A stretch of 49,208 bases of DNA. Source: a virus. Positions 1 to 49,208 of this stretch are shown in pieces. The notes under the pieces are model-generated. The model was given only the letters and a program-made list of their open reading frames with translations, had not been told where the DNA came from and made no database searches. A program made the translations under genes and the position numbers. Location of the stretch: positions 1-49,208 of IMG/VR virus record IMGVR_UViG_3300036861_000482; one strand, given 5' to 3'. Each line of letters opens with the position of its first letter. Position 1 is the stretch's first letter.

Positions 1-179
1 CTCACCAGCCGTTCGATCAGGGCCCACACGCCGGCTGCGGGCATTGCCGCCAGTGCGAGCGTGGTGATGGCGCAGCCGCCTTTGCGGCCGTTGCTGTAGT
101 CGGCGGCGCGGTGGGTTTTGGGGATTTTCCCTGCGCCTTGCCGGTATCGGCGCAGGTCCCGACGCCCCTCACCGGTCAT
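1..179 (-). CDS. Partial copy of small one-TM membrane protein (complete copy at 49013-49195)
   Basis: Reading leftward from the ATG at 177-179, this frame runs off the window; it is the same gene as 49013-49195 seen through the circular overlap. The T at 65 changes codon 39 from GCC (Ala) to ACC (Thr) within the hydrophobic segment. The start overlaps the stop of the FDXHR gene (169-171), so in the circular molecule the two genes are translationally coupled. Confidence 0.7.
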   Translation of the reverse strand, partial: MTGEGRRDLRRYRQGAGKIPKTHRAADYSNGRKGGCAITTLALAAMPAAGVWALIERLV

Positions 180-192
180 CAGCGGCCGTCCG
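1..192. repeat. Left copy of the 192-bp terminal direct repeat (circle junction)
   Basis: These 192 bases match 49017-49208 except for one difference: T at 65, C at 49081. From 66 to 192 the two copies are identical over exactly 127 bases. That length is a common maximum k-mer in de Bruijn assemblers, so the simplest reading is a circular genome of 49,016 bp whose contig ends overlap. The copy carries the 5' part of a 60-aa membrane protein gene, complete at the right end. Confidence 0.95.
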
Positions 193-609
193 GGTCGACA
201 GTGAGCATCCACGGCTCAATGCCGAGATGCTCAGCGAGACGCGGGTCCGTTCCGCGCGGGCAGGTCGCTCCGCAGGTGCGGATGCCGTTGACGCGTGGCG
301 CGCCGTGGCGGTCTCTGCGGGGTCGGGACGTCCGGAGGTATCCCGACCTACCCCGGACGGGTTTTCGCCGTCCCGCGCCGTTACCGTCACCGCGGAACCG
401 GCATGTGGATGCGGATGGTCGGAGTCGCGGCGCCAGTATCCGTAGGCGTCCCGGTGCATGCCGATGGTCGCCGGGTCGATGCAGTGCCGGTTGTCGGCGC
501 CGCCTTGGCGGTGTTTGTCGAAGGTCGACACCGCGCCGAAGGACTCATGGCATTTGCCACAATGAGCGCCGTTGCCGCCGGGGATGCGGCAGGTCCTGGT
601 GCAGGTCAT
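169..609 (-). CDS. FDXHR-family putative zinc-binding protein
   Basis: This 146-residue protein has an N-terminal metal-binding motif: CGKCHESF followed by FDKHR and a further Cys (residues about 17-44). That pattern is the hallmark of the small FDXHR putative zinc-binding proteins of actinobacteriophages. The remaining residues are low-complexity, rich in Ala, Arg, Thr and Pro, and probably disordered. The ATG at 607-609 overlaps the stop of the LuxR-type gene upstream (TGA at 606-608), and the stop overlaps the start of the small membrane protein, so this is one of a chain of coupled genes. The biochemical role is unknown; DNA or RNA binding is only inferred. Confidence 0.75.
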   Translation of the reverse strand: MTCTRTCRIPGGNGAHCGKCHESFGAVSTFDKHRQGGADNRHCIDPATIGMHRDAYGYWRRDSDHPHPHAGSAVTVTARDGENPSGVGRDTSGRPDPAETATARHASTASAPAERPARAERTRVSLSISALSRGCSLSTRTAADDR

Positions 610-929
610 CGGGTCTCCTCCCGTGGCACGAGGGCGATGCGGTAGCCCATGGCTTCGGCTAGGCGGACGAGGCGGACGGCTTCGGCTTCGGCCGGGTCGG
701 CGGCGAGGATGCCGCGCTCATAGGCGACAGCGACAGCGTGTGCGGTGTTGCCGGCGTGAAGGCACTGGATGATTCGGCTGATGTGGCTGCGGACGGTGTG
801 GTGGCTGATGTTGAGTTTGCTGGCGATCTGGTCGTAGGTGAGTCCCTCGGCGGCGAGGCGGAGGACGTCGACCTCCCGGTCGCTGAGGTCGCTCACGCCC
901 ATCCAGACGCGCCGCCGCGGACGGCTCAC
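606..929 (-). CDS. LuxR-type (GerE) HTH regulator, small
   Basis: A 107-residue protein made almost entirely of a LuxR C-terminal helix-turn-helix. It contains LSDREVDVLRLAAEGL, the recognition region ASKLNISHHTVRSHISRI, and a C-terminal helical tail. It has no receiver or ligand-binding domain, so it is a stand-alone DNA-binding protein. The GTG start (927-929) overlaps the stop of the upstream gene (926-928), giving GTGA coupling. It belongs to a run of three small regulators (WhiB, XRE-like, LuxR-like) at the distal end of the early operon. Control of late or host genes is inferred. A further ATG lies 9 codons inside. Confidence 0.85.
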   Translation of the reverse strand: MSRPRRRVWMGVSDLSDREVDVLRLAAEGLTYDQIASKLNISHHTVRSHISRIIQCLHAGNTAHAVAVAYERGILAADPAEAEAVRLVRLAEAMGYRIALVPREETR

Positions 930-1129
930 GTCAACCCTCCGGTGTCGATGGTGATGGTCGGCCGGTAGGTCCACGGCCGGTCGTCGAGGTCGGCGTCGTC
1001 CCAGCAGCCGCCGCCGCACGGGCATCCGAGGTCGTCGTCGTCGTCGTCCCACCCGCCGCCGCCGCATTCGCATTCGCCGACGGGCTGGTTGCACCATTCG
1101 CACAGGCGGGTCTCGTACGGGCCGATCAT
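926..1129 (-). CDS. Small Cys/Asp/Gly-rich putative metal-binding protein
   Basis: A 67-residue protein with CEWCNQPVGECEC near the N-terminus, a run of six Asp residues encoded by repeated GAC codons, and CPCGGGC. The paired cysteines suggest a zinc-binding knuckle. The ATG (1127-1129) overlaps the upstream TGA (1126-1128). No family is recognised beyond the usual small Cys-rich actinophage proteins. It lies between the XRE-like and LuxR-like regulators. Confidence 0.65.
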   Translation of the reverse strand: MIGPYETRLCEWCNQPVGECECGGGGWDDDDDDLGCPCGGGCWDDADLDDRPWTYRPTITIDTGGLT

Positions 1130-1389
1130 CCCGTCACCTCGGGCCAACCGGTGCCGGTGGGGCGTACGCCGGGATGCCGCTTCGGCATCAACGCCACGTC
1201 GAAGCCGAACACGTGGGCCATGTCGAGCAGCACATCGGTGCTCATGCCGAGCTCGCAGCGTTCCCGGTTCGCGACGGTCTTCGGGCTGACGAACAGCCGG
1301 GCGGCGATGTCGCGGCGGGACAGGCCGTGGCCTGCGCGTAGGTGCCGGAAGACGAGGGCCGCGTGCCGGCGGCCGAGTAGGACGATCAC
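1126..1389 (-). CDS. XRE/Cro-type HTH DNA-binding protein
   Basis: An 87-residue protein whose centre (LSRRDIAARLFVSPKTVANR, then ERCELGMSTDVLLDMAHVFG) matches an XRE-type helix-turn-helix followed by its packing helices. The C-terminus ends in a basic, Pro/Gly-rich tail. The GTG start at 1387-1389 is embedded in the stop of the WhiB gene (TGA 1386-1388), so it is coupled to it. It probably acts with WhiB and the LuxR-like protein in one regulatory cassette; the target is unknown. It is distinct from the Cro and repressor genes at 10.6-11.4 kb. Confidence 0.75.
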   Translation of the reverse strand: MIVLLGRRHAALVFRHLRAGHGLSRRDIAARLFVSPKTVANRERCELGMSTDVLLDMAHVFGFDVALMPKRHPGVRPTGTGWPEVTG

Positions 1390-1658
1390 GTGTCCCGCCG
1401 GTTCCTGAGCATGATGCGCCGCTGCGCCGGGGTGGTGCCGCCCCAGATCCCGTAGCCCTGCCGGGTGTCGAGCGCCCATTGCAGGCATTCGTCCTGGTGG
1501 GGGCAGCGGCGGCAGATGGCGATGGCGGGGCCGATGTCCCAGTCGCTGGTGGGGAAGAACAGGGTGGTGTCTTCGCCGCGGCAGGCGATGTCGTCGTGCA
1601 GGGCGACGGGTGGGATGCCGCGTTCGGCGATGTCGAAAAGCTTTCCCGCCTTGGTCAT
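1386..1658 (-). CDS. whiB-like: WhiB-family iron-sulfur transcription factor
   Basis: A 90-residue protein with the complete WhiB signature. Four cysteines (C26, C49, C52 and C58, spaced C-x22-C-x2-C-x5-C) can hold a [4Fe-4S] cluster, and the G-I-W-G-G turn lies at residues 70-74, followed by a basic C-terminal segment. WhiB proteins bind the primary sigma factor region 4 in actinobacteria and redirect transcription. Phage copies are known to repress host whiB genes in some mycobacteriophages. The ATG at 1656-1658 overlaps the stop of the replication gene. The family assignment is secure; the direction of regulation here is inferred. Confidence 0.95.
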   Translation of the reverse strand: MTKAGKLFDIAERGIPPVALHDDIACRGEDTTLFFPTSDWDIGPAIAICRRCPHQDECLQWALDTRQGYGIWGGTTPAQRRIMLRNRRDT

Positions 1659-2380
1659 CACATGGCCTCCGTCCGCAGCGGGATGACGACGGCCAGGTGG
1701 TCGTCGGGGATCGGCATGGCCACACCGGGTCGGGTCTCGGCGATCCGGCAGAGCGCGCACGAGGGGCGGCCGTCGGGTCGGTGCCGGATCTTCAGGCCGT
1801 GAACGCAGTGGGTCGGCTTCGGCGGGGAATCGGGGTGGGGTTTCGAGTCGGCTTCGGTCGCGCGCGCAACAGTGACGGCCGGACGAACATCAACCACTTC
1901 TTCCTCTCCTCGCTCATCTAGTAACTCCTCTTGGTTCCTTGGGGTGGCCTCAGGAGCCACCCTTTTGGTACCGCTGGGACCACCCATAGGGTGGCTTTTA
2001 AGACCACCCTTTGGGTGGCTCGTAGGGCCACCCATTCGTTCGGGACCGGATGGGCGTTCATCGATGGATCGGACGCCGTCGAGGGTCAGCCGGTACACCG
2101 CGTGCTGACCCGCCCAGCCGCCCCGGACATGCTTGATCGCACCGGCTTCGGACAGTTCGGCGAGCGCCCGCTGCACGGCCCGGTTGCGGGTCCGCGCGGT
2201 GCTCTTCTCGGTCCGTAACGTCATGGCGAGAAGGTCCCGGCCGCCGAGATACACGGCGGCCGGTCTTCCCTTGCTGGGGTTGTCAAGAGCGGTCACAGCC
2301 ATGCGGATCAGCACGCGGAAGGCCCGGTCGCTGACATGCGTCCAGCGAGCCAGAGCCTGAGACACGAGATGGGCGCCCAA
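1658..2380 (-). CDS. Winged-helix replication initiator-like protein with iteron-containing linker
   Basis: About 240 residues. The N-terminal 100 residues look like a winged-helix domain of phage replication/DnaA-like proteins (SDRAFRVLIRMAVTAL, a middle basic helix, AVQRALAELSEAGAIKHVRG). Residues about 116-147 form a repetitive linker with 8-residue periodicity (MGGPTSHP, KGGLKSHP, MGGPSG) produced by 24-bp DNA repeats. An acidic stretch follows, then a C-terminal C-x2-H...C-x2-C putative zinc knuckle. A repeat-bearing linker in an initiator resembles lambda O, whose origin lies inside its own gene. The start used is TTG at 2378-2380, preceded by AGGGG nine bases away; GTG at 2363-2365 is an alternative. 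The function is inferred from architecture. Confidence 0.6.
   Translation of the reverse strand: MGAHLVSQALARWTHVSDRAFRVLIRMAVTALDNPSKGRPAAVYLGGRDLLAMTLRTEKSTARTRNRAVQRALAELSEAGAIKHVRGGWAGQHAVYRLTLDGVRSIDERPSGPERMGGPTSHPKGGLKSHPMGGPSGTKRVAPEATPRNQEELLDERGEEEVVDVRPAVTVARATEADSKPHPDSPPKPTHCVHGLKIRHRPDGRPSCALCRIAETRPGVAMPIPDDHLAVVIPLRTEAM
1941..2033. repeat. Iteron-like GGGTGGC/GCCACCC repeats, candidate replication origin
   Basis: Seven 7-bp cores occur in 93 bases: GGGTGGC at 1942, 1989 and 2013, and RCCACCC at 1956, 1979, 2003 and 2027. From 1979 the units repeat with a 24-bp period and form alternating inverted pairs. They lie inside the putative initiator gene. A relatively AT/pyrimidine-rich stretch follows at about 1880-1935. 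Clustered inverted iterons within an initiator gene are typical of theta-type phage origins. Origin function is inferred. Confidence 0.5.
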
Positions 2381-2384
2381 TTGC

Positions 2385-3503
2385 TCACACCCCTGTGGAC
2401 GGCGGCTGTGGACAACGCGGACCTGCCCCCGGCGCACGTGCCTTGGGCATCGACGGATCGCTGGCCGGGGGCAGGTGTCCGTGCAGGCGACGGGATTCCA
2501 CCCAGAGATCCTTGAGAATCTCTTTCGACATGACGCGCATGCCACGGGCGTGCTGATGACCCGGGCGAAGAGTGCTACCGGGTTGCGCGGGTTTACCGGC
2601 CGGGCCGCACTGCGCGCACGGCGCGATATGCATCGCCTCGGCGTGCTTCGTGCGCGCCTCGTCGTAGAGCTTCCGATACGGCGAACGTTCCTGCTTCAGG
2701 CATGACGCCGCGATCAGCCACACCCGGCTTTTCGCGGTCGCCGACCAGTTAGCGCGCTGACCACGTTGACGCCGCGCCGCCACCCCGACGCCGCTGGGTT
2801 GGGCATCGGCACGCCGCTGGTCGGGGTGCGGCGCGGCGAGTACGTGCAGGCCACAGTAGGCCCACAGTTGCGAGACGGTCCGTGGCGCGTCAGCCGTGAC
2901 GTTCCAGTACGGGTCGCCGATGACGGCGAGCAGCCGGGCAAGCTGCTTCTCGCCAACACCCAGCGTCGCCTTTTGCCACGCGCCCAGGGGATGCGTCCGC
3001 AGCTGCCGGTTGAGGGCCAACTCGATCGAATGCTCGGCCTTCGACATCGCCTCGATCAGGTGCGCCGACTGCGCGACCACCGGATCGTCCGCCGGCAGGC
3101 CGAGCCCGCGGAGATGCCCGTCAACGTCCGCGACGTCCCGGGTGGCCTGCCGGTGACGGTTCTCCACCGCAATGCGCAGCGCCTCCACATTGTCAAGTTG
3201 CGCGGCGAGCAGATACAGCCGCGCATCCTCGAGGATGGGCCCCGACGCCGCCGCACGGTCACTGGGTTCCGATCGTGAAATGGGCGGCGTCGGGAGTTGC
3301 GCCCGCCCCGGCGAGATCCGACTGGGCATCGTGGCACACCTGGCCGGGGCGGGAGTAGTGGCCCGGTCGGGCGTAGTGACCCTGGGCATCGACTCTCCGA
3401 TGGCCCGACCGGGAGTAGGGCCCGCGCCGACGTGGATCGAATGGTCATCGAGTAGGTGATGGTCGGCGCGGGAAACTGTGGGCTGGAGACTAGGCGTCGT
3501 CAT
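2385..3503 (-). CDS. IS110-type transposase C-terminal-like protein carrying palindromic insertions
   Basis: A 372-residue protein. Residues about 90-290 resemble the C-terminal half of IS110/IS116/IS902 transposases: a helical region, the helix-hairpin-helix-like GVGEKQLARLLAVIGDP (182-198), WAYCGLHV, then GQRANWSATAKSR. There is no recognisable N-terminal DEDD (RuvC-like) domain, so it is probably a domesticated or reduced relative rather than an active transposase. C296-x2-C299 and H316/H318 may bind zinc. Residues 11-88, 222-245 and 343-361 are encoded by six copies of the 30-nt-loop palindrome and look like Pro/Arg-rich inserts. The ATG at 3501-3503 follows GGAGG and overlaps the upstream gene by 14 bases. 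No terminal inverted repeats were seen. Confidence 0.55.
   Translation of the reverse strand: MTTPSLQPTVSRADHHLLDDHSIHVGAGPTPGRAIGESMPRVTTPDRATTPAPARCATMPSRISPGRAQLPTPPISRSEPSDRAAASGPILEDARLYLLAAQLDNVEALRIAVENRHRQATRDVADVDGHLRGLGLPADDPVVAQSAHLIEAMSKAEHSIELALNRQLRTHPLGAWQKATLGVGEKQLARLLAVIGDPYWNVTADAPRTVSQLWAYCGLHVLAAPHPDQRRADAQPSGVGVAARRQRGQRANWSATAKSRVWLIAASCLKQERSPYRKLYDEARTKHAEAMHIAPCAQCGPAGKPAQPGSTLRPGHQHARGMRVMSKEILKDLWVESRRLHGHLPPASDPSMPKARAPGAGPRCPQPPSTGV
2421..2476. repeat. Palindromic element D (30-nt loop, 13-bp arms)
   Basis: Arms ACCTGCCCCCGGC (2421-2433) and its exact reverse complement (2464-2476) flank a 30-nt loop with TGGGCATCG at loop positions 11-19. It encodes residues about 343-361 of the IS110-like protein, with the core read as Ser-Met-Pro. 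Confidence 0.9.
2770..2838. repeat. Palindromic element C (30-nt loop, long bulged arms)
   Basis: CACCCCGAC (2781-2789) pairs with GTCGGGGTG (2820-2828). The pairing continues into a further GC-rich stem of about 10 bp with one bulged base. The loop 2790-2819 is 30 nt and has TGGGCATCG at positions 11-19. It interrupts the conserved domain of the IS110-like protein between the AYCGLHV and RGQRANW motifs, with the core read as Asp-Ala-Gln. Confidence 0.85.
3241..3472. repeat. Tandem array of four palindromic elements (A1-A4)
   Basis: Four consecutive palindromes. A1 has arms 3241-3252/3283-3294 (CCCGACGCCGCC). A2 has arms 3302-3312/3343-3353 (CCCGCCCCGGC). A3 has arms 3362-3372/3403-3413 (CCCGGTCGGGC). 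A4 has arms 3421-3431/3462-3472 (CCCGCGCCGAC). Every loop is exactly 30 nt and ends in TG, and the core TGGGCATCG or a 1-3 base variant lies at loop positions 11-19. Spacers are 7-8 nt beginning AGT. The array encodes residues 11-88 of the IS110-like protein as roughly 20-residue repeats. Confidence 0.92.
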
Positions 3504-4068
3504 CGCCGAACGCCTCCTCCAGCACTTCGGCGGGCAGGTCGGCCGGTGTCTTGGCGTTGTGCTCGCGCATGAGCTTGACGAGCCTGCGATACCGCCCGGC
3601 AGCGGCGGCGTTGGTACGCGCGTGCCGATCGCTCTCTGCGGCGGCGTACAGCAACTCATCGGCCGAACAGTCGATCAGCGGCTTGTAGACGCCCGGGGCG
3701 GCGTGGATGCGCATCCGGAACCCGTTGGCGCGGAACAGCGCGAGCCGCCGCGAAGGAACCCCGACGCCGCCGACGGATCTGCTCTGGGCATCGGGCCGCA
3801 TGTGGTCGGCGGCGTCGGGAGTAGCGCCCGCCCCGGCGAGAGTCCTGTGGGCGTCGCTTGGCGTATGGCCGGGGCGGGGGTCTGAGAGGGGGGCATTGCC
3901 GAGCGCCTGGCGTACGTAGCCGCCGAGCGCCGTCCGGTAGGCGGCACGCATGGCGTCTTGCGGGGTGGCCTCCAGGACGGCATCCGCGAGGTCCGTGGCC
4001 GACCACTCGTCGCGTGTCGCGATCACCTGGTACGTCAGCGCCAACAGGTCGAACTCAATCTCTGTCAC
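3490..4068 (-). CDS. Conserved-type phage protein of unknown function with palindromic insert
   Basis: A 192-residue protein. The N-terminal part (residues 1-58) looks helical and may be a small DNA-binding or oligomerisation domain. Residues about 64-103 are the translated palindromes B2 and B1, a Pro/Asp/Arg-rich insert. The C-terminal part has a basic segment (RLALFRANGFRMRIHAAPGV) and a helical region ending in an acidic tail. The GTG start at 4066-4068 follows AAGGGA. It is directly upstream of and overlaps the IS110-like gene by 14 bases, suggesting joint expression. I do not recognise the family. Confidence 0.6.
   Translation of the reverse strand: MTEIEFDLLALTYQVIATRDEWSATDLADAVLEATPQDAMRAAYRTALGGYVRQALGNAPLSDPRPGHTPSDAHRTLAGAGATPDAADHMRPDAQSRSVGGVGVPSRRLALFRANGFRMRIHAAPGVYKPLIDCSADELLYAAAESDRHARTNAAAAGRYRRLVKLMREHNAKTPADLPAEVLEEAFGDDDA
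3760..3878. repeat. Tandem pair of palindromic elements (B1-B2)
   Basis: B1 has 15-bp arms (3760-3774/3805-3819) extending the same arm sequence as A1. B2 has 11-bp arms (3827-3837/3868-3878) identical to those of A2. Both loops are 30 nt, with TGGGCATCG (B1) and TGGGCGTCG (B2) at positions 11-19. The 7-nt spacer AGTAGCG resembles the A1-A2 spacer AGTTGCG. The loops outside the core differ from A1 and A2. The pair lies inside the 3490-4068 gene. Confidence 0.92.
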
Positions 4069-4256
4069 TGGATCGTTCCCTTTGTGTCGTGGCGGCGGCA
4101 GTAGGCGCCGGTGCGTGGCATGCAGTCCCGGCACATGGCCAACACCAGCCACACAGCTGAGGGCGGGCACGGTGTGCCGGGTTGGTGGCGGTGGCCGCAG
4201 TGGTGTTCCCAGGCGGGGTCGGTGGCGGATATGTCACGCCGGGCGCGGATAGTCAT
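4065..4256 (-). CDS. Small Cys/His-rich putative zinc protein
   Basis: A 63-residue protein with HHCGHRHQ near residue 19, C-x2-C (CRDC) near 44 and CRRH near the C-terminus, consistent with zinc binding. The ATG (4254-4256) overlaps the stop of the upstream gene and its end overlaps the next gene's start. No specific function can be assigned. Confidence 0.6.
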   Translation of the reverse strand: MTIRARRDISATDPAWEHHCGHRHQPGTPCPPSAVWLVLAMCRDCMPRTGAYCRRHDTKGTIQ

Positions 4257-4471
4257 TCCACTCCCGCCTCGACCCAGGCGCAGATCTGCTCGCCGGTGGG
4301 CTCGATCCAGTACGCGACACCGTGCGGGCAGCGGAACGGGTCGACGGTGTACCGGCCGTGGACGATCGGCGGGGCGGTGCTGACGGTGACCTCGGTGCCC
4401 ATCGCGGCCATGTTGTCGATGAGCAGTTGCGCGCACAGGGGCCGGCCGTACGGCGTCGCCGGGCAAGTCAC
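4253..4471 (-). CDS. Hypothetical early protein
   Basis: 72 residues, GTG start at 4469-4471 overlapping the previous stop (4468-4470). It contains three cysteines (residues 3, 13 and 48) and a C-terminal FRCPHGVAYWIEPTGEQICAW segment reminiscent of small metal-binding host or phage proteins. The function is unknown. Confidence 0.6.
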   Translation of the reverse strand: MTCPATPYGRPLCAQLLIDNMAAMGTEVTVSTAPPIVHGRYTVDPFRCPHGVAYWIEPTGEQICAWVEAGVE

Positions 4472-4845
4472 GTCGCACCTGCCTCTCGGCGTATCGCGTC
4501 CAGCTCCTGCCGCGCGGACGCCAACTCGGCGCGGGCCAGGTCGCGTTCGGCGTCGGCCTGCTGGACGTGTCGGCGGGACGCCATCAGTTGCCCGGTGCGC
4601 ATGGCGAGCGTGGCCTTGAGGTCGTCGACTTCGTCTGCGAGCTCGGCCAGTGATGCACGGACGCCGGATACCTCGGCCAGCGCCCTGTCGCGTTCCTGTT
4701 CGGCGCGGCGCAGCGCGGCCGCCGTGGACTCGCCACCCGGCAGATCGAAGCGACGGGCGCGGGCCTGAGACTCTTCACGCGTCATGTGGGAATGGCTGCG
4801 GATATTGGCGTAAACGCAGTCCGGGTCGGTGCACAGGTCGCTCAC
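4468..4845 (-). CDS. Coiled-coil early protein
   Basis: 125 residues. The N-terminus has CTDPDC, and residues about 40-120 are a long Ala/Glu/Arg/Leu-rich heptad region typical of a coiled coil (LRRAEQERDRALAEV, then LADEVDDLKATLAMR). The GTG start (4843-4845) lies in a GTGA overlap with the upstream gene. It is probably oligomeric; the role is unknown. Confidence 0.65.
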   Translation of the reverse strand: MSDLCTDPDCVYANIRSHSHMTREESQARARRFDLPGGESTAAALRRAEQERDRALAEVSGVRASLAELADEVDDLKATLAMRTGQLMASRRHVQQADAERDLARAELASARQELDAIRREAGAT

Positions 4846-5090
4846 CGGGACCGCCACCCTCGCCACAAGCTGCGCAGGCGACAGAACAACGCACCGCACG
4901 CAATGTCCATCTCGGCCAACCCGTGGCAGACGATGCAGTCGCCGGCGTGGTCCTCGTGTTCGGCGACGAGCCGCCCGGACAACCACTCGCCGCACAACGC
5001 CCGGTCGGGGTTGCAGCAGTACAGGTGCGTCTCGTCGGGCCCACGATCGTCCACGCCCCGGTCGTCCAGGGATGCCCACGTTTCGCTCAT
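4842..5090 (-). CDS. Small Cys-rich early protein
   Basis: 82 residues with two cysteine clusters: YCCNPDRALC and a GDCIVCHGLAEMDIAC stretch. The CxxCH motif could bind heme or zinc, but no signal peptide is present, so zinc is more likely. The ATG (5088-5090) overlaps the upstream TGA. The function is unknown. Confidence 0.6.
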   Translation of the reverse strand: MSETWASLDDRGVDDRGPDETHLYCCNPDRALCGEWLSGRLVAEHEDHAGDCIVCHGLAEMDIACGALFCRLRSLWRGWRSR

Positions 5091-5242
5091 GTCGGCTCCT
5101 TCGCTGCGGTGCGGGTTCGTGGCCGGCGCCGCAGGTGCGGACGGTCGCGCGGTATCTCGGCGGTGCCGGTCATCGACATGCACGGCTTGCCGATCTCGGC
5201 GAAACACACCGGGCACTTGCGCAGAACGTTCCAGTCGGTCAT
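5087..5242 (-). CDS. Phage zinc-finger protein (CPxC...PC...H type)
   Basis: A 51-residue protein that is essentially one zinc finger: CPVCFAEIGKPC (C10, C13, C21) followed by a His in RPHLRRR. This matches the small putative DNA-binding zinc-finger proteins common in actinobacteriophages. The ATG (5240-5242) overlaps the stop of the ERF gene. The C-terminal tail is basic. Confidence 0.7.
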   Translation of the reverse strand: MTDWNVLRKCPVCFAEIGKPCMSMTGTAEIPRDRPHLRRRPRTRTAAKEPT

Positions 5243-6024
5243 CGCTCGGCGTCCGAGATCATGCGCTGCTTGCGTTCCTTCAACGCGTCGATCACCATGT
5301 CGGCCTGCGCCCAGGTGAGGTCGGCGCTGCTCTCGAGATCCGGCAGCCCGACGATCTTCGCGGTGATCGCGAGTCGCTGGCCCCGGTTCTCGTCGCCGGC
5401 GTAGCCGAGCTCGCGCCACAGCGCGTGCATCTGCCGGTGCTGTACCGGTGCCACGGGCCCGTCGGGGTCATCGCCGGGCAGCGGAGGCGGAGCGGTGCGC
5501 GGGGGCTGTGCGGCCCGCTGAGCCGTCTTCGCGTCGTCCTCGGCCGCGGGTGCCGGAGGCTTCGGCCGCGCAGGCTGAGCGCCACGCTGGGCGGTGCGCG
5601 GCGACCCGTCCTCGGACAGCCGAGACTCGTCGTCCTCGTCGGCGGCGACACCGACCAACGCGGCGAGGCAATACCTCCTGGCGTACGTGATGCGGCCGCC
5701 GATCATCTGGATGCCGCCCTCACCGGAGATCGGAAACTCACCGGTCAGCGCCTCACCGGACTCGTGCAGGAGGTGGTATCGGATGCACATCTTGCCGTCC
5801 GCTCCGGCGCCCGGCATGGCCACGAACGACAGGCCGTTCTCCGCCAGCAGGGGCAGGATCGCGTCGGAGAGATTGGCCAGCGTTACGTAGCTGTAGGAGT
5901 AGGGGGCCTTCTTCGGGTCCTTCGGCTCAACCGTCACCGTGCGGTCGCGCTCCAGCTTGGGCAGCTTCGCCTGGACCTTGGCCAGAGCGGCGGCGAGGCT
6001 TGCAACGCCAATCGGGGTCGTCAT
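5239..6024 (-). CDS. erf-like: ERF-family single-strand annealing protein
   Basis: 261 residues. Residues 1-140 match ERF-superfamily recombinases: a basic N-terminus (LAKVQAKLPKLERDRTV), YSYVTLANLSDAILPLLAENGLS, and the TYARRYCLAALVGV block followed by DEDDE. The middle (about 145-200) is a Pro/Ala/Arg-rich linker and the C-terminus is a separate helical segment. ERF proteins anneal complementary ssDNA, here probably after resection by the exonuclease encoded immediately upstream. The ATG (6022-6024) overlaps the exonuclease stop. The pair forms a lambda Red/RecE-RecT-like recombination module, useful for repair or circularisation. Confidence 0.85.
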   Translation of the reverse strand: MTTPIGVASLAAALAKVQAKLPKLERDRTVTVEPKDPKKAPYSYSYVTLANLSDAILPLLAENGLSFVAMPGAGADGKMCIRYHLLHESGEALTGEFPISGEGGIQMIGGRITYARRYCLAALVGVAADEDDESRLSEDGSPRTAQRGAQPARPKPPAPAAEDDAKTAQRAAQPPRTAPPPLPGDDPDGPVAPVQHRQMHALWRELGYAGDENRGQRLAITAKIVGLPDLESSADLTWAQADMVIDALKERKQRMISDAER

Positions 6025-6860
6025 GACACAGCCTCTGATTCGTCCTTGGCCAGCACGTAGACCGATGCGGTCGGTGGCACGATCGGCTCGCCGACCAGAT
6101 CCCGCAGCCCGGCCTGGATCCGCGCCACTTCCTTGATGTAGAGGAAGTCCCGGTACTGCTCCTCGCCGCACAGCAACGGCACGAAGGTGTAGCCGTCGGG
6201 GCGCAGGTGGATCCCGGCGCAGAAGTCCACCGGTGGCATGTCGATGACCTCGCCGTCGGCGGTGATCAGGTATTCGGAGAACCGGTACGGGGACAGCTGC
6301 ATGGCGACGTCGCCGAAGATCCCGGACTTGGATGTCTTCCAGTCGAGCAGCCCGCGGGAGTAGCCGTCTTCGCCGCGGTCGATGTGGTCGTACTCGGGCA
6401 TGTCCGGGAGCAGCACGTCGGCGATGAGGTCGGTGGTGCCGACGTGCCGGCGGGTTTCGGAGTAGACGACGGCTTCGACGTGCACGGCGCGTACGTCGAA
6501 CTCGTCGAGGAACTTCACGCAGGAGTCGACGTAGCCGGTGAGCGCATCGGGGACGGTGACCTTCTCGCCGGCGATGAGCCGCTCGGCCATCTTGTGGACC
6601 TGGGTGCCTTTGTTGGATGCGGCGTCGCGTTTCTCGTAGCGGCCGCCTTTGATCTTCTTGAGCCGCTCGGACAGGGAGAGTTTGGCGAGGTCGTCCCAGT
6701 TGTCGACGGCGTATTCGGCGGTGGCTTCGCCGGCCCAGTTGAGTAGGGCGGGTTTGGGCATGCCGTCGCCGACGAGGGTGGTGACGCCGGGTACGCGTTC
6801 GCCGGTGTCGAGGTCGATGTACCAGTGGCCGCGGCCGTTGTCCCTGCGAGCGATCTTCAC
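6021..6860 (-). CDS. PD-(D/E)XK exonuclease (Cas4/RecB-like)
   Basis: A 279-residue nuclease. Visible motifs are H89 in GTQVHKMAE, E129, D144 in GTTDLIAD, D173-x-K175 in LLDWKTSK, and Q188-x3-Y192. This set is typical of RecB/Cas4-like PD-(D/E)XK phage exonucleases. No four-cysteine iron-sulfur cluster is evident. It probably resects DNA ends to supply ssDNA to the ERF protein downstream. The GTG start at 6858-6860 overlaps the previous stop. Confidence 0.85.
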   Translation of the reverse strand: MKIARRDNGRGHWYIDLDTGERVPGVTTLVGDGMPKPALLNWAGEATAEYAVDNWDDLAKLSLSERLKKIKGGRYEKRDAASNKGTQVHKMAERLIAGEKVTVPDALTGYVDSCVKFLDEFDVRAVHVEAVVYSETRRHVGTTDLIADVLLPDMPEYDHIDRGEDGYSRGLLDWKTSKSGIFGDVAMQLSPYRFSEYLITADGEVIDMPPVDFCAGIHLRPDGYTFVPLLCGEEQYRDFLYIKEVARIQAGLRDLVGEPIVPPTASVYVLAKDESEAVS

Positions 6861-7102
6861 TTGGTTGCCTCCAGCGTTTCGGGTGCGGCGACGATGACCT
6901 CGGAGAACTCCTCGTACCGTCGGCCGTTGCGTGGGTCCTCACGCTGCATGGACAGCTGCCCGTCCAAGGTGGCCTTCGCGACGATGCGTTCGGCGTCGGC
7001 CCGGTCGTAGCGGCCGGCTTCGTCGATGTGCTGGGTGTAGCCCGACTCGTTGTCGCGCCACCACATGCCGTGCTCGTTCGACCAGATGAGGAACTCGCTC
7101 AC
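6857..7102 (-). CDS. Conserved small phage protein (SNEHGMWW type)
   Basis: 81 residues beginning with FLIWSNEHGMWWRDNESGY and containing IDEAGRYDRADAERIV. Proteins with this pattern recur in actinobacteriophage early regions, often close to replication or recombination genes. No catalytic residues are obvious and the function is unknown. It is coupled upstream and downstream by GTGA overlaps. Confidence 0.7.
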   Translation of the reverse strand: MSEFLIWSNEHGMWWRDNESGYTQHIDEAGRYDRADAERIVAKATLDGQLSMQREDPRNGRRYEEFSEVIVAAPETLEATK

Positions 7103-7311
7103 GACGCTCCTCTTTCCACACGCCGGAAACCGGGCGACAACGGCAGGGGCTGGCGCTTAGTCCATGCAGCGGATCCGCCACGGCAGCGAAGGTCGGCCCA
7201 AGAGCCGTCCCGGGCAACCCGGGTGACCACGCAGTAGACAGGGTCGGGATAGCGGTCGGTCTGCCAGACGAAGCAGTGGCCCTTTTCGACCTGGGTGACC
7301 TCGTCGTTCAT
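7099..7311 (-). CDS. Hypothetical early protein
   Basis: 70 residues starting at ATG 7309-7311. It has the short motif GHCFVWQTDRYPDPVYC and a basic C-terminus. The compact beta-rich composition suggests a small folded domain; no family is recognised. It is coupled to both neighbours. Confidence 0.6.
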   Translation of the reverse strand: MNDEVTQVEKGHCFVWQTDRYPDPVYCVVTRVARDGSWADLRCRGGSAAWTKRQPLPLSPGFRRVERGAS

Positions 7312-7598
7312 GACTCGCCCTCGTCCTTCCGCGCGGCCTGGCGCTCGTTGTAGATCTGCGCCGCGGCCCGGCCGGCCCGGTGCCAAGCCCACCGCTCGAA
7401 GAATGCGTGGCCTTGGGCGACGACCCTGCCGGTTGGGTGCGCGGCGACCGTCCAGCGCCACCAGAAGCGGCGCACCCGGAGCGGCTGGGTTGGCCACAGG
7501 CTCGCACCGCGCAGCAGCCGGCTGCGGCCGTTCAGCGCGTCGATCTCGGCCGGGGTGATGACCCGGGAGCCGTCGGCCTCCGGCTTGGTGTCGGTCAT
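7308..7598 (-). CDS. Hypothetical basic, Trp-rich early protein
   Basis: 96 residues with ITPAEIDALNGRSRLL followed by an Arg/Trp-rich region (RVRRFWWRW, FFERWAWHRAGRAA). It might associate with nucleic acid or membrane, but no family is recognised. The ATG (7596-7598) overlaps the upstream stop. Confidence 0.55.
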   Translation of the reverse strand: MTDTKPEADGSRVITPAEIDALNGRSRLLRGASLWPTQPLRVRRFWWRWTVAAHPTGRVVAQGHAFFERWAWHRAGRAAAQIYNERQAARKDEGES

Positions 7599-7954
7599 CG
7601 GACATCACCGACCAACCGGCGCCAGGCGCGCCCCAGCAGCGACGGGCGTCGGTGCCGTCCGCGACTACGACGCGTCTTGGCCGGCCGGCCGGGCGCCGCA
7701 TGCCGCGGGCCAGGGACCGCATACCGCAAGACCACCGTCTCGGTGATGTCCTCGACGGGCGGTGCGGGCGAGATCGGGCGCAAGATGCCAATGCCCGTGT
7801 CGTGCCAAGTGACAGCTGGGAGCTCCCCGGTCGCGTCGGGTCGGCGGAATGCGGGCGGCAGGATCGTGAACGGCGCCAGGTTGGCGGTGTGCTCGCCGTG
7901 GCGTGGGATCTGGATCTCGCCGGTGTCGAAGTCATCGGCGTACGTGGTCGTCAT
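7595..7954 (-). CDS. Hypothetical early protein with basic tail
   Basis: 119 residues beginning MTTTYADDFDTGEIQIP, with a Pro-rich middle and a strongly basic C-terminus (KTRRSRGRHRR). The ATG is at 7952-7954. It is separated from the HNH gene upstream by about 125 bases holding two strong hairpins. The function is unknown. Confidence 0.55.
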   Translation of the reverse strand: MTTTYADDFDTGEIQIPRHGEHTANLAPFTILPPAFRRPDATGELPAVTWHDTGIGILRPISPAPPVEDITETVVLRYAVPGPRHAAPGRPAKTRRSRGRHRRPSLLGRAWRRLVGDVR

Positions 7955-8004
7955 AGCTTGTATGTGGCCTTCCGGATGTGCGGTTCGGGTGGTACGGGGT
8001 GGTG

Positions 8005-8043
8005 GCCCGGGACATCGGATCTGACACTCCCGATGTCCCGGGC
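8005..8043 (-). terminator. Strong GC hairpin downstream of the AP2/HNH gene
   Basis: A perfect 14-bp stem (8005-8018 with 8030-8043, arm GCCCGGGACATCGG) closes an 11-nt loop. A second hairpin lies at about 8047-8075 (CCGGGC/GCCCGG). There is no T-tract on the minus strand, so it may terminate weakly or protect the HNH transcript. It occupies the only sizeable gap in this early gene cluster. Confidence 0.5.
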
Positions 8044-8078
8044 CTGCCGGGCTTGCGGGGGGCAACAGCCCGGCGGTC

Positions 8079-8549
8079 TCAGGCGGGTGTTCGGATCGGG
8101 AAGTTGGGACGTGCATACTCGCCCCACGCCTCGATGGCCGCGGCGTCGTAGGCCCGGGCGGCGGCCTCGGGCGTATCGAACGTGCCGAGGTGAATCAGGC
8201 GCTGACCACGTCCGATGCGCGCGCTCCAGCGACCAGATAAGCGCCGTGTCACACCCCGATAGCCCGACGTATTGTCTTGGCGTCTTCTGGCGTTGGCCTG
8301 ATTCAGCGAGTTGTTGGCGGGGCGCAAGTTCTCGCGCCGGTTGTCCAGACCGTCACCGTTGATGTGATCCGTCTGTGGCCAACCCGTCAAAACCTGGTGC
8401 AGTAACACGTGTCGATGACGTGACGCGCGGCGTACGTACCAGATATGGCCGTCCCGCTGGACATGCCACGGGCCGGCAGCGAGCACGGCGGGTAGATCGT
8501 CGTCATCCAGCAGGGCGATGTGGCCACTCGGGAGTCTCAGCTCAGCCAT
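8079..8549 (-). CDS. HNH homing endonuclease with AP2 DNA-binding domain
   Basis: 156 residues. The middle has an HNH_3-type nuclease motif (LLHQVLTGW, TDHINGDGLDNRRENLR) and the C-terminus an AP2/ERF-like DNA-binding domain (SGYRGVTRRLSGRWSARI, LGTFDTPEAAARAYDAAAIE). This is the standard architecture of phage free-standing AP2-HNH homing nucleases, which make site-specific breaks to spread into related phages. Its start overlaps the preceding gene by 8 bases, and it is followed by hairpins, as expected of an inserted selfish gene. Confidence 0.92.
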   Translation of the reverse strand: MAELRLPSGHIALLDDDDLPAVLAAGPWHVQRDGHIWYVRRASRHRHVLLHQVLTGWPQTDHINGDGLDNRRENLRPANNSLNQANARRRQDNTSGYRGVTRRLSGRWSARIGRGQRLIHLGTFDTPEAAARAYDAAAIEAWGEYARPNFPIRTPA

Positions 8550-8883
8550 GGTCGACACGTCCGGTGTGGAAGTGGCCGTCGACGAATGGCGGGATCCCCA
8601 CGGACAGGTCGACATCGGCGTCGACCTCACGGCCGGACCCGAACGCGTCCTCCGGGATCTCATCCGGGTTGGCGAGGGTCACTCGCAGGTCGGCGTCGAG
8701 GCGGTCGACCTCGGGATGGCTGTAATGGGGATCCCGGGAGACGACGAGCACGACCTCCCTGCCGCGTTCGACGTACACCTCGGCGTAGCGCACCTCGGCG
8801 ATGAACCAGAGTGCCGTCCAGTCGCCGCGTCTCAGGTCCCGCGCCTGTTTCTCTTCCCGCTCGACCACGGCTATCGTCTCCAT
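8542..8883 (-). CDS. Hypothetical early protein
   Basis: 113 residues, starting ATG at 8881-8883 after AAGGGG. It has a charged N-terminus (REEKQARDLRRGD) and a beta-rich middle (WFIAEVRYAEVYVERGREVVLVV) with an acidic C-terminus. No family is recognised. The 3' end overlaps the AP2-HNH gene, which may have been inserted here. Confidence 0.6.
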   Translation of the reverse strand: METIAVVEREEKQARDLRRGDWTALWFIAEVRYAEVYVERGREVVLVVSRDPHYSHPEVDRLDADLRVTLANPDEIPEDAFGSGREVDADVDLSVGIPPFVDGHFHTGRVDHG

Positions 8884-8962
8884 CAGGTCGACCCCTTCTG
8901 TCCTTTCGGCGTGCTGGGTGGGGTTGTCCGCGGCTCGTCCCGAGATACCGGGGCGGGCCGCT

Positions 8963-9424
8963 TTACGTCGGTGGTGCTGTCACGTTTGCGCCTGCTCGGA
9001 CGGCGTGGGGCGCGTCCTCGCTTTCGCGCGCCGGGGGCGAGCCGGCGGCACCGCTGGGCGTCAGCGTCTGCACCCGGGCGTCCGGACCCGGGCGGTCTGG
9101 GAAACGCGCACGGTCGGCCGCGTCCCCGGCGGCGAGGCGACCCACCTCGGTCAGTCCGCGCAGCACCTGCAGGACGTCGGAGCGCAGCATGGCCAGCTTG
9201 ACGTGGGCGAGCGGCTCACCGGGGTACGCCTCGACGCTGGATGCGGTCTGCGGGTTGAAGTCGCGGCCGAGGGCGTTGATGAGCTGCTCGCCGAGGATCC
9301 TGGCGGACAGGACGACCTCGCCGAGCGGCGGCAGGTCGGGCAGCGCGTTGCCGCGGCCGGGGCCGGTCGGTGTCGGGTGGCTGGGTCCGGTCGGCTTCGG
9401 CCCGGGTCCGCCGGGGCTGGTCAC
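8963..9424 (-). CDS. Hypothetical early protein with Pro-rich termini
   Basis: 153 residues with a GTG start (9422-9424). Residues 1-35 and 110-153 are Pro/Gly/Ala-rich and probably disordered. The core has a helical segment (SARILGEQLINALGRDFNP, LAHVKLAMLRSDVLQVLRGL). It is expressed with the two genes upstream, close to the immunity region. The function is unknown. Confidence 0.6.
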   Translation of the reverse strand: MTSPGGPGPKPTGPSHPTPTGPGRGNALPDLPPLGEVVLSARILGEQLINALGRDFNPQTASSVEAYPGEPLAHVKLAMLRSDVLQVLRGLTEVGRLAAGDAADRARFPDRPGPDARVQTLTPSGAAGSPPARESEDAPHAVRAGANVTAPPT

Positions 9425-9427
9425 GGC

Positions 9428-9904
9428 CTACCGCTCCGGATCGCTACGGCGCAGCGCGACCAGTTCGACGATCATGTCGTCCGCTTCCCGCCGCAGCTCG
9501 GCCAGTGCACGCTCCGTCTTCCGCTCGATATTGACGAACGCCCGTGCTATGGGTCGAAGCTCGGGAGGTACGTCACGCAGGTGCCGGCGCATGTACTCGG
9601 TGCCGTCCTGCTTGCGGATCCGGACACCCGTCTCGATGCGGGCCATGTGCAGCGCCGGGTCGAGTGCGTCGCCGGGCAGCCTGGTCACCAGGTACGTGAA
9701 CCCGGTCGTGGGTACGGCGGGTGGGAAGTGCAGTCCCGCCTCGGTGGCCAGGTCGCGGGCGCGGCGAATGGCGCTACGGGTCGTCGCGCCGTCGTTGATC
9801 CCGACCGCGTGGCAGAGCTCGTCGATGGTGAACCCCTGCCCGAGGTGCTGGCACAGGTAGTCGTAGATGAGGTGCGCCCGGTTCTCGACCCGGTGGCGGC
9901 TCAT
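9428..9904 (-). CDS. Winged-helix-like early protein
   Basis: 158 residues. The N-terminus (HLIYDYLCQHLGQGFTIDEL, then TTRSAIRRARDLATEAGLHF) has the layout of a winged-helix DNA-binding domain with a following beta-hairpin (TGFTYLVTRL). The C-terminal 80 residues are helical and charged. It probably regulates transcription or initiates replication; this is inferred from fold features only. The ATG at 9902-9904 overlaps the upstream stop. Confidence 0.6.
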   Translation of the reverse strand: MSRHRVENRAHLIYDYLCQHLGQGFTIDELCHAVGINDGATTRSAIRRARDLATEAGLHFPPAVPTTGFTYLVTRLPGDALDPALHMARIETGVRIRKQDGTEYMRRHLRDVPPELRPIARAFVNIERKTERALAELRREADDMIVELVALRRSDPER

Positions 9905-10650
9905 GCTCCGTTCTCCAGGATCTTGGCGAGTTCGGCGTCCATGTCGGAGCGGCCGGCCACCACGGCTCGGAGGATGCCCAGGGCGTTGAGTTGCCAGTCG
10001 ATGACGGCCGCGAGGTCTTCGGTGGTGGCGCCCAGTGGCGGGCCAGCCTGAATGACGTCAGTGGCGGTCTTGATGGCTGCGCTGATCGCGCGCAGTCGGA
10101 CGAGCACCTCGACCTCGTGGTCGTGTGGCTGCTTCTGGGTGTGGTCCGCGTACGGCTTCGGCGCGCCGGCGTACGCCTCGTCGAGGGCCTTCCGCACGCT
10201 GGTACGGGTGGCCGGGTCGTTGATGACCTGCTTGACCACCTCGGGGTCGTCGAGCAGCTTCCGCGCGGCCTCGGCCTTCTTGGCGGTATCGGGTTGGCGG
10301 GCAGGCCGCTTCGGGTTGGCCGCGAACTCCTCGTAAGACAGCCCCGCCCTCCGCGCTTCGTTATGCGTCGTGAACGAAGCGCCCGAAATCCACTCAAAGT
10401 TTCGGGTGTTACCACCTGAAACCCACAGGGCGGTGCGGCGGTATTCGTCGAGCATCTCCACCGATCGCGCCTCGCCGCCGGCCTTCTTGATCTCCAGCAG
10501 GACGAGGATCAGGTGCTCGGTGACGGTCATCTCGGGGCCAGGCCCGCGCCGCTTCGGGGGGATCTCGGTCGCGAGGGCCTCGGCCAGGGCGAACTTGCTC
10601 TGGGTCTCCGCCACCGCGGCGGCGACGGTCCTCTTGTACTCGTACGTCAT
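9901..10650 (-). CDS. Hypothetical early protein after Cro
   Basis: 249 residues, mostly helical, with TEHLILVLLEIKKAGGEARS, a central FEWISGASFTTHNEARRAGL segment, a charged linker and a C-terminal helical region. It is the second gene of the leftward early operon, coupled to the Cro-like gene by an overlap (10647-10650). It may act in immunity or regulation; no homologue is recognised with confidence. Confidence 0.6.
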   Translation of the reverse strand: MTYEYKRTVAAAVAETQSKFALAEALATEIPPKRRGPGPEMTVTEHLILVLLEIKKAGGEARSVEMLDEYRRTALWVSGGNTRNFEWISGASFTTHNEARRAGLSYEEFAANPKRPARQPDTAKKAEAARKLLDDPEVVKQVINDPATRTSVRKALDEAYAGAPKPYADHTQKQPHDHEVEVLVRLRAISAAIKTATDVIQAGPPLGATTEDLAAVIDWQLNALGILRAVVAGRSDMDAELAKILENGA

Positions 10651-10907
10651 GACGCGCGCTCCTCTGCGAGGTTCTGGATGTTGAGGAACCGCTCGACCGG
10701 GACGTTGAGTGCGTCAGCGAGGGTGACGATCTCCTCCGCGCGGAAGGAGCGCTTCCCGACGAGGCGGAACTGCACCGATGCCTGCGGCAGGCCGAGGATG
10801 TCGCCCACCTCGCGCTGGGTCTTGTTCTGCCTAGCCAGCTCTGCCCGTACTTCGGCAGCAATGGCCAGGCGTGTCGGCGTTGCGACTTCAGCGGGTTCAT
10901 CGGTCAT
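10647..10907 (-). CDS. cro-like: Cro-like XRE HTH protein
   Basis: 86 residues with an XRE helix-turn-helix (LARQNKTQREVGDILGLPQA, SVQFRLVGKRSFRAEEIVTL) followed by VPVERFLNI. It is the first gene of the leftward early operon and is transcribed divergently from the repressor-like gene at 11007. The ATG at 10905-10907 lies about 6 bases from a predicted -10 box (10914-10919), so its transcript is probably leaderless. The Cro role is inferred from position and size. Confidence 0.8.
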   Translation of the reverse strand: MTDEPAEVATPTRLAIAAEVRAELARQNKTQREVGDILGLPQASVQFRLVGKRSFRAEEIVTLADALNVPVERFLNIQNLAEERAS

Positions 10908-10913
10908 GGCGCT

Positions 10914-10943
10914 ACAGTGTCACGGTTGGCGCAACGTCGTCAA
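10914..10943 (-). promoter_or_regulatory. Predicted leftward early promoter
   Basis: On the minus strand TTGACG (10943-10938), an 18-nt spacer and CACTGT (10919-10914) form a plausible sigma70-type promoter. The expected start site falls on or next to the Cro ATG (10907). The palindrome-like GTTGGCGCAAC (10925-10935) lies in the spacer and is a candidate operator. Confidence 0.55.
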
Positions 10944-10971
10944 GAATTTCGCGCCAATCTCTCGCTAGGAC

Positions 10972-11000
10972 TTGACGTGATACCGGAATGCGATCAGAGT
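10972..11000 (+). promoter_or_regulatory. Predicted rightward repressor promoter
   Basis: TTGACG at 10972-10977, a 17-nt spacer and CAGAGT at 10995-11000 place the transcription start at about 11006-11007, the A of the repressor ATG. No ribosome-binding site precedes the gene, consistent with a leaderless mRNA as for lambda cI. GTTGCGC at 10999-11005 repeats part of the candidate operator near the Cro promoter. Confidence 0.5.
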
Positions 11001-11006
11001 TGCGCT

Positions 11007-11438
11007 ATGACACAGGCACATGAGCGCTCCGCGACGCTCAGCGACCTTGTCGCGGAAGAGATCCGCGCGCTGTTGGCGCGGCGACGGATGAGCGGCCGAC
11101 AGCTGGCAGCCCAGCTCGGCGTCTCGCCGTCATGGGTCAGCTATCGGCTCACGGGGACGCAAGAGATCGGCGTCAACGACATGCAGCAGATCGCCGACGC
11201 CCTCGACGTATCGGTCCTTCAGCTGATACCAGCCAACCCTTCGGTCAGCGACGACCTCAATCCTCGTTTAAGTCGACCCGGCCGTAAGGATGACCCGAAG
11301 CCCGTCCGGCACGTCGCACCTCGCCGGTTCGGCCAGCCGCGGCGTGACCCCAACGGGCCGCCATCGGCCACACCGCTGAGCAGCCGGCGGCCACGCGACA
11401 CCAGGCCGGTCAAGCGGCCGATGGCCGTAGCATCCTGA
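11007..11438 (+). CDS. XRE-family repressor-like protein
   Basis: 143 residues. The N-terminal 75 residues are an XRE helix-turn-helix (RRRMSGRQLAAQLGVSPSWV, SYRLTGTQEIGVNDMQQIAD). The remainder is a basic, Pro/Arg-rich tail with no recognisable LexA-type peptidase domain, so induction would not work by classic self-cleavage. It is divergent from the Cro-like gene and is the probable immunity repressor. An upstream in-frame GTG (10917) exists, but it would overlap the promoter and lacks an SD; the ATG at 11007 is preferred. Confidence 0.75.
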   Translation: MTQAHERSATLSDLVAEEIRALLARRRMSGRQLAAQLGVSPSWVSYRLTGTQEIGVNDMQQIADALDVSVLQLIPANPSVSDDLNPRLSRPGRKDDPKPVRHVAPRRFGQPRRDPNGPPSATPLSSRRPRDTRPVKRPMAVAS

Positions 11439-11534
11439 GACCCACAAGCATCGATACCCACAAACAAATAGCGGCCCCCGGCCAGCGCGCGAACGCCAAC
11501 CGGGAGCCTTGACCGCAGAGGAGACCTGCAGCCC

Positions 11535-11762
11535 ATGTCCAACGTAACCACCGTAGCCGACGCGCAGCGCTCCCTCGACGAGGTTGAGCAGTTCGCGGCA
11601 CAGATGGCCCGCTACCCCGGCCGCGAGACCGTCTGGGCGATCGAGCGGATCAGAATCCTCGTCGAGGTAGTTGGCCTCGACGATGTCGAAGCGCGGCGCC
11701 AGATCCGCAACGTCCTCGCCGGCCTGGACCTGGCCGAGCAGCGCCGGCGGGCCGACCGATGA
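11535..11762 (+). CDS. Small helical protein of the lysogeny block
   Basis: 75 residues, helical (VADAQRSLDEVEQFAAQMAR, DVEARRQIRNVLAGLDLAEQ). The start follows GAGGAG. Its stop overlaps the DUF6221-like gene start (11759-11762). The function is unknown. Confidence 0.65.
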   Translation: MSNVTTVADAQRSLDEVEQFAAQMARYPGRETVWAIERIRILVEVVGLDDVEARRQIRNVLAGLDLAEQRRRADR

Positions 11763-12196
11763 ACGAGCTGATCACGTGGCTGCGCGCCCAGCTGGATGAC
11801 GATGAGCGGGTGGCGCGAGATGCCGCACGCGAGGACACGCCGCCGTGGCACCTCGACTACGACGATCGCGGCTACGACGGGAAGATCCGCAGCGCCGAGA
11901 GCTACACCGTCGTGCACCAGGAGGACTCGACGCCAGGCCGGGTGACCGCTGAGCACATCGCCCGGTGGGATCCGGCCCGCGTGCTGGCCGAGGTCGACGC
12001 CAAGCGGCGCATCCTGGACGAACATGAGGCAATGGCGGGGGATACCTACGGTCAGCGCGCTGGACAGGACGTCTGCGAGACGTGCAAAGAGTCCGGCTCC
12101 CGCTACTACCACGAGCCCTACCCCTGCCCCACCGTCCGCCTGCTCGCACTGCCCTTCGCCGACCGGCCGGGTTACCAGGAAGGCTGGCGACCATGA
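11759..12196 (+). CDS. DUF6221-like protein
   Basis: 145 residues with features of the actinobacterial DUF6221 family: an N-terminal LRAQLDDDERVARDA, the central HIARWDPARVLAEVDAKRRI, and a C-terminal C-x2-C plus YPCPTVRLLALPFADRPGY. The family is common in actinomycete genomes and integrated elements. No molecular function is known; the Cys residues may bind metal. It is translationally coupled upstream and downstream. Confidence 0.8.
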   Translation: MNELITWLRAQLDDDERVARDAAREDTPPWHLDYDDRGYDGKIRSAESYTVVHQEDSTPGRVTAEHIARWDPARVLAEVDAKRRILDEHEAMAGDTYGQRAGQDVCETCKESGSRYYHEPYPCPTVRLLALPFADRPGYQEGWRP

Positions 12197-12279
12197 CCGG
12201 CTGGAGGGCGACTGGATACCCGGGCTACTGGGTGAACATCGTGGCCGGCAAGCAGTGGCGAGACGAGTGGCGGCCGTGA
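12193..12279 (+). CDS. Putative 28-aa peptide between DUF6221-like and integrase genes
   Basis: A 28-residue frame (MTGWRATGYPGYWVN...EWRP) starts at an ATGA overlap with the previous stop (12193-12196), and its own stop overlaps the integrase ATG (12279). Its position suggests it serves translational coupling of the integrase; it may or may not encode a functional peptide. Confidence 0.4.
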   Translation: MTGWRATGYPGYWVNIVAGKQWRDEWRP

Positions 12280-13076
12280 TGACCGGCCACCTCGCCGCGT
12301 ACCGGCGGCACCTGCGCGACCTCGGCCGTGCCGACTCCACCGTCGAGGGCTACCTCGAGCTGCTCACCCGCATGGACCGGGAGCTACCGCAGGGCCTGAC
12401 ATCCGCCTGCGAAGACGAACTCCGGGACTGGATCAACACCGACGGGCACGGCCGGGCCACCCGCAACTGGTACCGCACCGTCGTCTGCGGGTTCTTCGCC
12501 TGGGCGTGCGACCCGGACGAACCGCGCCTGGACTTCAACCCGGCCCGCCGTCTGCCCCGGTTGAGCATGCCGGACCGGGCCACCCAGCGGATCCCGACCG
12601 GCCAGGTGCAGGCGGTGCTCGCCGGCGCCGCCCAGCCCTATCTGGTGTGGTTCCTGCTGGCGTCGCACGCCGGGCTGCGCTGCATCGAGATCGCGCAGCT
12701 CGACCGCGGTGATGTCACCGCCGACGAGTTGTGGGTGCAGGGCAAGGGCGGCAAGGCGCGGATCGTGCCCACCCACGAACGGGTGTGGCAGGCCATTGAG
12801 GCGTTGCCGCCCGGGCTGATCGCCGGCGGCTTGACCCGGCAGCAGGTCTCGCACCAGGGGAACCGGCAACTGCAGAAGGTGCTGGGCCAGCCGGAGTTGA
12901 GCATGCACAAGCTGCGGCGCTGGTTCGGGACCGCCGCGTACGAGGCGTCCGGCGAGGACATGCGGGTGGTGCAGGAGCTGCTGGGTCACGCGTCGGTCGC
13001 CACGACCCAAAGGTACGTGGCGATCAGGACGACGCGTAAGCGCGCCGCGGTGGCCGGTCTGCCGGCGGTGGCGTGA
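12279..13076 (+). CDS. int: Tyrosine-family site-specific integrase
   Basis: 265 residues. The N-terminal ~95 residues form a SAM-like core-binding domain, followed by the catalytic domain with R134 (AGLRCIEI), Lys in QGKGGKARIV, H210-x2-R213 (HKLRRW), H237 (LLGHAS) and Y246. The full R-K-H-R-H-Y set is present, so it should be active. It lacks a separate N-terminal arm-binding domain and is short, like XerC/XerD. It would insert the circular phage genome at a host attB. The ATG at 12279-12281 is preferred; upstream in-frame GTG codons exist. Confidence 0.92.
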   Translation: MTGHLAAYRRHLRDLGRADSTVEGYLELLTRMDRELPQGLTSACEDELRDWINTDGHGRATRNWYRTVVCGFFAWACDPDEPRLDFNPARRLPRLSMPDRATQRIPTGQVQAVLAGAAQPYLVWFLLASHAGLRCIEIAQLDRGDVTADELWVQGKGGKARIVPTHERVWQAIEALPPGLIAGGLTRQQVSHQGNRQLQKVLGQPELSMHKLRRWFGTAAYEASGEDMRVVQELLGHASVATTQRYVAIRTTRKRAAVAGLPAVA

Positions 13077-13092
13077 TGTCCGACCAAGATTC

Positions 13093-13135
13093 TTTGTCTA
13101 ATCCGCTTGACACTTCGTCTAGCCCGCTATACACT
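13093..13135 (+). promoter_or_regulatory. Promoter overlapped by tandem 22-bp imperfect direct repeats
   Basis: TTGACA (13107-13112), 17 nt and TACACT (13130-13135) form the best sigma70-like promoter in the window, driving the 13173 gene. Two imperfect 22-bp direct repeats, sharing GTCTA..CCGCT....ACACT (17 of 22 matching), begin at 13093 and 13114 and cover both promoter boxes, suggesting an operator. Confidence 0.6.
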
Positions 13136-13172
13136 TTAGGGGAAGGCAAAGAGAGAACGAAGGGAACCGGAA

Positions 13173-13388
13173 ATGATCGACAGCCAGGCCACCGAGATCA
13201 AGCGCCACACGAGGATTGAGTTGAGCGGGGCGGCCAAACGAGCGCTGCGCGAGGCCAGCAACCGTAACGGCGGATGGGTGCGAAACGCTGACGAGCTGGA
13301 GAACGCCGAGCTGGAGCGCGCCGGCCTCGTCTATGACGGAGCAGTCACCGGCGAAGGCTATCTATGGCTACGGAACGCGGAGCGCTGA
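13173..13388 (+). CDS. Small lysogeny-region protein
   Basis: 71 residues: HTRIELSGAAKRALREASNR followed by a helical region and a beta-like end (EGYLWLRN). It is preceded by AAGGGAA and a strong promoter just after integrase, so it may be expressed in lysogens. It could be a small regulator or excision factor, but no family is recognised. Confidence 0.6.
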   Translation: MIDSQATEIKRHTRIELSGAAKRALREASNRNGGWVRNADELENAELERAGLVYDGAVTGEGYLWLRNAER

Positions 13389-13397
13389 AAGGGAACC

Positions 13398-13415
13398 GGG
13401 GCCCGGAAGGGCCCC
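13398..13415 (+). terminator. GC hairpin after the 13173 gene
   Basis: GGGGCCC (13398-13404), GGAA loop and GGGCCCC (13409-13415) form a perfect 7-bp tetraloop hairpin 10 bases after the stop codon. There is no T-tract, so termination efficiency is uncertain. Confidence 0.5.
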
Positions 13416-13460
13416 ACCCCCAATAGAAGAGATCCACTTGCACTCCTGATCACAGGCGGT

Positions 13461-13505
13461 TTTGTCCGGGAGGCAACGTAGCGAATCGCATTTGTCCGGG
13501 AGGCA
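13461..13505. repeat. 15-bp exact direct repeats near integrase (possible attachment/regulatory site)
   Basis: TTTGTCCGGGAGGCA occurs at 13461-13475 and again at 13491-13505, a 30-bp period. They lie in a 171-bp gap between small genes downstream of integrase. They could be protein-binding sites for integrase or a regulator; att function is only a possibility. Confidence 0.45.
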
Positions 13506-13559
13506 GGGTTCGCGCAGTGCAAGCGGAGCGAAGGTCAACTTCGGCGGAAGGACCAATCC

Positions 13560-13754
13560 ATGACGACCGATAGCAAGCAGCCGGAGGACGGCCCCGATCT
13601 GGAGGCCAAAGACTTCACGTTGGCTGACCTGCGCTGGGCTCAGAAGCAGGGTCGCGAGCAGGGCATCAATGACGCGCTGATGCTGATCGATGCAGGAGCG
13701 ACCACGGCTTACGTTCGCGAGCATCTGATCGGCGGCGAAAGGCCCGGCCAATGA
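13560..13754 (+). CDS. Small helical protein
   Basis: 64 residues with LADLRWAQKQGREQGINDAL and TTAYVREHLI. It is preceded by GGAAGG. Its stop overlaps the start of the HTH gene at 13751, so the two are probably co-expressed. The function is unknown. Confidence 0.6.
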   Translation: MTTDSKQPEDGPDLEAKDFTLADLRWAQKQGREQGINDALMLIDAGATTAYVREHLIGGERPGQ

Positions 13755-13936
13755 CCGACGAGCTGCGGGCCGAGCTGCGCCAGACCGTAGCGCAACTCGG
13801 CCAACTGGCGGACCGCCGCGACGAACTCATCCGTGAATGCATCGCGGCCGGCGTACGCGTCAAAGATCTTGTCGCGGACACCGGGCTGACGCGAGGCCGG
13901 ATCTACCAGATCCGCGACGAAGGCGCGGCTCAGTAG
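13751..13936 (+). CDS. Small helix-turn-helix protein
   Basis: 61 residues. An N-terminal helix (LRQTVAQLGQLADRRDELIR) is followed by a resolvase-like helix-turn-helix (GVRVKDLVADTGLTRGRIYQ). It probably binds DNA, perhaps as a recombination directionality factor or regulator near the integrase. That role is inferred. Confidence 0.65.
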   Translation: MTDELRAELRQTVAQLGQLADRRDELIRECIAAGVRVKDLVADTGLTRGRIYQIRDEGAAQ

Positions 13937-13984
13937 AGCTGGTTGGGGCGGCGTTGGAGCGGCGGCGTGAGGGAGGCTGCGAAT

Positions 13985-14140
13985 ATGGACTATCTAGCAA
14001 TTGTGCTGGTGTTCCTGGCACTCGGCGTAATGCTGGCGCTGTGGTGGCTTCTGTGCCATTTGATATACACCATGGCAAAGCCGCGGTTCGAGCGATGGCT
14101 GTGGCGCCGTCTCGGCGGCGAGGGCGACCCGCCGGACTAG
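13985..14140 (+). CDS. Small single-pass membrane protein
   Basis: 51 residues: a hydrophobic N-terminal segment (YLAIVLVFLALGVMLALWWL) followed by a basic C-terminal tail. The ATG at 13985 has a good SD (GGGAGG, 8 bases upstream). It ends by sharing CTAG with the convergent gene at 14137. It may be a lysogenic conversion or superinfection-exclusion protein, which is speculative. Confidence 0.6.
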   Translation: MDYLAIVLVFLALGVMLALWWLLCHLIYTMAKPRFERWLWRRLGGEGDPPD

Positions 14141-14445
14141 CCGATCTGGTTGGGGCGGCGGCGGCGCAGCATCGACCTGGACACCTCCCGCACGTCCGGC
14201 TGCAGCGTCGGCAGATCCGGCGTCGCCCGTTCGATGCGGGGCTTGCGGTGCGGGTCGAGGTGCTCATCCCGGGCGTACAGCAGCACCTCGGCGTAGCCGG
14301 CCCTGAGGATGTCGGCTGCCTGGCGCCAGTTGCCCATGACGAAGCTTTCAACGTCGTAGTGCCTCGCGGCGGCGTGTTCGTAGCACTGGTCGGCGTACAT
14401 GAACATGTGTTCGACGGGTGGCACGAAGACGATGGCCCTGGTCAT
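14137..14445 (-). CDS. Hypothetical protein, possibly resolvase-like fold
   Basis: 102 residues with an alternating beta-alpha pattern (RAIVFVPPVEH, ...YAEVLLYARDEHL) faintly like the N-terminal half of serine-recombinase-like proteins in actinomycetes. The catalytic serine arrangement is not evident, so no activity is claimed. It has a basic C-terminus. It is an isolated minus-strand gene in the plus-strand lysogeny block, with AAGGGA upstream of its ATG. Confidence 0.5.
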   Translation of the reverse strand: MTRAIVFVPPVEHMFMYADQCYEHAAARHYDVESFVMGNWRQAADILRAGYAEVLLYARDEHLDPHRKPRIERATPDLPTLQPDVREVSRSMLRRRRPNQIG

Positions 14446-14492
14446 GTGGGTCCCTTCTTGGATGGTGATCAGAAGTGGCCGCGAGACCGTCG

Positions 14493-14537
14493 AGTTAACC
14501 CGCCTGTAACCGTGCTGTGAACCCGCTGTTAAGAGCC
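14493..14537 (+). promoter_or_regulatory. Four 11-bp phased direct repeats (PHO-box-like)
   Basis: AGTTAACCCGC (14493), CTGTAACCGTG (14504), CTGTGAACCCGC (14515) and TGTTAAGAGCC (14527) form about 11-bp-phased units upstream of the 14698 gene. Tandem 11-nt units of the type GTTCACC... are the known structure of PhoP-binding PHO boxes in Streptomyces. The resemblance is partial. Confidence 0.4.
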
Positions 14538-14697
14538 TTGATTGAAGGCCGCCGGTTCCGATTCATTCACCCAACCGCCAGATCGACATCACCCGACTAG
14601 GCCAGATCAACGACACAGAGTTGCTAGATCACCACTGCTCGCTCACACTGCGGGCGAGCGTCCGACCCCCACCCATCCACACAAGGAAGGCACGACC

Positions 14698-15333
14698 ATG
14701 ACCCTGCCCGACCCCCGGACGCCCCACGTGCCCGGACCGCCCCAGCCCCCGACCGGCTGGAACTCTTGGCCACCGCCGCCGCCGCAAGGCGAGCAGCTGC
14801 CACCCGACCCCGCGCCGAAGAAGCACACCGCCCGCAACGTGGCGCTCGCCGTCACCGGTGCCGTCGTGCTGGCGGTCTGCGGACTCGCCGGCATCGGTGC
14901 TCTCGTCGGCGGCAACGACACCACCACCGGCGTGGTCACCACCCGCGACCCGACACCAGCCGCGGCCACGGCTGCTCCCACACCCACCGGCGAGTTGGGA
15001 GTAGCCACCCCCGAGCCGGCGCAGGCGGCCGTACTCACCAAGGCCGACGTCCATCTGACGGTGAAGATCACGCGGCAGAAGTGCTTCGGGTCAGCCGGTT
15101 GCAACGTCACATACACGGTAGAAGCGGGGTGGCCGGGTGATCTGGTCGCCATCGGTGACACCTACCTCGTGACCTACGAGGTGTGGCCCGTTGAGGACGG
15201 TCCGGCGATCAACAGCCTGACGATCATGGACGCCGACCAGTACGAGTCGGACAGCGCTGAGACCGCGAGCACCACCAGGCGTGTGAAGTCGCTGAAGATC
15301 AAGGTCACCGACGTAGAGCGGATCGGGAGCTAG
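14698..15333 (+). CDS. Membrane-anchored, surface-exposed moron protein
   Basis: 211 residues. The first 40 are a Pro-rich cytoplasmic stretch, residues about 44-70 form one transmembrane helix (NVALAVTGAVVLAVCGLAGI), residues 75-105 are a Thr/Ala/Pro-rich linker, and residues 115-211 are a beta-rich extracellular domain with two cysteines (CFGSAGC). The architecture is common in actinomycete chromosomes, which suggests lysogenic conversion. The ATG follows AAGGAAGG. It is isolated, with phased repeats upstream and a strong terminator downstream, so it is expressed independently. Confidence 0.7.
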   Translation: MTLPDPRTPHVPGPPQPPTGWNSWPPPPPQGEQLPPDPAPKKHTARNVALAVTGAVVLAVCGLAGIGALVGGNDTTTGVVTTRDPTPAAATAAPTPTGELGVATPEPAQAAVLTKADVHLTVKITRQKCFGSAGCNVTYTVEAGWPGDLVAIGDTYLVTYEVWPVEDGPAINSLTIMDADQYESDSAETASTTRRVKSLKIKVTDVERIGS

Positions 15334-15369
15334 AGCCGAGAGAGCGCTCTCAGAAGCTGACCAAGAAAG

Positions 15370-15401
15370 GGACCCCGGTTTCCCGGGGTCCTTGTCTTTT
15401 T
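15370..15401. terminator. Rho-independent (bidirectional) terminator
   Basis: GGACCCCGG (15370-15378), a TTTC loop and CCGGGGTCC (15383-15391) are followed by TTGTCTTTTT, a classic intrinsic terminator for the 14698 gene. The convergent minus-strand gene ends at 15400, so it probably serves both directions. Confidence 0.9.
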
Positions 15402-15615
15402 AGGCCTTCCGCGTCCAGCCGACGAACCTCTGCCACAGCTCGCCCGCGGGCGCGTCCGGCATGTCCCGCATGGCCTCCTCAAGCCACGACCAGGCCGCGA
15501 TCCGCAGCGACGTGTCCGCCTCCGCGACCATCCGCTCCCGCGCCGGCTCACACTGCCACGGCCGCCCGCACGCGGCGCAGTCCCACGACGGGCGCAGCGG
15601 CAGGTGCGCGCTCAC
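15400..15615 (-). CDS. Small Cys-containing conserved actinobacterial protein
   Basis: 71 residues with the N-terminal pattern HLPLRPSWDCAACGRPWQC, seen in small actinobacterial proteins often misnamed flavin reductase. CAAC plus a later Cys suggests zinc binding. The C-terminal part is helical. The GTG start (15613-15615) overlaps the stop of the upstream 51-aa gene. The function is unknown. Confidence 0.65.
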   Translation of the reverse strand: MSAHLPLRPSWDCAACGRPWQCEPARERMVAEADTSLRIAAWSWLEEAMRDMPDAPAGELWQRFVGWTRKA

Positions 15616-15767
15616 GGCCGCTCCCGCTCATCGGCCGGATCCCGGTCCTCGTCCTGCCCGGTGATGCGCCGGACCGCCCGGTCGTAGTCGGCGCGCTGCC
15701 GGGCCTGGGCCTCGGCGATCGCCTGCCGCCGTCGGGCTCGTCGCCGGGTCCAGGGGAACAGGTGCAT
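15612..15767 (-). CDS. Small charged protein (51 aa)
   Basis: A 51-residue frame starting MHLFPWTRRRARRRQ and continuing as a charged helix ending ADERERP. It has an SD (GGAAGG) at good spacing and a GTGA overlap with the downstream gene, which together make it a likely real gene. No function can be assigned. Confidence 0.6.
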   Translation of the reverse strand: MHLFPWTRRRARRRQAIAEAQARQRADYDRAVRRITGQDEDRDPADERERP

Positions 15768-15962
15768 CGTGTGCCTTCCGCCGCGAGTCGGTTAGGGGAG
15801 GCGACGGGTCAGAGTGGATTCCGCAAGTGGAATCGCGGCCACTTGCTGATCATCATCGCCGCCGCCTCCGCCACCCGACATTACGCCGTGACAACCTGAC
15901 GTTCTAGACCTGTCGTAGGGTTTCCGCCATGCCAAGATCACGCACTATCTATCTTGTTGGGT

Positions 15963-16172
15963 ATGGTGGAGCTGGAGCCGATGGGGCCGGAAGAGATCCG
16001 GAAGCGTCTCAACGTGTCCCGCCAGCGCGCCTACATCATCATCGGCCGCAAGGACTTCCCCGATCCGTGGCGCGTACTCAGCATCGGCCGGGTGTGGCGG
16101 TCCACCGACGTCGAGGCATGGATCCGTGAGCACCGGCCGGAGATCGCCGAGGAACCCGGCGACGAGGTCTGA
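15963..16172 (+). CDS. AlpA/excisionase-like helix-turn-helix protein
   Basis: About 69 residues: PEEIRKRLNVSRQRAYIIIG, then FPDPWRVLSIGRVWRSTDVE and AWIREHR. This is the MerR-like winged helix typical of AlpA and excisionase proteins. It may act as recombination directionality factor or transcription regulator. Start choice is uncertain: ATG at 15963, or ATG at 15981, which has GGAG upstream; a TTG lies at 15954. A -10-like TATCTT (15950-15955) would put the transcript start at 15963. Confidence 0.7.
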   Translation: MVELEPMGPEEIRKRLNVSRQRAYIIIGRKDFPDPWRVLSIGRVWRSTDVEAWIREHRPEIAEEPGDEV

Positions 16173-16267
16173 GCACAAAAAATACCGCCCCGCCGAAGCG
16201 GGGCGGTGGATGCGGTTCGCGACGAGGCGGGCCACCAACGGGGCTGAGCTTACCGGAGGCGGGGGTA

Positions 16268-16846
16268 CTACGCGAGCCGCTCGCCCGTGCCGGGATTCCT
16301 CGGCTCGGACAGGCCCTGCGACTCGGCGGGCACCACCGTGGCCTCCGTCTTCACCTGACCCGACGCGGCCGCCTCCACCACCATCGCCCTTGTGGTCGCC
16401 GGGCTGAACACCTTCTTACGGGCGACCAGCGCGACAGCGAACGGTGCGACAGCGGCGACGAGGACCAACACAGCGCCACGCTGCTCATCGTTCAACGGCA
16501 GCCCGAACGCAGTCGCGACAGCGATCGCCGCAGCCACCAGGGCGGTGACCGTGCCGACGGACAGCAGCGGCTCCTTCGCCGCACCCGGTTCGGGTGTCGC
16601 CGGGATGGTGGTCGTGATCATGACCTTGGCCTTTCGTTTGGCGTAGGCCTCGATGAAGTGTGGCATCAGGAACGACACGAGGACGGCGATGGCTGCGTAC
16701 GTAATGGGCGCGGGGACGTAGGTCGCGATCCACCAGGTCCACGGGAGGGTTGACGGGTCGTGGTCGACCGCGAACCACACCTCCATGCCGACGGCGACGC
16801 CGGTGATCGACAGGAACGCGATCGACAGGATGGTCTTCCTGGTCAC
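16268..16846 (-). CDS. Holin-like membrane protein (possible two-part fusion)
   Basis: 192 residues with four hydrophobic segments: two near the N-terminus (ILSIAFLSITGVAVGMEVWF; ITYAAIAVLVSFLMPHFI) and two in the second half (VGTVTALVAAAIAVATAFGL; GAVLVLVAAVAPFAVALVAR). The second half from MITTTIPATPEPG resembles stand-alone holins of actinophages, so the protein may be a fusion of a small 2-TM protein with a holin. Holins permeabilise the membrane to release endolysin. The GTG start is at 16844-16846. It is the last gene of the lysis region. Confidence 0.65.
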   Translation of the reverse strand: MTRKTILSIAFLSITGVAVGMEVWFAVDHDPSTLPWTWWIATYVPAPITYAAIAVLVSFLMPHFIEAYAKRKAKVMITTTIPATPEPGAAKEPLLSVGTVTALVAAAIAVATAFGLPLNDEQRGAVLVLVAAVAPFAVALVARKKVFSPATTRAMVVEAAASGQVKTEATVVPAESQGLSEPRNPGTGERLA

Positions 16847-16851
16847 GCGAG

Positions 16852-17127
16852 CTAGCCCCTCGGCACGGTGATTGGCCCATCGTCGGGCCGGACGTGCCGC
16901 CAGCACACGGCCTGCTCGTCGCCGTTGGCGTCGCGCGCAAGCTGGGTGACGTAGTAGCACTCCTCGCGCGCCTTGAGTGGCTCGCGGCAATCCTCGACGG
17001 CGCACGGCTGACCGACCATGGGGCTGTGCCGGTGACCTGGCCTGCCGCACGGCTCCCATGGCAGCGTCGACGCCCACGCGTCCATCAGGGCATAGGTCTT
17101 GGTGTACGTGTGAGTCAGGACGGCCAT
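16852..17127 (-). CDS. Small Cys/His-rich hypothetical protein
   Basis: 91 residues with a C-x6-H segment (EPCGRPGHRH), QPCAVEDC, and later ECYYV and CWRHV, consistent with a zinc-binding fold. The ATG (17125-17127) is preceded by GGAG. It lies between an HNH gene and the holin-like gene. The function is unknown. Confidence 0.6.
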   Translation of the reverse strand: MAVLTHTYTKTYALMDAWASTLPWEPCGRPGHRHSPMVGQPCAVEDCREPLKAREECYYVTQLARDANGDEQAVCWRHVRPDDGPITVPRG

Positions 17128-17205
17128 GGTTGCTCCGATCTTGGAATGCAAGTATCCGGCCCCTAAACCTGAAAGTCGGCCGGCCGAGTTCAAGGTAACC
17201 GCTGT

Positions 17206-17505
17206 TCATGGTGTGACGATGGTCTTGGTCTTGATCGCTTGAAAGCCGGCCACCGCGAGCCGCCGGACCTTCCGGCCGTACAGGCGCCGCACCAGCCACG
17301 GCACCCTGATGGTGTCCGCCTTCAGCATCTTCAGCAAAAGATCATGGGTCGAGCTGTGGGCGTTCGCGCAGATCGTGATCTTGTTCGCTGCCAGGTCCGG
17401 ACCGCCGGCCCCCTTGGGCCAAACGTGATGAACCTCGAGCGGCACCTGCTCGCGGTGATGGTGCGCAAAGCATCTGCGGCCCATCGTCCTATCCGGCTTA
17501 GTCAC
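17206..17505 (-). CDS. HNH endonuclease-like protein (compact)
   Basis: 99 residues. The motif REQVPLEVHHVWPKGAGGPD, followed by NKITICANAHSSTHDLL, matches an HNH nuclease core (HH...N...H). The C-terminal half is basic (RRLYGRKVRRLA). The GTG start overlaps the previous HNH gene by 8 bases. Two HNH nucleases of different subfamilies in tandem here suggest a selfish-gene hotspot. Confidence 0.75.
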   Translation of the reverse strand: MTKPDRTMGRRCFAHHHREQVPLEVHHVWPKGAGGPDLAANKITICANAHSSTHDLLLKMLKADTIRVPWLVRRLYGRKVRRLAVAGFQAIKTKTIVTP

Positions 17506-18037
17506 TGGCCTTCTTCCGCCTAACCCGGTCGCGATTACACGCCCGGCAATAACGACTGGTGTGATTGCCGCCAGGGCGCCTGTAGAACTTGACGTTGTCG
17601 CCTGAGTATGGATGGCCCTGTGGGCAGTGCGTCTTGCGGGCATGACGCGCTACGTAGTTCTCGCCCCGCAGCGTATTGATCTGCTGCACAACTGGCTCAA
17701 GATGGTCGGGATTTACGCAGGCATGGTTGCGGCACAGGTGGTCGATCTCAAGGCCGTCGGGAATCGGACCGACAAGGTGTTCCCAAGCCCATCGGTGAGC
17801 TTCCCGGTTCTTGCTGCGACCAACACCGAAGCGGCCATAGCCGCCGGGTGCACGGTATCCGGTCCATTCCCAGCAGTCCCCGACGTCGACCCTGGCCCAG
17901 AACCGCTCTTCGGTGGTGATCCGCGACCGGCCGAGCGGATCGCCAGTCCGCCACCAGCGGCTGTAGTGCATGTGGCACCAGCCGCGTTCCCTGCCGGTCC
18001 TGTCACAGCCGTCGACTGAGCACGTAGCATCGCCCAT
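17498..18037 (-). CDS. HNH homing endonuclease with N-terminal zinc module
   Basis: 179 residues. The N-terminal module C-x4-C-x8-C-x2-H (CSVDGCDRTGRERGWCHMHY, then RWWRTGDP) resembles the three repeats in the 40003 HNH protein. The nuclease core has REAHRWAWEHLVGPIPDGLE, IDHLCRNHACVNPDHLE and a C-terminal CPQGHPY...CRAC zinc site. This is the HNH_3 type. The ATG (18035-18037) has the SD GGGAGGTG. It probably cuts DNA site-specifically as a homing nuclease. Confidence 0.88.
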   Translation of the reverse strand: MGDATCSVDGCDRTGRERGWCHMHYSRWWRTGDPLGRSRITTEERFWARVDVGDCWEWTGYRAPGGYGRFGVGRSKNREAHRWAWEHLVGPIPDGLEIDHLCRNHACVNPDHLEPVVQQINTLRGENYVARHARKTHCPQGHPYSGDNVKFYRRPGGNHTSRYCRACNRDRVRRKKASD

Positions 18038-18065
18038 GTGGGCACCTCCCAGAAAGGTGGTCACC

Positions 18066-18096
18066 AGACCCCCGGCGATGTCAGTCGCGCGGGGGT
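18066..18096 (-). terminator. Hairpin upstream of the HNH pair
   Basis: GACCCCCG and CGGGGGTC arms (18066-18073 with about 18089-18096) form a strong stem between the membrane protein gene and the HNH gene. There is no T-tract. It may be a terminator or may limit HNH expression. Confidence 0.35.
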
Positions 18097-18160
18097 CACC
18101 TACGTCTATTTTACCAGGTCAGAGCCCAGCAGGTGCGGCCCATCGTCCGGGTTGCGTTCA

Positions 18161-18724
18161 TCATTGCGGGCTGCACGTCGGCATGGGATGAGCGGCACGC
18201 GCCCGGTCGGCCTCCACCTGCGCACTGTTCCGCGCGGTCAGCGTCGCCTGATAGGCCGCGAACAACGCCTGCAGCCTCTTGCGCTGCTCAGGCGACTGAT
18301 CACCAGGCCTGACCGCCAGCCATAGTTGGGATTCCGCCTGGTTGGTCGCCCGTTGAGTCTCCCGTTCCTGGTTGAGCGCCGGGGCGATGGCCGTCGCCCG
18401 CTCGTTGAACCGGCCCTGGCACTGCGACGCCCTGAACACCTTCCCGGCTATCAGCCCGGTCAGCAGCAGGCTCACGACCGCGACGATCCGCACCGTCCAG
18501 TCGAGCCACCGGCTGACCCTGTCATCGCCGTCGTAGCTCCTGCCCGCCCCGCCCGGGCCGCCCTCACCGCCGCGCCCACCGGGTTCGCCGCTGTCACCGC
18601 CGCCGCGGCCGCCGGCGCCGCCGGAACCGCCCTCACCGCCGCGGCCGGTGGGTTCGCCGTGTCCGCCGGGCTTGCCGGGATGACCCGGCTCGCCGGGGTT
18701 ACGGGGCCGATCCGTTGCCGCCAT
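18161..18724 (-). CDS. Gly-rich, single-TM, coiled-coil membrane protein of the lysis region
   Basis: 187 residues. Residues 1-65 are a collagen-like Gly/Glu/Pro-rich domain with many GxGG repeats. One transmembrane helix follows (about 75-98; IVAVVSLLLTGLIAGKVF), then a Gln/Arg/Ala-rich helical C-terminus with one Cys near the end. The layout (TM plus periplasmic-type helix) recalls Rz-like or accessory lysis proteins, but the identity is uncertain. It overlaps the small membrane protein upstream by 26 bases. Confidence 0.6.
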   Translation of the reverse strand: MAATDRPRNPGEPGHPGKPGGHGEPTGRGGEGGSGGAGGRGGGDSGEPGGRGGEGGPGGAGRSYDGDDRVSRWLDWTVRIVAVVSLLLTGLIAGKVFRASQCQGRFNERATAIAPALNQERETQRATNQAESQLWLAVRPGDQSPEQRKRLQALFAAYQATLTARNSAQVEADRARAAHPMPTCSPQ

Positions 18725-18893
18725 TACCGTTCCTTCTCCTGATCTGTCCGAACATGGCGAAGAAGATCGCGCCGGGCAGGCCTATCCACTCCAGGCCTAC
18801 ATCTTTGCCTCGCAGCACGGCGGCGAGGACGTAGACCACCCACACTGCTGTCACGATCAGCATGACGATGGCCTTCAGCTGGAACAGTGTCAT
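18699..18893 (-). CDS. Small two-TM membrane protein, candidate holin
   Basis: 64 residues: TM1 LKAIVMLIVTAVWVVYVLAA, a short loop (LRGKDVGLEWIG), TM2 LPGAIFFAMFGQI and a basic/Asn-Gly tail. Size, topology and position directly after the endolysin fit a class II-type holin. Two other membrane proteins nearby are alternative holins. Confidence 0.6.
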   Translation of the reverse strand: MTLFQLKAIVMLIVTAVWVVYVLAAVLRGKDVGLEWIGLPGAIFFAMFGQIRRRNGNGGNGSAP

Positions 18894-18923
18894 TCACGCC
18901 GCCTACTCCTTCGCGCCGACAGG

Positions 18924-19919
18924 TCAGCCCGCGGCGAGCAGCGCACCCACGGCGGCGGCGTCGTCGCCGAGCACGGCCCGCAGCAGGTCGGCCTTCTCCG
19001 CGACCGTCATGCCGGCGTCGCCCAGTTTGGCGATGACTTCCTCGTCGACGTTCGCGACGGCCGCCTGCAGGGTCGCCATGTCGGCGTTCACCGTGGCGAT
19101 GATCTGCTCGGCTTCCGCATCGTCGTCGGTGACCTTGGCGAGGATCTCCGGCAACAGCGTGTTGACTTTGTTGCACAGGTCGCTGAAGTACAGCAGGGTG
19201 CCAGTGCCGGCCGGCAGGAACCCCGGCAGGCCACCGCCGTTGTACTGCCACGGCCGGGCCTTCTCGTTGGCGATCGCCGTGGCGGAGTCGAACTTGGAAG
19301 CGAGCGCGATGTCCACCACCGCGCGAATGTTGTTGAGATCGTTCTGGTCGAGCGGCACGGGTTCCTCCATTTCGGCCTGGACCATGCCCAGGAACGTCGA
19401 CCACGGGAAGTTCGGCCCCGGGTCGGTGTGTGTGCCGTTGTCCTGCGGGAACGCGTAGGTGATCTCGACATGCCCGCAGAATCCCTTTACCCCGTCGGCG
19501 ACCTGCGCGACGGTCAGTTTCCGGACTGGGATGTTCCACTTCTTCGCGTCCCGCGCGCACTGTTTCGCGGCCTGCCGGAGGGTGGCCTGGCTGACCGCGT
19601 CGGCCCATCCACTGCTGCCCTGGTAGGCGCTGCCGCACAGCTCGTGCTGGACGCCGCGCAGGTTGCCCTCGTGGCGGGCGGCGTGCGCGATGTCCTCCGT
19701 GCGCACGCACTGCACGGTCGAGTTGGAGTCGTGGAAGAAGTGCGTGGAGGTGCCGTCGGTGCGGCGGGCGTCGTATGCGGCGCCGTCCTCCGCCGACGTC
19801 GGGCCCTCGCTGCCCTCGGTGGTGTGGATGACGATCAGCTGCACGCTCGACCGGTTCGCGTTCGTCCAGGACGCCGGCGGCACCCATGTCAGGTCCGGGT
19901 ACTCGGGAGAGCTAGCCAT
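18924..19919 (-). CDS. Endolysin, N-acetylmuramoyl-L-alanine amidase (Amidase_2)
   Basis: 331 residues. The N-terminal ~185 residues are a zinc amidase: H32 in IVIHTTEGS, H150 in CGHVEIT and D166 in THTDPGPNFPW are the expected metal ligands, with Thr/Tyr catalytic surroundings. It cleaves the amide bond between MurNAc and the peptide stem at the end of the lytic cycle. The C-terminal ~130 residues are helical and acidic with no clear wall-binding motif and may help oligomerisation or host-wall binding. No signal peptide is visible, so it depends on a holin. Confidence 0.9.
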   Translation of the reverse strand: MASSPEYPDLTWVPPASWTNANRSSVQLIVIHTTEGSEGPTSAEDGAAYDARRTDGTSTHFFHDSNSTVQCVRTEDIAHAARHEGNLRGVQHELCGSAYQGSSGWADAVSQATLRQAAKQCARDAKKWNIPVRKLTVAQVADGVKGFCGHVEITYAFPQDNGTHTDPGPNFPWSTFLGMVQAEMEEPVPLDQNDLNNIRAVVDIALASKFDSATAIANEKARPWQYNGGGLPGFLPAGTGTLLYFSDLCNKVNTLLPEILAKVTDDDAEAEQIIATVNADMATLQAAVANVDEEVIAKLGDAGMTVAEKADLLRAVLGDDAAAVGALLAAG

Positions 19920-19922
19920 GAG

Positions 19923-20972
19923 TCAGCAGGCGCCGGTTGTGCCCGGCGCCGTCCCCGTCGAGTTGTAGCCCGGCCCGCTGCCGCGCCCAGCGTTCGCCCC
20001 GGTCTTGGCGAAATTGAACGCGTCGGGGTTGTTCGTCACACCGCTCGGCGGGACCAGGCCCGCGAACACGTCCACCGGCGTCACGCTACCGGTCAGGGAC
20101 AGGTTGTAGATCGACCCGGTGGCGGACACGATCGGATTCGAGTCGACGCCGGTACCCATGTCGTGGCAGGGGTGGTCGTCGGCGCTGGCAACCTCGTAGA
20201 AGCCCTGGACGAGCTGTACCGAGTCGGGGCCGACGCTGAACGGGCCGCTACCGAAGACGGTCTTATGGATCCACGCCACCCAGGCGGTGTCGTACCCGAC
20301 CCACCAGGCGGTCGAGGTGGAGCCGTGGAAGAACCGCTTGTTGACCGGCTTGGGCAGACCCGCGCCGAGGTTGATCGGGTTGGCGGTGAAGTCCACCCAC
20401 GCCGCGCTGTTGTACGTGTCCGGCACACCATGCACCCAGAAGAACCCGAACAGGAACGGGTTGCCGTCGGCGCGCTGCGCCAGGTCGACGATCCAGCCGA
20501 CCTCGACGACGTCCGCGGTGCTGCTGCCGTCGGACTGGATCGAGTTCTCGCCCAGCGAATGCCCGTAGGACAACACGAACGGCTTCGCCGTGGTGATGGT
20601 CATGTCGGCGCCGGACCCCTTGTCCGTGCCGTAGTCCTGGCCGATGCGGCCGTACGTGAAACACGCCCCGCCCGTGCAACCGGCCAACGCGCCCGCGAGC
20701 GGCGGGGTCGGCGGCGGGGGCTGGTGGGGGCTGCCCGTCCGGACCGGATGCTTGGCCGCCTCTACGGCAGCGTCGATGGTGGACTGCAGCACCCGGTCGG
20801 TGCGCCGCGGCGCCGTGGCGGGGTCCTCCCACGGCAGCGGCGGAACCTCGACGGTGACCCACTCGTCGGCCGGCGGCGGCACAGCCGCCGCGGCCGCTGG
20901 CGGCACGGATGCCCCGACCAGGAGCACAGCGAAGATCGCCGCCAGGAGCGCAGCTAGGCGTTTGATCGTCAT
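19923..20972 (-). CDS. Secreted neprosin-like protein
   Basis: 349 residues. A classical Sec signal peptide (MTIKRLAALLAAIFAVLLVG...AAAA) precedes a Pro-rich linker and a beta-rich domain with YGRIGQDYGTDKG, EVGWIVDL, FGFFWVHGV, and a wall of Trp/Tyr/Gly motifs plus paired Cys. The E-x-GW and following strands resemble neprosin/DUF239 proteins, a glutamate-dependent prolyl-endopeptidase family present in actinomycetes. It may act outside the cell or on the host surface. The activity is inferred; the family match is from motif pattern only. Confidence 0.6.
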   Translation of the reverse strand: MTIKRLAALLAAIFAVLLVGASVPPAAAAAVPPPADEWVTVEVPPLPWEDPATAPRRTDRVLQSTIDAAVEAAKHPVRTGSPHQPPPPTPPLAGALAGCTGGACFTYGRIGQDYGTDKGSGADMTITTAKPFVLSYGHSLGENSIQSDGSSTADVVEVGWIVDLAQRADGNPFLFGFFWVHGVPDTYNSAAWVDFTANPINLGAGLPKPVNKRFFHGSTSTAWWVGYDTAWVAWIHKTVFGSGPFSVGPDSVQLVQGFYEVASADDHPCHDMGTGVDSNPIVSATGSIYNLSLTGSVTPVDVFAGLVPPSGVTNNPDAFNFAKTGANAGRGSGPGYNSTGTAPGTTGAC

Positions 20973-20974
20973 CG

Positions 20975-21229
20975 TCAGACCTCCGGTGGGTTCAGCGGCT
21001 CGTCGGCGTAGGTGTCGTCGCGGGCCGCGTTCAGCGTGGCCAGTAGCTCGGCGTCGGTGATGACGCCCTTGTCGACCAGCGTCTTGATCACGGCGGCCAG
21101 CAGCACCAGCAGCGACAGGTTCGCCACCCGGGTCTGCTTGTCGACTTGGCCGATATCGGAGCCGAGCTTGCGGGCGATGACCGCCTGCCGGTCCCGCATC
21201 TGCTGCACGTACGTCGGAATGGTCGTCAT
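20975..21229 (-). CDS. Small tail-region protein
   Basis: 84 residues: an N-terminal helix (YVQQMRDRQAVIARKLGSDI), a hydrophobic stretch (NLSLLVLLAAVIKTLVDKGV) and a helical Asp/Ala-rich C-terminus. Proteins of this type occur next to tail fibres and lysis genes in actinophages. It could be membrane-associated, but the segment is short. The ATG overlaps the upstream stop. Confidence 0.6.
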   Translation of the reverse strand: MTTIPTYVQQMRDRQAVIARKLGSDIGQVDKQTRVANLSLLVLLAAVIKTLVDKGVITDAELLATLNAARDDTYADEPLNPPEV

Positions 21230-21768
21230 AGCGCGATCACGGCGAGTTCGCGGTCTTTCCATTGACCGGTACTGGCGGTCACCACCTTGTACTGCATGGT
21301 GAACGTGTTCGAGCCGGGCGTGAGCGTCTCGAACAAGTGGGTCGATGTGTACCGGAACTGGGCGTTGGTGCCGTACAGCTGCAACGCGGCGCCCCAGGCA
21401 TCGGACGCCGCGATGGTAGTCGCGCCGGATACCGCACAGCTGAACCAGGAAATCGCGTTCTGCGTGTTGTTGGATTGAAACGCGGTCATGAAAACCAGCG
21501 CTAGGGCGCCCGTGGTGACGGTGACCGCGGGGCCGTTGGTGGCCAGGTTCGCGTACGAGGTCGACCCGGTGGTTTCCGACGTGGCGACCGTGGTGGAGTC
21601 GATGACCCGCTCGGCGATGGCGTTCGCACCGGTGGAGACGAAGATCCGGCCGGTCGCGGTGGCCAGCGCCGCCGGGGTCACCAGGATGTCGTCGCGGACG
21701 GACGCGTTCCACTGTGCGGCGGTCAACGCCGTCGAACTCACCGCGGTCAACGGCGTCGAGTAAGCCAT
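21226..21768 (-). CDS. Minor tail protein / fibre-like
   Basis: 180 residues. The N-terminus (STPLTAVSSTALTAAQWNAS, VRDDILVTPA) is the typical start of actinophage tail-tip proteins. The rest is Thr/Ala/Ser-rich beta structure, as in receptor-facing minor tail proteins. It lies two genes after the tape measure, in the normal tail-tip position. Confidence 0.7.
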   Translation of the reverse strand: MAYSTPLTAVSSTALTAAQWNASVRDDILVTPAALATATGRIFVSTGANAIAERVIDSTTVATSETTGSTSYANLATNGPAVTVTTGALALVFMTAFQSNNTQNAISWFSCAVSGATTIAASDAWGAALQLYGTNAQFRYTSTHLFETLTPGSNTFTMQYKVVTASTGQWKDRELAVIAL

Positions 21769-22211
21769 CAGATCTGCCCTCCGAAGGTGCCGTCTTCGCG
21801 GACCTCGATGCCGTGTTCAGCGAGAATGGCGGCGAGCCGCGCCTTGCGGGCTTCGTCCTGCGCGGCCCGGAACCGGGCCACCTCACGGTTTTCGGCAGCC
21901 AGGTCGTCGATGGACTGCCCGGTCGGGAAGCCGTTCAGCATCGCCCATTGGTGGCCGCGCGGATACCACGACTTGTCGGGTTCGGCGGCACGCTCGGACA
22001 ACACCGCGACGATCTGCGCCTCGAGCTCCGGCGGCGGCATGACGATCTCGAACGGGTGGCCCGCGGCGCACACGTCCTCGGTCAACCTGCGGCCGGTCGG
22101 AACGCCGGTCCTCGGGTTGACCTCGTACACCAGCCGGGCGTCGAGGCAGCCCGGCTCGGGGCACATGGCCTTCCATGAGCCATGGTTGTAGAACGCCAGC
22201 GACTTCCTCAT
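21768..22211 (-). CDS. Conserved tail-region protein with zinc-like motif
   Basis: 147 residues with C-x4-C (CPEPGC), a later C-x2-GH (CAAGHPFEIVMPP) and a helical C-terminus (EVARFRAAQDEARKARLAAI). It lies between two minor tail proteins and is coupled to both. Possibly a tail-assembly or virion component; no firm family. Confidence 0.6.
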   Translation of the reverse strand: MRKSLAFYNHGSWKAMCPEPGCLDARLVYEVNPRTGVPTGRRLTEDVCAAGHPFEIVMPPPELEAQIVAVLSERAAEPDKSWYPRGHQWAMLNGFPTGQSIDDLAAENREVARFRAAQDEARKARLAAILAEHGIEVREDGTFGGQI

Positions 22212-23803
22212 GATCCGAATAGTCCTTGGTCGAAGCCGTGGCCGGCGGTGTCGAACCGGAACAGGGTGGCCGGGTCGTCGAGCCCATCCGCGGCGAACGT
22301 GCCCTGGTTGAAACCCTTGCCGGCGACGTCGAATGTGAACGGGTTGGAACTGCCGATCGGTGCGACCGGCTCCGCGACGATCGTCAGCAGGGAACTGCCC
22401 GCACCCAGGCCGCGAACGACACGGGTGGTCTTCTCGATCATGTAGTCGCCGTTCAGGCCGAGGATGTCGTCCCGGATGGTGATCCGGTCCGAGATCGTCC
22501 GGGTGGCGAACTGCTGCAGGTAGGCCGTCGAGATGACCCCGTCGATGGTGAATGTGATCACCGGCCGGGCGTCGGCGTACGTGGACACGATCCGGTCGGC
22601 GATCGCCTTCGCGTCGTACGCGTTGCACCAGGGCAGGTCACTGGGCCACGTCAGGATGCCCTTCGTGAGCTGCGACGACACGTCGGCTGCGGACACCTGC
22701 ACTGTCTGCGCCACCGTCAGCGGGCTCGCCCGAACCTGCAGGTTCAACAGCAGCGCGTCGGTGCCGCCACCCACAATCGTCAGCAGAGCCGCCTGTCCGG
22801 ACGTGCGGGACAGGGTCATCGACGCGATCGACCCGTACGCCACCACATAGTCGCCGTTCGGTGGGGTGTCGTCGTCCGGCTGGTTGGTGGTCTGCACCGG
22901 GGTCAACGCGCCGATGAACGGGTCGCTGGCCTGCACGCTGATCAGCACCGTCTGCCCGGCCGGCACGGACAGCGGCGAGTCCTGCGACCAGACTGCGCCG
23001 AGCGGTCCCGGCCGGCGCACATCCACCGAGAACCGTGCGGTGTTGACGATGTGCGCGGTCCCATGGTTGTAGTTGATCGAGTCGGTGGCCATTTTGAAGT
23101 CGCCGCCCGGTCCGGTGCCCTCCGGGTAGATCCGGGTGAACAGGGCCTGGCTGGTCAGACTCGCCGCCAACGTGATCCGATGGAACCGGTCCCGGAAGTA
23201 GAAGACGCCACCCTGCACGTAGGCGATGGCCGGTGGGCCTTCCGAGTCGACCAGCTTCTGGATGGCGGTTGCCGCGTCGGTGCCTTCCTCCCACCAGTAC
23301 GGGACGACGGTGGCACCCCAGTCGACCGACCGCTTATCGGCCGGCCAGCCGACCGCGTCGAGGACGATCTGGATCAGGTCGCCGGTGCGCATGCCCTGAT
23401 AGACGGGCGTCGACAGCTTCTGCTGGCTCGGTGCCCCCCACGCGTCGGTGACATGCGCGGTCATCTTCCAGTTGGTGCTGTCGTAGTCGAGGTCGGTCAG
23501 CACCCCCGAATAGAGGGTGGTCGTCGCGGCCGACACGGTCAGGTTGAACACGAACGGCACACCCGGCTCGACCTTGCCGAACAGTGGCGACGCGGCCCGT
23601 TCCGGCGCCAGGATCAGCGTGCTGTCGTCGAGTTCCATGTCGAGGGTGGTCGCCGGGATCGAACTGGCCGCGGTGGACACGTCCCGGCCGACCTCGATGG
23701 TGATGTCGTCGGGGGTGATGTAGCCGGTGACATCCTCGAACGGGCCGCTCCAACCGCCGGAACGACTCCAGTCGAAGAACGCCCCGTATCCGCGTACGGT
23801 CAT
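22208..23803 (-). CDS. Minor tail protein (tail hub/Tal-like)
   Basis: 531 residues, beta-rich, starting MTVRGYGAFFDWSRSGGW. It follows the tape measure directly, where Dit/Tal-like hub proteins lie in siphophages. Features include FEDVTGYITPDDITIEVGRD, TTLYSGVLTDLDYDSTNWK and an extended beta-structured body. It should form the distal tail hub that contacts the host. It overlaps both neighbours by ATGA. Confidence 0.75.
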   Translation of the reverse strand: MTVRGYGAFFDWSRSGGWSGPFEDVTGYITPDDITIEVGRDVSTAASSIPATTLDMELDDSTLILAPERAASPLFGKVEPGVPFVFNLTVSAATTTLYSGVLTDLDYDSTNWKMTAHVTDAWGAPSQQKLSTPVYQGMRTGDLIQIVLDAVGWPADKRSVDWGATVVPYWWEEGTDAATAIQKLVDSEGPPAIAYVQGGVFYFRDRFHRITLAASLTSQALFTRIYPEGTGPGGDFKMATDSINYNHGTAHIVNTARFSVDVRRPGPLGAVWSQDSPLSVPAGQTVLISVQASDPFIGALTPVQTTNQPDDDTPPNGDYVVAYGSIASMTLSRTSGQAALLTIVGGGTDALLLNLQVRASPLTVAQTVQVSAADVSSQLTKGILTWPSDLPWCNAYDAKAIADRIVSTYADARPVITFTIDGVISTAYLQQFATRTISDRITIRDDILGLNGDYMIEKTTRVVRGLGAGSSLLTIVAEPVAPIGSSNPFTFDVAGKGFNQGTFAADGLDDPATLFRFDTAGHGFDQGLFGS

Positions 23804-26800
23804 CGCACACTCCCGGGGACGATCTTCCGGGATTGCACCAGCGCGTTGTACGCGTCGAGGACCATGTCCTTCGCGGCCTGCTTCGACGCGACCGGGCCGT
23901 GGAAGTGGAAGTGCACGTCACCGGCGCCGACCGGTTCAGGCCGCCCGGTGCCGTTGTGCGCCAGCGATAGGCCGGGCGGCAGGTAGCCGCCGGAATCGTA
24001 TGACCGGTACGGCACAACGCCGCCGCGGGCGAACCTGGCTGCGCCGATGTGCGCGAACTGGTTGACGCCGCGGGCGTGCGGGCCGACCACGACACCCCTG
24101 CTGCCGCGGGATTCGAACGCCATCCCGGCGATGTTGCCGGCCATGTGCCCGGTGGAGCTCGAGGCGGGGAACTGGCCGGGGTGCGACCAGCCGGCGATCA
24201 GCGGCGAGTTGCGCTGACCCTCCCGGAACCAGCCGTTGGGCAGGCTGCCGGTGGAGAACGTGTGCCGGTAGGGGCTCTTCCCCTTCAGGATGTTGTACGC
24301 GGCGGAGACGATGCCGGAGCAGTCGTAGCCGCGCGGCCCGGCGGACGCCCAGATGTACGGTTTGCCGGCCTGCGCGCGGATGAACGCCTGCGCCTTACCG
24401 GCGTCGCCCTTGCCGCCCGCGCCGCCGATCCAGTCGACGACGCCGTTCAGCAGCTTCTTCGCGGCGTTGACAGTGAAGTCGCGGATCATGCCCGAGCCGG
24501 GAATCCGGCGGATCATCGCCTCGAACGGCTTCTTGATCAATGTGGCGGGGTTGGAGACCGCCGCCCACGCGTCCTTCACCCAGCCGACCAGGCCACCGTC
24601 GGCGAACGCCCACCCCTCCGAGCCGTCGCCGGGGCGGTCGGTGAGCCGCCGGCCGATCCGCTGGGCGACCGCGGCGGGACCGCCCTTCATGCCGTCGTTG
24701 ATCCACCGCAGGATCGGCAGCGCCTTGGCGGTGTCGCGGGCGTTGACGACGAACTCGCCGCCGGCCAGTTTGACCGCGCCGACGCCGGGAATGGTGGCCG
24801 GGGCGATCCGGTTGTCGACTCTCGACGGCGCTCCGGCGATCCGGCCGCCGGTGGCGTAGGCGGGGATCCGCCCGCCGAGCGCGAACCCCGGAATCGTCGG
24901 GATCCGGTCCTTGACGCCGAGTTTTCCGGCGACGGTGTTGATGCCTCCGACCAGCGGGTTGATGACCTTGTTGACCACGAAGGAGACGGGCACTTTCGCC
25001 GCGGCTTGGACCTTCTCCCACGCCGCCTTGATCGCGGCGACCCCCGCCCTGAACGCTGGTGCGACCGTGCCGGTGAGGAAGCCGCCGAATGCGCTGAACA
25101 CGGGCCTGATGACGTTCTTCCACACAGCGGCGATAGCGGTCCCGAGCGCCGAGAAGCCGGCCTTGGCCAGAGCGAAGATCGGCTTGGCGGTGTAGTTCCA
25201 CCAGAACGAGATCGTCGCGCCGATCGCCGAGAAGATCGGCTTGACGACGTTGTTGTACAGGAACCGGACGACCGGGAAGATGACGTTGGTCAGGTACAGC
25301 CGGAACGCGGCGAGGGCGATCTGGATGACCACCCAGGCTGCTTTCACCACGAAGCCGATCGCGGTGAACGTGGGCTTGAAGTAGTTGTTGTACAGCGCCT
25401 GCACCGTCGGCGCGATGACGTCGCGGAAGAAGCTGACCAGCGCGGTCACGACCGGTTTGATGACGTTGTTCCAGGCGAACGACACCGCGACCTGGATGCC
25501 CTGCCAGGCCGCCTGAACGATCTTCCGGAACGTCTCCGAGTGCTTGTACGCCAGGATGACACCGGCGACCAGCGCGCCGATGGCGACGACGACGATGCCG
25601 ATCGGGTTCGCGGTCAGCGCGGCGTTCAGCAGCCACTGCCCGACCGCCCATACCTTCGTCGCCACCGCGGCGGCCGTCTGCACGCTCGACCAAATCGCCG
25701 TGGCCACGGCAGCGGCCTTGATCGCGACGACCGTGACGCCGATGGCAATGGCGAAGTTCTTCAGCACGGCCTGGTTCTCGGTCAGCCAACCGGCAAAGGC
25801 GGCGATCGCCGGGGTTAGCTTGGTGAGCAGTTGCGCGGCGAGCCCGGCCGCGAGCGGGATGAGTGGAGCGAGCGCAACAACCATCTGAGCGAGCGGACCG
25901 GCGAGGGCGACGATGGCCGGGGCCAACTTCTGCACGCTCTGCCCGATCGCGGGCAGCACCGCACCGAGAGAAGTACGCAACGCCTGACCCAGCGCGGCGA
26001 GTGCCTGGAAGGTGGACGTCAGCCCGGCGGATCCGGCGCCGGACTTCAGGAACGCGGCGACCTGTCCGGTCAGCGCCCGGAAGTTGGCGAGCAGGCTGTT
26101 ACCGCCGGCAGTGGCGGCGGAGAACACCGAACGCAGGATCGACCCGACGTTGAGCAGGATGCCGCCGAGATCCCGCAGGGTGACCATGGCGGCCTGGAAC
26201 GCCTCGCGTATCCGGCCGCTCGCGGCGGCCTGCTGGATGAACGCGCCGACCCGCTGGGCCAGTGTGGCGAAGCCGGCGGCCAGTCCGGGCAGGAATGGAG
26301 CGGTGGACCGGACCAGCGCGGACATGGCCTTGACGAGCGGATCGATCGATCCGCGTAGTTCGATCACGGATACCCGAGTGCTGGAGAAGATCGACCGGAC
26401 GGCGGCGAAGGTGCCTGCCCGGCGGGCCGACTCGGCGAGCTGTTCACCCAGCCCGCCCAGCGGCCCGGCGAGGTCGGCCATCTGGGCGCGCAGCAGCGGG
26501 AAGTACAGCCTGACGAGAGGCTTGATGTCGTCCTGCAGCGGCAGGAAGAACCGCTGCGCCACCGACTGGCGCAGCGCGTCGACCTTCGGCTTCAGGTCGA
26601 CGATGGCCGCGGCGAACGTCCGTGCGGCGGGCGGCAGTTTGTCCATCGCCTTCTTGGCCTGCTCGGCGGTGCCGGTCAGTCCGGTGGTGACGGCCTTCCC
26701 GACATCGGCGGTGGCGACCTTGAACGTGCCGGCGGCAGCGGCCCCGGCGAGCAGCGCGGCTGGCAGTACATTGACCGCTGCGGCGGCGGGGGCCAGTGCA

Positions 26801-27054
26801 GCGGTGAGATGGATGACCCCGGGCGCGGCAGCGGCGGCGGCGGTGCCGACCAGGGTCAGCTTCGCGGCCATCGTCGCGGCGACCCGGGCGAATGTGCCGC
26901 CGGTGAAACTCTTCGACATGCCGTCGCCGAAGCTGCGGCCGACCCGGTTGCCATCCTTCGACGCGTCGATGCGCCGCAGCCGGGCCTTCAGGTCCGAATC
27001 GAAGCCGGTAGTGTCCGGTTTGACCTTGACGCGCGCCTCGCGCAGGATGGTCAC
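23800..27054 (-). CDS. Tape measure protein with C-terminal NlpC/P60-like peptidase domain
   Basis: 1084 residues, the longest protein. The N-terminus is basic (REARVKVKPDTTGFDSDLKA). The middle is Ala/Val-rich, with hydrophobic stretches, TM-like helices and repeated aromatic helical motifs (FRDVIAPTVQALYNNYFKPT, AFRLYLTNVIFPVVRFLYNN). The C-terminal ~150 residues contain YDCSGIVSAAYN and a later STGHMAGNI, matching the Cys and His of an NlpC/P60-type cell wall peptidase. It sets tail length and probably helps cross the host peptidoglycan. GTG start at 27052-27054. Confidence 0.92.
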   Translation of the reverse strand: MTILREARVKVKPDTTGFDSDLKARLRRIDASKDGNRVGRSFGDGMSKSFTGGTFARVAATMAAKLTLVGTAAAAAAPGVIHLTAALAPAAAAVNVLPAALLAGAAAAGTFKVATADVGKAVTTGLTGTAEQAKKAMDKLPPAARTFAAAIVDLKPKVDALRQSVAQRFFLPLQDDIKPLVRLYFPLLRAQMADLAGPLGGLGEQLAESARRAGTFAAVRSIFSSTRVSVIELRGSIDPLVKAMSALVRSTAPFLPGLAAGFATLAQRVGAFIQQAAASGRIREAFQAAMVTLRDLGGILLNVGSILRSVFSAATAGGNSLLANFRALTGQVAAFLKSGAGSAGLTSTFQALAALGQALRTSLGAVLPAIGQSVQKLAPAIVALAGPLAQMVVALAPLIPLAAGLAAQLLTKLTPAIAAFAGWLTENQAVLKNFAIAIGVTVVAIKAAAVATAIWSSVQTAAAVATKVWAVGQWLLNAALTANPIGIVVVAIGALVAGVILAYKHSETFRKIVQAAWQGIQVAVSFAWNNVIKPVVTALVSFFRDVIAPTVQALYNNYFKPTFTAIGFVVKAAWVVIQIALAAFRLYLTNVIFPVVRFLYNNVVKPIFSAIGATISFWWNYTAKPIFALAKAGFSALGTAIAAVWKNVIRPVFSAFGGFLTGTVAPAFRAGVAAIKAAWEKVQAAAKVPVSFVVNKVINPLVGGINTVAGKLGVKDRIPTIPGFALGGRIPAYATGGRIAGAPSRVDNRIAPATIPGVGAVKLAGGEFVVNARDTAKALPILRWINDGMKGGPAAVAQRIGRRLTDRPGDGSEGWAFADGGLVGWVKDAWAAVSNPATLIKKPFEAMIRRIPGSGMIRDFTVNAAKKLLNGVVDWIGGAGGKGDAGKAQAFIRAQAGKPYIWASAGPRGYDCSGIVSAAYNILKGKSPYRHTFSTGSLPNGWFREGQRNSPLIAGWSHPGQFPASSSTGHMAGNIAGMAFESRGSRGVVVGPHARGVNQFAHIGAARFARGGVVPYRSYDSGGYLPPGLSLAHNGTGRPEPVGAGDVHFHFHGPVASKQAAKDMVLDAYNALVQSRKIVPGSVR

Positions 27055-27386
27055 AGCTCACCCGGCCGCGGCGCTATCGCACCATTGGCAATCGCCGCCG
27101 GCACGAGGTGAGGGCGAGGGCGGGAGTGTTCGGTGCCGGCCTCGACCATCCACCCGTACCAGGCCTGCCGGTCCCACCCGACGGCGTAGGTCACTTCACG
27201 GGTAGCGCGGTTGTACCGACGCTCCACCCGGATGTGGCGGCGTAGGTTCCCGGTCCGCCTCGGTGCCAGCGCGCGCGCGTCCCTGCAGATGGCGTTGGCG
27301 ACCTCGCGGGTCCGCCTGGACACCTCGGGCAGCTGCGACAGCGCGGCGAGCACCTCGGGGCGGATCGGCTTGTTGTCCACCTGCAT
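27051..27386 (-). CDS. HK97 gp10-like neck/tail completion protein
   Basis: 111 residues. REVANAICRDARALAPRRTG, NLRRHIRV and YGWMVEAGTEHSRPRPHLVP match the HK97-gp10/tail completion family (aPxxTGnLrxsi...Yaxf-EaGT...PfLxpA). The ATG has the SD GGGAGG. Its place here, between the tail chaperones and the tape measure, is unusual, since relatives usually lie before the tail terminator. Confidence 0.8.
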   Translation of the reverse strand: MQVDNKPIRPEVLAALSQLPEVSRRTREVANAICRDARALAPRRTGNLRRHIRVERRYNRATREVTYAVGWDRQAWYGWMVEAGTEHSRPRPHLVPAAIANGAIAPRPGEL

Positions 27387-27501
27387 CGCCGCCACCTCCC
27401 CGGATCTGTCGTATCGGCGACTCGGGCCATTTTCGGCCCTGTGATCAACTGGACACGATGCGTCATGCTGAGACGGGAGTTCGAAATAGAAGGAGTAGGC
27501 A

Positions 27502-27756
27502 ATGGGATTGATCAACGACGCCAAGGCCAACGTGCTCGGCAAGGACGCGGCTAGAGCGCGGGAGCAGGGCCGGTCGGTGTTTGTGGCGCGCATCAACATG
27601 CCCGTGACGGGCGCAGGCTTCTCCACGTCGGTCAGCGGTGCCGCCGAGATGATCGAAGCCATCGAGGCCGAGGGCTGGGCGTACCAAGACATGAGTTGGA
27701 CGCAGGACACCAAGGGCCGGCCGGAGGGGTACTTTCTGTTCCGCCGGCAGCGCTGA
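27502..27756 (+). CDS. Plus-strand moron, conserved small actinobacterial protein
   Basis: 84 residues: LINDAKANVLGKDAARAREQ, GAAEMIEAIEAEGWAYQDMS and KGRPEGYFLFRRQ. Small proteins of this pattern are common in actinomycete chromosomes and may be DUF4177-like. It has its own SD (GGAG) and is opposite to the surrounding late genes, sitting between the tail chaperone and the gp10-like gene. Expression from a prophage is likely; the function is unknown. Confidence 0.75.
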   Translation: MGLINDAKANVLGKDAARAREQGRSVFVARINMPVTGAGFSTSVSGAAEMIEAIEAEGWAYQDMSWTQDTKGRPEGYFLFRRQR

Positions 27757-27758
27757 AC

Positions 27759-28474
27759 CTAAGCCGGCACCTCACCGCGTAGCAGACCCGCGAGGCGGTC
27801 CTTGCGCCGCTCGTCGTCGCGCCGGTCGAACGCGGTCACCGGCGAGTCCAGCCACTGGTCGAACTGCACGAACCCGCACGACGGCGTACACCGCTCCGTC
27901 GTGCACTTCTCGGCGTGCTCCTGCCGGTTGCGCAGATGCACATAGATCAGGTTGCACAACTGCCGGCCGGACACCTCGGTCAGCCAAGCAGCTCCGCCAC
28001 CGGGACGAGCCGCCCCTGTGGTGTAGACGAGCCATTCGAGGTCGGCGAAGTTGTGGGCTCCCCACCCGAGGAGATGGATTGCCCTTCGGTAGGGAGCCCC
28101 GACTGTGCCTCGAACAACGCCATCGCCAGCTTCAGCAACTCGTCGAGCTGGCACCTGTTGTCCACGGCCAGCTTGAACCAGCGGTGGAACTGGGATGCAT
28201 CCTCCGGCTCCACCTTCGGCTTCCGCGTCTCCGGGTCGAACTCGGCCACCGTGCGCGGCGGCTTGGTCAGGCAGCAGCGCATGGTCTCCCAGATCGCCGC
28301 CAACCCCTGGGCTTCCTCGATGTTGCCGGAGGTCGCGGCGCCGAGCTGGACTTGCAGGACTGGCGGGAGCACGCCATGGACGGTGAAGGTCTCGCCGAAG
28401 AACTCGAACGTGTCGCGGTCGCCGGCCGGGTCGAGTTCCCGGACAGCGGCACCGAATGAACCGAGATTGGCCAT
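27759..28474 (-). CDS. Tail assembly chaperone, -1 frameshift extension (GT-type)
   Basis: The frame ending at 27759 overlaps the end of the 27980-28474 gene in the -1 frame. It encodes FADLEWLVYTTGAARPGGGA...TEVSGRQLCNLIYVHLRNRQ and a Cys/Asp-rich end and lacks a convincing start of its own. Long-tailed phages make a G and a G-T tail chaperone by programmed frameshifting; the arrangement fits this. Candidate slip sites are GGGG runs at 28013-28016, 28053-28056 and 28097-28100. Coordinates span the whole fused product; the exact slip position is uncertain. Confidence 0.7.
27980..28474 (-). CDS. Tail assembly chaperone (G-type)
   Basis: 164 residues: DTFEFFGETFTVHGVLPPVL, then WKLAVDNRCQLDELLKLAMA-like helices and a Ser/Gly/Thr-rich end. 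Position after the major tail protein and before the tape measure, size, and the overlapping downstream frame identify the tail assembly chaperone, which binds the tape measure during tail assembly. ATG 28472-28474 with SD AGGAG. Confidence 0.85.
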   Translation of the reverse strand: MANLGSFGAAVRELDPAGDRDTFEFFGETFTVHGVLPPVLQVQLGAATSGNIEEAQGLAAIWETMRCCLTKPPRTVAEFDPETRKPKVEPEDASQFHRWFKLAVDNRCQLDELLKLAMALFEAQSGLPTEGQSISSGGEPTTSPTSNGSSTPQGRLVPVAELLG

Positions 28475-28504
28475 GGTTTCTCCTGAGGCGGCGCTGGCGG
28501 CGAA

Positions 28505-28540
28505 GGTGGGGCCGGGCGCCGCCAGAGGCCCGGCCCCACC
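28505..28540 (-). terminator. 13-bp hairpin after the major tail gene
   Basis: GGTGGGGCCGGGC (28505-28517) and its exact complement (28528-28540) close a 10-nt loop, 10 bases after the major tail stop. Such hairpins often reduce read-through after highly expressed virion genes. There is no T-tract. Confidence 0.6.
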
Positions 28541-28550
28541 GCTCGTTGGA

Positions 28551-29141
28551 CTACGGGGCGAGAGACAGCGCGCCGGCGGTGAACCGCTTGTACGGCGTCA
28601 CGTAGCCGGTCGCCGGGATCTCGGCGTTGAACTCGACGGACAGGCCCGCCTTCGTGTCGTAGGTGCCGCGCACGTACTCGACGGAGCCGACGTTGAACAC
28701 CTGCGGCCACACGATCGCCTCGGTGTCGAGGTTGTCGACGAACGCCAGCATGATCCGCACCTCGGCGCCGACCAGCGGCGGCGTGTAGGTGGTCAGTTTC
28801 GTCGCGCCGGAGCCGGAGCTGACGTTCGTACCGCCGTTCATGGCCACCGCCCAGTTCACGTCGCTGATCTCGTTCATGACGAACGAGATGCGGCTGGACT
28901 TGGACGTCACCACCGTACGGATCGGGTAGAGCGACTCGGCGACGGTGATGTCCGCCGTGTCGGCCGACTCGGTGTAGGTCAGCCCCTCGTCGGTGGCGCC
29001 GACCTGGAGCCAGGACGTCCACGTCGCCACGATCTTCGACGCGGCGGCGGTGATGGCCGGGATGGCCGTGCCCAGCGGGGCGTAATACACCCGGCCCGGC
29101 CCGGACTGGATCGATGCGGACGTGATCGTTGCGACGGCCAC
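28551..29141 (-). CDS. Major tail tube protein
   Basis: 196 residues, beta-rich: GPGRVYYAPLGTAIP, WTSWLQVGATDEGLTYTESA, SKSSRISFVMNEISDVNW, and GAEVRIMLAFVDNLDTEAIV. This is the typical pattern of actinophage major tail subunits. It lies between the tail terminator-like gene and the tail chaperone and is followed by a strong hairpin. GTG start at 29139-29141. Confidence 0.88.
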   Translation of the reverse strand: MAVATITSASIQSGPGRVYYAPLGTAIPAITAAASKIVATWTSWLQVGATDEGLTYTESADTADITVAESLYPIRTVVTSKSSRISFVMNEISDVNWAVAMNGGTNVSSGSGATKLTTYTPPLVGAEVRIMLAFVDNLDTEAIVWPQVFNVGSVEYVRGTYDTKAGLSVEFNAEIPATGYVTPYKRFTAGALSLAP

Positions 29142-29144
29142 GGC

Positions 29145-29375
29145 TCAGCCCTTCTCGGTCTTGGCCGCAGCGGGGCGGCTGGTGGTGGCGTCGTCCTCGG
29201 CGAGCGGGACGCCGGTGATCTCGGCGTGGATCTGCTTGGCTTCCTTGCTGTTCTCGCCGACGACGAGGTCTTCCCAGCCGTTGGCCTTGACCGCGTCGGC
29301 CTCGACCCGCTGGCCCCGGGTGTAGGCGAGCACGCCCCCAACCGGAATGTCTTCTTTGGCTACGAACGCGGTCAC
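29145..29375 (-). CDS. Small tail-module protein
   Basis: 76 residues starting VTAFVAKEDIPVGGVLAYTR, GTG start with an excellent SD (GGAGG). The C-terminus is Thr/Ala/Lys-rich. It may be a tail or head decoration component; similar small proteins lie near major tail genes. The function is not established. Confidence 0.6.
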   Translation of the reverse strand: MTAFVAKEDIPVGGVLAYTRGQRVEADAVKANGWEDLVVGENSKEAKQIHAEITGVPLAEDDATTSRPAAAKTEKG

Positions 29376-29392
29376 AGTTCCTCCGTACTGGC

Positions 29393-29785
29393 TTAAGTGG
29401 GGTAAACGGTTAATGCCGTGTGAACCAGATACCTGGGTCGTGCGGTCTGCTCGTCGGGCTGCCACAGCGGCGCCAAACGCACATCCACGCCGACCACCCG
29501 GCCGCCGTCGACCGCCGTGCCGGTCATGTCGTAGATCGCGGCGACGACGGTGCGGATCAGGGTGTTGGCCTGCAGTTGGGTGCCGCCCCACGCCGCGATC
29601 TGGAACTCGGGGGTCGCCTCCCACGGCCACGACTGCGACCCGCCCAGGTTGGTCACCTGCAGGCACACCAGATCCGACTGGAGCTCGGTGCTCACCCGGC
29701 CGCCGTGCAGCGGGGACAGGCTGGCGTGCGAGGTGAGGAAGTCGACGAGCTCCTGGTCCATGTCCGGCAGCAGCGCATATGGCAC
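29393..29785 (-). CDS. Tail terminator-like protein
   Basis: 130 residues with LVDFLTSHASLSPLHGGRVS, a WPWEATPEFQIAAWGGT strand pair, NTLIRTVVAAIYDM and a final beta region (RPRYLVHTALTVYPT). The size, order and pattern match tail terminator (DUF3168-like) proteins that cap the tail tube. GTG start at 29783-29785. Confidence 0.65.
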   Translation of the reverse strand: MPYALLPDMDQELVDFLTSHASLSPLHGGRVSTELQSDLVCLQVTNLGGSQSWPWEATPEFQIAAWGGTQLQANTLIRTVVAAIYDMTGTAVDGGRVVGVDVRLAPLWQPDEQTARPRYLVHTALTVYPT

Positions 29786-29835
29786 GACGCGCTCACCCCC
29801 GGACGGCTTACGCTGGGCGGATGGAAAGGGCAGTC

Positions 29836-30060
29836 ATGACCGAGCAACACGAATTCGATCCGTGGCCCGACAAGGTGTCATTCGACTGGGAAGGAAACCC
29901 CGTCGTGCAGATATGCCTTGCGGTAGTCGACGGCCAATTGTGCAGGCAGCCGTACAGCGATTCGGTACATCCGGCTGGTCCCCTTGCGACGTCGGGGCCA
30001 TTCATCACGGAAGGCCCCTGGACAGGGTGGATCAAGCTGGGAGCGACGGAGCAGCCCTAG
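29836..30060 (+). CDS. Plus-strand moron, small hypothetical protein
   Basis: 74 residues starting MTEQHEFDPWPDKVSFDWEG and containing CLAVVDGQLCRQPYSDSVHP. The ATG at 29836 has AAAGGG at good spacing; an upstream in-frame ATG at 29821 is an alternative. It is opposite to the late genes, between the tail terminator and the head closure gene. It has no known function. Confidence 0.6.
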   Translation: MTEQHEFDPWPDKVSFDWEGNPVVQICLAVVDGQLCRQPYSDSVHPAGPLATSGPFITEGPWTGWIKLGATEQP

Positions 30061-30061
30061 C

Positions 30062-30182
30062 TGCCCGTCGTGGTGATGCGGCGGAAGCACGGGATTCCAA
30101 TGGGGCGGATCGACCGTTACTTCGTGACCTTCACGGAGCCAACGGAGGTACCCGCTCGCTAGGTGCCCGTCGTGGTGATGCG
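30062..30182. repeat. 19-bp direct repeats flanking a 100-bp segment
   Basis: TGCCCGTCGTGGTGATGCG occurs at 30062-30080 and 30164-30182, each preceded by TAG plus one base. The second copy encodes the C-terminal Arg-Ile-Thr-Thr-Thr-Gly-Thr of the minus-strand head closure gene; the first lies just beyond the plus-strand moron. Between them is a short plus frame of 28 codons (30076-30162). This may mark the insertion of the moron. Confidence 0.8.
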
Positions 30183-30491
30183 CTTCAGGAACGCCCGCAC
30201 ATGGTGCGGCTGACCGCGCCGGAACGAGCGCATGATCTCGCCGTCCACCTCGTACGTGTCGCCGTCGAACACGACCCGGTCCGTGGCCTCGAGGTCCAGG
30301 TCGGGTCCGCCGAAGATCTTCCCGCGGGTGACCGTCTTCGCCTCGTCGCCGACGACCTCGGTCACCGACTGCGCCGACCAGTGCACGAGGTAGTTCGTCG
30401 AGGTGGCGGCCGCCCAGTTTCTCGTCGAGTTGCCGTACGAGGTCGAGACGAGGGGCGCGCGCTGCACGGTGATCGGGTCGTACAAGATCAT
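30159..30491 (-). CDS. Head closure / head-tail connector-like protein
   Basis: 110 residues. VHWSAQSVTEVVGDEAKTVT, FGGPDLDLEATDRVVFDGDT and YEVDGEIMRSF are typical of small beta-barrel head closure proteins. It lies just before the tail terminator. Its stop overlaps that of the 28-codon plus frame (CTAG, 30159-30162). ATG at 30489-30491 with SD. Confidence 0.7.
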   Translation of the reverse strand: MILYDPITVQRAPLVSTSYGNSTRNWAAATSTNYLVHWSAQSVTEVVGDEAKTVTRGKIFGGPDLDLEATDRVVFDGDTYEVDGEIMRSFRRGQPHHVRAFLKRITTTGT

Positions 30492-30512
30492 GCGACAGCC
30501 CTCCCGGCTGGG

Positions 30513-32000
30513 CTACTGCCAGGCCCGCACCCAGTCCACGAGCAACGCGCCGGCAGGGCCGAGGGTAGGCGCGACGGTGCTGCGCTTGCCGACGTTGAGG
30601 ATCAACACCTGACCCTCACCGTTGTCGGCGGTCGCGACGGTCCACACCAGCACGCCATCCCAGTAGAAGTCGACCGAGGTGGCCTTGCGGTACGCGCCGA
30701 AGATGTGGAACGCGTCGCCGTACGTGCCGGGCGGGTTGGTGCCGGTATTGACGGTCGGCGAATGGTAGTTGATCGTCAGGACGCCGCCGGACTCCTCCGC
30801 GATGTCCAGCTCGCCGGCGGCGGGCCAGTTAGGGCCGGACGTCCACCACGCCGGCCAATTGACCACCTCGTAGGTGGGGTCGCCCGGGAAGTACACCCGC
30901 GCCTCGGTGAACCCGCCCACCGGCAGCTGGTAGCGGCCCGGCAGGTAGTCGGTGTACATGTGCCCGCCGGTGGTGGTCGAGCCCTCGGTGGCGAGTTGGA
31001 TGTGCAGCAGCCCGCCCGACTCGGTGACGTTCGCCGCCCGGGTCGTCACGTTGTTGACGGTCCACCCGTCGGTGACTGTCCACTTCGAGGTGTCGACGGC
31101 GGTGCCGTCGAACTCGTCCTGGAAGGCCAGGGTCGTGGGCACGATGGTGCCCGGCGGAACGGTCGGCACCGGCCCGGTGGGCGGCTCCGTGGCGGTGATG
31201 GCTTGCGGGTCGCTGGCGTCCGAGCCGCCCGCGTTGCTGGCGGTCAGCGTCACCGTGTAGGTGCCGGCGGCGGTGTACGTGTGCGACGGGTTCTGCTCGG
31301 TCGAGGTAGCGCCGTCCCCGAACGTCCACGCCCACGCGGTGGGTGTGTTCGTCGAGGTGTCGGTGAACTGCACCGTCAGCGGCGCCGTCCCGCCGGCCGG
31401 GTTGGCGGTGAACGACGCGACTGGCGCGACCACGCCCGCGGTGTAGGTGACGGTCACCCGCGGGCGGCGGGTGGTGTCGGTGGTGTAGTCGTCGGAGGCG
31501 TACGCCTGGGTGCCCGTCACGTCGACGTCGAGCGCGTAGCGGTAGGTCCCGTTGCCGGTCACGTTGGGCGCGGCCAAGTTCACCCATTCGCCCGAGCCGG
31601 CGACCAGGTTGCCGTTGGCCTGCGACAGGATCGCCGCGTCGGGGATCGGCCGGTTGTTCCAGGTCAGGGTGTTCTCTGTCCAGCCGGTGGCGACGGTGTG
31701 CGCGCGGACGGTGTGGTTGCCGTTGACGGACCGGGAGAACACGTCGAGGGTGGCGCCGGTCACGGTGGACCCGGCGGGGATGCCGGACACGACGCACTCC
31801 AGGTAGGCGATCTTGACCGTGCCCGCCATGTTGAGGTCGACGTACGAGCCGTAGTTGGTCCTCTTGGTGTTGTTGGTGCTGCCGTCCACGTACGACGTGT
31901 TCAGGCAGGACGACTGGACGGTGTCCGCGTACGCCGGGGCCGCGAAGCCGAGTACGGCGAGCGCCGCCGTCAACAACACCGCAAGCAGTCTGCGGGCCAT
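30513..32000 (-). CDS. Secreted GH16 glycosidase with DNRLRE and PKD domains
   Basis: 495 residues. A Sec signal peptide ([20 protein letters not shown]) is followed by a DNRLRE-like beta domain (about 30-190; [13 protein letters not shown]), a PKD domain (about 195-280; [20 protein letters not shown]) and a GH16 domain from about 290. The GH16 domain has the catalytic ExDxxE motif (E397, D399, E402 in GELDIAEE) and [17 protein letters not shown]16 enzymes hydrolyse beta-glucans, agars or laminarins. Here it is embedded among virion genes; a signal peptide points to secretion by the host. SD AGGGGA precedes the ATG. Confidence 0.85.
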
Positions 32001-32012
32001 GAGACAGATCCC

Positions 32013-32519
32013 CTACGGCGTCAAATCGATGGCGAAGATGCCCGTCGATGCCCACTGGATGCCGAAGGTGCCGTTCGATGTCGAGAAGTCCGCACCGAAG
32101 CACACGGCGACGATCATCGCGTCGGTCAAGGTCGCGGTGACGGGGTCCATGTAGAGGATGCAGCCGCGCGCAGCGGTCAGGGTCGTCGAGGCCACCGACA
32201 CGTCCGCCGCGTCGTACATCAGCGAACCGGACGGCGACACCGTCAGGGTGGGCGTGCCCATGCCCGCCGTCGTGAACGTCGGTCCGCCCGCGGCCCAGCC
32301 AGTGCCGGACACCTCGGACGTGTTCACCCAGGTAGTGGGTAGAGCGAGGTCCCAGTCGAGCGGCGTGGTACCGGGGGTCAGCGCACTGGAGTGCAGGGCG
32401 ATCTTGTGTGAGGCGTTCAGCAGTCCGGTGGTGTTGCCGGTGGTGGTGGTCTGCTTGAGCAGTTCAATGATTGGTCGCACATAGATGCCGGACTGGCCGG
32501 CACCGGAGGTCCAGGCCAT
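32013..32519 (-). CDS. Putative virion surface protein
   Basis: 168 residues, Thr/Ser/Gly-rich and beta-predicted (GIYVRPIIELLKQTTTTGN, then LDWDLALPTTWVNTSE). The composition and length resemble decoration or minor tail proteins. It lies just before the GH16 gene and after two small genes. It has no clear family. Confidence 0.55.
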   Translation of the reverse strand: MAWTSGAGQSGIYVRPIIELLKQTTTTGNTTGLLNASHKIALHSSALTPGTTPLDWDLALPTTWVNTSEVSGTGWAAGGPTFTTAGMGTPTLTVSPSGSLMYDAADVSVASTTLTAARGCILYMDPVTATLTDAMIVAVCFGADFSTSNGTFGIQWASTGIFAIDLTP

Positions 32520-32725
32520 TACGCGTCGCTCCCGTCAGTGGTCACGCCGACGCCGGCCGAGCGGATACCCGCTGCGATGTCGGCCTCGCGCTGCCTGCGC
32601 CGGGCCGATGCGAGCTTCTCCGCGGCGTCCACGGACGCCTTGTGCTTCTTCGCGTTGTCCGGGTCGTCGCGGTGCGCTTCCAGCGCCTCTTCGTACTGCA
32701 CGGTGAGCACGTCGATATCGGTCAT
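32519..32725 (-). CDS. Small helical protein
   Basis: 68 residues, charged helices (VLTVQYEEALEAHRDDPDNA, AAEKLASARRRQREADIAAG) with a Gly/Thr-rich end. Possibly coiled coil. It is coupled to its neighbours. The function is unknown. Confidence 0.55.
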   Translation of the reverse strand: MTDIDVLTVQYEEALEAHRDDPDNAKKHKASVDAAEKLASARRRQREADIAAGIRSAGVGVTTDGSDA

Positions 32726-32937
32726 GATCCCCTCGTCAGTCGCACGGTCTGCGGGGTGACTAGCGCGTCCACCCGGTCGTCTTTCGTGTTGTGTTCGGTG
32801 ACGGTGCCCGTCTCGTCGGTGACCGACTTCCACGGCTTGCCGGAGTCCGGGTGCTCGCGGCCTTCGCGCACGATCGGCCGGGTGCGCTTGGAGATGACGC
32901 CGAGGGTGAGCAGCTTGTCGCGGAACTCAGTGGACAT
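32722..32937 (-). CDS. Small hypothetical late protein
   Basis: 71 residues with STEFRDKLLTLGVISKRTRP and TEHNTKDDRVDALVTPQTVR. ATG 32935-32937. No family is recognised. It belongs to a group of three small genes inserted among surface proteins. Confidence 0.55.
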   Translation of the reverse strand: MSTEFRDKLLTLGVISKRTRPIVREGREHPDSGKPWKSVTDETGTVTEHNTKDDRVDALVTPQTVRLTRGS

Positions 32938-32945
32938 CGGCGGCC

Positions 32946-33590
32946 CTACTCCGCGGTCGGCGAGGTCGCGCGCCGCCACGCCTCGACGGCGTTGGCATCG
33001 AGGTTGCCCGCAGCACCCGCGACCATGAGTTCGACGGACGCCTTGATCTGGGCCACCGTGCGCCCGAAGTTGGCGTGCATGTCCTCGCACATGTCGCGGT
33101 AGGCGATCGCGTCGCGGACGGTCACGTCAGCAAGGTCACGCTTCCGGCCGTTGATCCGGAGCACCGGCTTGAAGCCGGGGATGTCGAACAGCGGATCGGC
33201 AGTGAAGCCTTCGGGCGGCTCGGGGACGGCTAGATCCTCGATCTCGTCGACTTCCTCATCTGTCTCATCGAGCTCGACCGATGGGAATCCCGCCTCCGCG
33301 ATGGCCGACCAGGACCCCATAAGCGCCAGAGCCTGGCGCCTATGAGCATCCGTGGGATAGACCTCCGCGAATCTCACGCGCCGTTGGATCTCCCGCTCGG
33401 AGATGGTGTAACCGGCCCGGAGCGCGTCTATGACGATGTCTGTAAGCAGCCCCTTGGGCAAGCGCTGGCGCCCGGCGCGCTTCTTCAGAATCTCGTCGCC
33501 ATAGCGGCCGCGGTGCATGACACCGCCGTGCTCGTCCTTGGCGATGTCCCGCTCCAGCTTGAGGAACGTGGATTGAGCCTGCTTGACCAT
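32946..33590 (-). CDS. Hypothetical late-region protein
   Basis: 214 residues: a basic helical N-terminus (ERDIAKDEHGGVMHRGRYGD, ILKKRAGRQRLPKGLL), a central acidic stretch (ELDETDEEVDEIEDLAVPEP) and a helical C-terminal region. It may be a structural or moron protein. The SD (GGAG) lies close to a predicted pseudoknot ending at 33607 upstream. The function is unknown. Confidence 0.55.
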   Translation of the reverse strand: MVKQAQSTFLKLERDIAKDEHGGVMHRGRYGDEILKKRAGRQRLPKGLLTDIVIDALRAGYTISEREIQRRVRFAEVYPTDAHRRQALALMGSWSAIAEAGFPSVELDETDEEVDEIEDLAVPEPPEGFTADPLFDIPGFKPVLRINGRKRDLADVTVRDAIAYRDMCEDMHANFGRTVAQIKASVELMVAGAAGNLDANAVEAWRRATSPTAE

Positions 33591-33606
33591 GCTGGTTCTC
33601 CTTGGC

Positions 33607-33667
33607 GGGATAGCCGTGGGATAGCTGTGCCCGGCTCGCTGGCTATCCCAAGCGGCGAGCCGGGCAC
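33607..33667 (-). promoter_or_regulatory. Predicted H-type RNA pseudoknot between two late genes
   Basis: Stem 1 is 13 bp (GTGCCCGGCTCGC at 33627-33639 with 33655-33667). Its 15-nt loop contains GCTATCCC (33642-33649, plus strand), complementary to GGGATAGC at 33618-33625 and to a second copy at 33607-33614. On the minus-strand RNA the order is the classical S1-S2-S1'-S2', with S2' only 1 nt past S1'. It lies 17 bases upstream of the 32946-33590 start. Confidence 0.6.
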
Positions 33668-33683
33668 GGAAATGGGGTCGCGC

Positions 33684-35342
33684 CTACGGTCGAGGCGTGA
33701 CGGTCGTGAACGGCCGGACGGTGATGCCGCTGCCGGGGCGAGCCGTGATCCCGGTATTCGACCGGGAAGTCGTTCCGGAACTGGGACGACTCGTCACGCC
33801 GCTGAATGGCCGGTACGTCACGGCCCTGACGACTGACACGGTCGGCGCGCCGATGGCTGCGACGGCGGACACGGTGGCCGCGGAGATGGTGACTCCGGCC
33901 TTGACCGCCTGGCCGCCGATGGCCGCAACCGCGGCCACCGTCACGGGTGCTGGCGCGGCGCCGGCTCGAATCGTGACGGTCGGAACTGCGGCGGTGGCTG
34001 CCACCGTTGCCGGGCTGGTGAAAGCGGAGCCGCCGAGGCTGGGCGTTGCGATGGCGGCGACAGCGGCGACCGTCGGCGGCGAGACCGTCACGCCGGCGTT
34101 GACCGTGACGGTGCCCACCGACGCGACGGTGGTCACCGTCGCCGGGACCGGACGTGCGCTGGCCTGAACTGTTGGTGCGGTGATGGCCGCCGTGGCCGCG
34201 ACCGTTGCGGGTGAGGCCGTGGAGCCGGTGCTGATGCTCGGCGCGCCCACCGCTGCCACCGCGGCGACAGTCGCGGGTACGGGTTTGGCTCCGGCCTGCA
34301 CCACAGGTGCCGGAACGGATGAGGTCGTGGCCGCGGTGGCCGCGGTGACGACCGCACCGGCCTGCACTGTCGGCGCGCCGATCGAGGCCGTAGCGGCGAC
34401 GGTGGCGGCCGAGACCGTGGTGGAACCGCCGACGCTGACCGTCGGCGTGGCGATCGCCGCGGTCGCGGCGACGGTGGCCGCGGTGACCCCTGCGCCGGCG
34501 CTGACCGTCGGCGCGGCGATCGATGCGGTCGCTGCGACCGTGCCGCCGGAAACCGTGGCTCCGGCCTGGACCGTCGGCGCTGCGATGGCGGCTACGGCGG
34601 CCACGGTCGCGGGAGTAGCGGTGGCTCCGCCGCCGCCGGCCGGGGCGGGGCGCAGCGCGATCGTGTAGCCGACGCACGCCTGCAGCGTGCTGGCCGTCCA
34701 CGTCCGGGTGCCGGTCGGCCCCGCCGCGGCGATGGTCTCCTGCGCCAGCGCCGCACCCCGGCCCGTACCCGACGTGTGGTTGATGACCGCGGTCATCGAC
34801 GCCGGGAACGTCCACGTACCGGTGCTGTAGTCGGCGCAGGTGCCGGACAGCAGCAGCGCGCCCGGCGTCGCCGTCGTCACGCCGGTGAGCGCCAACGGCA
34901 GCGTCCCCGACGTCAGGACCGCCGCCACGTCGATCGCGGTGGTCGGATCCACACCCGACCAGGCCTGCATGAGGCACGTCTGCCGACCCGCCGCAGCCGA
35001 GCTGGTGCCGGTGGGGGCGACGGTCGGGGTGAACATGCCGTACGCGGCGACGATCTCGGATGTGGAGTTGACCGTCGGTGCGACGATCTGCACCCACCCG
35101 TCGCCCGCATTCGGCGGGGTGAACTGGGCGACCGTGCACGACATGGAAAACTGCGCGACGACGTAGTCCCCGGCCTGTCGATCGGTAGGTAGGGTACCGG
35201 TGATGGACGTTCCCGATGCCGTCTCGGCCTTCGTCGCGGTCCGGCCGGTGATCGTCGCGTAGGACCCGGGTGGGTACTTCGTCGAGACCGACGGCGAGCG
35301 AACGATCGGCCGGTTGGGTTGCCTGCGTCCGAGACGTGCCAC
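33684..35342 (-). CDS. Long repeat-containing surface protein (decoration/fibre-like)
   Basis: 552 residues. The N-terminal ~230 residues are a beta-sandwich domain also seen in the 35844 and 36601 proteins. Residues about 240-500 contain about 12 imperfect repeats of 21-24 residues with the consensus PATVAAVAAI-x2-PTV-x-AGA. The last ~45 residues carry 8-residue repeats (RPxSGxT). Such repeats form elongated stalks. It is probably a virion surface fibre or decoration protein. GTG start at 35340-35342 with SD GGAGG. Confidence 0.7.
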   Translation of the reverse strand: MARLGRRQPNRPIVRSPSVSTKYPPGSYATITGRTATKAETASGTSITGTLPTDRQAGDYVVAQFSMSCTVAQFTPPNAGDGWVQIVAPTVNSTSEIVAAYGMFTPTVAPTGTSSAAAGRQTCLMQAWSGVDPTTAIDVAAVLTSGTLPLALTGVTTATPGALLLSGTCADYSTGTWTFPASMTAVINHTSGTGRGAALAQETIAAAGPTGTRTWTASTLQACVGYTIALRPAPAGGGGATATPATVAAVAAIAAPTVQAGATVSGGTVAATASIAAPTVSAGAGVTAATVAATAAIATPTVSVGGSTTVSAATVAATASIGAPTVQAGAVVTAATAATTSSVPAPVVQAGAKPVPATVAAVAAVGAPSISTGSTASPATVAATAAITAPTVQASARPVPATVTTVASVGTVTVNAGVTVSPPTVAAVAAIATPSLGGSAFTSPATVAATAAVPTVTIRAGAAPAPVTVAAVAAIGGQAVKAGVTISAATVSAVAAIGAPTVSVVRAVTYRPFSGVTSRPSSGTTSRSNTGITARPGSGITVRPFTTVTPRP

Positions 35343-35365
35343 CGGACCGCCTCCTCAGTTGGCGG

Positions 35366-35830
35366 TCAGGTCCGCTCGAAGACCATGGTGGCGCGCACGT
35401 TGACAATCGCAGGTGCGGTGCACCGCAGGCATAGGGCGTTGGACACCGCCGTATCGGGGGTGTCGCCGAGGGGGAAGTCGTAGATGACCAGGCCCTTGTT
35501 CGGGTCAAGCAGGAACGAATCGACCAGCGTCAGCGCCGTCGGATCGGTGGTGTAGCCGTAGGCGGATGTGAATCCGGCTGTGATCGTCCTGCCGTAGATC
35601 TGGTTCACAGTGCCACCGGTACTGCCCGCCCCCGCGCCAGCCTGCGTCGAGTACATCAGTTCGACCAGCACCGGCACCGCCGATGCGGTGACCCCGTCGA
35701 ACGCCACCCTGAACTTCTTCAGGTCGACGCCGAACTGCGCTGGGGCGATCACATTGAGGACGACCTTGGCAGTCGCTGCGGCGAGTGCTACGGCCGCGCC
35801 GGTCGACGTGCTGTAGCCAGCCTTGGCCAT
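35366..35830 (-). CDS. Putative virion structural protein
   Basis: 154 residues with GAAVALAAATAKVVLNVIAP, FRVAFDGVTASAVPVLVELM and ATMVFERT, beta-rich and Ala/Thr-rich. It lies between two surface-domain proteins and has AAAGGG upstream. It is probably a decoration or baseplate component; no specific family. Confidence 0.6.
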   Translation of the reverse strand: MAKAGYSTSTGAAVALAAATAKVVLNVIAPAQFGVDLKKFRVAFDGVTASAVPVLVELMYSTQAGAGAGSTGGTVNQIYGRTITAGFTSAYGYTTDPTALTLVDSFLLDPNKGLVIYDFPLGDTPDTAVSNALCLRCTAPAIVNVRATMVFERT

Positions 35831-35843
35831 CAGGTTTTCCCTT

Positions 35844-36596
35844 TCACCAGTTCGTCGCGTCGTGTACGGCAGTCGACCGTCTCGTGCCGACCGGCACGCC
35901 CTTCCACTTCGGCAGGGCCACCGCCTGCCCTTGGAACGCGATGGTCAGCAACGCTTTGAAGTTGCCGGTGGTCAGGGTGGCGGTGGTCGCCGCGATCAGC
36001 CCTTGTGCGGCCCGGCCGCCGGCCGCCGCCGCGAAGCCGCCGCCGGTGCCGGACGCCGTCCAGTTGTCGGCCTGCTCGGTGATCGACGGGCTGGCGAACC
36101 CGGTGTTGGTCCAGCCGGTGACCATGGTGGTCGAGGCGACGTCGGTGCCCGTGGTGACGATGTTGACGATCAGGCAGTCGACGGCGCTGGTGGTCAGCAC
36201 CGGGAACGTGACCGTGGTCAGGGTGTCGTTGGCGACCCCGGCCGCGGTGACGTTCCACGGGTTGCCTGACGTCACCACACCGCGGATGCCGATGATCTGG
36301 GCGGAGTGGTGGTTCGTCACCGCCGGGACGCTGACGGTGCCCGACTCGGGTCCGGTGGCGCGGTGCCAGCGGGCCGTCAGCCGGGTCGGCAGCCCTCCTG
36401 TCTGGGAGACGGGCGAGCCGAGGACTTCGCTGTAGCCGGTGACCGCGCCCAGTGCGGCGGCGTTGAGCACCGGGTCCATCTCGTGGATGAGCAGGCACAC
36501 GTCGCCGACGTCGGTGCCCGCCGGGATGGCGGGGGTGATGATCGCGCCGGTGGACGACGCGGCAGCACCGACCGCGTAAATGGTGGGCATACCCAT
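35844..36596 (-). CDS. Surface-domain protein, paralogue of 33684 and 36601 N-termini
   Basis: 250 residues that are almost entirely the shared beta-domain: PAGTDVGDVCLLIHEMDP, PTRLTARWHRATGPESGTVS, a Thr-rich centre and a C-terminal KALLTIAFQGQAVALP. The same order of motifs appears in 33684-35342 and 36601-38700. It is likely part of the virion surface. The stop of the neighbour at 36601-36603 is 4 bases upstream. Confidence 0.6.
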   Translation of the reverse strand: MGMPTIYAVGAAASSTGAIITPAIPAGTDVGDVCLLIHEMDPVLNAAALGAVTGYSEVLGSPVSQTGGLPTRLTARWHRATGPESGTVSVPAVTNHHSAQIIGIRGVVTSGNPWNVTAAGVANDTLTTVTFPVLTTSAVDCLIVNIVTTGTDVASTTMVTGWTNTGFASPSITEQADNWTASGTGGGFAAAAGGRAAQGLIAATTATLTTGNFKALLTIAFQGQAVALPKWKGVPVGTRRSTAVHDATNW

Positions 36597-36600
36597 GGTG

Positions 36601-38700
36601 CTATTCCCGTTCGGTGAACTCGGGGTCCGACTCCACCTCGACTACCGACACGTCCGACTGCGACGCCGGGTCGAACTGTTTCGTGTAGCTGCCGGCCGGG
36701 GCCACGTACTGCGACCCCGACCCGCCGGTGTCCGTCCACCGCAACGTCGCACCACCCTCGGCGGGGGTGGTCACGGTGGTGGACATCAGGCCCAGCCGGG
36801 TCGGGTCGACCTCTGCGGCGGCGGCGTCCCCGAGCAGCTGCTGGGTGCTGGTCTTCCCGATCGCGACCTCGAGGTAGACGGCGTGCATCCACATGTCGGG
36901 AGTGGCGTCGGGAGAGAACCCGGCGCGCACCGCCGCAGCGGCCAATTCAGCCAGCGTCCACCCGTTGATGGACGGCCACATGGCGCAGCACCACCGCGGA
37001 ACCGTGGCCGAGATCGCCGTCGGCGAACCGGGCGTTACCTGCGACACCGACGCCAGCGCCGTCTCCGTCGTCCCGTCCCAGCCTCGGAGGGCGAAATCAC
37101 CCGCACCGGACCCCGTCCCCGACCCCAGAGCTGCCAGCATCCGCACCCCGGCGATGTACTCCGTCGAACCGAGCGTGGGGTCGGCCATCGGAAATTCCAT
37201 GTAGTCCGACGCCGCCGCAGCGGTCTGGGTCACCCCGTCCGCGCTCGCTGAGATCGTCGGCGGTACCTCGTCCACCGCGTTGCGGGCGTTGACCGCGTTC
37301 CACGCCGCCAATGTGCCGTTCGCGGTGAACACCGAGAAGTTGGTGGTGGTGCCGGACACCGACGGGGTGCCAACCGGGTCCACGGTCAGCAGCCGCACCT
37401 CGTGCGGGCCGAGCGGGTACGCCACGTAGTAGGTGGACATGACCAGGTCGTCGTAATCGGCGGTCATCGTCTGCGCGGCGTTGCCGCCGAGCAGCAGCGT
37501 CGCCTGAAGCGTGCTCGCCGTCTGACCGGCCAGGTCCGCCGCCGTCTGATCGGTGTACGTGTCCGGGCCGGTCTCGATGCGCCATTCGGCGTGCCACGTC
37601 GATGTGATGGTCTTGACCCGCAGGTCGATCCACACCCACGTGTTCAGCGCGGTCGTCCCGGACTGCCACGACACCGTGCCGGTGGTGCCGCACCGCACCC
37701 CGAACTTCGTCGCCGACGAGTCGTACAACAGCTGCGCGGTAGCGGCGAGGCCGTTGCTGTTCATGTCGGCCACCACCACCGTGCCGGTCGCCGACACCAC
37801 CCGCACGTTGAACCCCACCGCAGAGTAGGACGACGAGATGCTGCCGCACCGCACGTACGCCGCCGCACCCGACTGCACGATCCGCAGCCCGTAGCTGCTG
37901 TTCCGCGCCGACCCGGCCTGGATCAGGTAGTTGGTGCCGAACGTGCCCGACGGCGCCCCCGTCAGCGGGGAACTGGTCATGTTGGTGATACCGCTGTGCG
38001 AGTTGATCCCGCCGTGCGTACCCCAATCGAACCCGAGTAGATGCGCGAGCGGCGCCACGATCGGGGAGTCCGCCGCCCGCAGCACCACCATCGCGGCGTC
38101 CGCGGAGAGACCGCTACCGGACGTGGTCAGCGTCGCCGTCGACTGGAACGTACGGGTCGTAGAGTTCTCGAACAGCCGGGCCACTCCCAGCGTTCCCGTA
38201 CTGGCGGAGTTGACGTCGGCGACCTCTTCGAACCCGTTGGTGTAGCCCGACCACGAACAGCCGGTGAGATTCACCCCGAACACGGCGAACGCGACCGTCG
38301 ACAGCCCCGCGTTCAGCGCGGTGGTGCCCGTGGAAGCGGTCCCACCGTTGCCGAGGGCACCCGACGTGGCGCCCGCCGTCGCATCCACCGGCAGTACATC
38401 GACGTTCGATAGCTCCGTGACGTACCACGCGGTGGCCACCGAGCCGACCGTCGTGAACGTCCACGACGTCTCACCGGCCGCCAGGTCAGACTTGTAGAAC
38501 ACCTGCGTGATGACGTTCTGCGCCTTCGCCAGCAGCACACCGGCCGGTGGCGTCACCTGGCCGCTGAGGGTGTAGATGGCGATGACCAGCGTGTTCCCGG
38601 CCGTGGTGCTGTCTCCGCCGACCAGGCTCACCACATGCGAGGTGCCGGTAACCGTGGTCCCGGAGTTCTCGTGGATGACGTTGTCGACGGACAGCGACAC
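36601..38700 (-). CDS. Large virion surface protein
   Basis: 699 residues from the GTG at 38698-38700. The N-terminal ~200 residues are the shared beta domain (GGDSTTAGNTLVIAIYTLSG...). Residues about 230-440 look like a concanavalin A/laminin-type lectin domain (IDLRVKTITSTWHAEWRIET). The C-terminal third is a further beta region with WRAENSM-like surfaces. The GTG has a strong SD (GAAGGAG, 5 bases); the ATG at 38718 has none and abuts a hairpin. It may bind polysaccharide; this is inferred. Confidence 0.65.
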   Translation of the reverse strand: MSLSVDNVIHENSGTTVTGTSHVVSLVGGDSTTAGNTLVIAIYTLSGQVTPPAGVLLAKAQNVITQVFYKSDLAAGETSWTFTTVGSVATAWYVTELSNVDVLPVDATAGATSGALGNGGTASTGTTALNAGLSTVAFAVFGVNLTGCSWSGYTNGFEEVADVNSASTGTLGVARLFENSTTRTFQSTATLTTSGSGLSADAAMVVLRAADSPIVAPLAHLLGFDWGTHGGINSHSGITNMTSSPLTGAPSGTFGTNYLIQAGSARNSSYGLRIVQSGAAAYVRCGSISSSYSAVGFNVRVVSATGTVVVADMNSNGLAATAQLLYDSSATKFGVRCGTTGTVSWQSGTTALNTWVWIDLRVKTITSTWHAEWRIETGPDTYTDQTAADLAGQTASTLQATLLLGGNAAQTMTADYDDLVMSTYYVAYPLGPHEVRLLTVDPVGTPSVSGTTTNFSVFTANGTLAAWNAVNARNAVDEVPPTISASADGVTQTAAAASDYMEFPMADPTLGSTEYIAGVRMLAALGSGTGSGAGDFALRGWDGTTETALASVSQVTPGSPTAISATVPRWCCAMWPSINGWTLAELAAAAVRAGFSPDATPDMWMHAVYLEVAIGKTSTQQLLGDAAAAEVDPTRLGLMSTTVTTPAEGGATLRWTDTGGSGSQYVAPAGSYTKQFDPASQSDVSVVEVESDPEFTERE

Positions 38701-38720
38701 CGGCTCTCCTTCGGACATGC

Positions 38721-38753
38721 GCAAGCCCCAACCTGGCGGGGGCCGGGGCTTGC
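38721..38753 (-). terminator. Hairpin upstream of the 36601 gene
   Basis: GCAAGCCCC (38721-38729) pairs with GGGGCTTGC (38745-38753) around a 15-nt loop in the gap after the head-tail adaptor gene. It has no T-tract on the minus strand. It may attenuate transcription from head to surface genes. Confidence 0.6.
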
Positions 38754-38797
38754 TGCTGGACGGGACTTACTGCTGCGCGGTGCCGGTGTGCGCCTGA

Positions 38798-39334
38798 TCA
38801 GCCAATGAGAACGCCGCGGTAGCCGGCGGCAAGGTCGGCGGCGGACTTCGTGAGCTGCAGCCCGCCACCCGTCGTGGCGTAACGGATCGCATAATCGTCG
38901 ATGGACTCGCTGATGACGGCGCCGACCGGGATGTCGTACGCCTGCGCCGCCGTCTCCAGCACTGCACCCTTCACGTCATCCGGGACGGTGGTGTAGCCGT
39001 ACGTCAGATCCACGTCGACCTGATCCGGCAGGTAGGACCACGAGGCGCCGAACCCGGTCACCCGGTATAGCGCGTTCAGGCGCAGCGTCCACCCGGTGAT
39101 GACCACACCGTTGAGCCGGACCTGCGAGACCGCGGTGACCGGCCTGTAGGGCAGCTCCAGGCAGGTGTACGGGCCGCCGCGTGTCGAGTAGGTGACGGTG
39201 GTGGCGGACCACGCCGTGTCGGCCTCGTGCGCGAACCGGGCCGACGCGATCGTCAGGACCAGCGTGGCGCTGGACGTGTCAAGATCCTTCTGCAGGAAGG
39301 AGGCCAACTCTGAGGCTGTTGCGTACAGCGGCAT
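38798..39334 (-). CDS. Head-tail adaptor (gp6-like connector)
   Basis: 178 residues: YATASELASFLQKDLDTSSA, a TYSTRGGPYTCLELPYRPVT beta segment, VSQVRLNGVVITGW, and helical VKGAVLETAAQAYD. This is the pattern of head-tail connector proteins of the HK97 gp6 type that bind the portal. It lies downstream of capsid genes, as expected. The ATG at 39332-39334 has GGAGG nearby. Confidence 0.75.
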   Translation of the reverse strand: MPLYATASELASFLQKDLDTSSATLVLTIASARFAHEADTAWSATTVTYSTRGGPYTCLELPYRPVTAVSQVRLNGVVITGWTLRLNALYRVTGFGASWSYLPDQVDVDLTYGYTTVPDDVKGAVLETAAQAYDIPVGAVISESIDDYAIRYATTGGGLQLTKSAADLAAGYRGVLIG

Positions 39335-39364
39335 CGCTGGCCTCCTCCCTGTTCAGTTGACGGG

Positions 39365-39730
39365 TCAGCGGGAGATGGCGTTGCCGCCGACGTCCTCCGG
39401 CTTCACCCCGGGCGGGGTCTGCTGCCAGCCGCCCGGCGTCAGATACAGGTCGGCGGTGTGCAGCGGCCCGATCGCGGGCGGCGGCGAGACCTCACCCCGC
39501 GCAATCTTCCGGAGATCCTCGTCGTCCAGCTTGAACGCGGTGACGAACTCCTTCGTCAACGATGGGGCCTTCGCCTGCGCGGCGGCGAACAGCTCATCGC
39601 CCTTCAGCTCGTCGATCCCCGCAGCGGCGGGCTCATACCGGCCCATCAGGCCGGCCGTGCTCACCTTGACGTCGGCGTCAGGCTTGTCGGCGACCGGCTT
39701 GTCGGGTTCCTGCTTCTGGATTGGAGGCAT
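39365..39730 (-). CDS. Small head-module protein
   Basis: 121 residues: a Pro/Asp-rich N-terminus, helical LKGDELFAAAQAKAPSLTKE and FKLDDEDLRKIARGEV, and a Pro-rich end. Proteins of this type lie between capsid and connector genes and may be head fibre or scaffold-related. The function is unknown. Confidence 0.6.
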   Translation of the reverse strand: MPPIQKQEPDKPVADKPDADVKVSTAGLMGRYEPAAAGIDELKGDELFAAAQAKAPSLTKEFVTAFKLDDEDLRKIARGEVSPPPAIGPLHTADLYLTPGGWQQTPPGVKPEDVGGNAISR

Positions 39731-39742
39731 CTCGGTTTCCTT

Positions 39743-40003
39743 TCAGACGGTCGCGGTGACCAGGTAGAGGTCGACGGTGTGATCGAAGGACGCGCCGATG
39801 ATCTCGAACTTCCAGTCCTGACCAGTCGGATAGCTACCGACTACCCGCACATCGCCCTGACCTTGAGAAATATGATCATGATGGCCGCCGCTAAGTGGCT
39901 TCTTCCCGGTCGGCGCCGTCAGTGTGTAAGTGTTCGGCAGGCCACTGGAGTCGGCCGGGACCGTGACGGACTGCGTGACGACCTGATACGTGCTGGTGGG
40001 CAC
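39743..40003 (-). CDS. Small putative head decoration protein
   Basis: 86 residues starting VPTSTYQVVTQSVTVPADSS. It is predicted as a compact beta protein with a conspicuous GGHHDHISQGQG segment encoded by AT-rich codons. GTG start at 40001-40003 with SD GGAGG; its first base is shared with the stop of the HNH gene. It lies directly after the capsid region. Confidence 0.6.
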   Translation of the reverse strand: MPTSTYQVVTQSVTVPADSSGLPNTYTLTAPTGKKPLSGGHHDHISQGQGDVRVVGSYPTGQDWKFEIIGASFDHTVDLYLVTATV

Positions 40004-40680
40004 TAGCCCGCCTCCTTCGAGAGCGCGGCGAGCACGTCGTCGCGGTAATGCTGAACGATGAATTCGACGAGATCCGATACTCGCTGCCCGCACGGTTGGG
40101 TCTTCACCCAGAGCTCGAGATTCTCCAGCCGGTTGTCGGCCGTTAGGCCGTTCTTGTGGTGCACGTTCTCCAGCGGGAACAGTCGGCGGTCGAGGTGCTC
40201 CTCCATGACCAGCACGTGCTCCATGACGCGGCGACCGTCGGCCGTCCACACGCGGCGATAGCCGCCCATGTGCGTGGTGCCTGAGCCTTTGACCCGCGTC
40301 GGCTCCACCGGCCCGACGTCGCCGTAACGGCGTAGCCGCTCCTCATGGAGATGGCAATAGTGCCGACCTCGACGCAGTCGGTCGCAGCCGTCCACGTCGC
40401 AGGGCTGCTTGGGCTTGCGCGGCCGGTTTTTGATGGGCGCGGCCGGGCCGGGATCGCCCTTGCCCCGGACGCGGCGGCTGTGCATTTCGCAGTAGCCGCG
40501 GCTCCAATGAGGGCGTTCGCAGCCGTCGACGGTGCAGACGGTGAAGGCCCCGGTCGGAAGTTTCTTGCGTGCGACAAGAGGATCGCCCGAGCGCTTCCAG
40601 CGCCAGTAGTGCTTGGAGCACCACGCTCGGGCGAGCACCTCTTTGTCGCATCCGTCGATCGCGCAGAAGGAGGGTTCCAT
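40003..40680 (-). CDS. HNH endonuclease with three tandem zinc modules
   Basis: 225 residues. Three N-terminal modules of type C-x4-C-x(8-9)-C-x2-H end in R...GDP (FCAIDGCDKEVLARAWCSKH; CTVDGCERPHWSRGYCEMHS; CDVDGCDRLRRGRHYCHLHE). The C-terminal HNH part is MEHVLVMEEHLDRRLFPLEN, VHHKNGLTADNRLENLELW. The modules resemble the one in the 17498 HNH protein. It sits between the capsid gene and the decoration-like gene, a typical homing endonuclease position. Confidence 0.88.
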   Translation of the reverse strand: MEPSFCAIDGCDKEVLARAWCSKHYWRWKRSGDPLVARKKLPTGAFTVCTVDGCERPHWSRGYCEMHSRRVRGKGDPGPAAPIKNRPRKPKQPCDVDGCDRLRRGRHYCHLHEERLRRYGDVGPVEPTRVKGSGTTHMGGYRRVWTADGRRVMEHVLVMEEHLDRRLFPLENVHHKNGLTADNRLENLELWVKTQPCGQRVSDLVEFIVQHYRDDVLAALSKEAG

Positions 40681-40703
40681 CCCCCCAGTTTAGCGAATTG
40701 GTA

Positions 40704-42101
40704 CTACGTCAGCGTCGCGAAGACACGGACGGCGGTGGCGGTGGACACGTCGGCACCTACGCGCCAGAAAGCGTACCAAGCACCTTGCCCGGTCGGTCTG
40801 CGGGTGGCGCCCAGCACGATCGGGTCGTAGACCACGCTCATGCCGACGCGGTCGACGATGTAGTACTGCCGGGCGTCCAGGTAGGCCATCACCTTCGAGC
40901 CGGTGGTGAACACGCCGACCACCGACGTCGACTCGTAGATCGGCTTGCCGAGCATCCTCGGGATCGCGCCGGAGTCGTCCACGATGCTCGTGGTGGCGCC
41001 GGTGAACGCGGGCGTGTTCCTGAAGACGTTGATCGTCGCCAGGTTCATGACCCACGCGTTGTTCGCGCGTGGTCCGCGCCACCGAGCCGGGAGCGCGGCC
41101 TGCAGGGCGTAGGCGTCCTGCGCGGCCGGGCCCGCGGTGGTGCCGGCCCGGTTCTGCGACGTGCCGGCCGGGATGATGCCCTTGGGCTGGCCCGAACCGG
41201 TGCCGACCGCGAACGCGGTCTCCTCGATGCGGTCCTTCGCGTCAGCGAGCAGTTCGGGGAGTTGCTGCGCGAAGTCGGAGTCGGAGAGCACCTCGAACGA
41301 GCCGAACAGGTACGCGTCGGCCTTCTGTGGGGTGATCTTCAGCTGTCCGACGGTCGGGGTCGCGTCCGCGGCCTCGATACCTTCCGCCGTCCACTCCGCC
41401 GAGACACCCGCCGAGGTGACGCCGTTCCAGTCGTTCGTCGTGGTCGTCTTGACCGTGGCGATCTGCCGGTACGGGTTCGCGGATCCGGCATTCGTGAGTA
41501 TAATGGTCGGATCTAGGGTAAATGGGACAAGATACCCGCCGTTCGCCGGGGTCAGCGACAGCGCGGCACGAGTCGAGAAGCCACCCGGGTCGGACAGATA
41601 CTGCTCGAACGCGGCCAGGTACTCCGGCGCGCCGGTCACCAGGATCTGCTCGGCGATCGCCTTGCCGAAGTTCTTGCCGCGCTTGTAGATCAGATCGGTG
41701 ACGTTCTCCGCGGCGTCGTGGCTGAGCGCCCAGTGGTCGTCCCGCTTGGCGTAATGCTCAACGGCGTCGGCCGCACGGGTACGGACCTCGCTGAGCGGCA
41801 GCATGTGGGTGCGGACCGCGTCGAGGTCGCCGAACGGGTCACGCCTGGTGCGCACCACCAGATCCGGGCCCGAGTTGGTCTGCTCCACGTTGGCTTCCTG
41901 CTGCGCCCGAGTCCGAACTTCGGCGACCCGCCGCTCCCGCTCCTCGAGCGGCTCCAACTCGGTCTTCAGGTCGTCCCACTCGCCGAGCAGTCCGTCCAGG
42001 CGGATGTGGTCTTCCTCGGTGGCGTCCTCGATCTGCTCGAGGGTGTCGATGTCGGATCGGACTGCGGTCATCCGCGTCCGGATTTCGTCGGCACGCTTCA
42101 C
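40704..42101 (-). CDS. Major capsid protein (HK97 fold) with N-terminal scaffold domain
   Basis: 465 residues from the GTG at 42099-42101. The N-terminal ~110 residues are a charged coiled-coil scaffold (RADEIRTRMTAVRSDIDTLE) that the protease would remove. The rest is an HK97-type shell: GGYLVPFTLDPTIILTNAGS, WTAEGIEAADATPTVGQLKI, FGSFEVLSDSDFAQQLPELL and GTGSGQPKGI. The GTG has the SD GGGAG; the ATG at 42119 has none. A patch of rare codons lies at 41489-41536. Confidence 0.93.
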   Translation of the reverse strand: MKRADEIRTRMTAVRSDIDTLEQIEDATEEDHIRLDGLLGEWDDLKTELEPLEERERRVAEVRTRAQQEANVEQTNSGPDLVVRTRRDPFGDLDAVRTHMLPLSEVRTRAADAVEHYAKRDDHWALSHDAAENVTDLIYKRGKNFGKAIAEQILVTGAPEYLAAFEQYLSDPGGFSTRAALSLTPANGGYLVPFTLDPTIILTNAGSANPYRQIATVKTTTTNDWNGVTSAGVSAEWTAEGIEAADATPTVGQLKITPQKADAYLFGSFEVLSDSDFAQQLPELLADAKDRIEETAFAVGTGSGQPKGIIPAGTSQNRAGTTAGPAAQDAYALQAALPARWRGPRANNAWVMNLATINVFRNTPAFTGATTSIVDDSGAIPRMLGKPIYESTSVVGVFTTGSKVMAYLDARQYYIVDRVGMSVVYDPIVLGATRRPTGQGAWYAFWRVGADVSTATAVRVFATLT

Positions 42102-42105
42102 GTGC

Positions 42106-43356
42106 TCACTCCCATCCACGGGCGATTCGAGCCGCGCGGATGCGCGTGCTCAGGGGGATCGACCGGGAGTGGCTGGGAGCCGGGTCTTCGGTCACGGGTT
42201 CGGCGAGGTCCGGGTCTGCAGCGTCCGGAGTGCCGGGGTCCGCCTCGGCCGGGTCCGCCTCGTCGAGGGGAGTGGCCAGGTGGTCGAGCTGGTCGAGCAG
42301 AGCCGCCCGGCGGGCAGCGGGGGCGGTGAGGAGTGCGCCGAGCACCTGCTGGGCGCGGATGCCGGTGATGGCCGCGCCCGCGAACGCGGGGAACGGCGTC
42401 GGCCCGAACTCGCGCATGGCGATCTCGAGCCGGGTGACGGTACGCAGCCTGCCGTCGGGGCCCTTGCGGAAACCACCGGCGGGACGGCGTGGGTCCGAGC
42501 GGACGAACCGGCCGCCGTACGACTGCGCCTTGACCGAGCCGAGGCGGATCTGCTCGAGCACCTCGTCGGCCAGTGGGGTGTTGCCGTACTCGCTGATCGT
42601 CAGGACGCCGCGCTTGTCGACGCGGACCTCGGTCGAGACGCCGATCGGCACCGATCCGCGCTCCGACGGGGTGCCGGCGAGGGTCATCCCGTGGTGGTAG
42701 ACCACCGGGAAGCGGCTCTGGTGGTGCTGGATCGAACGGTTGAAGGCCGCCCGGTCGTTCTGCTCGTAGTAATGGCCGTCCTGGTCGACGATCTCGGCCG
42801 GCTCGTCGAAGATCGCCGCGTACGCCTCGACGGTGCGGCCGGTGCCGCCGGACCGGATCCGGATGTCGTCGAGCGCGACCGCGCGGATGAACTCACCGCT
42901 GCGGTGAAAATCGGCGGTATTGGCGTACAGGGTGTCCGCCGGCGCCGTCTCCGTCCGGCTGGCGGACGAGTCATCGGCGAACTCGATGCCGTACTTCTTG
43001 CCGGCCGCCCTGATCCGGCCCTCGATGGCCTTCAGCTGCTCAGCCGTGTAGAGCTTGCGGTTCTGGGCCTGGTGGATGTACGACCAGGCGGCCCGGCAGT
43101 GCGCCTCCGAGTCAAGCGGATAGCGCTTCTTCTTGTCGGCCTGGTAGCCCGGGTCCGCGTACTGCACGTCACCGTAAGGCTTCTTGGCATCGTCGGCCCG
43201 GCGGGTGTCGCCGGTGTTGGCGTACAGGGCGGCCATGTGCTTGTTCGCCTCCTCGCGGGTGGCGTGGCACGCCACAACTGTCCCGTCTGCGTCCTTGACC
43301 ACGGCGAACTTGCCCTTGCCGCATCCGGAGTGGCCGGCCACCACGTGCCATGGCAT
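42106..43356 (-). CDS. HK97-type prohead protease with N-terminal extension
   Basis: 416 residues. The N-terminal ~130 residues have CGKGKFAVVKDADGTVVACH and a DUF6582-like region. The protease domain carries FPVVYHHGMTLAG (H221/H222) and a catalytic-type Ser in GSVKAQSYGG, with the typical TVEAYAAIFDEPAEIVDQDG start. This is the S78 prohead protease that matures the capsid by removing the scaffold. The C-terminus is acidic and Pro-rich. It lies between portal and capsid, the usual order. Confidence 0.9.
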   Translation of the reverse strand: MPWHVVAGHSGCGKGKFAVVKDADGTVVACHATREEANKHMAALYANTGDTRRADDAKKPYGDVQYADPGYQADKKKRYPLDSEAHCRAAWSYIHQAQNRKLYTAEQLKAIEGRIRAAGKKYGIEFADDSSASRTETAPADTLYANTADFHRSGEFIRAVALDDIRIRSGGTGRTVEAYAAIFDEPAEIVDQDGHYYEQNDRAAFNRSIQHHQSRFPVVYHHGMTLAGTPSERGSVPIGVSTEVRVDKRGVLTISEYGNTPLADEVLEQIRLGSVKAQSYGGRFVRSDPRRPAGGFRKGPDGRLRTVTRLEIAMREFGPTPFPAFAGAAITGIRAQQVLGALLTAPAARRAALLDQLDHLATPLDEADPAEADPGTPDAADPDLAEPVTEDPAPSHSRSIPLSTRIRAARIARGWE

Positions 43357-43362
43357 GGGCCA

Positions 43363-44736
43363 TCACCCCTGACCTGTCGTGAGTGCCGCCAGCGCGCCGT
43401 TCTTGGAGCCGTTCACCGCGGGCGGGGGTGCGTTGTTGGATTGCTGCAGCTGCACCGACACCCAGTTGGGGTCCTCTTCGAGCAGGGTGTTGTCTTCCGC
43501 CTCGACCGCCAGCACCGCCGAGCGGCGGGTGAACCCGGTGGAGACCAGCGACACGATCGTCGACGCCTTCGCCTGCTCGATCTCGGCGGCGTCCTTGCGG
43601 TCCTCCTGCAGAAAGCTGATCTCTTTCTCGGAGTACCACAGGTCGGCGTCGCTCGGCCGCTCCCACATGATCGTCTCGAGGGACGCGAACAGCCCGCCCC
43701 ACAACGGCCGCAGCGTCCGGTCGGCGACCAGCCGGCACGCGGCGCGGAAGTTACCGGCGTTCAGCGACGACCCGGCCATACCCTCGGACAGCGCCGCGAC
43801 CACCGGGTGGACACCGGACGCCGCGGCCACCCGGGTCTCTCCCGCGCCCTGCGTCGCCTTGAAGTCCAGCTGTTCCAGATCCTTGCCGACGACGTGCGGG
43901 GTCGCGCCCTGCAGGGCGAGGGTGCGGTAGGCGTTCATCACGCCGACGTTCTTCTCGTTGATCGTCTGCATCATCGACATGAGCGCTTCCCGCTTCACCG
44001 ACGGGTCGAGCGAGAGGATCAGTTGCGGGGTCGCGCCGTTCTGGAAGAACATCAACTTGTGCGTGGTCGCCGCAGCGTCGGCGTCGACCTCCCGCAGCAC
44101 CGACGACAGCCACGGCACACCCCGGTACGCGGCCACCGGGTCCGGATTCGGCGCCCACACGGCGACCTCATCGGCCAGCAGCGGGACCGGCGTGCGGCCC
44201 GACCCGTGACCGCCCGGGTAGTACAGGACGCCGAGCAGGTCGGCGTCCATCGCGTAGTTGGCTTCGTCGGGGTCGTCCTGCGAGCCGAGAACCATCACCA
44301 CCCAGTCCGGGCGCATCACCATCAGCCGGTCCGGTCGCTCCTTGCGCCGGCCGACGAACGCCGTGCCTCCCATGTCGGCGTTCAGCACCATCCGCGCGGC
44401 CAGTTGCCGGAACGTGCCGCCCGGCCAAGGCCGCTCGAGCACCGCAAGGTCTGCGTTGCCGAACAGGTCACCCCGGCGGCCGTTGCGGATCCGCCGCCAC
44501 TGCGGGCGGGCCTCCGACACCAGGCCCATCCGGGTGAACTCGCAGGCGGCGACGACGGCGTTGGCCTTGTATGCCTGGCCGACCAGGTTGACGAAGTCGG
44601 AGCCGATGCCCTCCTGGTTGGGCTCCCATGACGTGAGAACGTTGTTCCAGTACTGGTTGCCCTGGAACGAGTGCAGCTCGTCGTACTGCCCGGGGATCGC
44701 CAGCGTGCGCGCCGCGGCGCGGAACAGGTTCGTCAC
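43363..44736 (-). CDS. Portal protein
   Basis: 457 residues, HK97-type: YWNNVLTSWEPNQEGIGSDF, TPQLILSLDPSVKREALMSM, an ASGVHPVVAALSEGMAGSSL region and a helical C-terminus. It forms the dodecameric DNA entry ring at the capsid vertex and binds the terminase. GTG start at 44734-44736 overlapping the upstream stop. Its place between the terminase and the protease is standard. Confidence 0.92.
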   Translation of the reverse strand: MTNLFRAAARTLAIPGQYDELHSFQGNQYWNNVLTSWEPNQEGIGSDFVNLVGQAYKANAVVAACEFTRMGLVSEARPQWRRIRNGRRGDLFGNADLAVLERPWPGGTFRQLAARMVLNADMGGTAFVGRRKERPDRLMVMRPDWVVMVLGSQDDPDEANYAMDADLLGVLYYPGGHGSGRTPVPLLADEVAVWAPNPDPVAAYRGVPWLSSVLREVDADAAATTHKLMFFQNGATPQLILSLDPSVKREALMSMMQTINEKNVGVMNAYRTLALQGATPHVVGKDLEQLDFKATQGAGETRVAAASGVHPVVAALSEGMAGSSLNAGNFRAACRLVADRTLRPLWGGLFASLETIMWERPSDADLWYSEKEISFLQEDRKDAAEIEQAKASTIVSLVSTGFTRRSAVLAVEAEDNTLLEEDPNWVSVQLQQSNNAPPPAVNGSKNGALAALTTGQG

Positions 44737-44945
44737 CGGAACCGCACCCCCTCCGGCTCGACCTGCTCGGGTTCGTCGACGTCGTAGAGCAGCACCGTGT
44801 ACGCGACCAGGCCGACACCGGCGGCGAGCAGCCCCCAGCCGAGGCCGAGCGCGAGACCGATGCCGACGGCGATGAGCAGCACGCCGGCGAAGTAGCCAAG
44901 CCGGGCCCGCATCGCGCGCGACATCCGGCGCCGGGGCTTACGCAT
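44733..44945 (-). CDS. Small basic membrane protein between terminase and portal
   Basis: 70 residues: a basic N-terminus (MRKPRRRMSRAMRARL) and a hydrophobic middle (LGYFAGVLLIAVGIGLALGL; GWGLLAAGVGLVAYTVLLYD) giving one or two TM helices. It lies between terminase and portal and is translationally coupled. The function is unknown. Confidence 0.65.
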   Translation of the reverse strand: MRKPRRRMSRAMRARLGYFAGVLLIAVGIGLALGLGWGLLAAGVGLVAYTVLLYDVDEPEQVEPEGVRFR

Positions 44946-46548
44946 CAATCCACACCGCCCACGGCTCCACTTCTGGCTCCGTCGGTACCTCGTTGAGAAC
45001 CCAGACACCCATGCACAAGGTGATCGCCGCGTCGATGTGCCGCTTGCTCTTGCCCTTCGACAACGTGAATCCGCGGTCCTGCTCGCGCTTCACGGCCGCC
45101 TTGATATGCGCGGCGAGTTCCGGATCGCCGTCGTGGACGATCTGGCCGCCGATGATCAGGTCGAACGCCAGCCCGCACGCCGGCGCCATCCGCTGCGGCG
45201 ACTGGTCGAACTGGATCGCGAGGATCCCCTCGTCCTCGAGCAGCCGCCCCGGCAGTTCGAAGAACCGCGGGTCGTACACGACACCGCGGAACGCCGACCC
45301 CACGGCGAGGGAACGGACGTACTTGAACACGTCGAGGTGGTCGATCTGCCCGTTGTCGGGGTTCCAGATCTTCGAGGTGATCGCATACCGGCCGTCGGGC
45401 AGATGCTCGATCCGGCTGACCGCGACTGAGTCGTGCTTCAGCGCCATGTCGACGACCACCACGAACGGGTTCTCCGGCGCCGACGTCCAGGTGCCCTCGC
45501 ACGCCGACCACGCGCCGGGGTGATCCTTGAGCCACGATTCCTCGGCCACGTCGACCCAGCGGTTGGCGTAGTAGCGGATCCACTCGTGGCGCGGCATGTT
45601 CGGCTTACCCCAGGCGTTCACCCGGTCGTTCACCGACCACAGCACGTCGGCGGCACCGGAGGCAGCGCGCACGGCGGCGGCCCGGTCCTCCCGTTTCTCG
45701 TAGTCCAGCGCGTCCGGTGCCTGCCGCCAGTCGTACAGGAACCGCGGACTCACCCGCGGATCCCGCAGGACCAGGTCACCGAGCTTGCACATGTCGCCGA
45801 GCAGCGAGTTGTCCCGGTCGAAACCGGCCGTGGACAGGTTGATGATCCGGCCCGAGCCGCGCGGCGTGCGCCGCTTGCGGGTCGACTTGCCGATGACGGT
45901 ATGTACGCGGGCCTTGCGCGATCCGGGCTCGCCCCACTCGTGCAGCTCGTCACCGACGAACAGCGACGGCAGGCCACCCTCGTTCGTGCCCGCCACCGCG
46001 GCGACCCGGAAGATCCGGCCCGGACGCCCGTCGGCGAGCTTGATCTCGGTGTCGTACACCTCGAAGAAGCCGCACAGCGGCGCTTCCTTGACCACCTGGT
46101 CCCGGCCGCCGCACATCGTGGCCACCGCCGTGAACAGCAGGTCCGCCTGTTCGAAGCTCGCCGCGGCGATCGGGATGTTCGGCGACGGGATCGCGATCTG
46201 CGACGGGCCAGCGAACTCAAGCATCACGATCGACGCGATGAACTGCGTCTTCCCGTCGCCGGTGGCGGCGCCGCGCAGCGCCTCGTCGTAGCGCCACTGC
46301 CCGCATTCCGGGCAATACTCGTACCAGCGGTACAGGAACCGCTGCTGGTCGACGCGCAGGCGGATCTTCTGCCCGTACCAGTCGCCCTCGCCGCAGATGC
46401 AGTTGTCCTGGATCCAGTCGACCGCAGTTGCGCCTTCGGTCGGCCACAGGTCGCCAGTCGCCGGCTGCCAGCCGCAGGCCTGACACTCGACCTCAGGCTT
46501 CGATGACCCGGGGGTCTGGGCGTTCTGCGGGGCTAGGACGGTGGTCAT
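44938..46548 (-). CDS. terL: Terminase large subunit
   Basis: 536 residues. The ATPase part has a Walker A-like AATGDGKTQFIASI and a Walker B-like SLFVGDELHEW; the C-terminal nuclease half shows VVVVDMALKHDSVAVSR, followed by conserved acidic residues (GDPELAAH). Near the N-terminus, C-x2-C and CPECG-type cysteines suggest a zinc site. It drives DNA packaging through the portal and cuts the DNA. ATG at 46546-46548; an in-frame GTG lies six bases upstream. Confidence 0.93.
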   Translation of the reverse strand: MTTVLAPQNAQTPGSSKPEVECQACGWQPATGDLWPTEGATAVDWIQDNCICGEGDWYGQKIRLRVDQQRFLYRWYEYCPECGQWRYDEALRGAATGDGKTQFIASIVMLEFAGPSQIAIPSPNIPIAAASFEQADLLFTAVATMCGGRDQVVKEAPLCGFFEVYDTEIKLADGRPGRIFRVAAVAGTNEGGLPSLFVGDELHEWGEPGSRKARVHTVIGKSTRKRRTPRGSGRIINLSTAGFDRDNSLLGDMCKLGDLVLRDPRVSPRFLYDWRQAPDALDYEKREDRAAAVRAASGAADVLWSVNDRVNAWGKPNMPRHEWIRYYANRWVDVAEESWLKDHPGAWSACEGTWTSAPENPFVVVVDMALKHDSVAVSRIEHLPDGRYAITSKIWNPDNGQIDHLDVFKYVRSLAVGSAFRGVVYDPRFFELPGRLLEDEGILAIQFDQSPQRMAPACGLAFDLIIGGQIVHDGDPELAAHIKAAVKREQDRGFTLSKGKSKRHIDAAITLCMGVWVLNEVPTEPEVEPWAVWIDA

Positions 46549-46993
46549 CCGCACCCCCGTACCGGGCGTTCATCTCCTGCAGCGACTTCTGCTCGGTGAT
46601 CACCGCGATGCCCAGGTTCGACCGGTACAGCGGCCCCACACCCATTTGCTTCTCGCAGCGCTCCGCCGCATCTAACGCCCGATAGGCGATCTTGTAGAGC
46701 GGGTTCTCCACCTGCTGCCCGGTCGACCCGAGCACCAGCGGACAGGCGTCCGCCTCGGCGACGGTGCGCAGGTAGCGGTCGTACTCGGTGATCCACCGGG
46801 TTAGGACCCCGCGGTCCACCGGGGTCTGCACGGTCGAGACGGTGTCCGACCAGTACGCGTCCCACAGGGCCAGCGACTGCTCCGACAAGCCGTCCGGCGG
46901 GTCGAACCGGCCGCCGGCCACTGGTGTCAGGACCGCGCGGCGGCCGTTGCGGGAGTCGACGGTCGTGCCCGCGGGCTTCTTCGTCCGAGGCAT
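46493..46993 (-). CDS. terS: Terminase small subunit (P27-like)
   Basis: 166 residues: a basic N-terminus (MPRTKKPAGTTVDSRNGRRA), then LSEQSLALWDAYWSDTVSTV and a helical region ending AERPDPRVIEA. The layout matches P27-family small terminases. It recognises the packaging site, probably in the adjacent 47.0-47.2 kb region. ATG 46991-46993; an alternative GTG is at 46997-46999. Its end overlaps the large subunit start. Confidence 0.85.
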   Translation of the reverse strand: MPRTKKPAGTTVDSRNGRRAVLTPVAGGRFDPPDGLSEQSLALWDAYWSDTVSTVQTPVDRGVLTRWITEYDRYLRTVAEADACPLVLGSTGQQVENPLYKIAYRALDAAERCEKQMGVGPLYRSNLGIAVITEQKSLQEMNARYGGADDHRPSPAERPDPRVIEA

Positions 46994-46999
46994 CGTCAC

Positions 47000-47184
47000 C
47001 GCCTGTGACTACACACTGGGTAGCGATTTGCAGGGATTAACGCTGTGTCACAAAAACGGTGCTGCTTGGTGCCACGGATGGAGACGAGGGGGTCCCGGGG
47101 TCCTGCGACCTGCGCAGATCCGCGTCGCAGACCCGCCCCCTACCGTCCGTGACGCTCGCCCATCCGAGTGGATGTCACGCAGAG
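47000..47184. other. Candidate cos/packaging site region
   Basis: This 185-base gap between the small terminase and the HNH gene contains an interrupted inverted repeat: GGGGGTC...CTGCGAC with GTCGCAG...CCCCC (about 47089-47143). It also has an AT-rich stretch (TGTCACAAAAACG). In cos phages the cleavage site lies next to the small terminase and an HNH gene. The exact site cannot be fixed from the sequence alone. Confidence 0.45.
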
Positions 47185-47544
47185 TTACGCGAGCAGGATG
47201 GGTGGCGAGTCACCGAGTCCAGCGCGGTTGCAGTGCGAATGGCAGATGCGATCACCACGCGACGTGCGGTCGGTGCGCAGTGGTGTGCTGTGGTCCAGGT
47301 CCAGCGCTTGGCCACGCAGCATGGGCTCGCTGCAGCGTGGACAGGGCTTGCCATAGGCCAAGGGCAGCAAGGCTTCGCGCCTGGCCATGTGATCCGCGTC
47401 GTACCCACGCTGGTGTCGGTTGCCGCGGGCTGCGTCTCTGGCCTGGTGCCATGCACTGGCACAGGTGGGGCAGCGGGAGTCGGACCGGGTGGTGAGCCGC
47501 CCGCATACCCGGCCGGGTAGCCCGAGGCAGGGCCGGGTTGGCAT
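47185..47544 (-). CDS. HNH endonuclease next to terminase
   Basis: 119 residues with an HNH core: KPCPRCSEPMLRGQALDLDH, STPLRT and GDRICHSHCNR, with Cys pairs binding zinc. HNH proteins encoded beside the terminase are needed for cos cleavage and packaging in several phages, so this one is more likely a packaging partner than a homing nuclease. ATG at 47542-47544. An N-terminal CPTC adds a possible zinc site. Confidence 0.85.
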   Translation of the reverse strand: MPTRPCLGLPGRVCGRLTTRSDSRCPTCASAWHQARDAARGNRHQRGYDADHMARREALLPLAYGKPCPRCSEPMLRGQALDLDHSTPLRTDRTSRGDRICHSHCNRAGLGDSPPILLA

Positions 47545-47589
47545 GCCCGCCTCCCATGTGATGAGCCCCGGGGATGGTGCGACTATCCC

Positions 47590-47724
47590 CTACCCCAGGT
47601 GTAGGCCGGGCAGGGTGACCAGGGCCAGGCCGACGGCGATGAGCGCGACAGCCCACGCGCGTTGGATGCCGGCGAGGATGGCGGCGCAGGCGAACGCGAT
47701 GAGCGCGAGCAGGACGAGGAGCAT
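47590..47724 (-). CDS. Tiny membrane protein (44 aa)
   Basis: A 44-residue hydrophobic protein (LLVLLALIAFACAAILAG, then WAVALIAVGLALVTLPG), two short TM segments. The SD GGGGAGG lies 4 bases upstream of the ATG (47722-47724), strong evidence that it is real. It may be a small accessory membrane peptide; the function is unknown. Confidence 0.6.
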   Translation of the reverse strand: MLLVLLALIAFACAAILAGIQRAWAVALIAVGLALVTLPGLHLG

Positions 47725-47837
47725 CGAACCTCCCCGGATACGACGAAGGCCCCGGCTGGTACGCCAGGGCTGAAGGCGGACTGGGTCCGCTCACGCGCAG
47801 CATTGCACGCCTTCGGATCGTTTGCAAGCAGGTGCTC

Positions 47838-47906
47838 TCACCCGGCGTTTCCCAAGGTCACCGGTGGTGCCCGAGGGTCGATGTCGAAGGGCTCCGGATC
47901 GGTCAT
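47838..47906 (-). CDS. Possible 22-aa peptide coupled to the upstream gene
   Basis: A 22-residue frame (MTDPEPFDIDPRAPPVTLGN plus 2) starts at an ATGA overlap with the stop of the 47903 gene. No independent evidence supports it. Confidence 0.3.
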   Translation of the reverse strand: MTDPEPFDIDPRAPPVTLGNAG

Positions 47907-48466
47907 GCTGCATCTCCTTTGCGTTGTCTGCGCGCGGCCCGCTTGGCCTGTTCGGTGGCGCGTCGTGCCGCGTCTGCGGCGGCCAGGTCAAGCACGTCGC
48001 CGACGTTGAACAGCGGCCGGTCGTCGGCGTCGTGGCCGTGCGGGACGAGCTGCCCGCGCGCCGCCCACGACCGGATGGTGTTGACGTTGACGCCGTAGGC
48101 CTGCGCGATCTCGACGGCGCGGAAGGCGTGAGAGCGAACCTCAGCGTCGAGCCAGGCCCGGCGATCCTCGACCCCTACGGTGGCGCCGCACGTCCGGCAG
48201 GCGCCGTGCTGGGCCCCTTCGCGGGCGTAGATGTCGCCGGGGCAGTCGGTACGCGGCTTGCCGTTCTCGTCGGTCCAAGGCTCGCAGAGGACGCCGCACG
48301 GGCCGAGGTATCGCTGCGAGGCCGGGCCGCGCGCTATGCCGGCCACGATGCGCGCGCACGCCTCGACGTCGGCCATGAACTCGTCGCACTCTGGGCGATG
48401 GCGCATCCACTCGACGTGCCCGGCCAGCCAAGCAGCGACAGTGGCAATCGGATCGGTCACGTTCAC
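47903..48466 (-). CDS. Early phage protein with zinc site and MerR-like HTH
   Basis: 187 residues. The N-terminal part (TVAAWLAGHVEWMRHRPECD, then EACARIVAGIARGP) and the cysteine cluster CPGDIYAREGAQHGACRTCG recur in actinophage early proteins. The C-terminal half has a MerR-like HTH (AVEIAQAYGVNVNTIRSWAA, RGQLVPHG). It probably regulates transcription. The GTG start (48464-48466) lies in a GTGA overlap with the upstream stop. Confidence 0.7.
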   Translation of the reverse strand: MNVTDPIATVAAWLAGHVEWMRHRPECDEFMADVEACARIVAGIARGPASQRYLGPCGVLCEPWTDENGKPRTDCPGDIYAREGAQHGACRTCGATVGVEDRRAWLDAEVRSHAFRAVEIAQAYGVNVNTIRSWAARGQLVPHGHDADDRPLFNVGDVLDLAAADAARRATEQAKRAARRQRKGDAA

Positions 48467-48732
48467 CTCGGCTTCGACGCGCGCTTGTTCTTCCACGGAT
48501 CGGTGGCGGGAACGCTCGTCGGGTCGAAGGACGGCAGGCAGTCGGGACAGACGTCGCTGGAGCTCGTCGCGGTCTTACCGTTCATCAGAACCTTCGACGG
48601 GAATCGCCAGCCCTCCGCGTAGGCGGCCGCGCGGGCCTCCATCGCGTTTTCGTATTCACCGCCACCGCCGCGTTCCTGACCGCATGGGCCATCGCACTTC
48701 AGCATGTACCGGGTAATGGTCTTGCCACTCAT
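48463..48732 (-). CDS. Small hypothetical early protein
   Basis: 89 residues: KTITRYMLKCDGPCGQERGG (C-x3-C), ARAAAYAEGWRFPSKVLMNG and DVCPDCLPSFDP (C-x2-C). The two Cys pairs suggest a zinc ribbon. The ATG overlaps the upstream stop. The function is unknown. Confidence 0.65.
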   Translation of the reverse strand: MSGKTITRYMLKCDGPCGQERGGGGEYENAMEARAAAYAEGWRFPSKVLMNGKTATSSSDVCPDCLPSFDPTSVPATDPWKNKRASKPR

Positions 48733-49013
48733 GACAGCGGTATCCCTCTCGTCTCGGCGATGTGGCGCGCCCACGTCGTCAGCGTCGACTGCACGGCGTC
48801 GAGGCGTTGGGTGGCGGCGAGATTGAGCGGCAGTCTCGGGTCGCTGCCACCGCCGTTGACTCCGCGGCGGGCAAAGCCGTGGGCGACGTCGCGGGCCGCA
48901 TCCGCCATGTCGGCGATGTCGTGGAGTTGACCGCCGGCGCGGTTCGCGCAGCTCGAGCAGGCGTAGCCGTCCGGGGTGGGCCGGCCGCAGCGCACGCACA
49001 GGTTGGCGGTCAT
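48729..49013 (-). CDS. Small zinc-ribbon-type early protein
   Basis: 94 residues. LCVRCGRPTPDGYACSSCAN gives C-x2-C...C-x2-C, a zinc knuckle common in actinophage early proteins. The rest is helical (ADAARDVAHGFARRG, LDAVQSTLTTWARHIAETRG). ATG at 49011-49013 overlaps the stop of the membrane protein. Confidence 0.7.
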   Translation of the reverse strand: MTANLCVRCGRPTPDGYACSSCANRAGGQLHDIADMADAARDVAHGFARRGVNGGGSDPRLPLNLAATQRLDAVQSTLTTWARHIAETRGIPLS

Positions 49014-49195
49014 CAGCTCACCAGCCGTTCGATCAGGGCCCACACGCCGGCTGCGGGCATTGCCGCCAGTGCGAGCGTGGCGATGGCGCAGCCGCCTTTG
49101 CGGCCGTTGCTGTAGTCGGCGGCGCGGTGGGTTTTGGGGATTTTCCCTGCGCCTTGCCGGTATCGGCGCAGGTCCCGACGCCCCTCACCGGTCAT
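49013..49195 (-). CDS. Small one-TM membrane protein at the circle junction
   Basis: 60 residues: a basic N-terminus (RRDLRRYRQGAGKIPK) and a C-terminal hydrophobic segment (CAIATLALAAMPAAGVWALI). Probably a single-pass membrane protein. It lies in the duplicated end, and the left copy differs at codon 39 (Thr instead of Ala). In the circle it follows the FDXHR gene. Confidence 0.7.
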   Translation of the reverse strand: MTGEGRRDLRRYRQGAGKIPKTHRAADYSNGRKGGCAIATLALAAMPAAGVWALIERLVS

Positions 49196-49208
49196 CAGCG
49201 GCCGTCCG
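49017..49208. repeat. Right copy of the 192-bp terminal direct repeat
   Basis: The counterpart of 1-192, with C at 49081 instead of T. Joining the ends gives a circle of 49,016 bp and makes the gene order continuous: the FDXHR gene (169-609) leads into the membrane protein and the 48.7-47.6 kb genes. Confidence 0.95.

What the first reader, a model, noticed from the sequence alone, without database searches (positions are those of the whole stretch)
2421..3878. Eight palindromes with exactly 30-nt loops, a fixed TGGGCATCG core and variable arms
Seen directly: eight palindromes (D at 2421, C at 2770, A1-A4 at 3241-3472, B1-B2 at 3760-3878). Each has perfect or near-perfect arms of about 11-15 bp (C longer and bulged), a loop of exactly 30 nt, a core TGGGCATCG at loop positions 11-19 (TGGGTTCCG in A1, TGGTCATCG in A4, TGGGCGTCG in B2) and TG at the loop end. 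Arm sequences vary, yet each stays self-complementary, so structure is under selection. I know of no described element with this geometry; Rickettsia palindromic elements are the nearest analogy for palindromes inside genes. Possible roles (inference) are primosome or single-strand initiation sites, RNA antitermination or processing hairpins, a mobile mini-element, or protein-binding sites.
Basis: partly seen in the sequence, partly recalled or inferred. Interest (0 to 1): 0.9.

Follow-up and report, generated by a model that had tools for sequence, protein, structure and literature searches.

The report
Phage guide-RNA array inside its effector gene
The eight palindromes are guide-RNA units of a TIGR-Tas system, a recently discovered RNA-guided DNA-binding machinery, and the unusual part is that this phage and many relatives keep the guides inside the protein-coding genes of the machinery itself.

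Summary
Seven palindromes have perfect 11-15 bp arms and the eighth 9 bp; every loop is exactly 30 nt. They are stem-loop TIGR guide units (Faure et al. 2025, PMC12045711), not an undescribed element. On the minus strand each reads stem-CCA-N9-CGATGCCCA-N9-CG-stem: two 9-nt spacers between box D (YG) and box C (CCA) motifs. The adjacent minus-strand gene (2385-3503) encodes a Tas protein without a nuclease domain (TasA type): NCBIfam TIGR_Tas_endo 215 bits against a cut-off of 100, TasR profile E 6.5e-27, best fold match TasR. The same units flank 55 of 69 related viral tas genes. Arms covary: 6.3 paired positions of 8, against 3.0 when arms are swapped. What I did not find described is the placement. 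All eight units lie inside open frames, in predicted disordered segments of Tas and of a conserved partner protein. In 30 loci, array stretches carry 10 stop codons in the tas frame against 40 and 65 in the other two. So guides and protein share sequence. Natural targets were sought and not found. Autoregulation by guide processing is inferred, not shown.

The parts
2385..3503 (-). tas gene (TasA type, Nop domain without nuclease), 372 aa, ATG at 3503 with an AGGAGG ribosome site, overlapping the stop of the upstream gene
   Evidence: NCBIfam NF052498.1 TIGR_Tas_endo 215.4 bits (cut-off 100), E 8.7e-64; PDB profile hits 9mty TasR E 6.5e-27 and TasH E 4.9e-17; Foldseek best hit TasR; phrog_4285 E 2e-90; start and Shine-Dalgarno
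3490..4068 (-). partner gene (phrog_4604, unknown function), 192 aa, directly upstream of tas; homologues upstream of tas in other loci
   Evidence: tblastn and alignment, PHROGs 15 of 15 members, helices flanking a disordered middle
3827..3878 (-). TIGR unit B2, inside the partner gene's disordered linker
   Evidence: 11 bp stem, spacers TACGCCAAG / CAGGACTCT, loop repeat CGACGCCCA
3760..3819 (-). TIGR unit B1, inside the partner gene's disordered linker
   Evidence: 15 bp perfect stem, spacers CATGCGGCC / GAGCAGATC, loop repeat CGATGCCCA
3421..3472 (-). TIGR unit A4, 5' end of the tas ORF
   Evidence: 11 bp stem, spacers TCACCTACT / TTCGATCCA, loop repeat CGATGACCA
3362..3413 (-). TIGR unit A3, 5' end of the tas ORF
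   Evidence: 11 bp stem, spacers TCGGAGAGT / GGGTCACTA, loop repeat CGATGCCCA
3302..3353 (-). TIGR unit A2, 5' end of the tas ORF
   Evidence: 11 bp stem, spacers GGTGTGCCA / GTCGGATCT, loop repeat CGATGCCCA
3241..3294 (-). TIGR unit A1, 5' end of the tas ORF
   Evidence: 12 bp stem, spacers TTTCACGAT / GTGACCGTG, loop repeat CGGAACCCA
2762..2846 (-). TIGR unit C with extended bulged stem, inside the Nop-domain part of tas (loop between the LWAYCG and RGxxANW motifs)
   Evidence: 30-nt loop, spacers GCGGCGTGC / ACCCAGCGG, loop repeat CGATGCCCA; insertion hot spot used in many loci
2421..2476 (-). TIGR unit D, in the disordered C-terminal tail of the tas ORF
   Evidence: 13 bp perfect stem, spacers GCGATCCGT / AGGCACGTG, loop repeat CGATGCCCA

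Best explanation
The palindromes are eight stem-loop guide units of a phage TIGR-TasA system, transcribed from the minus strand together with the tas gene. Each hairpin would be cut from the transcript at the short linkers and bound by a TasA dimer through box C (CCA) and box D (CG). It would then guide TasA to an 18-bp DNA site, spacer A pairing with one strand and spacer B with the other; without a nuclease domain, TasA would bind or bend the DNA rather than cut it. In this phage and many relatives the units are placed inside the open reading frames of tas (5' extension, one internal loop, C-terminal tail) and of a conserved partner gene, so the same RNA is both message and guide precursor. 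Processing a guide should destroy the tas message, giving negative feedback. Shown here: the units, their covariation, fixed orientation relative to tas, Tas homology and fold, open tas frame through the arrays. Taken from the 2025 paper: processing, binding and dual-strand targeting in characterised systems. Inferred: expression in this phage, feedback, binding without cleavage. The confidence given is for the identification as a TIGR-TasA system with coding-embedded guides, not for the feedback.
For: Geometry and box motifs in both edge and loop repeats, matching the paper's UG and CCA boxes and 9-nt spacers and its stem-loop arrays. Unbiased hairpin scan of 62 tas loci: loop 30 in 189 hairpins, none of that length in shuffles. 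Motif orientation fixed relative to tas, 425 to 31. Tas identity. Coding overlap: stops 10/40/65 by frame, arrays fully open in 25, 8 and 3 of 30 loci, no depletion in units outside the tas ORF (26/15/30); binomial p about 1e-9; Shine-Dalgarno starts just upstream of arrays; disorder at unit-encoded segments; 36 of 42 internal units in one linker, median 43 aa with units and 5 aa without.
Against: No transcription, processing or translation data for this phage. No natural target found: hits equal the decoys. Some loci, including the mycobacteriophages and 5 of the 30 arrays, do not have the array open in the tas frame, so coding overlap is common, not obligatory. Related loci are not independent, so the p-value is optimistic. 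Box D here is mostly CG instead of UG.
Confidence: 0.93

Rival explanations
1. The arrays are only tolerated inside ORFs because phage genomes are compact and GC-rich; Tas translation starts at weak codons within or after the array, and the open frame has no meaning.
For: High GC lowers stop frequency; some loci have start codons within the array; mycobacteriophages keep the array outside the gene.
Against: Stops are depleted only in the tas frame (10 against 40 and 65) and not in units outside the ORF. Shine-Dalgarno starts sit upstream of the array in many loci and very rarely inside it. Unit C and its counterparts are inside the Nop domain, so they must be translated.
Confidence: 0.15
2. 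The hairpins are DNA sites (origin, primosome or recombinase sites, integron-like attC) acting as folded single strands.
For: Strong hairpins with a conserved core; attC sites also fold; TIGR proteins are related to IS110 recombinases.
Against: Fixed orientation relative to tas, two 9-nt hypervariable segments, box motifs and the adjacent Tas protein are those of a guide RNA.
Confidence: 0.03
3. A mobile palindromic mini-element that inserts into genes, like Rickettsia palindromic elements.
For: Units sit inside genes, in frame, at tolerant positions.
Against: Units differ in stem and both spacers and share no mobile consensus apart from the boxes; the loci were retrieved by tas, but their units cluster with it, lie in one orientation, and fall in the tas and partner genes.
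Confidence: 0.03
4. Cis-regulatory RNA only: hairpins bound by Tas control expression of the operon and the spacers are not guides.
For: TasA lacks a nuclease; units lie in the operon's own mRNA; no target was found.
Against: Spacers are 9 nt, near-random in base composition, and differ between near-identical mycobacteriophages whose stems and flanks are the same, as expected of guides rather than protein-binding sequence.
Confidence: 0.1

Closest known systems
TIGR-TasA with stem-loop array (Peromyscus gut contig, Faure et al. 2025, PMC12045711)
   Same: TasA without nuclease, several subarrays of hairpins, two spacers flanked by boxes C and D, variable palindromic edges in place of edge repeats
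   Different: Here the loop repeat is a conserved 9-mer and the loop is fixed at 30 nt (the paper mentions such arrays as possible intermediates); units lie inside the tas and partner ORFs, which the main text does not mention
Dual-repeat TIGR-TasR / TasH systems (PDB 9mty, 21kl)
   Same: Nop fold, 9-nt spacers, UG/CCA-type boxes shared by edge and loop repeats
   Different: No RuvC or HNH domain; no edge repeat; stems of 9-15 bp instead
IS110-family bridge-RNA recombinases (IS621, ISCro4)
   Same: Related fold, dual guides on opposite strands; weak Transposase_20 similarity in some homologues, which explains the annotation as transposase
   Different: No DEDD domain and no transposon; many separate guide hairpins
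Box C/D snoRNAs with Nop5
   Same: Nop-domain protein with C/D-box guide RNA
   Different: No k-turn; no recognisable match of the window protein to the Pfam Nop model; DNA rather than RNA targeting presumed

Membership tests
TIGR-Tas system | Nop-domain Tas protein of the TIGR-associated clade encoded next to the array | tested here: met
   NF052498.1 215 bits over a cut-off of 100, TasR/TasH profile hits, Foldseek to TasR
TIGR-Tas system | Array of repeated units with two short (about 9 nt) variable spacers | tested here: met
   8 units in the window, 288 distinct units in related loci; 9-nt spacers with near-random composition
TIGR-Tas system | Box D (UG or covarying) and box C (CCA) at both loop repeat and edge | tested here: met
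   YG...CCA at both; CG dominant, TG in some loci
Stem-loop subtype of TIGR arrays | Variable but palindromic edges that form stems | tested here: met
   6.32 of 8 positions paired against 3.02 with swapped arms; 298 of 425 motif-only sites have at least 7 of 8 pairs
TIGR-Tas system | Array transcribed and processed into tigRNAs bound by Tas | not testable with these tools
   No expression data; fixed orientation with tas and AU-richer 5-9 nt linkers are compatible
TIGR-Tas system | RNA-guided DNA targeting by both spacers | tested here: inconclusive
   No target excess over decoys in 2.4 Mb, five mycobacteriophage genomes and the phage itself
TasR or TasH (nuclease effectors) | RuvC or HNH domain fused to Nop | tested here: not met
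   AlphaFold model has only the Nop-type helical core plus disordered tails; no nuclease family hit
IS110 transposase | Family model match and DEDD catalytic domain | tested here: not met
   IS110 NCBIfam model matched by only 2 of 10 homologues, best E 0.005, window protein not among its hits

The most novel reading that the evidence does not exclude
A guide-RNA array that is dual-coding: in a large group of phages, mostly those of actinobacteria where named, TIGR guides are written inside the reading frames of their own effector and its partner, so that guide maturation and effector translation compete for the same RNA and set a self-limiting dose of TasA complexes.
Probability: 0.4. Interest if true: 0.85.

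Novelty: new variant of a known kind. Interest (0 to 1): 0.7.

Why it matters
TIGR-Tas is new and its biological role, spacer origin and maturation are open questions in the defining paper. This window leads to a large phage family with compact TasA systems, including 76 named mycobacteriophage records, most grown on M. smegmatis, where the gene is filed as transposase or hypothetical protein. There, phages with nearly identical stems and flanks differ in their guide spacers, so native function, targets and spacer turnover become testable in a laboratory model. Guides nested in the coding sequence of their effector would be an unusual economy and a possible built-in feedback.

Tried and rejected
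Rfam: no meaningful match. Pfam Nop in the window's own record: none; Pfam for the Tas protein: nothing. Reading the plus strand as the guide strand: rejected because boxes, orientation and the tas gene are on the minus strand. Target search with both possible dual-strand arrangements and two decoy arrangements: no excess (mycobacteriophage genomes and own genome). A one-mismatch match of unit A2 at 29661 is in a decoy arrangement and was treated as chance. Fold of the partner protein: no PDB match, no family beyond phrog_4604. Near relatives of the window in INPHARED by DNA: none.

Full report
Observation. All eight palindromes are present at the stated positions with loops of exactly 30 nt and the stated core variants. 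Perfect arms are 11-15 bp in seven and 9 bp in C, which continues into a longer bulged stem. Loop length 30 is not a GC artefact: first-order Markov versions of the window average 0.13 sites with 10-bp arms and a 30-nt loop (at most 1 in 100), while the window has 8, seven of them these units and one unrelated site at 40584.

The element elsewhere. A pattern scan of IMG/VR found arrays of the same element in other viral contigs. Within an array the stems may recur, while two 9-nt stretches on either side of the core are different in every unit. Reading the minus strand, the unit is stem-CCA-N9-CGATGCCCA-N9-CG-stem. In 288 distinct units from tas loci the spacers have near-random composition, and the constant positions are the boxes. 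Some loci have TG in place of CG as box D.

Identity. This is the anatomy of TIGR arrays: short spacers between box D (UG) and box C (CCA), both present in loop and edge, with 9-nt spacers (PMC12045711). It is specifically their stem-loop form, in which edge repeats are replaced by variable palindromes. The test is the neighbouring protein. The minus-strand gene at 2385-3503 matches the curated TIGR_Tas_endo model at 215 bits (cut-off 100), and all ten proteins aligned match that model. A profile of it finds TasR (E 6.5e-27) and TasH (E 4.9e-17) in the PDB. Its AlphaFold model has TasR and TasH as best fold matches, followed by IS110-family recombinases. There is no nuclease domain, so it is of TasA type although the NCBI family name says endonuclease. 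PHROGs calls the family transposase.

Covariation and orientation. In 62 tas loci an unbiased hairpin search finds loop length 30 in 189 hairpins; the next commonest length has 11, and shuffles have none at 30. Selecting sites by box motif alone gives 425 on the tas strand and 31 on the other. Flanking arms pair at 6.32 of 8 positions, against 3.02 (sd 0.06) when arms are swapped between units. RNA folding of the A array is stronger than shuffles (z -3.6).

Guides inside genes. The tas start in the window is the ATG at 3503, with AGGAGG upstream and overlapping the preceding gene's stop. A1-A4 therefore lie in the 5' part of the tas ORF, C inside the Nop-domain coding region, D in the 3' part, and B1-B2 in the preceding gene, a conserved partner (phrog_4604) found near tas in about 20 of the 69 loci, usually directly upstream. 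The AlphaFold models are confident in the cores and disordered where the units are: Tas residues 1 to about 90, about 221-240 and 343-372, partner residues 63-101. In related loci, 36 of 42 units inside the Tas core sit in the same linker, which is 5 aa at the median without units and 43 aa with them. For 30 loci with at least two contiguous units upstream of the Tas core, stops in the tas frame number 10, against 40 and 65 in the other frames, and 25, 8 and 3 arrays are fully open. Units outside the tas ORF show no such bias (26, 15, 30) (p about 1e-9 if loci were independent). Starts with a ribosome site lie just upstream of the array in many loci and rarely inside it. I conclude that the arrays are usually translated as part of Tas. 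The main text of the defining paper places arrays upstream, downstream or between genes and does not mention this in the sections read; its supplement could not be read.

Mycobacteriophages. Eighty-four phage records carry the gene, 76 of them Mycobacterium phages. In Fromanvirus phages a noncoding stretch of about 335 nt upstream of tas holds about five units. Between phages the stems and flanks are nearly identical and the spacers differ. There the array is outside the ORF, so coding overlap is a common arrangement and not a requirement.

Mechanism. By analogy with the characterised systems, each hairpin is released at the linkers, here 5-9 nt and AU-richer than the locus, bound by a TasA dimer, and guides it to an 18-bp site with one spacer per strand. 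The outcome would be binding or bending of DNA; repression, interference with another element, or help to an integrase are possible. If guides are cut out of the tas message, maturation should limit Tas synthesis. These steps are inferred. Targets were not found in 2.4 Mb of held loci, in the phage itself or in five mycobacteriophage genomes; matches equal decoy arrangements.

Verdict. Membership in TIGR-Tas is secure at the level of sequence, structure and anatomy. Expression and function are untested. The variant, guides nested in the ORFs of effector and partner, is the new part.

Noticed in passing
L247, L251, L315-L325 (Fromanvirus mycobacteriophages): Unannotated TIGR-TasA systems with about five units upstream of a gene annotated transposase or hypothetical protein, close to the immunity repressor region; unit 2 has an 18-nt loop repeat with its own small stem.
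   Followed up: partly
window 3490-4068 and homologues (L253, L255, L259, L296, BPBiebs31 gp75): phrog_4604 is a conserved small partner gene, usually directly upstream of tas, with helices on both sides of a linker that hosts guide units in several phages; no fold match in the PDB.
   Followed up: partly
L122 2100-2400 and L291: Array with 42-nt period in which neighbouring hairpins share stem arms, so each arm could pair with either neighbour.
   Followed up: no
L007 7890-8460 and L087 6900-7500: Arrays alternating two stem sequences with a period of about 111 nt for two units, that is 37 codons.
   Followed up: no
L252 (Microcystis phage Mvi-JY20) 4950-5672: Divergent Tas homologue (TIGR_Tas_endo 193 bits) with no stem-loop units of this type found; repeats just downstream (about 5731-6000) look like a dual-repeat array.
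   Followed up: no
window 1942-2033: GGGTGGC/GCCACCC inverted repeats in the region downstream of tas; possibly a terminator or regulatory site.
   Followed up: no
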